Notes under the pieces: generated by a model
What the model was told of the DNA's origin: nothing
Database searches by the model: none
The model's input: only the letters and a program-made list of their open reading frames with translations
Assembly: GCA_000827205.1 (NCBI GenBank)
Contig: KN832562.1
Span: forward strand, 753,557 to 817,556
Reading direction: 5' to 3'
Length of the DNA stretch: 64,000 nt
From: Plicaturopsis crispa FD-325 SS-3
Taxonomy: Eukaryota > Basidiomycota > Agaricomycetes > Amylocorticiales > Amylocorticiaceae
Shown: positions 1-64,000 of the stretch, piece after piece
How positions within the stretch are numbered: position 1 is the first letter of the stretch
How the letters are laid out: every line of letters begins with the position of its first letter
Translations under genes and position numbers: made by a program

Positions 1-25
1 CAGTACAGACTCGCAGCTAGTTGAG

Positions 26-342
26 GACGAACTCCCTTCGACGAGGACAAAGAAGATGACGAGGACGATGGTGACGATGCTGGAGTACCCCTCAACATCG
101 TTCTTGAGGACACTCAAGCTGCCTCGGTGCATACTAGCCAGGCATCACTGGATGGATACCAGCGGGACGAGAACGGCAGACTGGTAATGTATAACTTATC
201 GGAGGTGTATTACGAGGGTGGCGAGGTGGAGGCTGATGACTTGGGAAGAGGTCAGGATGACGCTCCGGTGGTTGAAGAGGGCCATGGTGCTAAGAGGCGC
301 CGCACTGCAAATAAGCAGTACACCGAATTTTGGCGTCATTAG
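26..342 (+). CDS. C-terminal end of an unrecognised acidic protein (partial)
   Basis: The last exon of a gene that enters from the left edge. The open frame follows an in-frame stop at 22-24, so it must begin after a splice acceptor near position 25 or slightly later. It runs to a TAG at 340-342. The peptide opens with a dense Asp/Glu block, continues with a stretch reading GYQRDENGRLVMYNLSE, and ends with a basic KRRR patch followed by KQYTEFWRH. Acidic runs plus a basic tail suggest a nuclear or nucleolar protein; an RRP12-like ribosome-biogenesis factor was considered, but I cannot support it from this fragment. The gene ends about 350 bp before the EXO1 start, in the same direction. Confidence 0.45.
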
Positions 343-409
343 ACCGTTTTTCTCAGTTTTTCCCTACTACCTACAATAATGTCACTCCTTCACTTCACAG
401 ACCGAAATC

Positions 410-575
410 ACGCGTGACAGTCGCGCGAAATAGCTTCACTTCAGGTGTCCTTGGGACGCGTGACGAAGTTGTGGTCGTAATGGTACAGTATATGCAAACG
501 CTGTTCCCGCGACGCGTTCCAAGGTTCCAAGTCAGCCAGGGCCGGATGCCGAAAACGCGATCACGACCGACGCGT
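410..575 (+). promoter_or_regulatory. Cluster of four ACGCGT (MluI cell-cycle box) sites upstream of EXO1
   Basis: Exact ACGCGT hexamers lie at 410-415, 456-461, 512-517 and 570-575, between 121 and 286 bases before the EXO1 start codon. A given 6-mer is expected once in about 4 kb, so four within 166 bp is striking. In yeasts ACGCGT is the MCB element bound by MBF (an Mbp1/Swi6-type complex), which drives G1/S expression of replication and repair genes. That it works the same way here is inference from motif and target gene. Confidence 0.65.
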
Positions 576-695
576 TTGTATTGGTCCCGCCACACCGAAC
601 TCTTTCTAAGTTTCTTTCCCCGCTATTCTACTGCCGTTTTCTCTTCAACTTCCGTGGATGATACCTGCTCTCGAAAACGCGCCACCCTCCGCAGT

Positions 696-3370
696 ATGGG
701 TATCTCTGGTCTCCTGCCGCTCTTGAAATCGATACAACAGAACAAGCACCTCTCGGAGTTTTCTGGCCAAACGCTCGCGGTCGACGCCTACGTCTGGCTA
801 CATAGAGGTGTTTATACGTGTGCGACCGAGCTCGCCACGGGGAAGAAGACTCACAAGTGAGTGACACGTCTTCTGTGCGCGTACGAAGGGTGGCGAGGCG
901 AGGGGGGACGTGTAGCAAAATCGTCACACGGCGGGATGTCTCGTAGTGGTGCTTGGGTTGTGAGCCACCGCTAGGCACCGTATGCTCACAATAGGTGTGT
1001 AGGTATGTTGACTATGCGATGCACCGCGTGCGTCTCCTGCGACACCACAACATTCAACCGTATATTGTCTTCGACGGCGGCCCCCTCCCGGCGAAGAAGG
1101 GCACTGAGGTCGAACGCAAACAGAAGCGCGACGAGAACCTAGCGCGTGGGGACGCGCTAGCAGCTCAGGGAAAGCACTCGCAAGCACGAGAGTACTACGT
1201 CAAATGCATCGACGTTACCCCGCAAATGGCATTTCAGCTCATCAAGGTGTGATTTATTCTTCGCGTTGAGGGAAGTGTTGTCTAAGCGTGTTCAGGCCCT
1301 CCGTGCAGAGTCCGTCCCCTATGTCGTTGCCCCGTACGAAGCGGATGCGCAGCTCGCGTACCTCGAGCGCGTCGGCTTGGTCGATGGTATCATCACCGAG
1401 GACTCTGACCTCCTTGTTTTCGGCTGTCGTACGGTCCTCTTCAAGCTCGATGCTGTCTCCAGTACCATCACCGCTATATCGCGCGCCGATTTTGGTGCTG
1501 TCGCGTCTGGGGGCGTGTCGCTCGTGGGCTGGTCTGACGCGCAGTTCCGCGCAATGGCCATTCTCAGCGGCTGCGACTATCTCGCGAGTATTCCAGGTGT
1601 GGGCTTGAAGACTGCGTACGCATTGCTGCGCAAGTACAAGACTGTCGAGAATGCAGTGAAAGCTGTGAGGCTCGAGGGCAAGAAGCCAGTACCGAGCAAG
1701 TATTTGTCGCATTTTGCGCTCGCCGAGAAGGTGTTCCTTCACCAAAGGGTCTATGACCCTACGTCGGAAAAACTCGTGCATCTGACCGACCTGGAGGTTG
1801 GCGACACCGAGTTGGATCAAGAGCAGGATGCGTATGTCGGAAAGTAAGCCGTTTCGTGCCGTTTGAGTCTTGCAGTCGCTGAGCTATATTGTTGTAGGGA
1901 TATTGATCCGTCCATCGCAAAGATGGTTGCTGAGGGTAATGCCGACCCAGTAACATTATTGCCCATGGAGGACATCAACGTTCATTACGTTCCCAGAGCG
2001 GTCAAAGCTTTGCCATTCGCGTCGAAGGACAAGGGCAAGGGTAAAGCATCAAGCGCAGGCCTCCTGAACTTCTTCAGTGAGTTTGTATGGGCTTGTATAT
2101 GGGGATAGATTCTGAATTTGGGAAACAGCACCAAAGTCCAAGAAACCTCTCGCGCCCAAGGTCACGTCACAGCCCGTCAAGGCGACCATGGTTGTCGGGC
2201 GAGCCAGCGGAAAGCGTACATTGGCAGACGTCATGGACCACGACATCGCAGTCAAGAAGAAGAAACGCGAGGAGGCAGTATGTCAATCGGAGATGCAGTC
2301 TCGTTTCTTCGCCGGCTCCACCCCAAAAGCCGACCTCGTTCCATCAACACCTGTCGCAGGACCTTCACGCAACACTGATGACAAGGAAAATCTTCCTTTG
2401 TCCGAAGACGAGGACATTGCATTTGAGGCGCCGGATTTGGTGGCGCAAGAAGATGGCTATCTTTCCCCCTCGCCCTCGCGCCAGAGTGAAGCGCCCGATT
2501 TGTCCTCGCCGATACGCCCTGCACATATGCGACAATATGATCACACCGTCGACGACTTCGGTGCCGACGTTATCTCTAGTCCTATCAGTGGTAAAGGCCA
2601 CGCATTACGGCCGAATCGAAACCACACCGACGAACCCCTCGCGGATATCCTCCTGCGAAACTCACCCGACAAGAACGACGAGAACATCTTCTTAGGCCCT
2701 GACCTGCGTGAACTATTTGGCGATGACCCGACCAGTGACATCGATTCCTTTGACGAGGAAAAGGACGGACAGCCTGGCTCAACTACTCCGACACCCTCTC
2801 CCGTGACGCCCTTGGGCGCCAGTCAAGATGTCGGTGGCGCTATGGTGGTGGACGACGATCTGGGCTTCGACTTCGATGAAGGTGAAAAAGCGGCGGCCGA
2901 TGCTGTCGAGGCACGCAAGGACGTCGTCGCTAGTGGATGGTGGCATAAATGGGCGCGTAACACCACGCCCAGGGAGCGTGGCAGGAATACAGTACGCCTC
3001 ACTGGTCCGAAGTCGTTGCATATTCTCCTAACGGTTCTCTTTTCATTATGTAGGGCGTTCTGAGACGTCAAGATACGGCCATCACCCCGGCAGGTCGACA
3101 TTCTGCGCGTGATGTCCGGACAATGTCGTCCCAGCCACGATCCGAGCACAAGGCTCGACCGAAGGCTTCGTCTGCACGGAATAGTCTGGTCTTCAGTGAA
3201 GCGCCCAAAACAGTTCCCAAGTCCGCCCGCCGCCAGAACCGATCCATGGACGCCACAGACTCTGACGTGCTTGAGAGCGCTCAGAAGCGGCTTGCACCAT
3301 TTCGGTGTGTATTTTCTTTTTGGCATTCTTACCTCCATATTCTGAACCTCTTTATAGTTGCCGAGGGTAA
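696..3370 (+). CDS. EXO1: Exonuclease 1 (5'-3' exonuclease and flap endonuclease, FEN1/XPG family)
   Basis: The protein resects DNA ends and excises the nicked strand in mismatch repair. It starts MGISGLLPLLKSI, the conserved N-terminus, followed by the XPG-N block with FDGGPLPAKK, then YVVAPYEADAQLAYLE and the XPG-I block with TEDSDLLVFGC (metal-binding acidic residues), then GCDYLASIPGVGLKTA (helix-hairpin-helix). The acidic, low-complexity C-terminal half is typical of the family. Proposed exons are 696-856, 1003-1246, 1296-1843, 1898-2076, 2129-2991, 3054-3304 and 3358-3370, giving 752 residues with all phases matching. The third exon uses a TTCAG acceptor with a CTAAG branch site. The last exon carries only the final residues. 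A cluster of ACGCGT boxes precedes the gene. Function is clear; the very short last exon is the least certain part. Confidence 0.95.
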
Positions 3371-4442
3371 TCTCGTCCTTTCCTTCCTCGCCGTTTATAT
3401 CCGGCATCTGTTTGCAACTTGTTTTCGCTGTCCATTGCATCAACCGCCATCTGTATACTTATATCGCATCCTATCCTCAGTCCTGTACCAGCTTTGTTAT
3501 CCCTAATCCCTATCGCATCATCTTGTCCATTTTCAGACTTTGGAATGCCTGCTTGAAGACGGACCGGGATCCCTTCTGACACCATGTGTGCACGATCCAA
3601 GATGATCAGTCGCGATGGGGTACCAGCAACGGAGGCATATGTTCCTGAGGCCTCCACACGGAGGCATTTGCAACTTCGCGGACTTTGTGGGACCTATAAA
3701 TTCTTATTTTCTTCGGGTGCGCACATTCGCTGACTTGAAGAAGAATTTTAATATCTCTTCCTCGCGCTTACTTTTAGGTTTCAAAAGGGTGCGTTCAGGT
3801 AATCCGCCGTAGCGACGACATCATAGGTCTGGCACGTCTGGGTAGCTCTTTCGTTCCAATCCGCTGGTCTGTCTACAGAAAAATATGGCTAGTCCCCATG
3901 AAAAAAATGGTGCGATTTATTTGAACCAGACTTTTCCGTGCTTGCCTCACGACGGTCGCTGAATGCTCTTTGCCTTTATACTTTGTACTTTGACCAGACT
4001 TTAGCAAGCTGATCCGTCAAATATGCCGGTTCCCATCGGCGCTCGATTGGCAGATAAGCTCACCAAAAGCAGAAGGGCAACGCCAGTTCGGGAACTTGGT
4101 TGTTTTGCGTTCACGATTTGGTCTCGTGGGTCCATGATGATCCCGAGTCCGTACACGCCTTTTTCCTCGTGTTCTACCACCATGTCCACTCCTCATGGGT
4201 TCCTCGAACCCCCTTAAATCGCTTGCAACAGACGCCCCGAGTCGACGAACCCTCTTCTGCTAAACTTACGCCACAAGTGAGAAATTTTCACGCCGTGCGC
4301 CCGTTTTTCGTACGTCCCTTGAGACTGACTTGAGCGCTTATAGGTCTTTTCCACGCCAGTAGCTGCGCGGCGTGCGTCGTCTGCTTTTCTTACCGCGTAG
4401 AATGACGCTGATGACGCTGCTCTACGCCGATCTAGGACCTCA
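3371..4442. other. Intergenic region, EXO1 3' flank and C2H2-gene 5' flank
   Basis: About 1.07 kb without a recognised gene. A possible upstream exon ends at a GTGAG donor near 4279, with an acceptor near 4401 that would join in phase to codons just before the zinc-finger gene's ATG. No in-frame start codon for such an exon was found. A short upstream ORF begins at 4184. Confidence 0.4.
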
Positions 4443-6093
4443 ATGGACGTCTCTGTATATATTGCATCTGCGGAAGGGGCCGCTCAACCATCGCCTATGC
4501 ATGGAGTCCCCGCCGTGCATCACAGTCAATCTTGGTCGAATCCCCAGTTCACGCCATCTACATCTACATCCTCCGCGCGACCTTTCTATCCGAACAACAC
4601 ATATATCGACCAGAGTGGGACTTTTGGAGAGCGATTTGCGCCGCCATCGACGGCATCGCCTACTTATGCACGCCCCAATTTTCGCCCCACAAACATGGTC
4701 GGATACCCAGAATCATCGCAAAGGACGCGGCTCGACGATAATACCTCTATACCCGCCTACAACTCCATCGCCAGAAACTACTCTCCGTCATCGCAGCTTT
4801 CGAACGAGAACGCCCATGTCGGCACTTCTGGCGGTGGCGCGCACTATCGAGATTGCGCGACAGGTGTGGAATTGAAGGGTTTTGGGGGTATACGTAACGG
4901 GTCGTACACTTCAGACGCGACGTCCGCTCAGCCGGAATCCTTCCCATCCCACAAGTTCTATCCTAAGCCCTCGGAGGCTCCCAGATCGCCGCAAGTCAAT
5001 AGTGCCTCTTCCGCTCAAGGATCACCGACGTTCAATGCTCCCGGACACGGAGCATTCCCTCCAGCGATGTTCACTTTTCGTAGTCTCCCTACCCTTCAAT
5101 CTATCGATAACTACGATAGCCAGACGTTCCTCGCCTCACTGCACACCGCCGATCGCAATGTGGGCACCAGCGAAACCGAGGGCACGGAGTGGAGCCCCCA
5201 GTCTCCGCACACGCCACTTTCTTCCCACTCGGATGTCTACAAAGATTCTGACGTTCCGCGAACACGCAAGCGCACACATTCCCCTCTACTGGACTCAGAC
5301 AGAGATACCCTACATCGCTATACCCGCTCTACCATGCGCGAAGAATCGAGTCATCGCGGGGAGATGCAGGCGGATGTGCCCCCGAGGCGTCCAGCGAAGA
5401 AATCGAAAATGCACCAATGCGAAATATGCCAGAAGTGGTTTCCTCGGCCAAGTGGTCTTGCGACGCACATGAACTCGCATTCTGGCGCCAAACGTGCGCG
5501 CGCTCTTATCTTACTATGTACAGTCCAACTTACATTTTCCTATAGCGTTTCCTTGCCCCGTAACCAAGTGCAACAAGACTTTCGCCGTGCGCTCGAACTG
5601 CAAGCGGCACCTCCGGACGCACGGAATTATACCGCAGCCGTCCTCCTCCGCCTCTTCCACGCCTACGTCACGAAAGTTTAATGTCGACTTCGACAAGCCG
5701 GTGATATCCAACGTGCACGAGCCCGCATTCAAGATCCCCGAGAAACTGCGATGGGTTCCTCACAGCCTGTCGACGCGTTCGAACGTCGACTATCTGGAAT
5801 CGCCTTCCCCCTCTGGCTCCGAAGACGGTGACGGTGACGGACCGCTCTCACCCTGTCCCACGCTGCCCATTCCGTTGCCGCCCGTGGTGCGTTCGGCGGG
5901 CGTGTCCGATGATGAGGACGGATATGAAGAGAGGGACTCCTATTCAGACGCAGGGTCCCACCCGTATCATCCCACCCAGGTCAGTCACGTACGCTGCTTT
6001 AGGGTATCGTGTCCGTACTCATGCTCCTTTGTATAGTGGAAGTCGCTGCCTGGTCCGGCAGTCATGGCCCGCAGGACGACCGCAGCTGTCTAG
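4443..6093 (+). CDS. C2H2 zinc-finger protein with two C-terminal fingers (probable transcription factor)
   Basis: A predicted nuclear DNA-binding protein of about 513 residues. The first 320 residues are Ser/Pro/Thr-rich and of low complexity. A basic RRPAKKSK stretch then leads into two fingers: CEICQKWF...HMNSH (C-x2-C-x12-H-x3-H) and CPVTKCNKTF...HLRTH (C-x4-C-x12-H-x3-H). An intron (5494-5545) falls between the fingers and an AG-bounded intron (5980-6036) precedes the last 18 codons. The tail has an acidic patch and polyproline. The start is the first ATG after an in-frame stop at 4401. Similar two-finger factors are common in basidiomycetes but target genes cannot be read from sequence. 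The short helix between fingers resembles yeast stress-type factors, but I do not assign an orthologue. Confidence 0.85.
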
Positions 6094-6500
6094 CAAGCTC
6101 GTCCGTGTGTCCAGTGGGCCATCTTGATAGAACACGCGCATTCTTGACCATATCTTGATACCCTTGGCACAGGGTGTTGACACCACGGTAGTACCTATCT
6201 GATGAGGGGCCTGCTACAATTTAATCTTGTGTAATGATGGTGCGAATTGGCACCGTTTTGCTTTCGGTCCTTTGTGATTAACCACTATACCGATCCCACA
6301 CTACTTATTTGACCTACACATAATATGATTGCTCTCTTGGTTGGAGGCATCTGATGATCATGACTGCTGTTTAGTGCACACAAAAGGCATGTATTTTAGA
6401 CGTAGCGTGGAATGCGAACGACTAAGGTTTCACATTCTAGGATTTAGCTTTGAGGGGACCAGCATGTACACCGGTGGCCATTGACATTCATCGCCAGCCA
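6094..6500. other. Convergent 3' intergenic region
   Basis: About 400 bp between the tail-to-tail zinc-finger and PIG-P genes. I see no gene, only AT-richer sequence of the kind expected for 3' untranslated regions. Confidence 0.5.
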
Positions 6501-7115
6501 TCATGAACGCCCAGCTGTATTCAGTGGAGACGGGCCGGACTGCTGTCCACGACGCCCATATACCACACGATTGACCATCCCAATAGGAATGTCATACGAC
6601 TCCGGGATAGCGTCGGATCTTGCGTGCGCTAGGTATGGATTTTGCGCACCAGGGGGTGGGGTATGAGCTTTAGAATCTACGCAAGATCAAGCAGTGAGCA
6701 CCAGTCCGGGCCGTGCATGTGGGACAACAAGCTCACCAGTTACTGTACTGGGATCGGAGAACGGCGGTGTATCCGCAATAGCAAGTGCGAAATATGTGAA
6801 GTACGTCAGGAGGACGAGTAGCATCGCATATGAAGGAACGAGCAGTGCCCATTCGCTGTGTGGGGTCGTTGTTAAGCGCTGGGATAAAGGATGCGTCCAT
6901 ACGAAGACTCACCGGCTAGGGTACCATTCGACGCCTAACTTGACAATGCATTCATCCGGAAGCAAAGCCCATAGCAGAAATAGGACAAACAGCAGCGATG
7001 TCGACGTCCAAGCGACGAATCCGTAAAACTCTGGTGCTCGACTGCGGTGTTCTGTCGGTGGGAGAGGAGGGTACGGCGCCAACGGAGATACGGGCGACGT
7101 CGGCTCCTCTGGCAT
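6501..7115 (-). CDS. GPI N-acetylglucosaminyltransferase subunit P (PIG-P)
   Basis: A small ER membrane subunit of the complex that moves GlcNAc from UDP-GlcNAc to phosphatidylinositol, the first step of GPI-anchor synthesis. The PIG-P block is clear: EFYGFVAWTSTSLLFVLFLL (helix 1), then WALLPDECIVKLGVEWYPSR, then EWALLVPSYAMLLVLLTYF (helix 2), followed by the conserved D-rich NTADTPPFSDP-like loop (here AIADTPPFSDPSTVTDS) and, near the C-terminus, DIPIGMVNRVVYG. Exons are 7115-6913, 6855-6737 and 6676-6501; phases match and give 165 residues. It is transcribed away from the cyclo-ligase gene with 246 bp between start codons. The assignment is secure from the two-helix signature and the PIG-P-specific motifs at both ends. 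Confidence 0.9.
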
Positions 7116-7361
7116 AGCAATCCCAGGACGAAGACTGCGGTTTCTGAGGCTAAACGATGAAACACAGCTTTCCTAGGAGCAGGAGCATCTGGAAAACGGT
7201 CGACGGTCAAGGTGAAAGGCAAGGACGACTCGACGCCACACTGAAATGAATCGTGAACAGATTCTTCATAACCGGCGCGGTCCTCGTCTTCGTATTTCAT
7301 TCTACTTACTTTCTGCGCTTGTAACAGCTTACCTCTTTGTATTATTGCTATTCCACTCGAA
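7116..7361. promoter_or_regulatory. Divergent promoter of PIG-P and 5-formyl-THF cyclo-ligase
   Basis: The 246 bp between two head-to-head start codons (7115 minus strand, 7362 plus strand) must hold both promoters and both 5' untranslated regions. No clear TATA box or palindromic operator was seen. Confidence 0.6.
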
Positions 7362-8356
7362 ATGGCTGCCCTACACGGGACGATACGAGCCGACAAGAAA
7401 GCCCTGCGCAAGGCCATGGCAGCGAGCTTGCGACTGCTTCCCCAGTCCGCACTCGAGATACAATGTGCAAGGCATCTTGCCCAAATTTGATTCAAGTATA
7501 TCGGCAGTTGCTGAAAGCAAGCATATCCAGCACGCACAATCGCAGATCGTGTTCTCCGGTCCGCCGTGCTTAGACAATGCCGCTCCGTGAGCTGCTACCT
7601 AAGCATGCCTTCAGGAGAGGTAGGCACCACTTGGCTTGTCTCGGAAATTTTGCGCGCCGGTACGTTTTGCCAGTGCTCGTTATGGATCAGTCTCAGAGTG
7701 AAGTAACTGACGGTCGGACAATTGGGTGTCTCTTCTGTAGGTAAGACCGTCTTCATACCGAGGATAGACCAGACGACCGAGGGCCGCATGGAATTCCTTA
7801 AACTCTACGGCGAGGAGGATCTCCACACGCTGCCCAGCGGGGTGTGGGGCATCAGGGAACCAGATCAATTCTGGAAAGGCCACAGACGCCTGAACGGTAT
7901 GTCGCTTTCAGTAAAAGACGTCGAAGGACTGCGACTCTATCTCTGCACAGCACTCGATGTGGAATGCGAGGGCCTGGATCTCATTTTGGTGCCAGGTGAA
8001 AGACTTCCTCTGTGCAACGAGCTGTACACGTTTATCTTAGGCGAATCGATTTCACAGGCGTGGCTTTCGATAGATCGCTATCACGGCTTGGCCACGGGAA
8101 GGGCTACTACGATCGATTTATATCGTCGTATGCATCTTTCGCTGCAGAGCGTGGTCTCGTGCGACCATCGTTAGGTTGGTTTACAACATCCTCAGGTGTA
8201 CACATCGCTTGAGCCTAATTGTTTCTACCAATAGTCGCGTTGGTCTTAAGGGAACAGCTCCTCGATGCGGGAAAAGTGCCGATTGGGGATAACGACTGGA
8301 AGATGGACATGATAATCACTCCGGATGAGGACCTGGGAGATCCTCCACCAAACTAG
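7362..8356 (+). CDS. 5-formyltetrahydrofolate cyclo-ligase (methenyl-THF synthetase)
   Basis: It converts 5-formyl-THF with ATP into 5,10-methenyl-THF, returning stored folate to the one-carbon pool. The N-terminal helix reads KKALRKAMAASLRLLP, then SVSCYLSMPSGEV, KTVFIPRID, a LDLILVPG strand and the family signature RLGHGKGYYDRF; the end reads VPIGDNDWKMDMIITPDE, matching the conserved MD.I.TP tail. Six exons, 7362-7464, 7531-7659, 7741-7896, 7951-7995 (only 45 bp), 8058-8174 and 8235-8356, join in phase to 223 residues, the usual length for eukaryotic members. It shares a divergent promoter with PIG-P. A methionyl-tRNA formyltransferase further right in the window uses a folate of the same pool. 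Confidence 0.92.
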
Positions 8357-8497
8357 GGCTGATCTCATTTGGGCGAAGCCACTCGCTATGGATGGTACAG
8401 ACGGTGATGATATGTCTCAACACATGACACCGTCACGCTAGATTGCAATCATATCGGTTTCCGAGTTATACACTGGGTGCCTTGGCTACGTACCATC

Positions 8498-9813
8498 TCA
8501 TAGTTCTCCTGTTGTGGCGGTCCTTTGTCCCCAGGTTGGGAATTTGGCGACGAGATCACCCGCACAACTCTGAACGAAATTCATCTGCATCAGCGTACAC
8601 CGACGGTCAGAGAGTATCAGGTACTGACCCCGCTGTCTGACGCTGTGGGAATATGACTAAACGGTGTGTTCGACCCGAGGGGAGATAGCTAGGTCCTACA
8701 ATATAGGCGGTCAGACTACAACGTACGGCGGCGTAAACGAACGCAGTCATACCTAGCTGGGGGACCATCACAGCCCTCGATCCCGTATCAAAATTCCCCG
8801 GAGTGCCGTCTGCGTTAAGCAATTTGGTGGCTAATTGGGAGGTCACTACGATCTACATTGTCGACTCAGATGAATACACGACTACCCAGATTATACCTCG
8901 AGGAATAACTCACAGATAAGACGTGCGATGCGCAAGCCTTTGTAAACGTCTGCTTTATCCGTGCTAGCAAAGAATTTCGCGCCCCAGGGGTAAGAGTCTG
9001 CGAAGACTGAAACGGAAAGGATATAGAGTTGACGACGAGCAAGCCTGTCTTTCAAAAGCGGCGTAAACGTTAGTTGTAGCACTCTAATGAGAGTCGGATG
9101 ACAAACCCGCGGATGTGCACTAAGATATGCAGGCAACTTGTGCATGAATATCATAAGATCGGGAAGTGAGTGTACGTTTGCATGATGCACAAGCCGCTTG
9201 CATCTATCAGAGAATGGTGTGCCTAAGAGAGCGTGAGCTTGTGTTACAGCCAGATCACTTAAACTAACCGTTAAATATTTTGCAAATTGATGCAGGGCTA
9301 CTCATGTTCTGTGTGTCTGTCCATAATTGAGACTTTGAGAGACAACGCACAAGAAATAAAATAGACTACCTATGAACAAGACCTCCTCGTCGGCTTCTAC
9401 GAAAGATTTAACCAAATTCAGTGCTATCGCCTCCTTTGGTGTTCCAGGAGGTCCAGATATCTCGAGGATGTTTCCTCTAGTAAGGCCCCCGGATAGAAGT
9501 GCGTCAACTGGGCGGCATCGAGTTGCAAACTTATTTGATGTTACCACCAACGACGCTGCAGACTGCGTCATCGAGGGAGGCTTGGTTTTTTGCGACGCCG
9601 AAATGATCGCCTGCGTTGCAGAAACTGGGATGTTCAGATCTAAACATTCTTTGAGCAAAATAGAGCATTTCATATCGAAGCTGCTGTGCCACCTTTGGCC
9701 AGCATCTCAGCAGATGTCGCGGAGATGTCGCTAGTCGTCTCATATCCAGCTCTTGTAAGGGCAGAAAGCGTGGATTTCGGCAGAGAAAGCGAGGATATAG
9801 GTCTGTTAGACAT
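8498..9813 (-). CDS. RAD51-family recombinase paralogue with altered Walker motifs
   Basis: A RecA/RAD51-fold protein of about 318 residues. The N-terminus (SLSLPKSTLSALTRAGYETT) resembles the small DNA-binding helical domain of RAD51 paralogues. The core has VDALLSGGLTRGNILEISG, then the Walker A position reads GPPGTPKE (residues 106-113) instead of GxxxxGK[ST]. The Walker B strand reads GLLVVNSISFPF with Asn195 where Asp is usual. The following TSQLATKLLNADG block and the HRLVIFP strand are family-like. Exons: 9813-9693, 9648-9370, 9316-9269, 9222-9107, 9048-8914, 8852-8753, 8695-8625 and 8584-8498; the 9107/9048 junction has an alternative. Such paralogues load or stabilise RAD51 on single-stranded DNA. 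RAD51C/Rad57-like is the closest guess, but the group is uncertain. It diverges from the RRM gene. Confidence 0.82.
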
Positions 9814-10126
9814 GGCTTTTTTTCAGGATGGCTTAACGGTTAGCGCAGCTGGGCTTGAGTCTGTACGCGCTGTGTTCAAGTCTGTCGAGGAGAAAGGAAA
9901 TACACCCCGTGATCGTGTCGCGTCTACAAGCGCGTTCAAAGTCCGCTTAAGTACAAGTAGAGCGTGTTCAAGGTCCGCCAACGCCCGTCGTTTCTTGTTC
10001 CCGACCACCACCAGCTGCTTCTTGCTCTACATTTTCTTGGATTACCATTCCTTGCCATCGTTTACATTGCTTTCACAGAATCGCCGAAACTATTTCCTAC
10101 AAAACAATCAGTATATTCTCCCCAAA
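9814..10126. promoter_or_regulatory. Divergent promoter of the RAD51 paralogue and the RRM protein
   Basis: A 313 bp head-to-head interval. It lacks the exact ACGCGT boxes that mark the EXO1 promoter. A pyrimidine-rich stretch runs just before the plus-strand start, as is usual in fungal promoters. Confidence 0.5.
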
Positions 10127-12040
10127 ATGATGGGTCCATCTCCCACACCCGTCTTCAAGTTCAATCGCGAAACCCTCAGTATCAAAGTCGGAAACATCTC
10201 TCCAACAGGTAAGCGGCAGAGCATGATATCTGCACTGTCGTTATTGGCTAATCCCCCATTACCTACCAGCGAGTCGCGCAGAAGTAGTAGCGCTATTCAA
10301 CACCCTCGTCGGTAATTCTGTCTCCTTGGCTTCGTACCAAGCATCCTTCTCACGTGTTTCTCCTTTCAGGAGACGTACGAAGCTGCGAAGAGCATTTTGG
10401 TAATAGTCTCCAAGCCGGCAGCTATCTAGAACTCTCCTTCTACACGCATGACGCAGCAAAGTATGTTTTAATATTGACTAATGCATAATCGCTGACGATT
10501 GCGATTAAAGGAAGGCGTTGTGTATGACTGGATACAACGTAGGAGGCTGCTCACTGTAAGCCGCATAGATGGTCCATGTATCCGTCTTTTCCACGTACTC
10601 ATGTATATTTGATAGACTTGTCTCTGCCATTCCATCTCCCAAAGTGGACCGTTGCGCGGCCAACCAACCAAAACGTGCGGAGACGCGCCGTAATCTCTAC
10701 GTGTTGGGTTTGCCCTTCGAGTTCACCAAGTACGAGTTCTCTCACTCGATCCGGACAACAACCGATGCTGACGCTATGTAGGACTGAATTCACGGAAATA
10801 TTTTCACGCTGTGGCACCGTATCCGTAAGGCCTTCCATTTGCTTCGTATCAAGCGTATGTTCATCTGTCATTTATTAGCACTGTGTCATTCTCGCGACGG
10901 CAGATAACGCTCAGCGTCGTCGCGGGTTTGTTGTAATGTCAAGCCACGAGGAAGCAAAGCTCGCAATGAAAGTATTTTCGCGTTCTGAGATCAAGTTAGT
11001 CGCTCACATCTGAACGTGATGCAATGACTACGTCTTACCCGGCTTTTGTAGGGGCCATACTATAGATGTGTCCTGGGCTGTCGTTCAGCGCTCTCAAGGT
11101 TTGCTTATGCCTTCCATATATAATGGATTGTATGCACATTAACCGCGATTGTAGGGTTTCTCGATGGCGGCGACCGTACAATGGCACTCGAAGCTCAACC
11201 TGCAGGGTCGCCTACCCTGAACGGTCTTGAGAATTGCGGTACCAACCTTCCTTCCGCGAACCCTTCTGACATTTCCGCAGGCGCCGCGCAGCATGACTTC
11301 TCGTTCTCAGACACTGTTCCAACAGCATCAGCCACTTTGCTTGTGACGAATCTGCCAACACTGCTTTTTTCTCAGACCCTAGATTTGCACCCTCTTTTCT
11401 GTCCCTTCGGCGCTATAAAAAGGCTCGAAATCTTGGATCCTTCACCTCAGGACGCCGCTTCTGGAAAAACCTCAGCTCTAGTCGAGTTCGCGACGGCTAC
11501 TAGTGCGCATGACGCGAAGGAGTCTCTGCACCGACAGGTTTACTTGAACGCCGCCGTCCATGTCGACTACGTCCATACTGCCAGTGCTACAGCGCCTGCT
11601 CTCCATGGCTACGGTATCTCTTCTCCTAGGAACGCCATGCCAGCTTTGAATCCCTTCGCGCCCCCTTTCGTATACGACGTCATGCCCAGTGCGCTCTGTT
11701 TTCCCTCCCAGCAAAAGTTCGGAAACAACATAACCAACATGGGAGCCTGTCTTCCCAGCGGCCTGCTCGGAGAAACACATTACTCCTCTTCTTTTGCGCC
11801 ACCGCCCCCCTTTTCTCGCACGAACTACAATCTACCATGGTCTGGAATGTCTTCAAGGTCTAGTTCCACTAGCTCAGGGTACGCACTGAGTCAGCTTTTG
11901 TGATTGGACGTCCTCATTTACTTCTACGTCGCAGTTGGAGCAACGACTCGAGCTCACGGATCTCATCCCGAAGACTCAATCCTACTGTGAACTTTTCAAG
12001 CCAGAGCCCTGCGCTGTCTTACGCCAACTACTATTCTTGA
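10127..12040 (+). CDS. RNA-binding protein with RRM domains
   Basis: A predicted 469-residue protein with three RRM-like units. The first (residues 10-85, SIKVGNISPTASRAEVVALF) is degenerate. The second has RNP2 NLYVLGLPF near 113-121 and RNP1 RRGFVVMS near 153-160, a good match to canonical RRMs. The third begins ATLLVTNLPTLLF near 253, continues GAIKRLEILDP and SALVEF, and ends near 335. The last 130 residues are Ser/Pro-rich. Ten exons (10127-10208, 10270-10311, 10370-10460, 10511-10555, 10616-10729, 10782-10824, 10879-10994, 11052-11098, 11155-11878, 11935-12040) join in phase; several are under 50 bp. The layout recalls fungal Mei2-like or Nrd1-like regulators of mRNA, but no orthologue is assigned. 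It shares a divergent promoter with the RAD51 paralogue. Confidence 0.85.
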
Positions 12041-12459
12041 GCGGTCTGAAACTGTCTACGCTGTCTCTGTCCCTCGCTTCTGCTGCTCTGCACACTTCAA
12101 TCGGAAATATACCCTCAACACTCGACTCGACCCATCGCATCGCAAAATAATTCAGCATCCACCAAAATGGCCCTTCAAACGGGCGCCTGCAATCGTCCTG
12201 CCCTTATCCTTCTATTCATTCATTACTGTCATCCTTTAAGTATGTATGTCGAACTCTTCTTCGAGACGTCGGGCTAATCTTGGACCCCCCTAGTTGTCCC
12301 TTGTTCCTGCTCCACCATGGAACGATAATCGACCTTCTGCTATTTGTGCTATGCTTCGCAACCTGTAATAGACGTGTGTGTGCAATCAATGCGACCAGTT
12401 CTCGTCCGTAAAGCCCGTGTATGCAATCTCATTACAGTCCGGCAATGGACGCTATCAAT
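12041..12459. other. Convergent 3' intergenic region
   Basis: About 420 bp between the tail-to-tail RRM and P450 genes. Nothing recognisable beyond likely 3' untranslated sequence. Confidence 0.5.
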
Positions 12460-14768
12460 TCACATTCTACGACGTAGACGCACATGTGAGTTTGTAGGTG
12501 TGATAGTGACACCCGTCCTCCACGATAGCATGATTCTTTCCTGCTCACGTCGCGGCATGTCCTCCAAGGCCGAAGGGAGCATAATCTCGAAGCGGCGGAC
12601 GAGATTTGCTAAAATGCAAACACTTTCGGTAATCGCGAAACGTTGACCGATGCATGCACGAGCGCCAGCGCTGAAGGGCAGGACTAGATGGGGCCAATAA
12701 TCAGCAAGCCATAATAAATAACCAAAGGGGCAAGTTACAGACATGCATCGCGCGGCCAGCGGTACGTTTCAGTGTCCAGGAACCGTTCCGGTCTGAAGGA
12801 ATCCACGTCATGGCCCCAGTACATCGCTGCACCAACTCATCAATGTAAATGCGGGTAATGAATCTTACGAAAGGGTGGACGTACGGTTCATGTGGAGGGC
12901 CCAAATGTCTAGCACGACTGCACTTCCCTTGGGTACCGGAACCACGAAGGTATTTGCTGACTGGCTTTCGCCGGGACGGTACGGAGTAAACTTTCGTGCG
13001 GTGAGAGTCGTGTCTGCGTGGACGGGTTTGACGAGACGCGGCTCGGAGGGGTACAGACGAAGTGTCTCGCGGAAAACGGCAGTGGTGTACTCCTAGATGG
13101 TCATGAAGTCTAAGTCAGTGGCCTTGGGGACACAAAACGCGTCGTACCAGCTTAGGCAGCTCGTCTTTGTAGGACTAGATTGCGGAGAGTAAGATCGCTA
13201 AAGCCGAGAAGTATGGGCCTGCACTTACCGAGGTAGAATCTGGCGGCCCAGCTGGCCATACACGAGAAGTTTCTTCGTACAACTTCTGCTGTACGGCGGG
13301 ATTCAAGGCTAGCAGTGCAATAGCAAAGCTCAGAGTGTGGGCGGATGTTTCTAGAGTGTTAACACATGCGTTAGCACCAAAATGAATCAGACGAGGCGGT
13401 GACTTGCCATGGCCTGCAAGAAGGAACGTCTGGAACCAAAAACAAATGAGATGTTGGAATCATAGGAATCAGCAAGTAGGTAAAACATGCTGCGACTCAC
13501 GAATATGTTAGACAGTAACTCATCATCGGTCAGTCGCTTGTAATCGCTGTCCTCCGACATGTTGGCTTCCACGAGATTCGTCAGTAGCGCAGCTTCCGTG
13601 ACCGACGTCTTCCCCTCCATAAACGCTGCACGAGCCGTGGAAACAAGATCCAGCATATGCAGCCGCAGCTCGTCGAACGCCAGCTCCGCCCATCTGGCAC
13701 GTTTCGACAGGAAGGGAATATGGGCTCCGGAAAGCCACGCAGGGGTCAGAGCCTTGAGAATGACGTTGCCCACAGCATTGGCAACGGCGGAGCGAAAGGT
13801 AAGGACATGCCCGGGCGGTGGGTCACTTAGCGAGTCGTCCTTCCATGATGTACGGCGCCCGAACCCAGCTGCAGAGATGACAAGTAATGTGACCTATCCG
13901 ATGTAAGTATGCGTCTGCGGTACACAGGACCGGAATTACCTGCGTCATGACCTGAGTCGCATCGATAGCCACGGTGGACTCGCGTACTTCATCTAGCTCT
14001 TCGAACCATCCGCCGAGAACGCGGATGGTCTCGCTCCAAACTAACGCGTTGTTTGCCTATGTAGCATTCAGAGCAGGTAATCAGCTTAAGTACAGACACT
14101 AGACTTGTGTTCGACAGTTACCTCATTGAAAGCGGGTTTGGCCACGGCACGGTGCCTTTTCCAATGCACTCCTTCTGTTCCGACCAAGTTTTCACCATAG
14201 ATGTTGATTGCAGCATACTGGTGTGCCTCATTACATCCTTACTCAGCAAAGAGAGGGAGGAGACAGCGGCTTACAGCTTCAATATCTTTCTGGAAAGTGG
14301 ACCGATCTGACGTCACAGCTTTCAGCGCCTCCGCATCTGCGAGCCAGAAATACCGCTGCCCGGACGAAACCTTGATCGAGGTGAGACATGTACTACCGTA
14401 TTTATCGTACACTGACATTGCAAGGTTAATGTCATTGGCGAATGAAATTGTTTGGACTTACTCACACGAGAACTTTCCACTATAGTGACCTATAGATCCG
14501 GGGCGAGGGTAAATGGCCGCTAACATGAGAGCTATACTATAGAAAGGATCGAGCCATAGAAGGACACCGGCGCCAGGATACGATCTGCAAATACACCGCG
14601 CAATGTCATGGTATAATTGGTGTCAGCATTTTTATTAGCAGCTGCATGTTTAGGTACGTACGCCACGGCTTTCTGAGCGCGTCTGACGGCGAGGAACTTG
14701 TCCAACGCGAGCTTGAGCCCAATGCATGAGATACTGGACAGCGAGACCCAGACAAACTGCGAAAGCAT
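12460..14768 (-). CDS. Cytochrome P450 monooxygenase (first of two)
   Basis: A membrane-anchored haem oxygenase of unknown substrate. The start MLSQFVWVSLSSISCIGLKL gives a hydrophobic anchor. Downstream, in order: PRPGSIGHYSGKF, NLVGTEGVHWKRHRAVAKPA (helix C region), the I-helix FLLAGHETSAHTL assembled across an intron, the K-helix FRETLRLYP (ExxR), FRPERF, and the haem loop PFSAGARACIGQRFA (FxxGxRxCxG with the Cys ligand). About a dozen exons are needed. The intron that splits AGHE|TS starts with GC rather than GT. The nearest neighbour upstream is a DUF302 gene on the same strand. The gene looks intact; family number and product cannot be given from sequence alone. Confidence 0.92.
13351..13407 (-). 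other. GC-AG intron inside the P450 I-helix motif
   Basis: On the minus strand the donor reads CATG|GCAAGT and the acceptor ACTCTAG|AAACATCC. Splicing here restores AGHETSAHTL, the oxygen-activation motif, in the right phase. No GT donor nearby does so. Confidence 0.8.
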
Positions 14769-15795
14769 CCTGGATTAGAGGTATCTGGAGCGCACCAAAA
14801 GACCTGAATGAGAGGTTGTGAGAGTCTGAGAAGAAAGGCGGATGCGAACAAGCATCTTTATCCGCGTGAGACTGTACCTAGTTGACTGCACATGTGAGAT
14901 ACACTGACAGGATGCGAATTTCGTGATACATCATACAAAAAGAAGCATGCGTGGGTCCGAGCCGAGGTGGTACGAAGAAGCTGCGAAGCATATTAGAAAC
15001 GTGTCCTGTATGGTTTGTCGCCGAAGGTGTCCCTGTGCATGCAGAAATAAAATCTGAAAAGGAACGAGGCGAGTTCATGAAGTTGGTGCTTATATGCTAC
15101 AGCCTATGAGGAAGTAAATGAGAAGAGAGAGCCGTAGCACTGAAGTGGCGGACTCAGCGAGTATCCTCAGTGTTTGTTCCGAAGAGAGATGTAGAGAGGT
15201 TTGACGCAGATGCTAAGAAAATGACCGTCCAGAAGCTGCGAAAAATGCTGGGTGCACGGTTTTCGTGTATCGCATGTCAGCGAGTGTTGATCGTCACGAT
15301 GTAAGGTGGAACCATTACAATGTTGGGATGTCAATCAACACGATCGCGATTGCTCCTCGCGTATCCACGCCCTCCTATACGGGGCATTTCTGTTGCACTG
15401 TACAACACAGAAGACGTCAGAGATGCAGCTAACCAGAGATATGCGCAAAATGAATGGTTTGACAACCGTGAAGTCTATGGGTAACGCCATGACACGAACG
15501 ACAACGTTGACAGCGTGGCTTACGGCGAAGACAACTTCGAGGCGCTGGGCGAAGTTGGGCTGCATACGCGCGTCGGCCGCGAGGCAGGGCCCCATCTGGT
15601 CTTGTATGTGTCGCTGCCCCCGGCGCACGGGACTATAACTTTTTGTTTGGAGATTGAAGTATGTTCGCAACTTCACAAAATGAGATCATTTAAACACCCA
15701 AAAATTGTACACAGTCAAACACGGTCGGGCTGTAGGTCAACTAATGACACCGTCAGATGCCTCGGCCAGCATCGAGGGATAGCACGAACACGAAC
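14769..15795. other. Gap between P450 and DUF302 gene
   Basis: About 1 kb upstream of the P450 start. Open frames on both strands reach 113 codons but have no recognisable domain, no consistent splice structure and no clear codon bias. I see no gene. Confidence 0.4.
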
Positions 15796-16484
15796 CTAGA
15801 TGGCGATCCAACTTTCGACCGCTGCTTTGAATTTCGCATCGAGCTTCTTGCTCTCTCTAAGCAGTGCCTCGCCGCCAACCTTGGATGCCATGGTGGCACT
15901 AGGCAGGTCGAAAATGATCTTCGTACCCACGTATTCGCCAGTGACTTCATCGATGACCTCTTGGAGGAGGAAGTCCCAAGGCGCGTGCAAGGTGGCAGCG
16001 GCGTCATACTGCGCCATATTCTTGAGCACGGTGGGACTCCCGATGACAAACTTGCGTAGCTTGGGGCAGCCGGGGCGATAAGCATCGAGCCTGGACGCTC
16101 TGAGCTCAAAAAATTTCCGAAGGGACGATAGTGAGTATAATCACCCACCAATCCGCATGGTTTATCTCCATAAACCTGAAAAGTCCAGAGGGTTTCTCTG
16201 CCTTGCTCGCGGCCTCAGCGATGCATTTCTCGAAATCCTCTTGGGCAGAAATGCCGAAACCGCTTCTCATGGAGATTGGGTCGATGGGCATCTTGGCCGT
16301 CGTTGCTCGAACGGCTAGAACGATATCATCGAAAGGTTTTTTGCTGGTATAGATGCATCGCATGCCCTGCCATGCTAGGACGTTCGGGCCTGACACGTCA
16401 AAGGATAGCGAGCCGTTAGCAGTCCTGCACGGATATTACGAAGTGAGCCTCAATATAAAATACACGGCGAGAGGCGGCGTACAT
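15796..16484 (-). CDS. DUF302 domain protein 1, with intron-split start codon
   Basis: A 190-residue protein of the DUF302 (TTHA1732-like) family, whose biochemical role is unknown. Motifs include GMRCIYTSKKPFDDIVLAVR, the ISAQEDFEKCI segment, GLFRFMEINHADW, then PKLRKFVIGSPTVLKNM, LHAPWDFLLQEV, TKIIFDLPSATMAS and a VESWIAI tail. Exons: 16484-16483 (the A and T of the start), 16424-16149 and 16090-15796. The ATG is therefore split AT|G by an intron with a GTACGC donor and a GTGCAG acceptor. An upstream in-frame ATG at 16538 was not chosen because a TATATA box lies directly beside it, so it would precede the transcript. The second DUF302 gene in the window has exactly the same split and similar TATA spacing. 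Confidence 0.85.
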
Positions 16485-16541
16485 TTCGATGACGGTATGC
16501 AGAGGAGGACTGGAGAGTGATTTGACAACTGGAGACATGGT

Positions 16542-16549
16542 TTATATAG
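16542..16549 (-). promoter_or_regulatory. TATA box of DUF302 gene 1
   Basis: Minus-strand GCTATATAAA, with the TATATA beginning 64 bases before the split start codon. The counterpart in the second DUF302 gene lies 68 bases before its start. Confidence 0.6.
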
Positions 16550-18089
16550 CTTGCTGCCATCCCATGTAAGCGTCCATTGGCAGTTGCAGGCATTGGCGGA
16601 CGCCACAGTGTGTGCCAGATCGACTGACGCCACAGGCAATAGGTCCGCTACCGTGAGCTTTCGTTGTTCCGCTGGGGTCCCGCGGAAGGAACATCGGGCG
16701 TAGGCATAGACGCGTGCACCAAGCGGAGTCCCGGCGGGCTTCTTCCTTTCGCATTATGGGACCCGTATCGCAAGCCGCGGTTCTGCGCGATCATTGGAAC
16801 TTTCATCTTCCATTGTCAACGTGAGAGGCGGCGTCATCTACGAAAGAAAAACTTACCTGCGATGTGAGAATGGCCAGCTCGAAAAAAGAAGCTGAACGAT
16901 TATCGACAGTAGCTTCCGATTCACCGCAGTTCGTTCCCGGAATAAATAAATGCGATGAGAGACTCGTGCAAGGCGTTGAGCGGCCAGACGCCAAAAAAAG
17001 CATACTGCGGTTAAACTTGGAATGCGCTAGAGCTGCGCGATAGGACGAGAGGAGGCCAAACATGTAACCAGGGTTCCATCGCCATGTGGAGTCGATACGA
17101 GAACATAGGTGTGGCTTCCGAGCAATCCAGAATCTCTTACTACCTGCATACAATATCTCTCGAACTGACAATGTCAGTCAGCTACTTCATCAGAATCCCA
17201 TGGATCATGCCTTGGCACACGCACCTAGAGCACGCGACGGTATGAGAGTCAGAAAATCTCCAGGTCTCCCTACTGCAAGCGAGCCGACCAACTGGCCCTC
17301 ATGTGATATCTTGGACTAGACCATAAACCAATCTGGACTGTATCCGCAGGGTGTCCGTCACGCCCACAGCTAATCGTGGGCGCTCAACAGATGAATAGGG
17401 CACAGTGAAGGGGTGGAGTGTCGCAAGGATGGGCACAGTGGCAGGCCCAAAGTGTAGGCCGGACCTCGCAATGTAACCTCGAGAGTAAGCTGGCAACAGT
17501 CTTCGAGGAAAACTGTTCTGAATGTGATCGTGAGATCTGACAAGGACTGAGTAGAATATTAGGGAACGGAACCGCCGAGCGTGAACTCCCTGCAGCTTAC
17601 AGCTGTAGCCTCCTGGTGACCGCAGCTTCCTCATGAACACCCGCACGAAGCCGTCGGCATTCGATCGTTAAGCATTCACTTCGAAACGACGGTGACGGTG
17701 TTTATGGACCTGATGGAGATATGTTTCCTCGAGAAGGAGAGCACATTGCTGGGAAATCCGCGGTCTCCAAATCAGTCGGACAAGTGTCTGACATGTATTC
17801 GTATAGCACTGGCATACCTTGATTCATATCACGGTGCCAGCCAGTGCGGTTATGTTCTGGGCTCTGAGTTCCTCTCAGCCACTTTGGCACCGTGCATTCG
17901 TCTCTGACGGTATGGATGAAATGGTCCGCGAGCATTGGGCGTGTTGATATTGCCCTTTGTCACAAAATGCAAGGCCGCAGTGCGGTCAGACATGCGCAGA
18001 TATGCCCGCTATGGCGCATAGAGTCAAGAGACATTTTATACGGCAGAATGTCGGTAGCCAAGAATAACAAGAACTTTTGTGGGACTGAG
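16550..18089. other. Intergenic region between DUF302 gene 1 and SEC2
   Basis: About 1.5 kb. Open frames up to 122 codons occur on both strands but none shows a domain or a sensible exon chain. No inverted repeats stood out. Confidence 0.4.
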
Positions 18090-21000
18090 ATGACCGTACA
18101 GGAGGAGAAAGTCGAGGCCATCCTCAGCCGAGCGGAAAATCGACTTGAAACCGTCCGCCACGCAGTCCGCCACCTACAATCCACCCTTCGACCGCGCTCC
18201 TCTTCTATCTCGTCTGTCTTTTCCGGTAGCTCGAAAGCGTCTTGGCATATGTCCGAGACGACATTGGAAAATCGCCCCGCCGACAGTCAGGACAAGTTGG
18301 AGTCGATGGACCACCAACGACAAAACACCGAGCCCGACGCTCAAACTATGCTCATAGAGTCTCTTCGCAACCAGATACAGGACCTGTTTACTCAGGTCAC
18401 ACAGCTTAACGGAAAGCTTGTGAAGTCGTACGACCGCGTTTCCGACCTCGAGGATGACCTCCATGTCGCTTCGTCCAACCTCCGATCGTCCTCCGTCAAA
18501 ATCTCTCAGTTGGAATTGGAGCGCACGCAACATCTTTCAGCGCTAAACACAGGGCTCCTCGTCGAGAAATCCCATGTCACAGCAGAACTTACGCGTCTTA
18601 TGGAGAAGGCCACCGAAGAGGCTGCTCAACGGGGCCAAGCTGAATCAGCGCGCGCGGATATCGAGAAGGACCTCGACGATTTGAGTGCGAGTTTATTTGG
18701 CCAGGCCAACACCATGGTTGCTGAAGCAAGGCTAGGGAGAGCTATAAGCGAGAAGAAGGTCGAGGAGGCGGAGACGGCGTTGAAAGGCGCGGAGGAAGCG
18801 GTTGGGCTTATGCAACAGCAGATGCAGGCTCTCCAAGCCGAGAAAGAAAAGGCGGAGAGAGAGGCGGAGGAAATGCGAATCATCTTGGGCAAGGGCAAAT
18901 GGGTCCAGAAAGCGTCGCAGAATCAGTTAGCCCCGACGCTTCGTCTGCTCAGTTCGCATCTCCCGTACCAGGAGTTTCTCCTTTTTGTGGCACATTTGCG
19001 TTCCATTCATCCTGCGTCCCCAAACCCGCCGCCAATGTCGACTCTCCTCCCCTTGCCTTTCTTGGCGCGCCTGGTAACGGAAGACTCGTGAGTAACGCGT
19101 TGTCCTGCGCTTTGTCTTATAACTGAGCCCGATGCCATTTGCAGGGACCCTACCGTCCGCCTGGACCTGGCTCCGTCTCTGAATTGGTTGTCCCGTCGCT
19201 CGGTACAGTCCGCCATTCATAATGGGCAGTTGATTATCGAGCCTATGTCGACCTCCACTCTCCTCCAAGAGATATCTTCGACTTCTTACTCTACTCCTTC
19301 ACTTGCATCACCAATTATACCCGGCGCAAACGCTAACTATACCAACATCGCCTGTGCACTCTGTGGCACGCCTATATTCCCCACCTCACTCAATTCCGAT
19401 CACTCGCATAATCGTCCTCCTTCGCACCCCCTCTTGCGAGCCGTCCCTACCAACGGTACTAATTCTACGTGGTCCGCGTCACTCTTCAAAAATCCTTTGA
19501 ACTACACGATGACGGGTTCTGCCCATAATTCGCCTCCAACTACACCGCCGGCGTCCCAGACTACACATAATCTACTCGCCGACCTCCCAACTCTCCCGCA
19601 ACAAATCTACATATTTAGAGTGTCCGCTCCGACATCTACTAACTCTACTGTAAATGCGCCTGTCAACTCGCCGAGGCATACAGGCGGTTCTTCTGGCTCC
19701 GGGAATTCGCTGCCCCAGATGTCGCCTACACACCAGCACTCGCAGAGTCGCTCGCAGATCACTATGTATCCGCTGTGCACGTCGGGTTGGTGCCTGACGC
19801 GGCTACGAATGACCTGCTCACTGTGGGCCTTTGTACGTAGCGGTGTCGTCGAGAAGGTCTGGGACGAGGAAGTCCCGATTTTGCCGCCGGTCGTCCAACC
19901 GAAGTCCATTTCAAGGATGAGTGGTGCCGCAGACGTCAATGGGAAGCCACCGGTACCTCCGCGAAGAAAAGGATTGTGGGGGATGGCTACGGCGTTGGGG
20001 GAGAGGGCATCCAGTTGGACTGGTGAAGGCGACAAGAAAGATCGCGAGAGATCTAGTTCTAATGAAGGTCGAGTAGCAGTCGATGAAAAGAAACTGCCTC
20101 TCGCCCCTCCGCCTATACATCCGACCCAACAGCCTAAGACTGGCCCGGTTCACTCTGTCCCGCCTCCTTTGCCGAAGAGGAGTGAAACCCGAGGACGGAC
20201 TGTGTCTACTGCACGCGCAGAAAGTCCAGCTCTCACTTCCGCTTCCCCTGAATTGAAGGGCAACGATGAAGAAAAGGCGACGTCCGAGCAGCTCCCTGCT
20301 GAACCCAAGCCTTCCGCTCCTACGACCGATGCTACCAGCTCCAAAGCCGCACCGGAGAATGAAACAAACGGTTTATACGAAAGCTCATCTGACGAGTTGC
20401 CCACGACTACCAACAATGTTGCGCCTGAGCCGGCGGCGGCGAAATCGTCTGCATCCCTCGATTCAGACGGCCATCAGAACGATTCATTCACTACCCCCAC
20501 CGAGGAGATCAACGAGCCAAACTTCTCGTCCTCACCACCGCAGCCCAGCAGCGCCAATGCCAACCCGATCTCTCCATCTGCTGTTGCATTACCGGAGTCG
20601 ACTGCCAACACACCCACGGCCCCTTCGTCGTTTGCAGAGCAGCAAGCCGCACCTCCCGCTTCACAGCCAACGGAAGCGTCGACGCCTGCACCTGCCCCGA
20701 GCGTCATTGATGTCAAAGACGTACCATCGCGAACTTCGTCTCCTGCTCCACCTCCCCTCCCTCGGCGTGCTGCAGCACGTGCTAGGCGTGGTTCGGTGGC
20801 AGCGCCATCTCCCCAGCCAGCAAAAACGCCCCTCGTGCAGGTTGCGGCGGAAGCTTCCAGCCCCGCTATACGAGAGGAAGAGGAGGAAGAGTCCGCGCCT
20901 TCACACAAAGAAGAGTCCGCGCCTTCACACAAAGAAGAGTCCGCTCCCTTACAAAAGGAGGAGGATACACCAGCCGCGGTCGTGCCTACTCCGATTAATG

Positions 21001-21248
21001 GCGACCACGAGAATGACGACAGCAAGACCATCTCGAACGGCGCCACTGTCCCGGCCGAAAACGGCGTATCCGCGGCTCCTCTCCTAAACGGCACGAGTGA
21101 AGAAACTGGCAGCACGCCTGAGACCAACGGAAAGGACGTGTCCGATCAGGTTTACGTTGGACATGCGACGTGGGAGGAAAGGACATGGAAGGAGCTCGTC
21201 AATTTGAGAGAGGAGCTGTTTTGGGCGCGGATCGGTGGGCTGCGGTGA
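18090..21248 (+). CDS. SEC2: Sec2-type Rab guanine nucleotide exchange factor
   Basis: Activates the Sec4/Rab8-type GTPase on secretory vesicles, so it serves polarised exocytosis at the hyphal tip. Residues ~95-275 form a long coiled coil with the Sec2 signature: NQIQDLFTQVTQLNGKLVKS, then VTAELTRLMEKATEEAAQ, then LDDLSASLFGQANTMVAEAR. After it comes a conserved C-terminal region (LNWLSRRSVQSAIHNGQL, a CALCGTPIFPTS cysteine pair, MYPLCTSGWCLTRLRMTCSL, WAFVRSGVVEKVWDEE). The last 350 residues are Pro/Ser/Glu-rich and disordered with PPVPPRRKG and PPPLPRRAAA motifs suited to SH3 binding. One intron (19088-19144) is needed; total 1,033 residues. The start is the last ATG before the conserved coiled coil; in-frame ATGs at 17892 and 18048 are less likely. 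Confidence 0.88.
20889..20960 (+). repeat. Short in-frame tandem repeat in SEC2
   Basis: Three consecutive 24 bp units encode EESAPSHK, EESAPSHK and a diverged EESAPLQK. The first two are nearly identical at the DNA level, suggesting recent slippage in the disordered tail. Confidence 0.75.
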
Positions 21249-21567
21249 TTCGAGCCCTCGTGCGTGGACTGTTGTAAGCATTACATGGATTGGATGGGCA
21301 TGGATTTTTTATTTAGGTCGTGTGGTGAATACGACGTATCTTTAAGCTTGATATCTCTACCCTACTTACTTACCAGGGTGGACGATAAATCTACTCGTTT
21401 GCATACATCTGTAGTCCTCAATTCAACCTCTTTCATCGAGGCGTTCTCGCAGCGTGTATTCTCATCCGAATTTCGTTCCGTTTGACGAGAATCCCTTTAG
21501 AATATACGAAGGTCATAAGTATACAACAAACCATCCGCGTGTAGTAGCAACTCTATCACGATCGTCT
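21249..21567. other. Convergent 3' intergenic region
   Basis: About 320 bp between the tail-to-tail SEC2 and phosphopantothenoylcysteine ligase genes; nothing recognisable. Confidence 0.5.
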
Positions 21568-22845
21568 TCATGACGGACGGGCAGACACCGTTTCAGCGTC
21601 AATCCATCCCTGGTGCCGCTTCACCAGTTCATCGATGATATCTTCCTCGATCTCCTTGGTATTACTTGCTGCCGCGTCGAGGCGTAGCCAGGATTCAGAA
21701 AAGCCCGCATCGGGCGTGCGGGAGACGAAGCAGACCTCGAACTTCCGTCGGTGTAGGTCGTTGCCGATGACGACCTGGTGGCCGTAACGCTCCAGCGCTG
21801 CCCGCGCTTTCGGTATGAGCAACGTCTGGTCAGTTTCGAGCTGCATGAACGGGGGAATGAATTAGTTTCCCCGGGTGTTTTTGTGGTGGTACTCACCTTG
21901 AAAGATACGATGTACCCATCGCGCGTCCATTCATCCACCATGGGCTTTAGGATCTTCGGCACTTGATCCATCTCGATATGGAGACTACCTTTGCCCGATT
22001 GTATTTTGTGTTCCGACTTCGACGTGCATCAGTCCGGTGTGCGCACAAAATGAGCGCAATACGCACCATTTTCTGTGTGGGCAAGAAAAAATCGCTCACC
22101 GCCGCAGCGAGGTAATACAGCGCGCTGCGCCGCAATATCGACAGTTCCTGGCTCACGGAACGCAAAAGCCACAGGTAGTCATTCACCGTCACAAAATTCA
22201 AGGTGTGCAAGCTCCCATCCCGCTGCACCGACTTGTACGTCGTCAGCACCTCGAGGAGATCCGCCCGCTTTTCCTGCGTCACGTTGATGTGCGCTTCGCC
22301 AGCCTGGCCGTGAGGAGGTTCGATCTCCAGGAAATCAAGGAACGGGTTTGTGGAGTGTGAGTAATGCCTGCTAAATGGCTGCAAGCTGAACTGCCGATGC
22401 ATGAAAATGACAGCATAGCCAGCCTTCAAGAAATATTCTGCAGACGTAGCACCGCGAGTGCCTGTGACCGCCTGCGTCTTAGTGAACGAGAATACGTTTG
22501 GGGGTAGGAAGAACTGACCGGCACTGAAGTTGTCCAAAAACCGCACGCTACACGCACATCGTAAGATACGCTGGTTGTCATCCCGATGTGTGATACGTGC
22601 TCACACATTGAGCTCAAGTGGAACGGTGGTTCCGCCGCTCTAACCAACGGCCGTCCGATGAGCATACCGCAGTCCAAAGGGTGTCGATAATGACTTACTG
22701 TGACCAGAACAACCTTCCGCCGTCGTTCAACTTGTCGCCTGATGAACTCCTTGACGCCGGCGGTATCGTGCTCCAGCGTGCTTGGCGGCGGCTGCGTTGC
22801 AAAGTACGATTCTGCGGAGAAAGATGTGGGGTCGGAGGAAGACAT
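21568..22845 (-). CDS. Phosphopantothenate-cysteine ligase (CoA biosynthesis)
   Basis: Joins 4'-phosphopantothenate to cysteine, the second step from pantothenate to coenzyme A. Conserved blocks: VVLVTSGGTTVPLELNV (nucleotide-binding start), RFLDNFSAGTRGATSAEYF, FLKAGYAVIFMHR, then YYLAAAVSDFFLP, KIQS...LHIEMDQVPKIL, IVSFKLETDQTLLIPKARAA, and HQVVIGNDLHRRKFEV with the catalytic-region GNDLHRRK. At least five exons; clear junctions include 22698/22672-type GTAAGT...TTAG and GTGAGC...GTGTAG introns early in the gene. The start MSSSDPTSFSAESYF at 22845 was chosen; an earlier ATG at 22983 would add a non-conserved stretch. It resembles eukaryotic CAB2/PPCS in having no fused decarboxylase. Confidence 0.9.
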
Positions 22846-23087
22846 TTTGTCTTCACTGCCTTCAAGGAAGTGCACAACTTTGTGCTGGACCGCTGCGGAC
22901 GAGGGATGATTGAGGGCGTCTGTATCGACCAGTATTAGTGATGGTGAGAGGTGGGCAAGACGCAAAGAGATGAAACATTTCATTTTATCTACTATGATCC
23001 TCGGACGATACAGTACTGGTAATACAACATTTGTCCATTATCTCGTTCGATACAGTCCTCTACATAACCATGTCTATGCTACTTTAT

Positions 23088-24035
23088 TCACGGCGCCGCT
23101 TTAAGGCCCAACACCTTCCAGATAACCTTACCGACAACGCTCACACCGTCGTTCCGCCATTCGCCGCGGGCGCGTGCATCGTCCGCGATCTCGTGGCTGA
23201 TCACGCCTACGGCCTCGCGAGCCTCGACTATTGCATTTACTATCGATGTCGTAAACTCGGGATGACCTTGAAGGGTGAGGACCTGGATGGATGACGGGTC
23301 GGCGTCGGCGTAGCGCACCATCCCTTGGTTATAGCTCGTTGCCGTGGATCCGAGGAGACGACAAGAGGATGGGAGCGTTGGGACATGGTCTCGGTGCATT
23401 TGCTGTATATTCTACAGAACATTTTCAGCGTGCATGAGAGTAGATGCAGAGAAATCCACGGACCAGCGTGTCGACCCCGAATATCCGTTTGCCCTCATCA
23501 CTCATCTGAACAGGCGTAACACCAACTTCCCATTTCCCGTCATTAGGCACACATTCTGCGCCCAGAGCGCGACCGACGATTTGGTGACCAAAGCAGATAC
23601 CTTTTGCACGCATTCAATTGAATCATGATACGAGACGCGGTATCGGGGACGCACCTATCACTTTGACCTGCGGTTGGGAATTAATCACGGATGCGACATA
23701 CGCGACGAGCCTGTTTATCCATTCGAGATTCTCGTATGCCGACGCAGCTAAACCAGGAGATAAGCCTACAACCGTTTATTTCATTGCGTGGTCTGCTCAC
23801 CCGATCCGGTTAGTAAGATAGCATCGTACTCTGCGGCATCCGAGGGGTACTCCATCTTGTGCACAACGTCGTAGGCATCAAGCACAAAAGCGGCTTCCGG
23901 TGTCACATCCTGTGGAAGAGATGCACGAAGCAGGGTGGTGAATATTGAAGGATATTCTCCATGTGCGGCGACAACGACAGGGTTTGGCGTGTCGCAGACA
24001 AGAAGGGCAATACGAGTAGGTTTGTCCACGGCCAT
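23088..24035 (-). CDS. Class I glutamine amidotransferase-like protein (GMP-synthase GATase fold)
   Basis: A free-standing GATase1 domain of about 240 residues. The N-terminus RIALLVCDTPNPVV is followed by YDAILLTGS (oxyanion strand), the nucleophile elbow GICFGHQIVGRALG with the Cys near residue 112, and LQGHPEFTT carrying the catalytic His. The spacing matches fungal proteins related to the amidotransferase half of GMP synthase and to gamma-glutamyl peptidases. No synthetase domain is fused, so the acceptor is unknown; hydrolysis of gamma-glutamyl peptides is one option. About four exons. It diverges from the UNC80-like gene with 225 bp between starts. Confidence 0.88.
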
Positions 24036-24260
24036 ATCAGGAGTTGTGTAGACCGATTATCGTGATCCCGCAAGTCCTTGCCTAGTTAGTAGGCACTGTA
24101 GCCTGGGCAGTCAGAGAAAGTTGACGCACTGGAAAGTGGGCCGGGTCGATTTGCAGTCACATAGGGGTGATCCCATATTTGGACGCGACATAGATCGCGT
24201 GAAACGAGTCTTGCAGCACTTTCACCTCTTCGCGCTCGTTCACCTCTCAATTTCGTGTGT
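24036..24260. promoter_or_regulatory. Divergent promoter of the amidotransferase and UNC80-like genes
   Basis: A 225 bp head-to-head interval. No TATA box; pyrimidine-rich tracts precede the plus-strand start. Confidence 0.5.
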
Positions 24261-27200
24261 ATGGCCCCCAGGAAAGATGGAATAGCTCAGAAACCAGCCG
24301 GGGGACGGTCCAAACCTCTCCAGAGGAATCCTTTTGCAAGAAAGAACTCTGCCTCCACCCGCTCATCGTCCGACACAAACCGTGACTACGAACCAGAACC
24401 CCGAGCATCGACGTCGCACTCGGTGGAGATCACGGAGAATGGACGGCCTTTTGTCTATGAGGAACCACCGAGCGGTGCATGGATCGATGGGGGCATGACT
24501 ACCTCGCCCAACGCATCCGAGGAGACGTTCTCATTGCGATCAGAGGCTCATAGTTCTGCTCCTACTGGCAGGCCAAGTTACAGCAGAGAACGTGGGCTAA
24601 GGCCCACTCCCCTTGCTACGTCAACTCTTGATCTCGTTGTAGAGACTCCGGAAGTGTCGCCAAAATCACCGTCAAAGGCGCGCTGGGAACATCTCCGCGA
24701 GCATGTACTTCCCGTCGCTCAACCTCCAGCCCATTCTGCCGTTTCCACTCCCAGCTCCAGCGAGATCGCGTTCTCCCAACCTGCACCTCCCCGCTCCCAG
24801 ACTCCAAAACCATCTCGTCTCCAGCGTCTGGGTCTTCGAGGTGTAGTCGACCAAGCACGTGAAGTCGCCGTTGACGAAACACGCAAGTTCGCTGGACTGC
24901 TTCACAAAACATGTTGGGCAGCGCAATTTCCGGACCAACCTCCAAGGGTGGCAAACAAAAACGAGTTTCTCATGGGGACGATGGGGACGAATATTTACTT
25001 ACCCGCTTCGCTGTCATCCTCGGTGACTGCAAGCAACGCGACTATCACGACAATGCACTCGACTGCTCCTCGGCGGTCGGGGCCAATGCGGAGACCCGAA
25101 TCAATGCAATCGATAAATCTCGCAAACCGTACAGGACCGTCTTTAAATAACTTGCGCCAGATACTACTTCAACATGCGTCGCCTGGCAATACCGCACCGC
25201 TTCCGCATGAAAGTCTCGTCTTGTCCACTCTCCTGGGACCATTTTTGACATTCGAAACCGGAACGAAGGTTGACGAAGAGCGATGGTTCGCCGTGGAATC
25301 CTTCGAAGTTATTTCACAGTCTTGGATTGCTAGTTCTCCCGTGGTTCGTTTCGCTCAGAGATCCATCTCGCGCTAAGTGCATGCTGACGCCTAGAATTTA
25401 GGCATCTATTGAGCGCTGTTTATGGTGCTGCAAAGCGGCATTGATCCCTCACTCAAATGTCCGCCTGCGAGTTTTACGCGCTCTGTCCTCGCTTTTTCTC
25501 TCGAAGGAGAGACCTCTGCAGATCACCTCCGCAGGCGCGCTTAGCACGCTACTTGAAGCCCTGTTTACGCTCATTCCGACATTATCGTCAGTACAGGAAA
25601 GCCTACCGCAGGCACAGATGGTGAAAGATCTTATCTCCCGAGTGAACTCAGGAATCTGTGGGAGTCTCGATACGGGAACGGGCGAGCACAAGGGACCAGA
25701 CGACCAGTCTTCTTTGAGACAGACTATCGTCACCGAGGCTTTGGTGGCATGCTTAGAGTATAGCGCAGAGCCAACGCGCAGGTGGTTACTTCAAAATCTT
25801 GTGGAGGTATATGCGACTAAATTAAAATGGCTGTCGGGTGGCTAACGACCACGCATATTCAGGAATTCTGGCCAGCTCCACCGTCTTCTCTGTTGCTCAC
25901 GCCATTGCAGACTACCATCGTCAGCAAGAAGCTCAGCACCTTTTGCAAGGCGTCCTTGAGTATGGTAGCAGACAAATCGACTGTCGATGTAGCTGGCAAG
26001 AAACTAGACATGGAAATCATAGTGCGCATTATGCGCACACGCGTTATCCCCGAATGTCAAGCACTACAAGGACCCAGTGCGGTCAAAGGACGAGACAGCA
26101 TCGCCAGTGTCCTCATCGAGATACTCTCGACGGACGGCGTTGATCTAGGGATCCGTGAGTGGGCGGGGAACCTTCTTTGCAACTGGTATCGCGATTCTGT
26201 GGATTGGAAGGCTAGCATCGAGAACGCGCTAAAGCACATTGTAATGCCGCTCATATATTTGACGCCGACAGTCAACTAATGCTCACCTTTTTAGATTGGA
26301 GGTGGCGTATGGAATGCAATCCTGAGGATCCTGTCGGCTTTGGTCACAACGTTGCCTGAAGAAATCAGGAAACCGATTTTTGCGTCTCTTTTACCGATAT
26401 TTTCAGAGGTACGGATGTTTTGTCTATCCAGTAGACGACGGCTAACCGTACCCTCTCGCTGTTGATAGCACCTTGCAACGGAGCCGCCTCCATTTCCCTG
26501 CTTGCCTCTCACGACTTTCCTCGACACGGTCTCTAGGTTGTATCCACAAGTCTTTTACAAACCGCTTTTCGCGTGCGCGGCGTCTTCTAAAGATGCAATC
26601 GTCATAAATCACCTGTGGATGATCACGGTTATCTCACGATTTTTGCCAGATTTCTGGGTCCGTGATGCAGAGATGATATCCGTTGCGCTCATGAGTGGCG
26701 GAAAGGCTAAGGCGACCCCCGAAGGAAGTGAGCCTGTTTGGGGAACGGCTAGGCTTGGGCAGTCTGTTCTACTTCTGGAGTTGATTGCTCGTGCCCATGC
26801 AGCGCGTAAAACCTCGGATGCTACATCAGTGGGTTTGTTCTCTACGAAAACTTCTCGTCTTCGCTTTGGCTTAAGCCACGATTTTACAGGACCATTCTCA
26901 AACGAAATTCTTTGCTCTTCTGGAAGTGCGCCTGAGTATCTTGCTGGAAGCTAAGGTTCGCTACTGACTACCTCTACTGCATGCGCTCAAAGACTTATTA
27001 CCGCTATCGTCCAGGAGCGCGCAGTCCTAGTTCCCCCATCTCAGAGAGTGCTGTTCTGTGCTCTATTCCTCGAGATTAGGTCTCTCACCCGCTCACTGAA
27101 ACCGTAAGTATATTGACTGCTAAGGCACCATCGTCCTACTAAAACGCCGTCTTTCGCAGGTGTGCCTGGTTTCCGCGAGTTATATCATGGTTCTTGCAAT

Positions 27201-30200
27201 CCTGCGGAGTCGCCGAAAGTGCCGATGACGATGAGGTCTTCCGGGAGGTTGAAGATTCATCGCAGCAGCTCCTGGCTTTATACGTCGCAGCGCAAGAGGG
27301 ACCTAGGGCTATACACAAGGTACCACACAGCTGACGTTCATTACTTCCACTGTGCTTATTGTTCAACAGAGGAGAAGCACGATGGTATTCTCTCCCAACA
27401 TTGATGGTAGTTTTCCGTTGTCGTCCACAGCTGCGGGACCCGACGACCACTTTTCTGTATTCGGTCAAAGGACACAGCTCATCAGAACGCTGAAAAATGG
27501 CGTGGCGCCGAAGGCAGTCGAAGTCATGGTATTGCTTTCAGGAATGCTATCGACGGATGATTACAAACGAATCGGCGAACCATTGTGGCGTCGGTGTCTC
27601 AACGCAGAGGATCCCAAGCTGACAGCCTCAGTAAGTAATTGCTGGGAAGTATGATAATGTTTCTGACGTATTAGTTTCGTAGATTTGTTTTCTTGTCATG
27701 CAGTGTGCTGAGAAGACACCTGACATATTCATCCCTGTCGTGGAAAGTGACCTGTGCAAGTAAGGCATTGCGCATTCAACGTTTCATGGCGCTGATCCCC
27801 CTGCTTTCCAGTTCGGATCCCTCCATGCGGCTTCAAGCTATCCAAAAGATCGGAATCCTAACCAACTGGCGATTTCAGATACTTTCGCAGCCAATTATCT
27901 TGGATAGATCGTACCGCAGGGCGTTCAAGGTCGCTCGAGGGCCCCTTCCCTTCGTCGCCACCGACGTTGGATCTAGTCTCTTCGTGCTGGAGGAAGACGT
28001 GACCGAGGGCAAGGGAAAGCTACCACTGGAATTGCGAAAACGTCTCTCGGAAATAGGATGGGAAGACGACGACAAGCCGATGGATCAAAAACACGAATGG
28101 ATACGGACTCCCATGTACCTTCTACCGAGCTACCAACTAGATCGGTTGGACGACCAAGTCGTTCCATCTTCGCCTATATCAAGCCCACTATCCTCGCCAA
28201 TGAGGCCTCCGACGTCGCCCGGAAAGCACGAACCCTTACTTCGGCGCAAGACAAGTACCGTCGGTGCGGCTCACAGCGTGAAGCGCCGAACGCTATTCGT
28301 GCCATCCCTCGCCGCACTATTTCCTCGGATTGTATCGCTCGTCTTCGACTCCGATCTAGTGGTCGCGACCACGACTCGAGATGTCGTGGTTGACTTGATG
28401 CGAAATGATCCAGCACTTCTTGGCCGTCCTATATTTGACCTTTTCGCCGAGGACCAGAAGAGCATCGATTCTGCTGTCTTCGTTGTCCGAACTCTCCTCC
28501 ACATCCGAAAATCACTTCCCCCAGCCATGACTCATTACATTTTCAACCACTTTGCAGGATTTCTCAAAATGGCCGCGAAAAGGGTTGATTCTTCAGAATC
28601 CTTCCGTAGTTTCGCATACACGGTTCCTGTCCTCTCGAACATCGCGACCCAGGTCAGCGACATGTCCTTCAGAGAGCTACGACGAGCGAAAATCGAGCTT
28701 TTCCTCATGCCATCGGATTCTCTATGGTTCAGTTCGTCGGCGCCGCCTGTGCCTATGTTCCCCAGGTCACTTCCTCCGGTCATAAATCCTTTTGAAAATC
28801 CTCCCGAGCTACAGTATATCACCATGATTCGGCTATCGCAGAACAATCTCTTTATGGCCATGCTGAAACGTAACCCAAACGACGTTCAGCTGATCAGAAA
28901 AAACCTGCCTCCGCTAATTCTGCCATCGAGGCAAAGCGGAGAAACACATCCTCTCGAACTAGCCGACTTTGTTCCACACAAGGCTGAAGTCTTCCGCCAT
29001 GAGCCTCTTAGCCTCGACGCTGGATTACAAGGATTTTCCGTCATGATTTCACGCAGCTATCTTCTCTTGATTGCTCAGGTCTTCCGGTCGATGTCTCGAC
29101 ACTTGAACACGCGCGACGACATTGCCTTGCCAATCGATGGACTCAATCGCATCCTTCTTCGACATGGCGATGATATCGGAATTGTCAGTCAAGCTATGAT
29201 CACATTGATGGTAGCCAGCACCCGTTTCCGACGTCTCTTCACGTCGGGAGGAGGCTACACACTCTTCATGCCCGCCGTAGTAAAGGTCTACGCGGAATCT
29301 GAAGCCCATGTCGGCATCAGACGTGCTATCGAATATACGGTCCATCGATTCTATGCCTTGCATCAGGATTCCTTTGTGTTTCAAAGCCTGGACATCATAT
29401 CACACGTGGTCATGACTCCAGATGTACAGGGCGACTGGCTTGCGAAGAGCATGTACTCGCTTTTCTCTACCCTTGGCGGCGCCATCAGTGCATCCACGCC
29501 GGATGCTGCAGGAATTCATAATTCGAACAAGATTCAAGAGCAGGAGGCTTTGCTGATCAGTACCGCCGAGGAAAAGCCACAGACCTTCTTTGCCTCTTTG
29601 CGACGTGGAGGAGGCGCCGACGGGAAGGAGCGTCTTACATTCGACCTTCCGGAGGAGTATGAGACGCGAAGTCTCCACATCGACAACTTCGTCCGCCTCT
29701 TTCTTACCGTTATCGCCCATGACCCTACCATTCTACGAGCGGAACAGTTCTTGCGATTCTTGCGGTATCTTGTTCCGCATTTGTGCCAAACGCAAGGCTC
29801 TGTGCGCTCTGTCCTGCGAGACGGCATTGATGCACTGGGAGTCGTCTTGATTCGGGCGGCTGCAAAAGCAAAAATACCTGACTCTGCGGTTATACAGCCC
29901 ACCAATGACTCTAGCTTCGAGGTATTTAACGAGGAAGCGGCCCTTGGGAAGCAGCTCCTTACCAAGTCCAAGTCGCCCAGCGATCTCATGTCTATGCGCC
30001 TGGACTATCTGTCTTTGGTCACAGCTTTCACTGCCTCTGGCGGAACGTTGGGATCTGCAGCCCACATCCGGACGATCGATCTCACAAAAGCAATGCTCAA
30101 GGACTCAACGCGCGATACGAGTAAACCGATAGCCGAATTCTACTCGCAATATACGAAGACATCGCTGCTACGTGACAATCCTCCAAGTCTCAAAGAAATC

Positions 30201-31799
30201 ACCTCTTTTCTGCGAGAAATTGCGCCAGTTGTCAATGCGTACTCTATGTCCGTCGACTTCCGTGGGGTATTCGAAGCGCTGGAACAGCTCTCAAGCAACC
30301 CCATCTACGCCAACGACTTGCCGTTTTCGCGTCTCGTTGTACACCAGTTCTGCGGGGCCGGTCTAGAGGCCTGCGAGAGCGCGGCCGCGGAGCGGTTGCT
30401 GCTGTCGTTGCCTTTGCGTCCAAGCTTGGTTTCGCTCATCGTTCGAGCTGTTTCTCTTCGAGGAGCAGACGTTATTGCTGAGGTGGAGCGTCGGGCGCCT
30501 TGTTACGAGTTTCTTGCTGGTGTCGTGCTGCCATTGGTGATGACACTCCGGACCACGAGCGATGTAGTGTCAGACATGCGATTCAACGATCCCTGGCGTC
30601 GCAGTGCACAGTCAAATACGTGGGTCCGCCTGCTCGCCTACGTGATGTCCGCGTGCAATAGGAAACAGGACAAAGTGCCGCTCGAGCGATCGCGATCCCG
30701 CGACAGAGACAGAGCTAATTCCGACTCATCCGGCAAGGCACGCATGAAAGCCCTCGTCGCTGCGATCCAGATCCTCAAAGTCATCGTTGTTCGTGCCGAG
30801 GAGGACCTGTCGGCGTGCCTCCCTGGTATATGGTCGCGCGTAGCAGCTTTTCTCAAAACTCTCCTCGCCGATGGCAACAGTGCATTCGCATTTGGATCCT
30901 CTGACTACTCTCCCGCCCCTTCTCCCACCCCTTCTCCGCGAGCCAGCTTGAGTATCCCTTCCAACTTTATGGAGAAAGGGTCCCTATCCTCACCAGCCTT
31001 CGAGGTACGCAATCGGCCGGCGCTCACGAACCCTCGCATTGTCGATTACTCCATGTGGTCACTGCTGGAACTTTTGTCGCTGTGTCGGAGTCCACTAACG
31101 ATGCAAATGAGGTTGTTCATGCAAGAGAAAGTCGCGCTTCTAGATCAGGAGCTGCGCACTCAGGAGACCCAGCGAGGTCCTTCACGTCGGAGCGGCCGCC
31201 GCGTATCATCGTCGGCATTCTCTAAGCCTCGCCGCCATGTCTCAGGCTATACGTCCGGTGGTCCATCACCCGATGCTTCACCACGGCTCAGTGCGTCTCA
31301 GTCATTTCCAGTGTCCGATATGGATCTGCGTCAGCCTGGTTATGCACGATTCCCCTCCTCACCGGGTCAGCAAGATGCAGAAGGGCCTCGGATTGTCCAT
31401 CTAGGGCCCGTCAGTCGTCAAGGTCTGCCCTTCCAGCAGAGGGCACTATCTCCGGGAATGAGCTCTGAATACGGGGACGGGGGCACTCGGATGATGGCCA
31501 AGTCGGCGACGGTCAAATCTGTCAAACTCATTCTGGCGACGTATAGGCGAATCCGGCTCGTGCAGACCTGCCTAGGATACGACGCATTATTGCCCATGCC
31601 AAAAAGAGACATCGGAGGGGGTGGCGACAGCCTAGATCAAGACGAAGATCTTGCCGCAATCCGAACGTGGACTAAGAGCGTGGCGCTTGAATCCATAGTA
31701 GGAGAGACGCGGGAACTTATGGAAGAGTTTGATGAGGGATTCAGAGAAGTTGAAGATGATATGGTGGTCATAGATGCTGACCAGTCTGTGACGTTTTAA
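24261..31799 (+). CDS. Very large helical-repeat protein, probably UNC80 family
   Basis: A protein of roughly 2,200 residues; the final exon alone (from about 27,700) codes for over 1,300. The N-terminus is Ser/Pro-rich (SKPLQRNPFARKNSAS), then come alternating hydrophobic helices of the ARM/HEAT kind across the whole length. Recognisable stretches are RRAKIELFLMPSDSLWF in the middle and VKLILATYRRIRLVQTCLGY near the end, which recall fungal relatives of UNC80, an accessory of the NALCN/Cch1-type cation channel. This is recognition from memory of the family, not a search. No enzyme motif is seen. About twelve exons; acceptors such as TTTTACAG near 26,890 restore the frame. A Furry/Mor2-type morphogenesis protein is the main alternative. 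Confidence 0.6.
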
Positions 31800-32717
31800 T
31801 GTAGGTCCTACCCTCATTTTGTCCGCTCTTCTGCAGTACTAATGCCACTTTTGTACAGGCCATTTACGATTAATGTATACTATTGATGATCGGCTCCCCC
31901 TCGAGGCCTGCTTAACTTTCTTTCCGTCACATAACTGGTGGTCATATCGAGGGCACTCGCAATCACGTAGGTGCGTCCTGTAATCAGGCGAAAGCATATG
32001 CTCGTCTACGATTCTAATCGTTGCCTCAGATCAAGAAGTACATGCACATGCCGCGCTGTTGTGGACCTACCGACCACAGTATCGCTACAACAGGGACACG
32101 ATGGACTTGTGCGATTAGACGCCGCTGCGCACTAAACGAGGGCTACTCATCATCACCCTTCAATTTGCAAGGTATTTGTGCCCGCCCAGTAAAGGATCCC
32201 ATGGTTGGAAAGGACAATCTTACTGTATATATGGTGTGTGTATTCGCGCCATGTTTCATTCACCAGCGTGGATTTCACTGCTGACTGGACTGTAGATACT
32301 CATTGTGTAACTAGTGTGTGTGTAGCGGATAATTACAAGTCAAGAGGCGAAATCCCCGCCACTTCGAGTACTTTGTACTCAACGCTTTCGCTGCATTTGT
32401 ATGTGCCCCTGAGCAACCTGCCCTAGTGTATCGCTGCAACCCACTGCAGCACCGAGCAGAGTACACATGCATACCCTTACTCCAGGTGAATGAATCCTCA
32501 AAAACAACCATTGAATTTTGGGAGAATCGAAATCGCGGTACAAGCTAAGCTAACGTCGTGTCCATAGGAAGAATCTAGAAGGAGAGGTGATTCGCACCAT
32601 GGGAGAGTGCAAGCGTCCGTGCGTGCGTGTAGGTAGGTATAGAAGTACAGTAATTTTCAGTCCGTGTCAACTGCCGACATCCCCTAGCATGTACATGATA
32701 CTAACGATGAACACCGC
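31800..32717. other. Convergent intergenic region
   Basis: About 920 bp between tail-to-tail genes, longer than most such gaps here. No domain or repeat was recognised. The GFA1 end lies at 32,718. Confidence 0.45.
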
Positions 32718-35368
<2,651 letters not shown>

Positions 35369-36728
35369 ATCGTAGGCGTTAGGTGTGGTTGGAGAGCTAA
35401 CTATCGGTCTCAGTCAGTCAGAGAATACCGCCAGAGCAACTGCCACACACCTGCAAGGAAACTAAAAGGGCGACTGTAGATTTAAGAAAGAAACAAGAGA
35501 TGGCGCTGGTGAAGGAGGACGGCAACCGATTCTTGTTGCTATAAGTAGCAGGCGGGAGGTCTAGGGCACGCTGACGTAACCACACTGCTTCACGGGGCGC
35601 GGATGCACCGCTTTCCCCGTCTCTCGCTGTTTTCTCTCCCATGCTTCGCCATAAAACCGCTGCTGAAAGGTGCTGAAACCGACAGTCCTTCTGATATCCT
35701 GCTCCTCTTGCTGTGCTGGCGAACACGGAACAACCCTCGTGTGCGGTGTTATGCATCTCCTCCTCCATGCGGGCGTGTATGGACACCGCGCTAGGGCCAT
35801 ATGGCCTAAGCCCGACACTCGCGTTTTGGACGGGCTGTGGACAGTGACACATTAGAGAAACGGTTCTGCGCTTGGTAGCGACGGCGGATGCTTCGTCGGC
35901 TTTCAATTTTCTTGCCTTGAATTGTTGAGCCACCGAATTTGCAGCCGCCCTGGGCTGCATCGTCCAAGTACCTGCTGAGTTCGAGAGTTCGTCTGTCATT
36001 ATCAATGTCCTTAATGCTCCCCTTTCTCCAAATAGTGATTACACTCCACTCCCCGTGGGCGATGAGAGCTCTACTTATCTCCGTATCGCGCCATGCGATG
36101 ACCATGTACATGTCTTCAATTTGCGCGACGTGCAACGACGCCGACGGCCCGACGCGCGTCATTATCTGTGGATCTGCGGACTCGCCTCGGTCCCGAAAAT
36201 TTTAATATCCGCCTGGCTCCTCTCCCGCTGCGACGCTGCTCGCTGCCTGCCCGCTGCAAGTGATCCCCGCAAATCGTCCATTTGCGGGCGTGTCAATATG
36301 CTCAAATTTGTCGATGGCCAAACACTATTGGTCCTCGAAATGTGAAGAAGCTCGTACTATGAATCGGTCCGACTTGTCTCTCGGAGGTGGATAGTGGTTG
36401 GAGGCTCATCATCGCATCTTGAATGCTGCTGGGTTGGCCCATATTGCATACTGTATCTTACATTTACCAACGAATGACATGTCCTTACCAATATTCGCGC
36501 TGCAGAACATTGAAGCTCTCAGTCCATAGCCGCATCGTTTTATAAAAGGAACCTTTCCATTGCATTTGGATTGACAGCACCAGCAATCAACGCCCTCTGC
36601 TCGTAAGTAAGGAGTACATACCAGACAACAGATGAAAGCGAGAAAACCATATATAACACGACAAAGCCCTGATAAAAGATCGCCACTTTATATCCTCTTC
36701 ACATCAATCTACCCTGGGTAGCGTCGAC
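35369..36728. other. Intergenic region upstream of GFA1
   Basis: About 1.36 kb holding the GFA1 promoter and the 3' flank of the Egh16-like gene. Apart from one uncertain minus-strand ORF (listed separately) I see no gene. Confidence 0.4.
35806..36162 (-). CDS. Unrecognised small ORF (118 codons), uncertain
   Basis: A single-exon ATG-to-stop frame with a mixed, protein-like composition, e.g. IEDMYMVIAWRDTEISRALI and RRTLELSRYLDDAAQGG, and a basic C-terminal third. The reverse frame over the same bases is low in charged residues, as expected of a shadow. No domain, signal peptide or splice site supports it. It could be a short lineage-specific gene, a remnant, or chance. Confidence 0.2.
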   Translation of the reverse strand: MTRVGPSASLHVAQIEDMYMVIAWRDTEISRALIAHGEWSVITIWRKGSIKDIDNDRRTLELSRYLDDAAQGGCKFGGSTIQGKKIESRRSIRRRYQAQNRFSNVSLSTARPKRECRA

Positions 36729-37526
36729 TCATGCGCTCTCACCCGCGAGGTAAGCGCGTGCAGCGCGTGCGCCCTGTCGTAGTCAGAAATATTAGTCCTG
36801 AAGATGAGGCAGTCAGGAAGGAAGTACGTACGACAGCCCTCCAGTCGCGCTTCGCCGCACCCGCCTGTTTGACGACAACGCAGTTCCCGAAGCCGCCGGC
36901 GGTCTTGAACGACGCGAGACACAGGTCGCCGGTCTTGCCGCCCGTGCACTTCGTGCCAGCCGGGAGTTGCGCCGTAAGCTGCGTAGTGCCCGCAGCCGTG
37001 GGTGCCTACATAACACGATGCGTGTGTTAATGGGGGAATCGGACGGTGCGGGAGATGGAGGAGAGCTTACGAGGACGCCGTTCTTGGTGACGTCGAGAGC
37101 GGTGGCAAAGGCCGTGCCCTTGGCGGTCGGGTCAACCTGTGCGGTAACCTGGGTCGAGCCGTCCTTGCCGCTGGAGATATGAAAAGCATTAGTATGGTGT
37201 GGATGTATGATATTAGGTGGGAGCGGCGTACGCGTTGAAGTTCGTGATGTTCACCGAGAACGCGCCTTGCGCGTTTGCCGTGACGGGCGTCGACGAGTCG
37301 AGCGTCTGTGCGACGTTGGTCGTTCCACACGCCGCGTTCGCGCTGTATAACAATTGATAAGGATGATCAGGATAAAATAGAGACATTTGACGAACGTGGG
37401 ACGCTGGACATCGTTGCGAACGGGGACGCCCTTAACGCCGAGCTGGGGCGCGATCGCCGCGTGTGCATGGGCCTGGAGGCCGAGCGCCAAAACACCGATA
37501 GCAGCGAAGAAAGTCTTGGAGAACAT
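36729..37526 (-). CDS. Egh16-like (gEgh16/Gas1-type) secreted protein
   Basis: A small secreted protein of the Egh16 family, first described as an infection-stage protein of powdery mildew and present in many fungi; biochemical role unknown. Signal peptide MFSKTFFAAIGVLALGLQAH is followed by AAIAPQLGVKGVPVRNDVQ, the family hallmark. Then ANAACGTTNVAQTLD, AFSVNITNFNAGKDGSTQVT, and GTKCTGGKTGDLCLASFKTA with GGFGNCVVV, carrying the conserved cysteines. At least five exons; the last junction (GTACGT...GACAG) yields GARAARAYLAGESA before the TGA at 36731-36729. Total about 190-200 residues. Saprotrophic as well as pathogenic fungi carry it, so it does not imply pathogenicity. Confidence 0.85.
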
Positions 37527-38511
37527 GACTACTGAAATGTGAGGGTAGAAGGGGTTTGGACGGTGAAAATGAACGTGTAGTGGAGAGCTTGGGAAAGAAT
37601 GAGGGCGGCTTGAAGTGGAACTATGGGAGGAACCGGCCTCGAGAGATGCGATGCAAAGGAAAGGGAGTTGGAAATGAGCTGGACTGGAGAAAGTGCGTCC
37701 AAGGCAGGAGGCGAGGTATTTATGCCTCGGATCGGCTTCAGTGCCTCGCGATCCGACAATGTGGAACCATGACTACCCCATCTTTGTCTTCCGTTTGCAT
37801 CCCGTTATTATGCCGCACTGCGCACAATTAAATCGCACAACCTTCAAAGGAACCTCCCTTTGTGCACTACACCACAATACACTGTCGATGTGCAAACAGC
37901 TTGCAAGCAAAGGCATGAAGCGCGGGGCTTTGTGGGCTTTCCAGGCGTGCCATATGTTTGTTGTATCTTCAAATGACGCTGCTCAGGAACTGGCAGTCTG
38001 AAGGGCATCTGCAGATCCTTGACGGTGTTCCGGACCCATAGAAACGGATATGTATTGAATGTCTCCATCCCGGTGGTCTTGACGTGATTGGACGAGCTCG
38101 TCCGGCACCAGGAATATGGACCAATCCGGTGCATCCATCATTACATCTCGTACGCGGACCCCGGGAGAGAGGAAACTTTCGCATCGAACCCCTTCGCGAG
38201 TGGCCTTCGCAGGAAGGGGATCCTCTGCCGATACCCAACCCCCTCGTGCGCGCGTCAAAATTGCAATGCTAGTGGCGTTCACTGTTCAGTGCCTCCTGCC
38301 AACGATGTATAAAGCACTCCACTAGACTGAGGCGCTGGCGACGCTGAAATGTCCCAAAGTAGCCACTTGATGAGGCAATATGATGAAGGAAAGAATTCAG
38401 CACCAAGCCGTGCCTGCATTCGGCCCGTCAAAAAGCCGCGAGAAGTATGCCAGACTACTCACCTGCACCAAGCCCGTAAGCAGAAGCATGCACGGCACAC
38501 ATGTGAGTCGT
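37527..38511. other. Upstream region of the Egh16-like gene
   Basis: About 1 kb. Frames up to about 100 codons on both strands overlap and lack domains. No gene is supported. Confidence 0.4.
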
Positions 38512-38519
38512 GCAACCAC

Positions 38520-38878
38520 AGGCCCCCGGCAACTGCTATAGAGGTCCCTCGCCCAGCTGGATAAATTTTGGCCTCTGACGACCAAATTTCCCGTCAAAAA
38601 AGTGGATAAGGTGCTCGTGTTTTGTGGTTTCCCCTCGCAAGGTGGATAAATGCCTGGACGGCGGGACCCTCAGTGACAACCCAGCAGCGAATTTTTTTCG
38701 ACCAAACACCCACCAGATGGTCCGACTTCCGGACAAAATCTTACTTTTGACCCAAAGTTGGACCATTCCCCTCGCAAGTTGGATGAAAAATGGCCAAATC
38801 GGGACGAATTTTGATGGATAAATCTTAGCAACTTTTTGGAAAAGTGCGAGGGACCTCTAGAGGAGTTGCCGGGGGCCT
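38520..38878. mobile_element. hAT-like MITE (non-autonomous DNA transposon), 359 bp
   Basis: The ends are inverted repeats of 33 bp with two mismatches: the left begins AGGCCCCCGGCAACT and continues to GGTCCCTCGC; the right end is its reverse complement. An 8 bp direct repeat GCAACCAC flanks it at 38512-38519 and 38879-38886, the target duplication size of hAT elements. The interior is AT-richer, has no coding capacity, and carries repeated TGGATAA and CCCCTCGCAA(G/-)TTGGAT-like units. The near-perfect ends and intact duplication suggest a recent insertion. Because bases at the ends overlap the duplication, the boundary could shift by one base. Confidence 0.85.
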
Positions 38879-38886
38879 GCAACCAC

Positions 38887-41800
38887 GCTGAAATGGCGAA
38901 AAAGCCCGAAGAGCACAGTGAGTCGTCCGACAACCGCCGCGGCAGAACGTACGCAATATGTACAGGTTGTGTACAAGACCGCGATGCAGCGCGATAGACG
39001 GGCGAGCGACCGGATAGGATTTACGGGATCTTTCGTTGGGTCAACTTGACGTCGTTGTACGATGAACGTGCCCTGCCCAGGAGTCCCTATGCATCATCAA
39101 ATGGTTAGAAAGGATACGGAAGCCAGGAAACTTACGCACATCATCGCATGGTATTTTGCGCAGGAAGATGCGGTAGTACGTCCAAATGCACGGGATAACT
39201 TCCTCGTTATGTCCACTATAATCAATCGTATGCAATGATTGCGTATGCTAGATGAACATGCACAGGGAGGTCGACTGAAAGAACGAGGTCAGATCGCTAG
39301 AGATTGCTGGTAGAGAAATATGTATGATGAACACACTCACAATCTAACGCATTGGCCAGCACCGGGAACCTTCAGTGGCAGTATACGTTTCGATCTGAGC
39401 AAGTGCATCTGAAGACAAGCGCTTGCATTCGGACTCGTCGGGCAAGACGGGGGACCCCAAGACGTTGCGTTTGGGATTTGAGTGTATGTGACCGAAAGTC
39501 ATAGGTGGGTGCAACATCCACGCAATGCTACAAAACCCGCAGACCGTAGACGCAGCAACATGAGGGAGATTTTCGAATTGTTGAGGAGGCCCATGTCAGT
39601 CAGACGAGTGCAGATAGTCGCTATCTAATCGCTTGTGTACGCGATCTGAGTACTTGACCATAAGACCAGTACCAGCCTCGCCAGAGACGCACAGTCACTT
39701 GAGTTCGAGAATGGCCATGTCGATGTTCCTGGTCGTCGGCCGTACTTGACCATAGAGGCTGACAGAATTGTTCGGGCGAGCAGTTTTCAGAAAAATCGTA
39801 GAATCCTCGGTGAGAACGGAGAGGAGAGTCACGAGAGTGTCCTGTCTGTGCTGGAAGGCCACTCGCATCACCGATGCGACGGAGGGCGAGTGTTTAAACT
39901 TGTTGTAGGAGATGGGTCATCGCATCCTTAGCTAGGAACCTGCGAGAATCATACGGTCGTTCCTCTGTCAAATACAGAGAGACCAATAGACACCTGTAAG
40001 TAGTAGTGATAAAAAGGGCCAAACGTGTCGCACTGTAACTCACCGTGCAATTCTGATTCGACGTATTGTGCGGGCGACGTCAGCGCAGTGATACACAATC
40101 CGCAGACCATACACGCAACAGCGTCCATCCTGGATGAGGAACAGCCCCGTGCCGGACGTGTGCAAATGGCCCATCTTCCGATGGATTTTGGCGGCAATTC
40201 GAGCAACTGGCGATGAGACTAGCATCGAGAGCAATGCTCGGATTAGACATCGCAGCATCCTGGCGTAAACGCGTCCCATCCAGGTGTGGCAGGTGCCTGG
40301 TAAGCCACTGGCATCGCCCATGCTACACGGGGCGAGTACTTGAAGTTGCGGAGGGTCGTCGCAGACTCGGAGAGGGTCAAGATGCTACAAGACATATACG
40401 GCCATTCCTTCGGAGAATGGCACGTCTGGCAAGGGCCATATATGCCCTTGATAGCGTCGGGAAATGATCAAACGCGTCGCGTCGTACTGAAACACGCCGT
40501 CCAGTTCTGCATCAACTTTTCGTAGGGGCAGCGATGGGCAGCGCGAGCGCGCAGTCTCTCGAGAGATCCTTTCGCCAGACATATGAATGTTGATACATGT
40601 TCAGCATGGTGGACGGCGGACTCAAGTCAAGTGTAGACCGTGATGGTGTAGTCCAAGTTGCCAAAACCTCGCAGTTTGCTCGCAGTCAAGTCCGTTGCGC
40701 AGCGGTCCGGTTGCGGTCCGCTACCAGCCGTTCACTGAAGTCAAGGCATGTCTTCAAGTCGTTTACATATAGTAATACCGCTACCTCCTCGAGAATCACC
40801 TCCAGGCGAATTGTACATGCCAGAAGAATGAGACAACATACCAGAACCTACGCGACTCTAGTCTTCTCATACAATGCCACTCTCAGCCTGAAGACATCCC
40901 AGGACTTTCGCGACGGGTTTGAACATTCAGCCTACGGTTCGGACCATCCTGCATCATGGTCCAGCGCACCTTTCCATCTGCGCCGATGGCTTCGTTTGAG
41001 TCTTGCATATGTCCAACAAGGTGTTCTGCGGCGGCGGGAGGGTGCGTGACCAGTATATACTTTTGCTCCTTCCGACCGCTACGATTCCTCCACCAGACTT
41101 GTGGCCTCTGTGGCTGGACATTCGATCTGCTAGATTTGCATTGCACCGTCTTGACTTGTGTGTAAGGGGTCTCCTCTTCGAATCCAGTCGTATGCCGATG
41201 CCGCGTTCATCCGATCCCCGGCCTGCACCTGCCTGCTGTAAACCGTTGCGCCTATACCCGCGCAAATTGCACCGTGTTGGGGTATTGAACACCGAGATGT
41301 CGCGTATTGAGGCAAAGCAAGTCGGAGGTCAACAGGCTATCGCCATCACGCAGCTGTACAGGATACCTGAAGCAGAGGGGCGATGTACTCATCTACGTAA
41401 GTTGTTTCATGGTGTGTAGTTTCAGTGATGAACTGAAACGGTTATCTTTTTGTCCAAGGGGATCTCGTGCCGACCTCGAGCTCGTCTATTGTCAGATTGA
41501 ACTTCAGAAATAAGTACTCTCTAGAAGCGTGTTGGAAACAAAGTGCTCAGCAAGCGGACGAGTATATCCCAGGTCAGTACAGTATATGCGTCTTAACGAC
41601 GGCCGAAATTCCTTGCTGGCTTGAGGCTTACCCGTACCCACATGTATACTTGAGCCTGGATTTTTCTGTTCTTTCTGTTGGAAAACAGTATATCCAGGAC
41701 TTAGGCCTCCCCGACACTCACGGCCAGAATGTCATGCCCCATTTTTTCCCCGCAAAGCCCCACTCTTCCACCCCATGCATATTTCGAGCAGTCCCTGCCA

Positions 41801-42678
41801 ACTTGAACTTGTGTATCCAGGACGACTCCTCACATGCACCGTCCCCGGCCGCCACCTTGAGTCCGAGAGCACCACATAGCGCTCGTGATACTGGGAACTC
41901 TCGTGACACTGGCAGCCTTTCCAGTTGGGGTGAACTGTGCGCACCCAAATCGGGAGCCCCCCTTATGTCTCGGTCGGGCAAGCACAAACGACTTACCATA
42001 TGCGGTTTTCCGTTCGTTCGTCCATTCATTCACCGAGGCCTCAGGCGTCTATGCGCGCGGCGAAGATGCACACGTCCTCGGAGTCAGATCCAGGAACTAG
42101 ATCCATAGCTGCTGCCAGTAACACTGTGGCATGCTACTTCAATTCAATGGCCGTCCAATTCAGCAGCCACTGAAAGCGATTTACCATCTGATACAGCAAA
42201 CCCGAATCTCAAGACGGAAGCTGCGGCATCGGATTACCGTACTCTATACACTACTGATACACTGATTTGCTGATACTGTAACTGCTGCAAAAATATAGTC
42301 CGTCTACATGTTCGCCCGCGCAGCGCGCGCGTCCTGCACCTGATGTGCAGGGGGGAAATGCGCTGCAAGGGCGTCATGTCATATCTGCCCGAAAACCCGA
42401 AACAAAACGATTTTTGTAGTCCACGGAGGCGTGGGGGAAGGCGAAATGCGAAATGCGAATAGTTGGTGCCATGGCTGGGTTGGGGATGCGATGGTGTGCG
42501 TGATGAGGTGTTGGTGCTGTTGCTGTTGAGCATATGCGTGCACGGGGGACAAAAAGTTGGTTCGGATGTGGGGCTTTTGAGTGTGTTGTGCGAAAGCGAA
42601 AGCGATGCGAGGTGATGCGACAGTGGAAAATGCAAGTCAACGAAGAGGGGAGGGGTGGACACAGAGGACGCAAGGCGA
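38887..42678. other. Gene-poor stretch of 3.8 kb
   Basis: The longest interval here without a recognised gene. Many short frames lie on both strands with stops every 60-100 codons. One weak internal similarity was seen: about 36 bases near 39,530 and 40,090 share CCGCAGACC and following bases. The minus-strand reading of both gives a CCVYGLR-like peptide, so diverged copies of a lost gene are possible. No transposon ends or domains were recognised. Confidence 0.4.
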
Positions 42679-44224
42679 CTAGTAGGGCGGACGTTTGAAC
42701 TCGTCGCTGATGACCTGCGCCTCGGCGTCGAAGTTGTCGCCCTTGATGACCTTCCCGTCCGCATCGTACTCTACCGAAGCGGGGCTCTCGAACGTCTCCA
42801 TCTACACGATATAGATCAGTAAGAGAAAACTGCGGGACAAGGGAAAGGACGTACGTGGACGTGGACACCGCTCGTGGAGAGGTCACTCGGCTTCTTGACG
42901 TTGACAGCCGGACGGGAACCGATGCCATTGCTACGGAACGCAAGCGTAGACCCCTGGGTAGATCTGCAGGATAATGAGTATACGGAACGGCACGAGGGGT
43001 GTACGGACGTACACGAAGAGCTCTGCGCCTTGCGTCGTGTAGTTTGTCAGGCGACGAACAGCGCGACATGCGACAATCTAGGGCGTGTTAACGAGGCATA
43101 TGCGACAAATTAGATGTACTTACAGTAGATGCAATAGCGGCCGGGACGTTTGCGATGATGGACATGACCGCATTGAGGTTCATCAGCATGAACGTCTGCA
43201 CAAAAGTTAAGACGAGCTTGCGGTGAATAACAAAGAGATTCTCACGGTGGCGAGGAGGTTGGACAAGAATGCGATGATGAAGAAGATGAGACCATCTCCG
43301 AAAATGAGCGAGACCAGTCGGGATTGCCCGCCTGGCTGGTTGTATGCCAATTTGTATGCCGTGAGTGTAAGCACGGTAAAATCGAATCTACGCGTCGAAG
43401 TGGTAAGAGGGGTGTGGGGCGCCGATGCCAACGGTGTACTCACGCCATAGTATAAATAAATGTGGCGGCGAGGAGGGTGTTGCTGGTCTCAGTGATGACA
43501 CAGCCCTCGCCCTCGACCCACGCGGCCTTCAAGAGAATGCCTATTATTGATTTGTTTAGCTGGGGGGACTTACGACCAGATGGATTTAACTAACCGTGGA
43601 GGAGGAGAGACCAGTGACCCATGATCACGGCGACGAGGGGCACGACCACGTACCATGCCTGCGACCAGACAGCCATGCTATGCACAATGTTAGATAGCGT
43701 ATGTGCATACGGAAGGAGATGCCTTACGTGCGAAGGGAAAGGTTGATGCTGGCGAACCCGATAGCGGCATTTCCAAGACACTGGTTGAACGTGTAAAGTG
43801 CCTGGCAGTTCACTTCCCTAGTGACATTCGACGCGATAGCACTGCAATATTGTTAGTTCAAGGTGTAATATCGGTGGCCCGCCGACTTACATGCCCATTA
43901 ATGCGAAGAGTAGACTGTAGCGGCCGAGGAAATAGAACATCATCGGCCATTTGAAACGTCTTTTCCCGGAGAGGAATTGCTGTAAAGCGCCACGGTGAGG
44001 ACGCGCACTTTTACTCGAGTTGGATGCAACGTAACATACCCAGTCGAAGGTCAAGGAGGTCGCCCACTCCCAGATGTACAGCCCAAGGAGCGCGTGCATC
44101 AGCTTGACTGTAGTTGAAATCCGTCAATACACACCGCAAAAACGCGTCGTTTTCGCGGGGGGAAGCGCGTACCAAATGCGGCGCTGTCGTTCGCGATCTC
44201 GGTGGGGGATTTCCAGTCGACCAT
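42679..44224 (-). CDS. Seven-helix membrane protein A (uncharacterised fungal family)
   Basis: A predicted integral membrane protein. From the start MVDWKSPTEIANDSAAF come seven hydrophobic segments, among them VKLMHALLGLYIWEWATSL, PMMFYFLGRYSLLFALMG, NAAIGFASINLSLRTMAVW, VVVPLVAVIMGHWSLLLHG, NTLLAATFIYTM, GLIFFIIAFLSNLLATV and the last ending in VACRAVRRLTNYT. The cytosolic-looking tail holds SGVHVHVETFESP and ends DEFKRPPY. About nine short exons. It is closely related to protein B (49,365-50,938), sharing every segment, several intron positions and the tail motif. I do not know a function; a receptor or transporter role would be guesswork. It is on the minus strand, with the second P450 between it and its paralogue. 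Confidence 0.8.
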
Positions 44225-46382
44225 AGTGATAAAATGAAGGGATGTCCGAGGCAAGGCAAATGAAAGTCTGCGAGAGCGGGATGAGGGCGGAAAGCAAGGA
44301 GCGGCCGAGGGTCTTATATGCAAAACGAACCTTTGAATAGGTGTATCCCGAATAGATCTTTTGCGTCTAGGAAGTTGCACGGCCTGGCACGCCCCAGCTT
44401 CTTTCAAGCGCTCCGGCTCCCAGCCATTTTACGCAGCTTTTCGTCATGTCTTCCAGGGTCAACGGCGCAGAGAAAAACAAAACATTTCCCAGCTGCAGAG
44501 ATCCGTGCGTGCGCTCGCGGTATATTCGCCACAATATAGCTAAGTCGGAGGATTTGTTTGAAGCCAGGATGGGCAACTTGAAGCGGAATATAATCACCGG
44601 ATATTGTCCGAAACGGGAGGTCCCCGGCGATTAATTTACTTGATCTCAGACCCCCATCGGGATCTGCCCCCGTCGGCCTCCTCCGCTCTAACGTTTCCAC
44701 CTTTTGGGCTGTTCGTTGTCCTCGATGTATACCGTCCTCTATGCCATACATAAACATTCTAGCATTCGAGTAGCACACAGGTTGAGTTTGCCATCTTTGC
44801 AGGGCCGCACTAGAACTGCGCGGCGAATAATTCAACGCCCATCTCGCAATGCTCCGGGGGTTCAACTTCGTGGAAATGGCAGTCGTGGGCATGGACAGGG
44901 TGTATCGCAGGGACACTCCAAGCATATGCACGTCGCATAGACTCCAGGGCTTCACTTTCATTGGAAAAAAAGGTATGACTTTCGTAACCACCGACCTGCT
45001 TGATTGATGCCGCTTCTGTAGTACCTCTATCGTTTTGGGAAATGCCTTTGTCTCGGGTGCCCATTCGTGGATGCCAGGAGCTCGTGGAATCTCCCAGGAC
45101 TTGTCTCCGCTTTATCGATTTCTGGGAAGATCGTGGTGCGTCCTGGTGCATCATCTATGCTACTTCCTCGTCTCCAGTTCAGTCGCCTGGCACCAATATC
45201 CATCCGCGCTTGCATGAACTCAAAATCGAGGGATCGTCATCACATGCGGAGCCCTCAGGCCTGTCATTTTTTCTGTCGGAAAATCATCGCGCCGGAACTG
45301 GCTCTGTAGTTCCCAGCTGGGCGATGTGCAGCGAAGAAGTTAGGAACCACAAGGACTCCATCGCATCGTGGCTCTTGGGCTGGATTGGGGGCTAGGACAT
45401 CGCGGCGGCGTCGAGGCTTCAAACTCTGCAATTGCGCGAGACTAGGATCTTCAAGTATTACGGCTCGACTTTCGACGTGTTCGCTATAGCTCTAGCTATA
45501 CTATACCGACGGTCTACAAACTATCCGGCGGTAGACGATCCCTGGAACTATGTAATACGCGACCCCTTGCAGGTCAACAACCTCAAGCTTCTGATTTTCT
45601 TCTCCGGTCTAACTTTCCAGCGGACCATGGATCTTGTGGACATCACACAAAATATGCACACTGCCCTTTTCCGCCGTGATGAAATTACGACAGCAAGACA
45701 GGTCTGCTCAGATTATGAAATGCGAATTTTTTGGGAGTGATGCTAGCCTGATGTTCAGTGCTGATCTACGTACAGTAAGTACTGCGCTTAGTGGCATTTG
45801 TGAGGGTGGTACATCGAGTAAGTAACATCCAGGGATATATGTGCCAAAGGGAATGTCTACACAAACCAAACACAAACACATGCTTGCAGGTACATTCAGA
45901 AGGCATCAAGATATGCTTGAGATATGCGTGTGTTTATAAGTAGCAGATATAATAGGCACCAGTGGCAGCTGCCATCCAACTGCCATCAGACGCGCCTCAA
46001 AAAAACCATAGCGGTGAGCGGATCCAAATGTATATGCACTCTCCCGCTCAGTAAGTAACTTAGCTCAGTCTGAGTTAAGGCGTTCACGAAAGACGGACTT
46101 AACATCTCAATAGTTGAGAATTGGAATTACACTCAGTGGGATTACTTGTAAAGCTACACTGCCGCTACACCGCGTAGCTCCTTGGGTACGGAATATACAT
46201 AAGTAAGCGACATGTCAGTTACACAGCGCAAGAAGAGGGGGGCAAGAAACGAATCTGGAGCGAATATGCTGAATGGATAGATACGGAGAACGTGAAGCGA
46301 TACGGAGACGTGAGGCGCGTGCGCATTCGGGGCGCGGTCGTAGCGCGGTCGTGGTAGTGTGGTCGTGGTCATGGTGCGGGCA
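44225..46382. other. Intergenic region between membrane protein A and P450 2
   Basis: About 2.1 kb. A 195-codon minus-strand frame at 44404-44991 and plus-strand frames at 45000-45395 and 45432-45740 have no domain, and the composition of the first two looks like chance. The last, with ...FKYYGSTFDVFAIALAILY, is more protein-like but unsupported. Confidence 0.35.
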
Positions 46383-48480
46383 TTACGAGGTGGGCGCGAG
46401 GGTGATGCGCAGGGGGAGCACGCCGCCCTCCCCGTCCGTCACGGGCTGCAGCGTCGGCGAGATGCGCGAGTGCACGACCGCGCCCGTGTCGTGGAATTGC
46501 AGCGAGCGGATGAGCGTCGCCAGGATGACCTTCATCTCGAATATGGCTAGACCACAGTTAGCACTAAAGTACCGTAAGGGTGGACAGGAACAGGAACTCA
46601 CCTAAACGAAACCCGATACAGTTGCGGGGGCCATCGCAGAAGGTCACGAGCCCGCTCCAGCCGTGGGGCAGCGCGCTCGGCGGGGGGATGCCGCCAGGCG
46701 TGATCCAGCGCTCGGGCTGGTACACACCCGCGTCCGCGCCCCACACGGTCGGGTCGGTATGCATCGTGCGGAAGGGGATGTAAATGACCTGGCCCTTGGA
46801 CACGCGCAGCGAGCTGATCGTCGTCCCGTCCGCGGTGCGCACGGGCTTGCTCAGCGGGATGACGTCGTCCTTGAGCGCGATGCGCTCGGTCTGGGGGGAG
46901 GCTGGGTGTACGCGCAGGCTGTGGTCACGGGTTAGTGGGTGGTGAGGGGGGAAGGGAGGGAGGGACGCACGCTTCTTTGACGACTGCGTCGAGGTAGGTC
47001 ATGCGTTGGATGTCGTCGTATCCGAGGTCGCGGGGACTGGCGAGCACCTCGTCGCGCAGTTTTTGCTGGATTTGAGGATGCTGAGCAAGGTCGAGGAGCG
47101 TGAAGTTGACTGTAGCTGCTGTCGTCTCGTGCCCGACCATACTACACGGGATAAAATGAGTATGTGTCCTTTTGTACACGGAGTAGGAAGTGAACCTACG
47201 TGAATGTGACGATCTTTGGTACGCAAGAGGAACAGATTAGCACCAATGTAAACACGACAGACCTAAGCCACGAACATTATCGAGTATTTGCTCGTCGTTC
47301 AATCGCTCTTCATTCGTGCTCCTGCCTTCCTTCCCTTCAGCACTATCGCGGTCGCCCTCTTTCCTGGCCCTCATCAAGATGGAGAGAATATCCTTGCCTT
47401 TACCTACAGCGCCACCCTTCTTCGCCGCATCTACAAGGCGTCCAGCAAGCCTCCTCACGATCAACTTGATCTGGCCCTGCGTCTGCATGAGCGGCAGCGG
47501 TGCACTAGTGATCGACGGAATCGCGCGGACAACGATCGGCGCAAGAAATGCAGAGAACTTGAGGCCCTGGCGTACGTGCGCAAGCCAGGACGCCGCGATC
47601 GCCTGCGCGTCCGTCTGCGCGCCCGAGGTGGACGCGTGCGGGGCGGCCATGGCCTTGAAGTCGTGCCCGAAGGCGACGCGGCCGATGATGTCGAGCGTCG
47701 CGGTCGAGCTGTGCTCGGTCATGTTCACGGTCACGCCGTCGCCGTTATGCGAGAGCACCTCGTTGGTCAGCTTGCTCTCCAGCTTCTCGGCGCATTCGGA
47801 GACGACGTCCGCCATGCCCTTGATGCTTTCGGGACTGAGACCAGACGTCAGTGATGGACAACACTTCGAGAAAGACTCTGACTGACGAGAATGCTGGAGC
47901 GAGGATGCGTCGCATAAGTTTGTGCTCGTCGCCTTCCGCCCAAACGAGGCCCTTTCCGATGACATTCGCCACGGGAGGTCGGAACGCGGGGGATTTCACT
48001 GCACGCACATTCAGTTAATCAAGAGAACGCTATGGCAGATTGCTCAAGGCTGTGGTGCGTACCATAATTCTCTGTATCTGCGAATATGTACTGCACGGCG
48101 GCATGGTCCGAGGCGACGATCTGCGCTGTCGGTTGGGGGCCAGCGCTTAAACGAAAGAGTGCCAGCACTCACTATATCAGGGTGTCCCAGGGCGGCCTTG
48201 ATTCTAAAGATGGGGCCAAACACATGCGTCCAGGTGCTATACATATCATTCGCGTCATGCTCGAACGCGAGGAGCTCGTGGCCCCAAAGCCAGCTTGCAA
48301 TGCCCTTGGACTGCGTGCCTCAAAGTCAATGCCGTCGGGATGCCACTAAAAAAACGCGCGAACACGTACTGGGCCTCGAAGGCGATATACATCGTCGCGT
48401 GATCGCCTCAAGTACCGATGCACATAGAGGCTAGCGAGAAATACAGTGCAGACTACGGCGAGGTCGATTATGACGGACAT
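46383..48480 (-). CDS. Cytochrome P450 monooxygenase (second of two)
   Basis: Haem-thiolate oxygenase with a membrane anchor: MSVIIDLAVVCTVFLASLYV, then RLRGPSKGIASWLWGHELL joined across a GTACGT...GCAG intron. Downstream: SPAFRPPVANVIGKG, EHKLMRRILAPAFS (helix C region), LDIIGRVAFGHDFKA, the I-helix MVGHETTAATVNFTLLDLA, YLDAVVKEALRVHPA (ExxR region), YQPERWI, and the haem loop FCDGPRNCIGFRLG with the Cys ligand. Ends LPLRITLAPTS before TAA at 46385-46383. About eight exons, all phases plausible. It differs from the first P450 in most of its length, so it is a different family. Substrate unknown. Its neighbours are the two seven-helix paralogues. Confidence 0.92.
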
Positions 48481-49364
48481 TCTGGGGGGCTGCGACTGCG
48501 AACGAAGGAAAGTCAACACACTTTTCTGAACGCCGTCCGTGCTTGTAAGCGCTCGAGCTTGAGCTTGAAGTCGACATAGACAAAAAGCTTTGATAGATTA
48601 GGCCCAAGCAGGATTCTGAGGATCCATCGAGTGGACAGAAATAAAAGCAAAGCGACAGCCATGACATATAAAAGGTTTAGTCTGTGCGATAGCCATAATC
48701 GCTGCGAATAACGGCGGACAGGAAGCCTGCAAGATAAAAAGACACGCTCCAGCGCCGCGCCGCAGTGAGAATGGAATCAGCAAACTCGCCGGAAGAACTT
48801 GTCGAGAACAAATGGACGTCCGAAAACGTTTCGTCGAAGAAGCCTCCGTCCCCGGCTCGGCGCTCGATTAGGCCATCGACGCTCCCGTTACTAATGATCG
48901 GCCTTGATAACCGGCCATCCGTGCACGTTTTCGTCGCCGGCCTCCGTGAACTTGGTTTCTCCTCGCACCACCGAGGCTTCGCTAAGAACATACGGGCAAA
49001 GTCCAGGGAACACAGTCCGCTAAAACATACGGAATACAAGGTAGCGTCTTTGTATGGCATTTTGTTTCGCTGGCCGTCTCCCGCGGTCTTGCCAGTGTCC
49101 ATCTACGGTTTATTACACTTGGCTTTAACGGGCGCCTCGTTTCACCATGTGCGTCCCTCTTCGTACGTTTAGGCGTGCTTCTGCCTGTGGCTCCTCTGCA
49201 CGGCGGCACCGGGGTTACATACCATCTCTCGCCCAATTGCCAATGCCGTGGAAAATATAAAGTACTCCGTTGCCAATCCGTTGTCAATCCGTCGTCCCTT
49301 GTCTTCACACCTTCTCCCTCCCTCCTCCCTCCCCTACCACCCTCGGTCCTCTCCTTGTGCCAAA
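48481..49364. other. Divergent region between P450 2 and membrane protein B
   Basis: About 880 bp holding promoters of both genes and one uncertain ORF. An ATATAAA box at about 49,254 lies 111 bases before membrane protein B. Confidence 0.45.
48771..49172 (+). CDS. Unrecognised small ORF (133 codons), uncertain
   Basis: Single-exon frame starting MESANSPEELVENKWTSENV and ending RPSSYV. A TATAAAA at about 48,664 lies some 107 bases upstream on the same strand, which is the only positive sign. No domain, and a hydrophobic stretch near the C-terminus. May be chance. Confidence 0.2.
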   Translation: MESANSPEELVENKWTSENVSSKKPPSPARRSIRPSTLPLLMIGLDNRPSVHVFVAGLRELGFSSHHRGFAKNIRAKSREHSPLKHTEYKVASLYGILFRWPSPAVLPVSIYGLLHLALTGASFHHVRPSSYV

Positions 49365-50938
49365 ATGGTCAATTGGCAGTCATCCAGCGAGCTCATCAAA
49401 GATGAGAGTGAGTCGTGCCCGCCCCGTCTTCGCGTTAATATCCGATCTGACGCCTCTCCGAACATAGCTGCCTTCGTCAAATTACAGCATGCACTTCTGG
49501 GCCTGTATGCGTGCGTGCAAAGTTTTTGTGCCTTCCATTCTGCCTGTGCTTACTCGGCTTCGTGCAGATGGGAGTTCGTCATGTCGCTCGGCTTCGAGTG
49601 GGACTTCATCTCCGGGAAGAAAAAGTTCAAGTGGCCGATGGTACGTGGATTTTATGCAGTCGATCAAGAGGCGTATCTAATATGCTCTCCACAGATATTT
49701 TATTTTGCTGGTCGTTACTGCTTGTTGTTCTCTCTTATTGGAATGTAAGTGTCCCTGCGTTCCAAACAGTTGCACCCGAATTAACCCTCTCCCGCAGTGT
49801 TACCGCGTTTGATGTAACCGAGTGCGTTTTGCCTGGTGCTATATGTCAAGGCGAATCCATATGAACTGTCATATTCACAGAGAAATCAACTGTCAATCGT
49901 TGTTCATATTCAACCAACTTGCAGGCAACGCTGCCACCGGGTTCGCCTCGATCAATCTTTCCATTCGCACGTACGTCCCATCTCCTCTCGTTCTAGCCCT
50001 ACTGAAGTACTAACGCGCTATCATAGAATGGCCATCTGGGGCCAAAACCTGTATATCAAAGTCGGCCTAACCCTCATTATACTGGGCCACTGGTCTCTCA
50101 TTCTTCAGGGTATCCTCATGGAGGTCACATGGGTACGCCATACTGTTCATCTGTCGTTAATCGTGAGATTGACTTTGCTGCGACAGGTCGATGGCTCTGG
50201 CTGTGTCATCGTACACACAAATAACACCGTGCTCGCCGCGACGTTCATATACTCGATGGCCTTCGATGGCATCGTGCTCTGCCTGAACACATACAAGCTG
50301 GCGGTGACGGGCACCGGCAAGCGTAGTGGTGGCAGCAAACTTGGGAGACTGATCTTCGCCGACGGCATGATCTTCTTCTTCATTGCGTACGTGTATCTTC
50401 CCACTTTCCTCCTCGTGCAGAGGTGCTCATGTGTTCGTATTCCAGGTTCCTGTCCAACTTCCTCGCGACGGTGTTCATGCTATTAAATATGAACTCGGTC
50501 ATGAGCGTCATCTTCAACGTCCCCGCCGTTGTCGCATCAACAGTGCGTGCCCACCTTATCTACCCCTGCTCGCACGCTAACGCTCTCACCCCACGCAGAT
50601 CGTCGCATCGCGAGTCGTCCGCCGCCTCACAAACTTCACACACAACCCAGAAATTTAGTACGTATCGCCCCACACATTCCACCTCCACGCGCGGCGCTGA
50701 CCACATTGCACTTTGCAGCACCAAGTCCAGCTCCGCAACAGACGCGGTCGTGCGCACGGGCATCGCGCGCGGCACGGTGCCCGCGACGAAGACGGGCGTG
50801 CACGTGCAGATGGAGACGTTCACGCACGCGGAGCCCGAGCCCGACAGCCCGTACGACGCGCGACGCGTGAAGGACCTCGAGGCATACCACGAGTCCGACA
50901 AGAGCTCCGAGGTCGAGGAGTACAAGCCGCCATTTTGA
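49365..50938 (+). CDS. Seven-helix membrane protein B, paralogue of A
   Basis: Starts MVNWQSSSELIKDE and carries seven hydrophobic segments: VKLQHALLGLYAWEFVMSL, IFYFAGRYCLLFSLIG, NAATGFASINLSIRTMAIW, VGLTLIILGHWSLILQGIL, NTVLAATFIYSMAFDGIVL, GMIFFFIAFLSNFLATVFML and VIFNVPAVVASTIVASRVV. A FISGKKKFKWPM loop follows helix 1, as in A (SGKRRFKWPM). Tail has TGVHVQMETFTHAEPEPDSP and ends VEEYKPPF, again parallel to A. About ten exons, many split at the same places as A. An intron near 50,390-50,445 joins FFIAF to LSNFL. Family uncharacterised; function unknown. Divergent from the second P450. Confidence 0.82.
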
Positions 50939-51940
50939 TTTCGTGCGCTGTGTTGTGCTTTCGACTTTGCGGTGTAGGACTTTTCAATCTTCGTTCGGGG
51001 AGGGGTTTGTTGTGCATCTAGAGGGATGCGCGGAGAAGTATACTTACATATATTATAAAAGCGGAATTGGGCTGCATACTTACCTTGGGCACCGGTGTAG
51101 GCATAGCGAGGAGCAGAGCGTCGTATACCCACCTGTAACATATAATTACCCACCAAAAAATTACATATCACCTGCACAAAACAAAGCAATCGTTTATTTT
51201 GAGCTGATGTCATACACGCTCAGTGTTCGTGACTTACTGCGTGCGGCTTGACAGTAGTGACTTCAAGTTGACCCTGCCTTGTCAGGGGCAGTACGCCCAA
51301 TATAGCGAGGCGGTTGGTAGCCATTCGAAGGACGTTGCCAAACAAGACTAAGCAAATGGCGCCACCTCCACCACCGCCCACCATGCTCTTGACCGCCATG
51401 ATGACAACCTGGATATTCCTGCGGCAAACGATACATTTCATCCATAAGCGTGCTCTTGTTTCTTAATCCACGACAATGCAGGCAATTTGCAGGATCAGGT
51501 CTGCTTTTCATTCCTGTCTGTCATCCACACCGAAGCATTACGATGACGAAGAGTCTGACGCAGAACTGAGACAGTCGTGGAGTGGTCCTCTCTTCGTACG
51601 CAGAGGCACGGGCCACACGGGCTGAACAAGATCTCGGAGTCCTGTGGTTCCCGCACCATGACGCCACAATAATAAGAAGGGCCACGGCGTTCCGTGTGTT
51701 GCTTCCGCTTCCCATCTGTCCTCCATACTGGGGTCCAGCGGGACAGCGACAACTCCTGGTCATGGAGACAAGTATGACCATCGACGTCCACCGCCCTGCT
51801 TTGCGTCAGTCGGTGACGACGATCGACAACTCAGCTTGTTACTGCATGGTCTGATATAGGATGGGCTGCGGCTATATAAGCAGCGCCTCGAGACGAGGAC
51901 ATACCCAATTCAATACATCTGAAATCATCTCCAAATTAAA
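50939..51940. other. Intergenic region before the DUF302 pair
   Basis: About 1 kb. No gene recognised; the last 70 bases hold a TATA box for DUF302 gene 2. Confidence 0.45.
51873..51879 (+). promoter_or_regulatory. TATA box of DUF302 gene 2
   Basis: TATATAA inside GGCTATATAAGCAG, 68 bases before the split start codon; compare 64 bases in DUF302 gene 1. Confidence 0.65.
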
Positions 51941-52645
51941 ATGTACGTCCTGTCTCCTACACACTCTACTAGTGCTCACACTCAAGCACTGGCAATGCAC
52001 GCAGGACCACCACCACATCCAACTCTGTCTCCTTCGACGCGCCGGGCCCATACATCGGGGAATGGCGAGGCCAGCGGTGCACGTACACCACCAGGAAGCC
52101 GTTTGACAGTATTGTCGAGTCCATCCGGGCCACTACTGCACAGATGCCCGTCAGCCCTGCTCACATGAAGAGCGGCATCGGCGCATCCACCTCGGAGGAG
52201 TTCGAGCAGCGCATCAGCGAGGCCGCGAGCAAAACGGAGAGGCCCACGGGGCTCTTCTTGTTCACGGAGATTAACCACGCTGATTGGTGAGTAACCAAAA
52301 ACACATACTCCTCGGTAACATCGAAACCGTGCTGAATTTAACTTATTGTGCAGGCTTAACGCGTATTGTCCCGGTTGCCCGAAGCTGCATAAATTCATCA
52401 TCGGAAGTCCGACCGTGCTGAAGAACATGGCGCAGTACGACTACGCCGCAACTCTGCACGCGCCCTGGGACTTTTTGCTGCAGGAGGTTGTCGACGATAA
52501 AGGGAAGTACGTCGGCACGAAGGTGATCTTCGACTTGCCGAGTGCGACCATGGCATCCGCGATAGGCGGCGAGGCGTTGCATAGAGAGAGCAAGAAGCTG
52601 GACGCGAAATTCCAGGAGGCGGTTGAGAGTTGGATTGCGCTTTAG
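51941..52645 (+). CDS. DUF302 domain protein 2, with intron-split start codon
   Basis: A 191-residue DUF302 protein, close paralogue of gene 1. Exons: 51941-51942 (A and T of the start), 52005-52286 and 52354-52645. The intron begins GTACGT directly after AT and ends ACGCAG, and the next exon supplies G, giving MTTTTSNSVSFDAPGPYIGE. Conserved pieces: GQRCTYTTRKPFDSIVESIR, TSEEFEQRISEAASK, TGLFLFTEINHADW, PKLHKFIIGSPTVLKNM, LHAPWDFLLQEV, TKVIFDLPSATMAS and VESWIAL. The second intron is at the same place and phase as in gene 1 (within the Trp codon). No catalytic residue is known for DUF302. Gene 3 follows 313 bp downstream in tandem. Confidence 0.88.
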
Positions 52646-52958
52646 GTATGCGGTTTTTTGACCTTTGACGTGCTAGAATGATACTGACGATGTCACTAGA
52701 TTGTCTCGTACGAAATTGTGTCCATGAATATAATAGCAACTTGTTGTATCCTACATAGTCTGGACTTGCGAACATAATCAGCGCACAAGCACTAGTCGAA
52801 CTAGACTTTCCTGCTTTTGTCAGTGTTGCCGATCGAAACGTTTGCCTACGCCGCAGGTCGGTCATCTTATAGATAGCATCCCCGAGGTCACTCGCCCTTC
52901 GACACAATCTTTCTGAATTTTCTGATTCATAAAATTTAGACTCACAGAACAAAGTACG

Positions 52959-53472
52959 ATGCCTCGAGTCGAGATCTACACCGGCCAGCGATGCACATAC
53001 ACAACCTCGAAACCGTTCGACGAGGTCATCGCCAGCATCCGAACGTCTGTTCACACCGGCGAGTCCTTCATGTCGGTCGTGGAGGGGGGCACACCGCGCA
53101 GTGGATTATTTCTCATCACAGAATATGACCACGGCAAATGGTACATCGCGTGACTTAATACCTCATCCCCAAGATACTCAGTCAGTGCACCGCACATCCA
53201 GGTACAGAATACTCAAACCCGCCGCACCGCGGATACACAAATTCGTGATGGGCAACCCATTCGCGCTCGCGCGCATAATGCGGCAAGACGTCGCGGCGTG
53301 CCTTCACGCACCTCTGGACTTTCTGGTCATAGAGATCGACAGCGGGACGACGGAGATTGTTTTCGATCTTCCGAGCTCGATGATGGCGTCGGCGCGGGGC
53401 GGGGAGGCGCTGGCTGAAGCAGCTAGGATATCGGACGAGAAGGTGAAGGAGGCCGTCGCGGGATGGCTGTAG
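52959..53472 (+). CDS. DUF302 domain protein 3, shortened
   Basis: A 150-residue relative of the two other DUF302 proteins. Starts MPRVEIYTGQRCTYTTSKPF, so the N-terminal leader is missing and the start codon is whole. Exons 52959-53140 and 53202-53472; the intron splits the Trp codon of GKW exactly as in genes 1 and 2. The middle segment corresponding to DPISMRSGFG...EAASK is cut down to HTGESFMSVVEG. Core retained: LFLITEYDHGKW, IHKFVMGNPFALARIM, LHAPLDFLVIEI, TEIVFDLPSSMMAS, KEAVAGWL. Much more diverged than genes 1 and 2 from each other. It converges on the formyltransferase gene with 65 bp between stops. Confidence 0.82.
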
Positions 53473-53537
53473 TTGTGATTAATGCTCTGCTCTGTTGTAT
53501 GATGTGGATTGTAAAAATGTGAAAGTGTGCAGTGCTT

Positions 53538-55145
53538 TCAAAGGCCTGCCGCCCGGTCGCGTGCCTCCACCCTCTCCAGGAACTGATTCTTCTCAAAGGC
53601 GTCGCCATTTCGCAGGAAGCCAGTCCGGTCCCAAACCTTCTCCTTCGGCAAAAACGCGACGCCCTGGTCCCTATTTCCATCGACCGCCAGCTCCGGGCGC
53701 ACACCATTCCACCACTCTCTCGCTGAAATCCGATTCCGGCCCTCCTCTTTGACCTCGGGGACACGAAGGACGGTGTCGGAGGCGCAGCGAATCAAAAGGC
53801 CGGATGCACCATGACAGTAGGCAGCTACACCTACCCTGTTGAGGACGTGGAGGGGAAGGTCGGAGATGAGAGAAGCTTCCTGCGCAGTGTAGACTACCGG
53901 GGAATGGAGTTGGAGGTTTTTGTAGTTGGGTAGATACGTTTTGAGCGGCCGCTATGACCCAGTTTCAGTGGCGGGCTCGTGCATCCAAGAGGCGGCTTAC
54001 CTGGTGAGATATTGCACGATGCCGCCGTACGATTTCATGGGCGGACATGGTGAGGAAATCCACGATACTGTGATGATCGTTGATCATTGGCGCGAGCGGC
54101 GCCTCTGGATCGCGCTTTTGCGGTACTTTCTGGGCCTGACACATTGTCTGTCAGCATTTCAGACCACTGAACACATATTCCGACTTACTACACCCGATAA
54201 AGTATCACGGAGAACAGACGCAAGCAGTCTACCTCCTTCTCGCGCCAACACTGTCTGTAGCTCAGGATATGCAATATCATCTGAAATAGGCTGAAAGGAA
54301 TGCGTGCATGAGAAACATACAGATCACAGCTGGTATTTGGCTCACGATACGTGTCTGCGCGTAGATATCGCCAGTGTCGACGCCCATCTTTCGCTCATTT
54401 ATGTCGATGACGCAGACTCCTGTCTCCGCGTCTCCACGCATTATGGCGTGCTGTATGGGCGCGGCGCCCCGAAAGTCGGGCAGCAGGGAGGGATGCACGT
54501 TAAACCGGCGTGACGGGTGGAATAGTTTGAGTAGAGGGTCGAATATCATGCGTCCAAAGGAAGCAGTAACAATGACATGCGTAGGTGAATATGTCGATTG
54601 AAATGGCTCCGGGGGCTACAAAATATATGGCTTTAGAATGGATTTTGAGCAAGTGTCTTCGGCTGTCAGTACCTGCCATTGCCTGAAAGCCGATTTCGTA
54701 GGGGGGACAAGGTGTACAGGTATGTCGAGGGACTCCCCGAGCAGTCTCAATGGTGCTAGCAAGTTTTCAAGATACCTATAAGCAATGGTGATGAGAGAGA
54801 AATTAGAGAGGGCAAATGTACTCACATACATGAAGCGTGTCTCCGCGTCTACGAGGCTTAATATCTGGCAATGTGCCTATTGAGACACTTTGCCAAACAT
54901 CTGATTAATGTATTCAATTATGTGGTTCAGCGCCAGAGGAGAGATTTGGACGAACCGCGCGCGGCAAAGAGCTCCTCGAAGACATGACACGACATCACAT
55001 CCGAGCCAAAGAACAAGATTTTGAAAGGCTCTTGTGAGTTCTGAGTCTGTATTCGTCGTACATGGCGTATCCCATGGCATCGTAAAGTCCAGAGAGCGTT
55101 CCTGTGTGAACAGAGATGATGGATGGACATGGCAAGCTGGGCCAA
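53538..55145 (-). CDS. FMT1: Methionyl-tRNA formyltransferase, mitochondrial
   Basis: Formylates initiator Met-tRNA with 10-formyl-THF for mitochondrial translation. The N-terminal 35 residues ([19 protein letters not shown]...) are Arg-rich without acids, fitting a mitochondrial target peptide. Then [19 protein letters not shown] (first strand of the formyltransferase fold), [11 protein letters not shown], and the signature [20 protein letters not shown] with catalytic Asn and His, then [10 protein letters not shown]...[11 protein letters not shown] with catalytic Asp. The C-terminal OB-type part reads [20 protein letters not shown], followed by a [17 protein letters not shown] tail. About six exons. 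Start could be the second Met, five residues on. Confidence 0.9.
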
Positions 55146-55313
55146 CGCGTCGCGACTTGAGAAATTTCAAAGTCCTGCGCGCGACCTCCAGTGTTCGTGG
55201 ATAGGGGCTAAAACATACACTACAGTTCTTCGAGCTCAAATTCCACAAACCAACTCACGCTGCTAGAGTCTGACAGCATATATAAATGATTAATGAGGGC
55301 TGAGGTACATTCT

Positions 55314-57434
55314 TCAACTACATAGCTCCCATCTTCCACCCGCGATGCACCATACCCTCCCAACTTTCCGCAGAGCCTCCAAAGCATCCCCAACTGCCCA
55401 TTCCCCGACCCGCGCCCACCGTTCGTCCGTCCTGCGCATGTACTGTGTAATCTCGTCCTTCGTCGGCCCCGGTGGCGGCGCAGCTGCATACTTCCTGCTC
55501 GTGGACGCCGATGCAGCACGCTCCGCCCTGGATATCATAGCAGTTATCGCAGATTCGACGTGCGAGCTGAGGTACGCCGGCGTCAAGGGGATGTAGGACT
55601 CCTCGCCAGGCTGCGGATCCGAGAGGTAGCCGGCAATCAAGTCCGAGTCGTCTTCATCCCGGGAGACGCCAGCGGCAGAGAAGATGGTGCTATCAGCGCT
55701 GACGGTGCTCGAGTTGGTTTTCCATAGTGCGCTGGCCTCCTCCACGGCCCATCGCCGCGCGGGCCCGTCCCAGATGACGATGCTGCCTTCCTCGTACAGC
55801 TTCACGATTACCGAGGAGAACAGCCTCTTCATTTTCTGGGCCATTGCACTTGGCGGAAGCTCGACTTTCGACCGCATAGATTTATCTTGGGTCGGGGCAC
55901 GTTTCCGCTCATCCCGAGCGCGCCGTTTAGCTTCTGCTTTCACAACACGCCGGGCCATATCCGCGAGCTCAGGTACGCGGCGAAGATAAGACAAGGTAAA
56001 CCCGCGCAGGCAATTTCGATTTGTAGAGGGCGGCGTTGGAGCTTTGGAAGCTCGTGGGGTCTGGTCGAGATTGGGAGTATTTCGAGAGGGTCGAGGTGTC
56101 TGGATGTTGGGCTCGTGCTGCGTGAGCGCCTGTGACTGGCGAGAATTAGATTTGGTCGGCGTGAGGGGGGCGCGAGACAATGAATAGGAAATATGGTCGT
56201 CAGATTCGACATCGGAGTCAGCGTCGTGATAGAAATCGGAGGGAGCATTGTCCATGTAATGCTTGACGTATATTCGGAATGTGTTTGCAGTCAGGTCACG
56301 GGAATGTAGGCGTGAGGGATGCCGTAGCTTGGGCGGTGACTATCTCGCAGAATAACATCCACCGGCGATAGATGAGTAGCATAAATGGATGAGGAGCGAA
56401 ACGGACGCACGTTGCGGATAGGCTTGGACGGGCTGGATGCTGCTGAAGATGATGCAGACGGTGTAGATGATGCAGAAGCGGTAGGAGGTAAATCTCTCTG
56501 CCGTGCTGTAGGACTAGATGGTTCTGCGACATTGCGGGTACCGGGCACCGTGCTAGAGTGTGGGGCATCCAGGACTGCTGAATGTGAGGGAACAACAAAC
56601 GGGCCTGGGCGGGAATAAGAACTCTCATGCAGGGCGAGCACCGTTCGCCAGTGCAAAGGTTCCTCGTTGAGAGATTGACATATTTCTAAGTTAAGCATCA
56701 GGCGACTTGTTCTCAAAGTACCGGTCGCCCGAGGCAGACCAACGGCAACTAGTTGCCAGAGGACGAACCTATGTGTTCCACGGCGATTTGCTTTGAGTCG
56801 TGCCATCTTGTAACCTTTCCAACGATGCGGACGGAATCGCCCACAGCTGCGAGTGGTACGGGCAAAACAGGTGGCTCATGACATGCCGCGGCCGTCTTCT
56901 CTTTCGTAGGCCGCGCTTTCTTGGGTGATGGCGGGGGTACTTGATGGCGCTGAAAGCAGTCAATCACACCTGTTCCGTCGTCAACTTGCAGCAGTCATTG
57001 TCGCGTTGGGTTCAATTGTATTGGTCTGAAGTAGAGTAATCTGCTTACTGCTGTAAACGATACGCTTTTCCCATTCGGCAACACCTACGACCATTCCAAC
57101 CAGTTTCACATTCCTGCAGGGTACACTCTTAAGCCAGAAGAAATCACCATCTGGAAGGACAGAAGTTCGCGGTTCAATGCATGTTCACTTCCGCGGTGGC
57201 TACCTGAAACGTACCTTTGCGGGCGTTGTCTTGCATTGCAAACACGTCTTCCACAAAGCAAGGTGCAGTCGCTTCATTCGTTAGAGTCCACTTCCATATG
57301 TCGGCGTCGGAGGACTGGAGTTGTGGTTGGACCATTTTCGCGTCCGTTGATGAAGGACTGGTCTTCCGCCGCTTGGGCGACAATCGAACTGGTGTGCTCG
57401 TCAGTTCGTTCCCGATAGTCCGTATTGAGGTCAT
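55314..57434 (-). CDS. STN1: STN1, telomere-capping CST complex subunit
   Basis: Part of the Cdc13/CTC1-Stn1-Ten1 complex that protects telomere ends and promotes fill-in synthesis. The N-terminal OB fold is assembled from several exons: FFWLKSVPCRNVKLVGMVVG, EKRIVYS, DDGTGVIDCFQRHQ and DSVRIVGKVTRWHDSKQIAV. Then PLHWRTVLALHESSY. After a Ser/Pro linker, KLRHPSRLHSRDLTANTFRI joins YVKHYMDN by a frame that is open past the intron with GTGCGT donor near 56,413. The C-terminal part has winged-helix-like blocks FTLSYLRRVPELADMARRVV and SSVIVKLYEEGSIVIWDG. Ends CIAGGRWELCS. The start MTSIRTIGNEL at 57434 was chosen; an in-frame ATG at 57572 would add a hydrophobic leader. Adjacent in the same direction to FMT1. 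Confidence 0.85.
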
Positions 57435-57911
57435 AGCATCAGTAGTAGAGAAAAGAGATAACGCGTTAGAACCAAAGCAGGAGGGGAGGAATACGAGGAA
57501 GATGGTGGTCAAGAGCAAGAACGGTTTCCGAACCGCGACGCGCGCGCACGCGACTTCGTCGACGTCAGCCACCGAAACGCATCGGCGCCATAGCTAGACA
57601 GTTATCGATAGAAAATCTCAAGCTGTTTCGCCCTTGCTCAGCCATTGAGCCTCCCTGTATACACATAATAATCGATTGGACAACGCGCACTGATGCTGTG
57701 TATACACGCTGCATCGTGAGCTCTACGTTCATTGCTGTCGCCAGTCGTAAAGGCGTGACTCTAAGTGTACTTGAGACCAACGAGTGTCGTTGGCGTACGC
57801 GTATAGGTTTGTGAATATGCAGGTACATACTAGTGAGAACTCCTCCGCAGGATTGACTTCCAGATAAATAAAGACCGTCGCATCTACGATGAACATTGCC
57901 CATAAAATAAA

Positions 57912-59686
57912 TCAAGGAAACTCGCTGAGACGCAAGCATCGCGGCACCAAATCTTCGTCGGGAGTCATATCCGGATCATGGTCGAAACCCTGACGGGATA
58001 TCGAGGAGCGGCGGTGTAACCGAGACGGCCGTGGATCCCCATTGACGGACGGAGGGTCCATATGCTTGACGAGCGGCCACATCGGTATGTAGCATTGCTC
58101 CTGCAAAGCAAGACACGCGACGGTTAACAACAGAACGGACGGCGATCGGCACAGGAAAACGTACATCCCATGCGCACGACGGGTCGCAGCGCTCCCACAT
58201 AGCCCATCCGAGCCATGCTATCAGCTCCTCCAGATCACTGCGCCAGTGGGAGATCGCCGTACTCGCGTCCACGGCGTCCCCGGCACTGAGGATGTCGAGC
58301 GCATTGCCCAACACGCCCGTCGCGAATCCACAGAGCCTATCCAGCACGCCTTCGACAGCATACTTAAGACCCTGCTCCTGCAGCGTCAGCTGCAACCCAC
58401 CGAAATGGCCAGTGAACGCGTGAGTGCACTTATGATTCGCCTTTGCGAGCGACTCAGCCGTGCGGGCCGCGTCGACAAGGACTGTGGGTGCATCCACGTA
58501 GGGCATGACGAGCGCGAACGCGACTAGCCGTACGCGCGAGACGAGCGCAGTCGCATTCGCACCTGGCGGCGCGCCCTCCTCGAGAACGTGCCGCATCTCC
58601 GCGAGCCGGTCACCGTAGCGGTCCACCACCGCCTGTGCAATTGCACTCCAGTCTACGCCGCTACTGCGCCCCGCATTCCAGTCGTCAAGGGCCTGCTCGA
58701 GCTCCGTGCGCCATGCAACGATGTCCTCTTGTGAGAGGTCGAGCAGACGGTGCTTTCGCCGCGGGAGCGCGTTGCTCGCGGCAAGGGATGTGTACGCAGG
58801 TGAGTAGAACGAGACGAGGTGCTCGGGATGCGGGATGACACGCGCTTCAGGGACCGTATGGTGCCAGCTTGCGGCATGGTACATGGACCACCCAGCCTGT
58901 GCGACGTAGTCATTCCACGGCGGCTCGCCGTGTTCCGTGTCGCGCAGAGCGTAGGAGACGTTGGTGGCCCCGACGACACTGACGCCTTGCGCAAAGTCGC
59001 ACCAGAGGACCTCAAATGTCGCCTCCTCGCGCACGAATCCGTCGATGCTATGTTCCTTCGCCCATGCGCAGAGAATCTTGGCGCGCGCGTAGTCTGCCAT
59101 GCCGCCCGGTCCTTTGTTCGCGTCGCCGTACGCGAGGACGTCCTGCACATCTTGGGTGCCATCGTCAGTTTTAGCGGCAGAAAACCCGTCGAAGTAGAGC
59201 ACGCGGAGGGGGCGCGTAGCCGTGTAAGTCCACAACGTTCTGTTCGACGGGTTTGGTGTAGGGAACACAGGTAGGAGTGAATGTCGACTTACTGGTGGCG
59301 CTTCCACGAAAATATAAAGCTATGCTCGGCATCTAAGCTACCACGAGCGAATGGGTCTTAGCTGGATGATGTTCGGTGCACGGGATGGGGACGTACGCGA
59401 ACCACTCAAACCCCGAGGTAGGTGGGCCCGAGTCACCCGAGCCAGTGTGATACAACAGCGTCCCAGGTCGGATAGTCGCTGGTACCACCGCATGCCCTTT
59501 ATCCGCGAACGCCTGAGACCAGGAGCGTAGCAGAGAGTGTAAAGACGCGAAAATCAAATTCGAGTTGTCCGTCTGCGTAGTGGTGTTGGTGGATAACACA
59601 ACTTGCGGCAATGACCTCGCGGCAACGATGGAACCCGTTATGGCACAAAACGAGTAGAGAAGGAACAGCATGACTCCTCCATGCAT
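57912..59686 (-). CDS. Secreted protein of unknown function, tandem copy A
   Basis: About 560 residues. Signal peptide after MHGGVMLFLLYSFCAITGSI. Then NLIFASLHSLLRSWSQAFAD, GHAVVPATIRPGTLLYHTG, WTYTATRPLRVLYFDGFSAA, GFVREEATFEVLWCDF, SMYHAASWHHTVPEARVIPH, HLVSFYSPAYTSLAASNALP and C-terminal WAMWERCDPSCAWDEQCYIP. Four exons; the last junction (GTACGT...TTTGCAG) gives CAWD|EQCYIP. I recognise a family that seems confined to basidiomycetes with no known domain. The REEATFEVLWCDF and GWAMWERCDPSC stretches are the most conserved between the copies. Several Cys may form disulphides. Copy B lies upstream, 2.3 kb away, on the same strand. Confidence 0.8.
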
Positions 59687-60212
59687 CCTGCACTCGTCCC
59701 GCATTATCCTATGGAGCAATAATGGCTCTGGCAGGACTATGGTAGTGAATGACTGCGGCGGTGTTGATCACAGTGGGAGCGTATCATAGTGGGCCTGTCA
59801 TGACACAGCCTCGGCAGGCCGCGGGCCGACATCCTGCTGCTGCAGACGCGTTCAAGGTGCCAGGAAGTCGCCTGTAGAAAATGACCATATAGTGTAGTAA
59901 GGCAAGAGCATTGAGGAAAACAGGAATAGCATAGATACTTACTCGTTTGTCGATAGAGGTGGTGACCGTGGTGGTCAGAGAGGATGAAGCGTGCTTGAAC
60001 AGTATACGTATTACTATACTCATGATCACTGTCAACACACTCTGCCTCGAGTTTCCTCGTCATTTCATTCAAAAATCCTCAGCTACGCGCACACTCGTAG
60101 ACTAGGGGACAGGATGTATACGTTTACATCCTAGGGGAAACTCCTCCGCAGGATCGACTTCCAGATAAATGAAGACCGTCACATCTATGATGAACATTGC
60201 CCATAAGATAAA
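59687..60212. other. Spacer between the tandem copies, itself duplicated
   Basis: About 530 bp. Its 5' flank portion (59,810-60,000) resembles that of copy B (62,160-62,350), including a GTCGAxAGGTGGTGGTGACCGT-like stretch, and its 3' flank near 60,133-60,210 is nearly the same as 57,836-57,911 after copy A. Confidence 0.6.
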
Positions 60213-62044
60213 TCAAGGAAACTCGCTCATACGCAAGCATCGCGGAACCAAATCCTCGTCGTCGGGAATTGTATCCAAGCCATGGTCGAAACCACGACTG
60301 GACATCGAAGACCGGCGGTATAGATGAGACAGCCGCGTGTCTCCATTGAGGGACAGCCTGAGAGGGTCCATATGCTTGACGAGCGGCCACATCGGTATGT
60401 AGCATTGCTCCTGCACAGCAAAACACGCGACGGTTAACGAGAAAATAGGACGGCGATCGGCAAAGAAAAACGTACATCCCATGCGCACGACGGGTCGCAG
60501 CGCTCCCACATGGCCCATCCGAGCCACGCCATCAGCACCTCGAGATCACTGCGCCAGCGGGAAATCGCAGTATTCGCGTCCACCGCGTCCCCGGCACTGA
60601 GGATGTCGAGCGCATTGCCTAACACGCCCGTCGCAAATCCACAGAGCCTATCCAGCACACCTTCGACTGCATGCTTCAGACCCCGCTCCTGCGGCGTCAG
60701 CTGCAACCCACCGAAATGGCCGGTAAACGCATAAGTGCATTTATAGTTCGCCTTTGCGAGCGATTCGACCGTGCGAGCCGTGTCGACGAGGACTGTGGGT
60801 GCATCCACGTAGGGCATAGCCAGCGCGAATGCGATTAGCCGTACGCGCGAGACGAGCGCGGTCGCATTGGCCCCTGGCGTCGCGCCCTCCTCAAGAACGT
60901 GCCGCATCTCTGCGAGCCGGTCGCCATAACGGTCGACCACCGCCTGTGCGATTGCGCTCCAGTCTGCGCCGCTGCTGCGCCCCGCATTCCAGTCGCCGAA
61001 CGCCTGTCCAAGCTCGGCATGCCATGTGGCGATGTCCTCGCGCGAGAGGTCGAGCAGACGGTGCTTGCGCCGCGGGAGGGCGTTGTTCGCGGCTAGGGAT
61101 GTATAGACCGGTGAGTAGAACGAGACGAGGTGTTCGGGATGCGGGATGACACGCTTCTCCGGGACTGTATGGTGCCAGCTCGCCGCGTGGTACATGGACC
61201 ACTTGGCCTGGCCGCGGTATTCATTCCGTGGCGTGTCTGCCAATTCCATCTCTATAGGACCTTGTACGCCGGCGTGATCTAAAGGAAAATCTTGGGGCGA
61301 GGCATAGGACACATTGGTTGCAGCGACGGTCGCGACGCCCTCCCGGAAATCGCACCAAAGGAGCTCGAATGTCGCTTCTTCGCGCACAAACCCTTCGATG
61401 CCGTATTGTTTGGCCCACTCACAAAGTCCCTTCGCGCGCCCAATATCCAGCCAGCCGCCGGGCCCCTTGTTCGCGTCGCCGTACGCGATGACATCTTGCA
61501 AGTCGAGGGTGCCGCCATTGGATTTCGCTGCAGAGAACCCGTCGAAGTATAGTACGCGGAGAGGGCGCGTGGCGGTGAATGTCCACATTGTACTGTAGGC
61601 GTCCCATGGGCGTTCACATCTGCAAGACGGGTCCGCATACCGACTTACTGGGTCTCTAAAGCACGCTCCATCCACGAGAATATATAGCTATGCTCTGCAT
61701 CAAACCTGCCGAGGGCCAACAAGTTAGCGAGAGTACGGTCGAGGCAGAACTGGCACGCACGCAAACCACTCGAATCCCTTGGTAGGTGGACCCGCATCCG
61801 CTAAACCGGTGTGATACAACAGCGTCCCCGGTCGGATAGTCGCTGGCACCACCGCGTGGCCTTTATCCGCGAACGCCTGCGACCAGGAGCGTAGAAGAGA
61901 GTGCAATGACGCGAATATTAGATTCGAATTGTCCGTCTGCGTAGTGGTGTTGGCAGATAACACAGCCTGTGGCAAAGACCTGGCGGAGACGATGGACCAC
62001 AAGATGGTGCTAAACGTGTAGAGAAGCATGCCTGCGCCGCGCAT
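60213..62044 (-). CDS. Secreted protein of unknown function, tandem copy B
   Basis: About 580 residues, start MRGAGMLLYTFSTILWSIVS (signal peptide). Matches copy A along its whole length, e.g. NLIFASLHSLLRSWSQAFAD identical, GHAVVPATIRPGTLLYHTG identical, WTFTATRPLRVLYFDGFSAA, GFVREEATFELLWCDF and WAMWERCDPSCAWDEQCYIP. It carries about 14 extra residues after NVSYASPQDFP and slightly longer final Leu/Ser segment (DPLRLSLNGDTRLSH). Exons: 62044 to about 61,763, a short exon with FDAEHSYIFSWMERALET, a long exon, and a last exon starting EQCYIP. Not obviously degraded: both copies keep open frames and splice sites. It diverges from the small gene at 62,527. Confidence 0.8.
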
Positions 62045-62526
62045 CCTGCTCTTGTCCTGCTACAGCCTAGGATTAAATGGAACTGGAAGCCTCAGGCCTC
62101 AGGACGATGGCCACAGGATTGATTCCGTGTTCGGGTCCGCCATTTGATAAACAGCACGATCGGCATGGGCGGGCCGGCCAAGCACATCGGACTGCTCCAG
62201 CCCCCAAACCTGCGTTGAAAGGACAGGACAGCGCCTTTAGAAAATGGCCATCATAGATCAAGGCAGAATTATCGAAGAACATAGGGGAACAGCTAGATAC
62301 CTCTAGATACTCGCTTGGTTTGTCGAGGTGGTGGTGACCGTCGTGTCGTGGTTTGAAAAGTTTGTGTGCAGCCTAAACTCCGCGGAGTTGCTCCCGGTCG
62401 ACATGTTTTGTACAGAGGCTCCGCCTCCTTCCTTGTCATTTCAATCTGTCATTACCCTCAGCTACGCACACGCTCGTAGACTAGAGGCGAGAGACTCATT
62501 GCAAGGCCCCACCAAGTTCGCCCTCC
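62045..62526. promoter_or_regulatory. Divergent promoter region between copy B and the small basic gene
   Basis: 482 bp between head-to-head starts. A part resembles the 5' flank of copy A. Confidence 0.5.
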
Positions 62527-63002
62527 ATGCCGAAGCGCTCCAAAGCCGCGAAAACCAGGCTCGCCAACCTCGGCATTTACGGAAGGAAGAAGGATGCGAA
62601 AGCAAAGTCCAAGGTGAGGGTGTACTCGTGCTCAAGCATTCAGAAAGATCATTTGACCAATTCTGAATGTCGAAGACGAAAGTCGACGCAAAGACCAAGG
62701 TACGTAGACCTATCCCTATTCGCCTTTTCCCAGCGAGGAAAGCTCATTCTCTCGCTACTTTTCAGGTCTCACCTGATGGTTCTACGCACCCCGGGGGTGA
62801 GGATGGCGGTGACAGTTCGATGAACGCGTTGCAGCTCGATCTACCGCAGCAAAGCATGGAGACCTCGCATGCTGACCCGCAAACCGATAACACGCTTTTG
62901 GCGGGTCCAACTCCGGAGACAGCTTTGGTACCAACAGATGCACTGCACGAAAAACTGGTCGGGTCCCCCGCCGCCGTCGCGTCCGAGGGTGCCCAAGGAT
63001 AA
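62527..63002 (+). CDS. Small protein with basic MPKRSKAAKTRLANLG N-terminus
   Basis: Proposed exons 62527-62613, 62676-62699 (only 24 bp, TKVDAKTK) and 62766-63002, giving 115 residues. The N-terminus MPKRSKAAKTRLANLGIYG is strongly basic; KKDAKAKSK follows. The acidic, Ser/Pro/Thr-rich C-terminal 79 residues look disordered. SKAA+xR..NLG starts recall the first residues of a common Agaricomycete repeat class (proteins encoded next to or by DNA transposons of the KDZ type), but no catalytic domain follows here. A shorter start (62667) and an unspliced frame to 62823 are alternatives. May be a domesticated or lineage-specific fragment. Confidence 0.5.
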
Positions 63003-63177
63003 AGTGGGTAGAATTTGCTATGCGTGTGTCTGATCCTTTCCTTCTTTCCCTCCTTCAAAATCATTCGCACAAATATGTAAAATACAAAGCATACCTACGT
63101 AAGTACTTGGCTCATACAATACTACACTAACCCTGCCAGCTTGTTTTTCCGGACCCTCGTACCCCCAAAGTCCGGTC

Positions 63178-63963
63178 TCAGGCACCCTCAACGGGCGGCC
63201 AAAAACCTTTTTCAATGTCCAGCACTGTAGCCCATACTTTCTCGGCTTTCGCCCACCTCTCGCTCCCGGGCTCTATCCCGCGATCGTCGACAAGGTTGGC
63301 AAGATCGGCCACGAATTCGTGGAATTCGGAGTTTGTCCAGTTGTCTACGAGTTCGGCTACGGCAGCAGCGTTCGGAGCATCCGCGGAGAGTGCGTCAGCG
63401 TGAGCGCTTCGCACCTTGCCCACGTACGTCCACGCGTCGAGATAGACCTTAAATACAATGCGAATGAGTAAGTGTGTCCGCAGAGTTGCAAGTAGGATCG
63501 ACACAGCGCTCACCTGTTCCATCGCCCACAGGAATACCAGCCCCTCCTCAAAGGACGCGGACCTGGAAAACCTCTCCATCTCTGCAACATACGCCTTGGT
63601 CTCCGCGCGCTCGCCCCACCCATCCAGACGGAGCGCGTGCTTCTCCGCGAGGTCGATGAAGAACGCGGCCTCGCGCACGACGTTTGCCAGCGCGTACGTC
63701 AGGATCTTCAGGACGCGCTGGTTCTGCAGCTCGGCCGCGGAGCTGATCGGGTCCGCCGAGGAGAACGGTATGCGCGATATGAGGCGGCCGATGAACTGGG
63801 GGTATGCGTGGGCAGCGTAGATCCTGTCCTGGGAGAGCCATTGGTCGAGACTGCCCTTCGGGAGGCGGCTGGTGCCTGAAGCGGTGAGGAACGGGTGCTC
63901 GACGGCAGCTGTGTATGCTTCCCTGGACGAGTGCACCAAATGGGTCGTCAATTTGGTGCTCAT
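63178..63963 (-). CDS. TENA/THI-4-type helical protein (heme-oxygenase-like fold)
   Basis: 239 residues. Reads TAAVEHPFLTASGTSRLPKG, SLDQWLSQDRIYAAHAYPQF (Asp-x-Tyr motif of TENA family), then ANVVREAAFFIDLAEKHALR, GLVFLWAMEQVYLDAWTYVG and NWTNSEFHEFVADLANLVDD near the end. Pattern fits the TENA/THI-4/PQQC family, seen in thiamine salvage (amino-HMP release) but also in uncharacterised fungal proteins. The typical catalytic Cys is not visible, so a thiaminase II activity is doubtful. Two exons, 63963-63514 and 63447-63178, with an intron in phase. Starts at MSTKLTTHLVHSSREAY, close to the window edge. Confidence 0.85.
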   Translation of the reverse strand: MSTKLTTHLVHSSREAYTAAVEHPFLTASGTSRLPKGSLDQWLSQDRIYAAHAYPQFIGRLISRIPFSSADPISSAAELQNQRVLKILTYALANVVREAAFFIDLAEKHALRLDGWGERAETKAYVAEMERFSRSASFEEGLVFLWAMEQVSAVSILLATLRTHLLIRIVFKVYLDAWTYVGKVRSAHADALSADAPNAAAVAELVDNWTNSEFHEFVADLANLVDDRGIEPGSERWAKAEKVWATVLDIEKGFWPPVEGA

Positions 63964-64000
63964 GGTTGGATGTCAATCCTAAAATTAGTATAGATATTTG

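Follow-up and report, generated by a model that had tools for sequence, protein, structure and literature searches.

Two paralogous genes with a predicted intron inside the start codon

How does an intron come to divide the start codon in two related genes, and does it do anything there that another intron would not? The question is raised by a window of 64,000 nucleotides, positions 753557-817556 of contig 9 in an assembly of 33.2 Mb and 49 contigs, which contains three related DUF302-type genes. According to the original prediction, two of them share a start codon split as AT/G (the slash marks the exon boundary), this arrangement predates their duplication and may be useful, and the third paralogue has lost it. 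We consider it very probable that the intron is an ordinary U2-type GT-AG intron that interrupts the initiator codon at phase 2 in both genes, that it was inherited, and that it is most likely spliced constitutively.

The three paralogues and their predicted split codons

Gene 2 lies at 51941-52645 on the plus strand, gene 3 at 52959-53472 on the plus strand and gene 1 at 16484-15796 on the minus strand. Their features are as follows.

51873..51879, plus: TATATAA, probable TATA box of gene 2, starting 68 nt before AT/G
51941..51942, plus: AT of the predicted split start codon of gene 2, the only coding bases of exon 1, with an in-frame stop upstream
51943..52004, plus: predicted intron 1 of gene 2, 62 nt, GTACGT...CGCAG, phase 2 (from the de novo gene model and shuffles)
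52005..52286, plus: exon 2 of gene 2, opening with the G of the start codon (52005)
52287..52353, plus: predicted intron 2 of gene 2, 67 nt, inside a Trp codon (TG/G)
52354..52645, plus: exon 3 of gene 2, stop TAG at 52643-52645
16542..16548, minus: TATATAA, probable TATA box of gene 1, starting 64 nt before AT/G
16536..16538, minus: alternative in-frame unsplit ATG of gene 1, adding 18 residues
16483..16484, minus: AT of the predicted split codon of gene 1
16425..16482, minus: predicted intron 1 of gene 1, 58 nt, GTACGC...TGCAG, phase 2
16149..16424, minus: exon 2 of gene 1, first base G (16424)
16091..16148, minus: predicted intron 2 of gene 1, 58 nt, in a Trp codon (TG/G)
15796..16090, minus: exon 3 of gene 1, including the stop
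52959..53472, plus: gene 3 (DUF302), unsplit ATG, one predicted intron at 53141-53201, 61 nt, in a Trp codon (TG/G)

The proteins of genes 1 and 2 are 71% identical, and their identities to gene 3 are 37% (gene 1) and 42% (gene 2). Gene 3 matches DUF302 (PF03625) with a Pfam E-value of 1.2e-5, and in the genome search its score of 25.4 bits exceeded the curated cut-off. Genes 1 and 2 had no match to any Pfam family, DUF302 included, at E-values up to 1; their predicted products are DUF302-like by homology to gene 3 only. When the proteins of genes 2 and 3 were searched against the assembly, outside its N-masked stretches, each gave six matches, all of them exons of genes 1-3, and no fourth paralogue was found. 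We also considered a segmental duplication of the surroundings and rejected it: in a blastp comparison of the predicted proteins of the window at E-values up to 1e-5, genes 1-3 were linked only to one another. A PDB profile search gave three matches, none of use (best E 0.17). The IMG/VR contigs yielded one pattern stretch and the GTDB genomes yielded 57, with no confirmed relative in either set.

The anatomy of the split is the same in both genes. Gene 2 reads AAAAT, then the 62-nt intron, then GACCACC, and gene 1 reads CGAAAT, then the 58-nt intron, then GACTGC. The original prediction had described the same AT/G split, the same phase, GTACG[TC] donors and TATA spacings of 68 versus 64 nt, and all of this was confirmed, with the exact coordinates listed above and phase 2 in both genes. 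The predicted proteins open MTTTTSNSVSFDAPGP and MTANGSLSFDVSGP. The predicted N-terminus of gene 2 is MTTTTSNSVSFD.., and that of gene 1 is MTANGSLSFD.. when read from AT/G or MSPVVKSL.. when read from an upstream ATG; directly after the junction the proteins of the two genes are similar (M-T..S-x-SFD..GP). In gene 2, a stop codon in the same frame lies 21 nt before the AT, and the first other in-frame ATG in the exon does not occur before residue 48. Therefore, an unsplit start in gene 2 would drop the conserved GQRCTYTT block. Judged by the sequence, the predicted intron of gene 2 falls inside the codon used for initiation. Neither gene carries a phase 0 start codon intron (ATG/), as both introns are at phase 2.

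The intron itself appears to be of an ordinary kind. Its donors, GTACGT and GTACGC, account for 41 and 21, respectively, of the 414 predicted introns in our genome sample, the acceptors are CAG, and the lengths of 58 and 62 nt are typical of the genome, in which the median predicted intron is 56 nt. Such short introns, together with the original prediction, make a fungus the probable source. By donor, acceptor and length, it is a predicted U2-type GT-AG spliceosomal intron. Given that GTACG[CT] donors are common here (62/414), the donor type adds no extra evidence. GCTCAC is aligned in both first introns, short of the full CTRAY branch-site motif. A TATAWA motif at 60-69 nt was matched four times in 90 genes, compared with 0.27 expected per bin; however, genes 1 and 2 themselves supply three of these four matches, so that this enrichment is hardly independent support.

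Chance, gene prediction and the upstream ATG of gene 1

The 170 nt that precede the conserved core of each gene were shuffled 5000 times per gene, with dinucleotide composition retained. An in-frame AT/GTRNGY..YAG/G was regained in 0/5000 shuffles for gene 1 and in 0/5000 for gene 2, and when each of the 16 dinucleotides was substituted for AT, AT alone gave a match in both genes. We also searched the 33.2-Mb assembly (N-masked stretches outside the search) with the pattern AAATGTACGY-N32-60-GCAGGAC, which was matched exactly twice, at genes 1 and 2, and the reversed control pattern was matched nowhere in the assembly. This composite pattern was derived from both genes, and its result is a measure of uniqueness, not of match. 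The AT/G arrangement in both genes is more than chance.

We applied a home-made, self-trained gene model to 264,000 bases that took in the window and contained 14,142 N; it predicted 92 genes. The model picked the split start of gene 2 de novo when the prior for split starts was 0.01 and above. When split starts were forbidden, the start of gene 2 was moved to 52144 and the conserved N-terminus was lost; in practice, gene finders that accept only an unbroken ATG in exon 1 will put this start in the wrong place. At priors of 0.01, 0.05, 0.2 and 1, the model made 2, 3, 5 and 5 AT/G calls, respectively. For 14 sham triplets the mean numbers of calls at these priors were 0.14, 0.36, 0.79 and 1.79, with single sham triplets reaching 1, 2, 3 and 3. 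There was no A/TG call at any prior, and nine X/YZ shams gave up to four false calls each. Apart from genes 1 and 2, the three further AT/G candidates are predicted genes at 53538-54831 of the window (minus strand) and in the sampled sequences L019 and L022. The intron density in the genome sample was 0.0034 per coding base; by simple arithmetic, uniform intron placement would put an intron at a given position in approximately 0.3% of genes, or tens genome-wide. The sample of 92 genes is too small for a firm figure of the split-start rate.

Two of these further candidates have features of their own. In L022 (529-1861, plus strand), a gene that is hydrolase-like by eye, the model started at AT/G with the donor GTGCAT at five of five priors, and this is a possible further split start. 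The gene at 53538-54831 (minus strand) is of the formyltransferase type (Formyl_trans_N, 6.2e-22) and convergent with gene 3; here the model started at AT/G at priors of 0.1 and above, perhaps as a truncated model.

It might be supposed that genes 1 and 2 acquired their introns in two independent gains, or that they share an illusion of gene prediction, so that there is no inherited start-codon intron. The splicing of these genes is predicted from sequence, and the five AT/G calls made at the flat prior compare with a sham mean of 1.79 (range 0-3), so that single calls include false positives. However, the absence of any success among 5000 shuffles for each gene, and the occurrence of the motif at exactly two sites in 33.2 Mb, both of them in paralogues, argue against either version, and we regard this explanation as extremely improbable.

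An in-frame ATG that the original prediction had overlooked needs to be weighed in gene 1. It lies at 16538, 54 nt upstream of the split codon, with a stop just upstream of it and 18 open codons leading down to the split codon; TATATAA begins only 10 nt before it. Gene 1 could thus be translated from this ATG, which would turn its split codon into an internal Met and leave gene 2 as the only true case of a split start. The open, in-frame extension of 18 codons is consistent with this, and the gene model chose ATG 16538 at a split-start prior of 0.01, although that prior already exceeds the rate of approximately 0.3% expected from uniform intron placement. At priors of 0.05, 0.1, 0.2 and 1 the model chose AT/G. 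Transcription normally begins farther than 10 nt from the start of a TATA box, which speaks against so near an ATG. This argument is not absolute, because one other predicted gene (L012) has TATAAAGA, a TATA-like site, only 9 nt before its start, and such closeness is thus possible. Gene 2 carries an in-frame stop in the stretch that matches the extension of gene 1, and the spacings from TATA to AT/G agree between the genes (64 and 68 nt). Given that ATG 16538 is nearer to TATATAA than is usual for transcription to begin and that gene 2 has this stop, AT/G is favoured as the start of gene 1, and we consider translation from the upstream ATG unlikely.

Ancestry of the split codon

The arrangement is conserved between genes 1 and 2, which have long been separate at the nucleotide level. 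At four-fold degenerate sites, 22/62 are identical between the two genes, and 20 of the other 40 differ by a transversion. The intron interiors are not significantly alike, since 94/1000 shuffles were as good for intron 1 and 263/1000 for intron 2. Whole introns with their ends are significantly alike, with only 2/1000 (intron 1) and 5/1000 (intron 2) shuffles as good. The few identical four-fold sites and the dissimilar intron interiors therefore suggest that the splice signals have been kept over a long divergence. What we have is a clean, checkable split start codon, kept in two copies despite long synonymous divergence.

The simplest reading is that the AT/G intron of genes 1 and 2 most likely came from one common ancestral gene. 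The original claim that the arrangement predates the duplication stands to this extent, on the same position and phase, a flanking protein that is 71% identical and the four-fold sites, but its age and polarity rest on three paralogues. It has most likely been held for a long time, as would be the case for any intron that requires splicing.

Upstream of the genes, the 250-nt stretches (51691-51940, plus; 16734-16485, minus) align better than 1000/1000 shuffles, and a shared stretch near TCCAGCGG.ACA.CGA.A.CTC is a candidate common promoter element. The stretch from TATA to ATG is not clearly alike between genes 1 and 2 (52/1000 shuffles as good).

The claim that the third paralogue lost the intron fared less well. 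In the alignment, residue 16 of gene 2 faces the ATG of gene 3. In-frame stops precede this ATG, and gene 3 has no counterpart of the N-terminal segment found after the intron in the other two genes. Gene 3 therefore starts at a different homologous position, and it may never have had the intron, because the very segment following the intron is missing. Either a loss of the intron and the segment in gene 3 or a gain of both in genes 1 and 2 would account for this difference. The position of intron 2, inside a Trp codon (TG/G), is common to all three paralogues given gap-free splicing of gene 3; the gene 3 intron at 53141-53201 was placed by hand for a gap-free protein alignment, and the gene model put the junction elsewhere. 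Directly before the ATG of gene 3 (aaaGTACGATG) lies GTACG (52954-52958), the same five donor bases, either by chance or as a relic.

Splicing, function and known start-codon introns

In both genes, removal of the intron would join the AUG to the DUF302-like frame. The donor G would complete the AUG, so that an AUG would exist both before and after splicing; splicing would alter the frame after the AUG and would not create the start codon. When the unspliced RNA is read from the same AUG, a stop follows after 22 codons in gene 1 and after 75 codons in gene 2, and we infer that such RNA would probably be degraded by nonsense-mediated decay. Splicing of the intron is most likely constitutive, presumably with no regulation.

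The suggestion that the arrangement is useful, since unspliced RNA cannot make the protein, is literally true. However, the second intron (58, 67 and 61 nt in genes 1, 2 and 3) breaks the frame likewise in every paralogue, and AT/GT keeps the AUG. Therefore, this argument gives the split start no special role, and the case for the AT/G intron as a functional switch is weak. In such a switch, the growth state would control AT/G splicing, and retention would silence both paralogues together. With lengths of 58 and 62 nt, the retained introns would indeed break the reading frame of genes 1 and 2, and the alignable 250-nt upstream regions (0/1000 shuffles as good) make co-regulation at some level plausible. 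Against this, there is no significant similarity between the intron interiors, the peptides of the retained frames are unlike (22 versus 75 codons), the donors are of a type common in the genome, and intron 2 would give an equal on/off effect in all three genes. In Yarrowia lipolytica, moreover, the introns near the start codon are those reported to be spliced most efficiently (PMC13309789). We thus consider a regulated switch very unlikely, while noting that regulated retention would be invisible to a test based on sequence, as ours is. A kept regulatory device, in which one AUG would serve either the DUF302-like protein or a short decoy frame and the ratio would be set by co-splicing of both paralogues, we regard as highly improbable. 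If such introns were proven to be regulated, they would offer an elegant example of two frames served by a single AUG.

Introns that disrupt the start codon have been reported as a relatively rare class (Nielsen and Wernersson 2006, PMC1626468), so that the word 'unusual' in the original prediction was fair. The present introns resemble the start-codon-disrupting introns of that report (phase 1 or 2, codon 1) in being at phase 2 of codon 1, in a gene for a short protein; they differ in that two paralogues share the intron, a pairing with no counterpart in the part of that paper available to us. The same source reports that phase 0 start codon introns (ATG/) are over-represented in ribosomal protein genes. 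These also stand where the coding sequence begins, but they fall between codons 1 and 2 and leave the ATG whole, whereas the codon is split here. In RNA-seq data from Yarrowia lipolytica, 42/2421 introns had a 5' splice site that fell inside the start codon or immediately behind it (PMC13309789); splicing efficiency was reported to be highest near the start codon, and the expression of such genes to be high and stable, in favour of the constitutive splicing that we prefer here. The introns described here likewise have the 5' splice site within the start codon. However, the Yarrowia count pools A/, AT/ and ATG/ from RNA-seq, whereas ours concerns AT/G only, as predicted from the genome, and Yarrowia belongs to another phylum if the Agaricomycetes placement of the present organism is right. 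An engineered split start codon has also been used (PMC12363958). Our literature search for split or interrupted start codons returned no study devoted to natural ones, the class being covered, as far as these sources were available to us, in PMC1626468 and PMC13309789. The intron position is thus already described, and the pair of paralogues makes the present case well supported, not surprising.

The window also contains other pairs of related genes. Two tandem predicted proteins at 57912-59671 and 60102-62029 (minus strand) are 78% identical, and the first 259 residues of one of them have no Pfam match at E-values up to 1. The predicted proteins at 42679-44224 (minus strand) and 49365-50938 (plus strand), which are membrane-protein-like by eye, are 55% identical.
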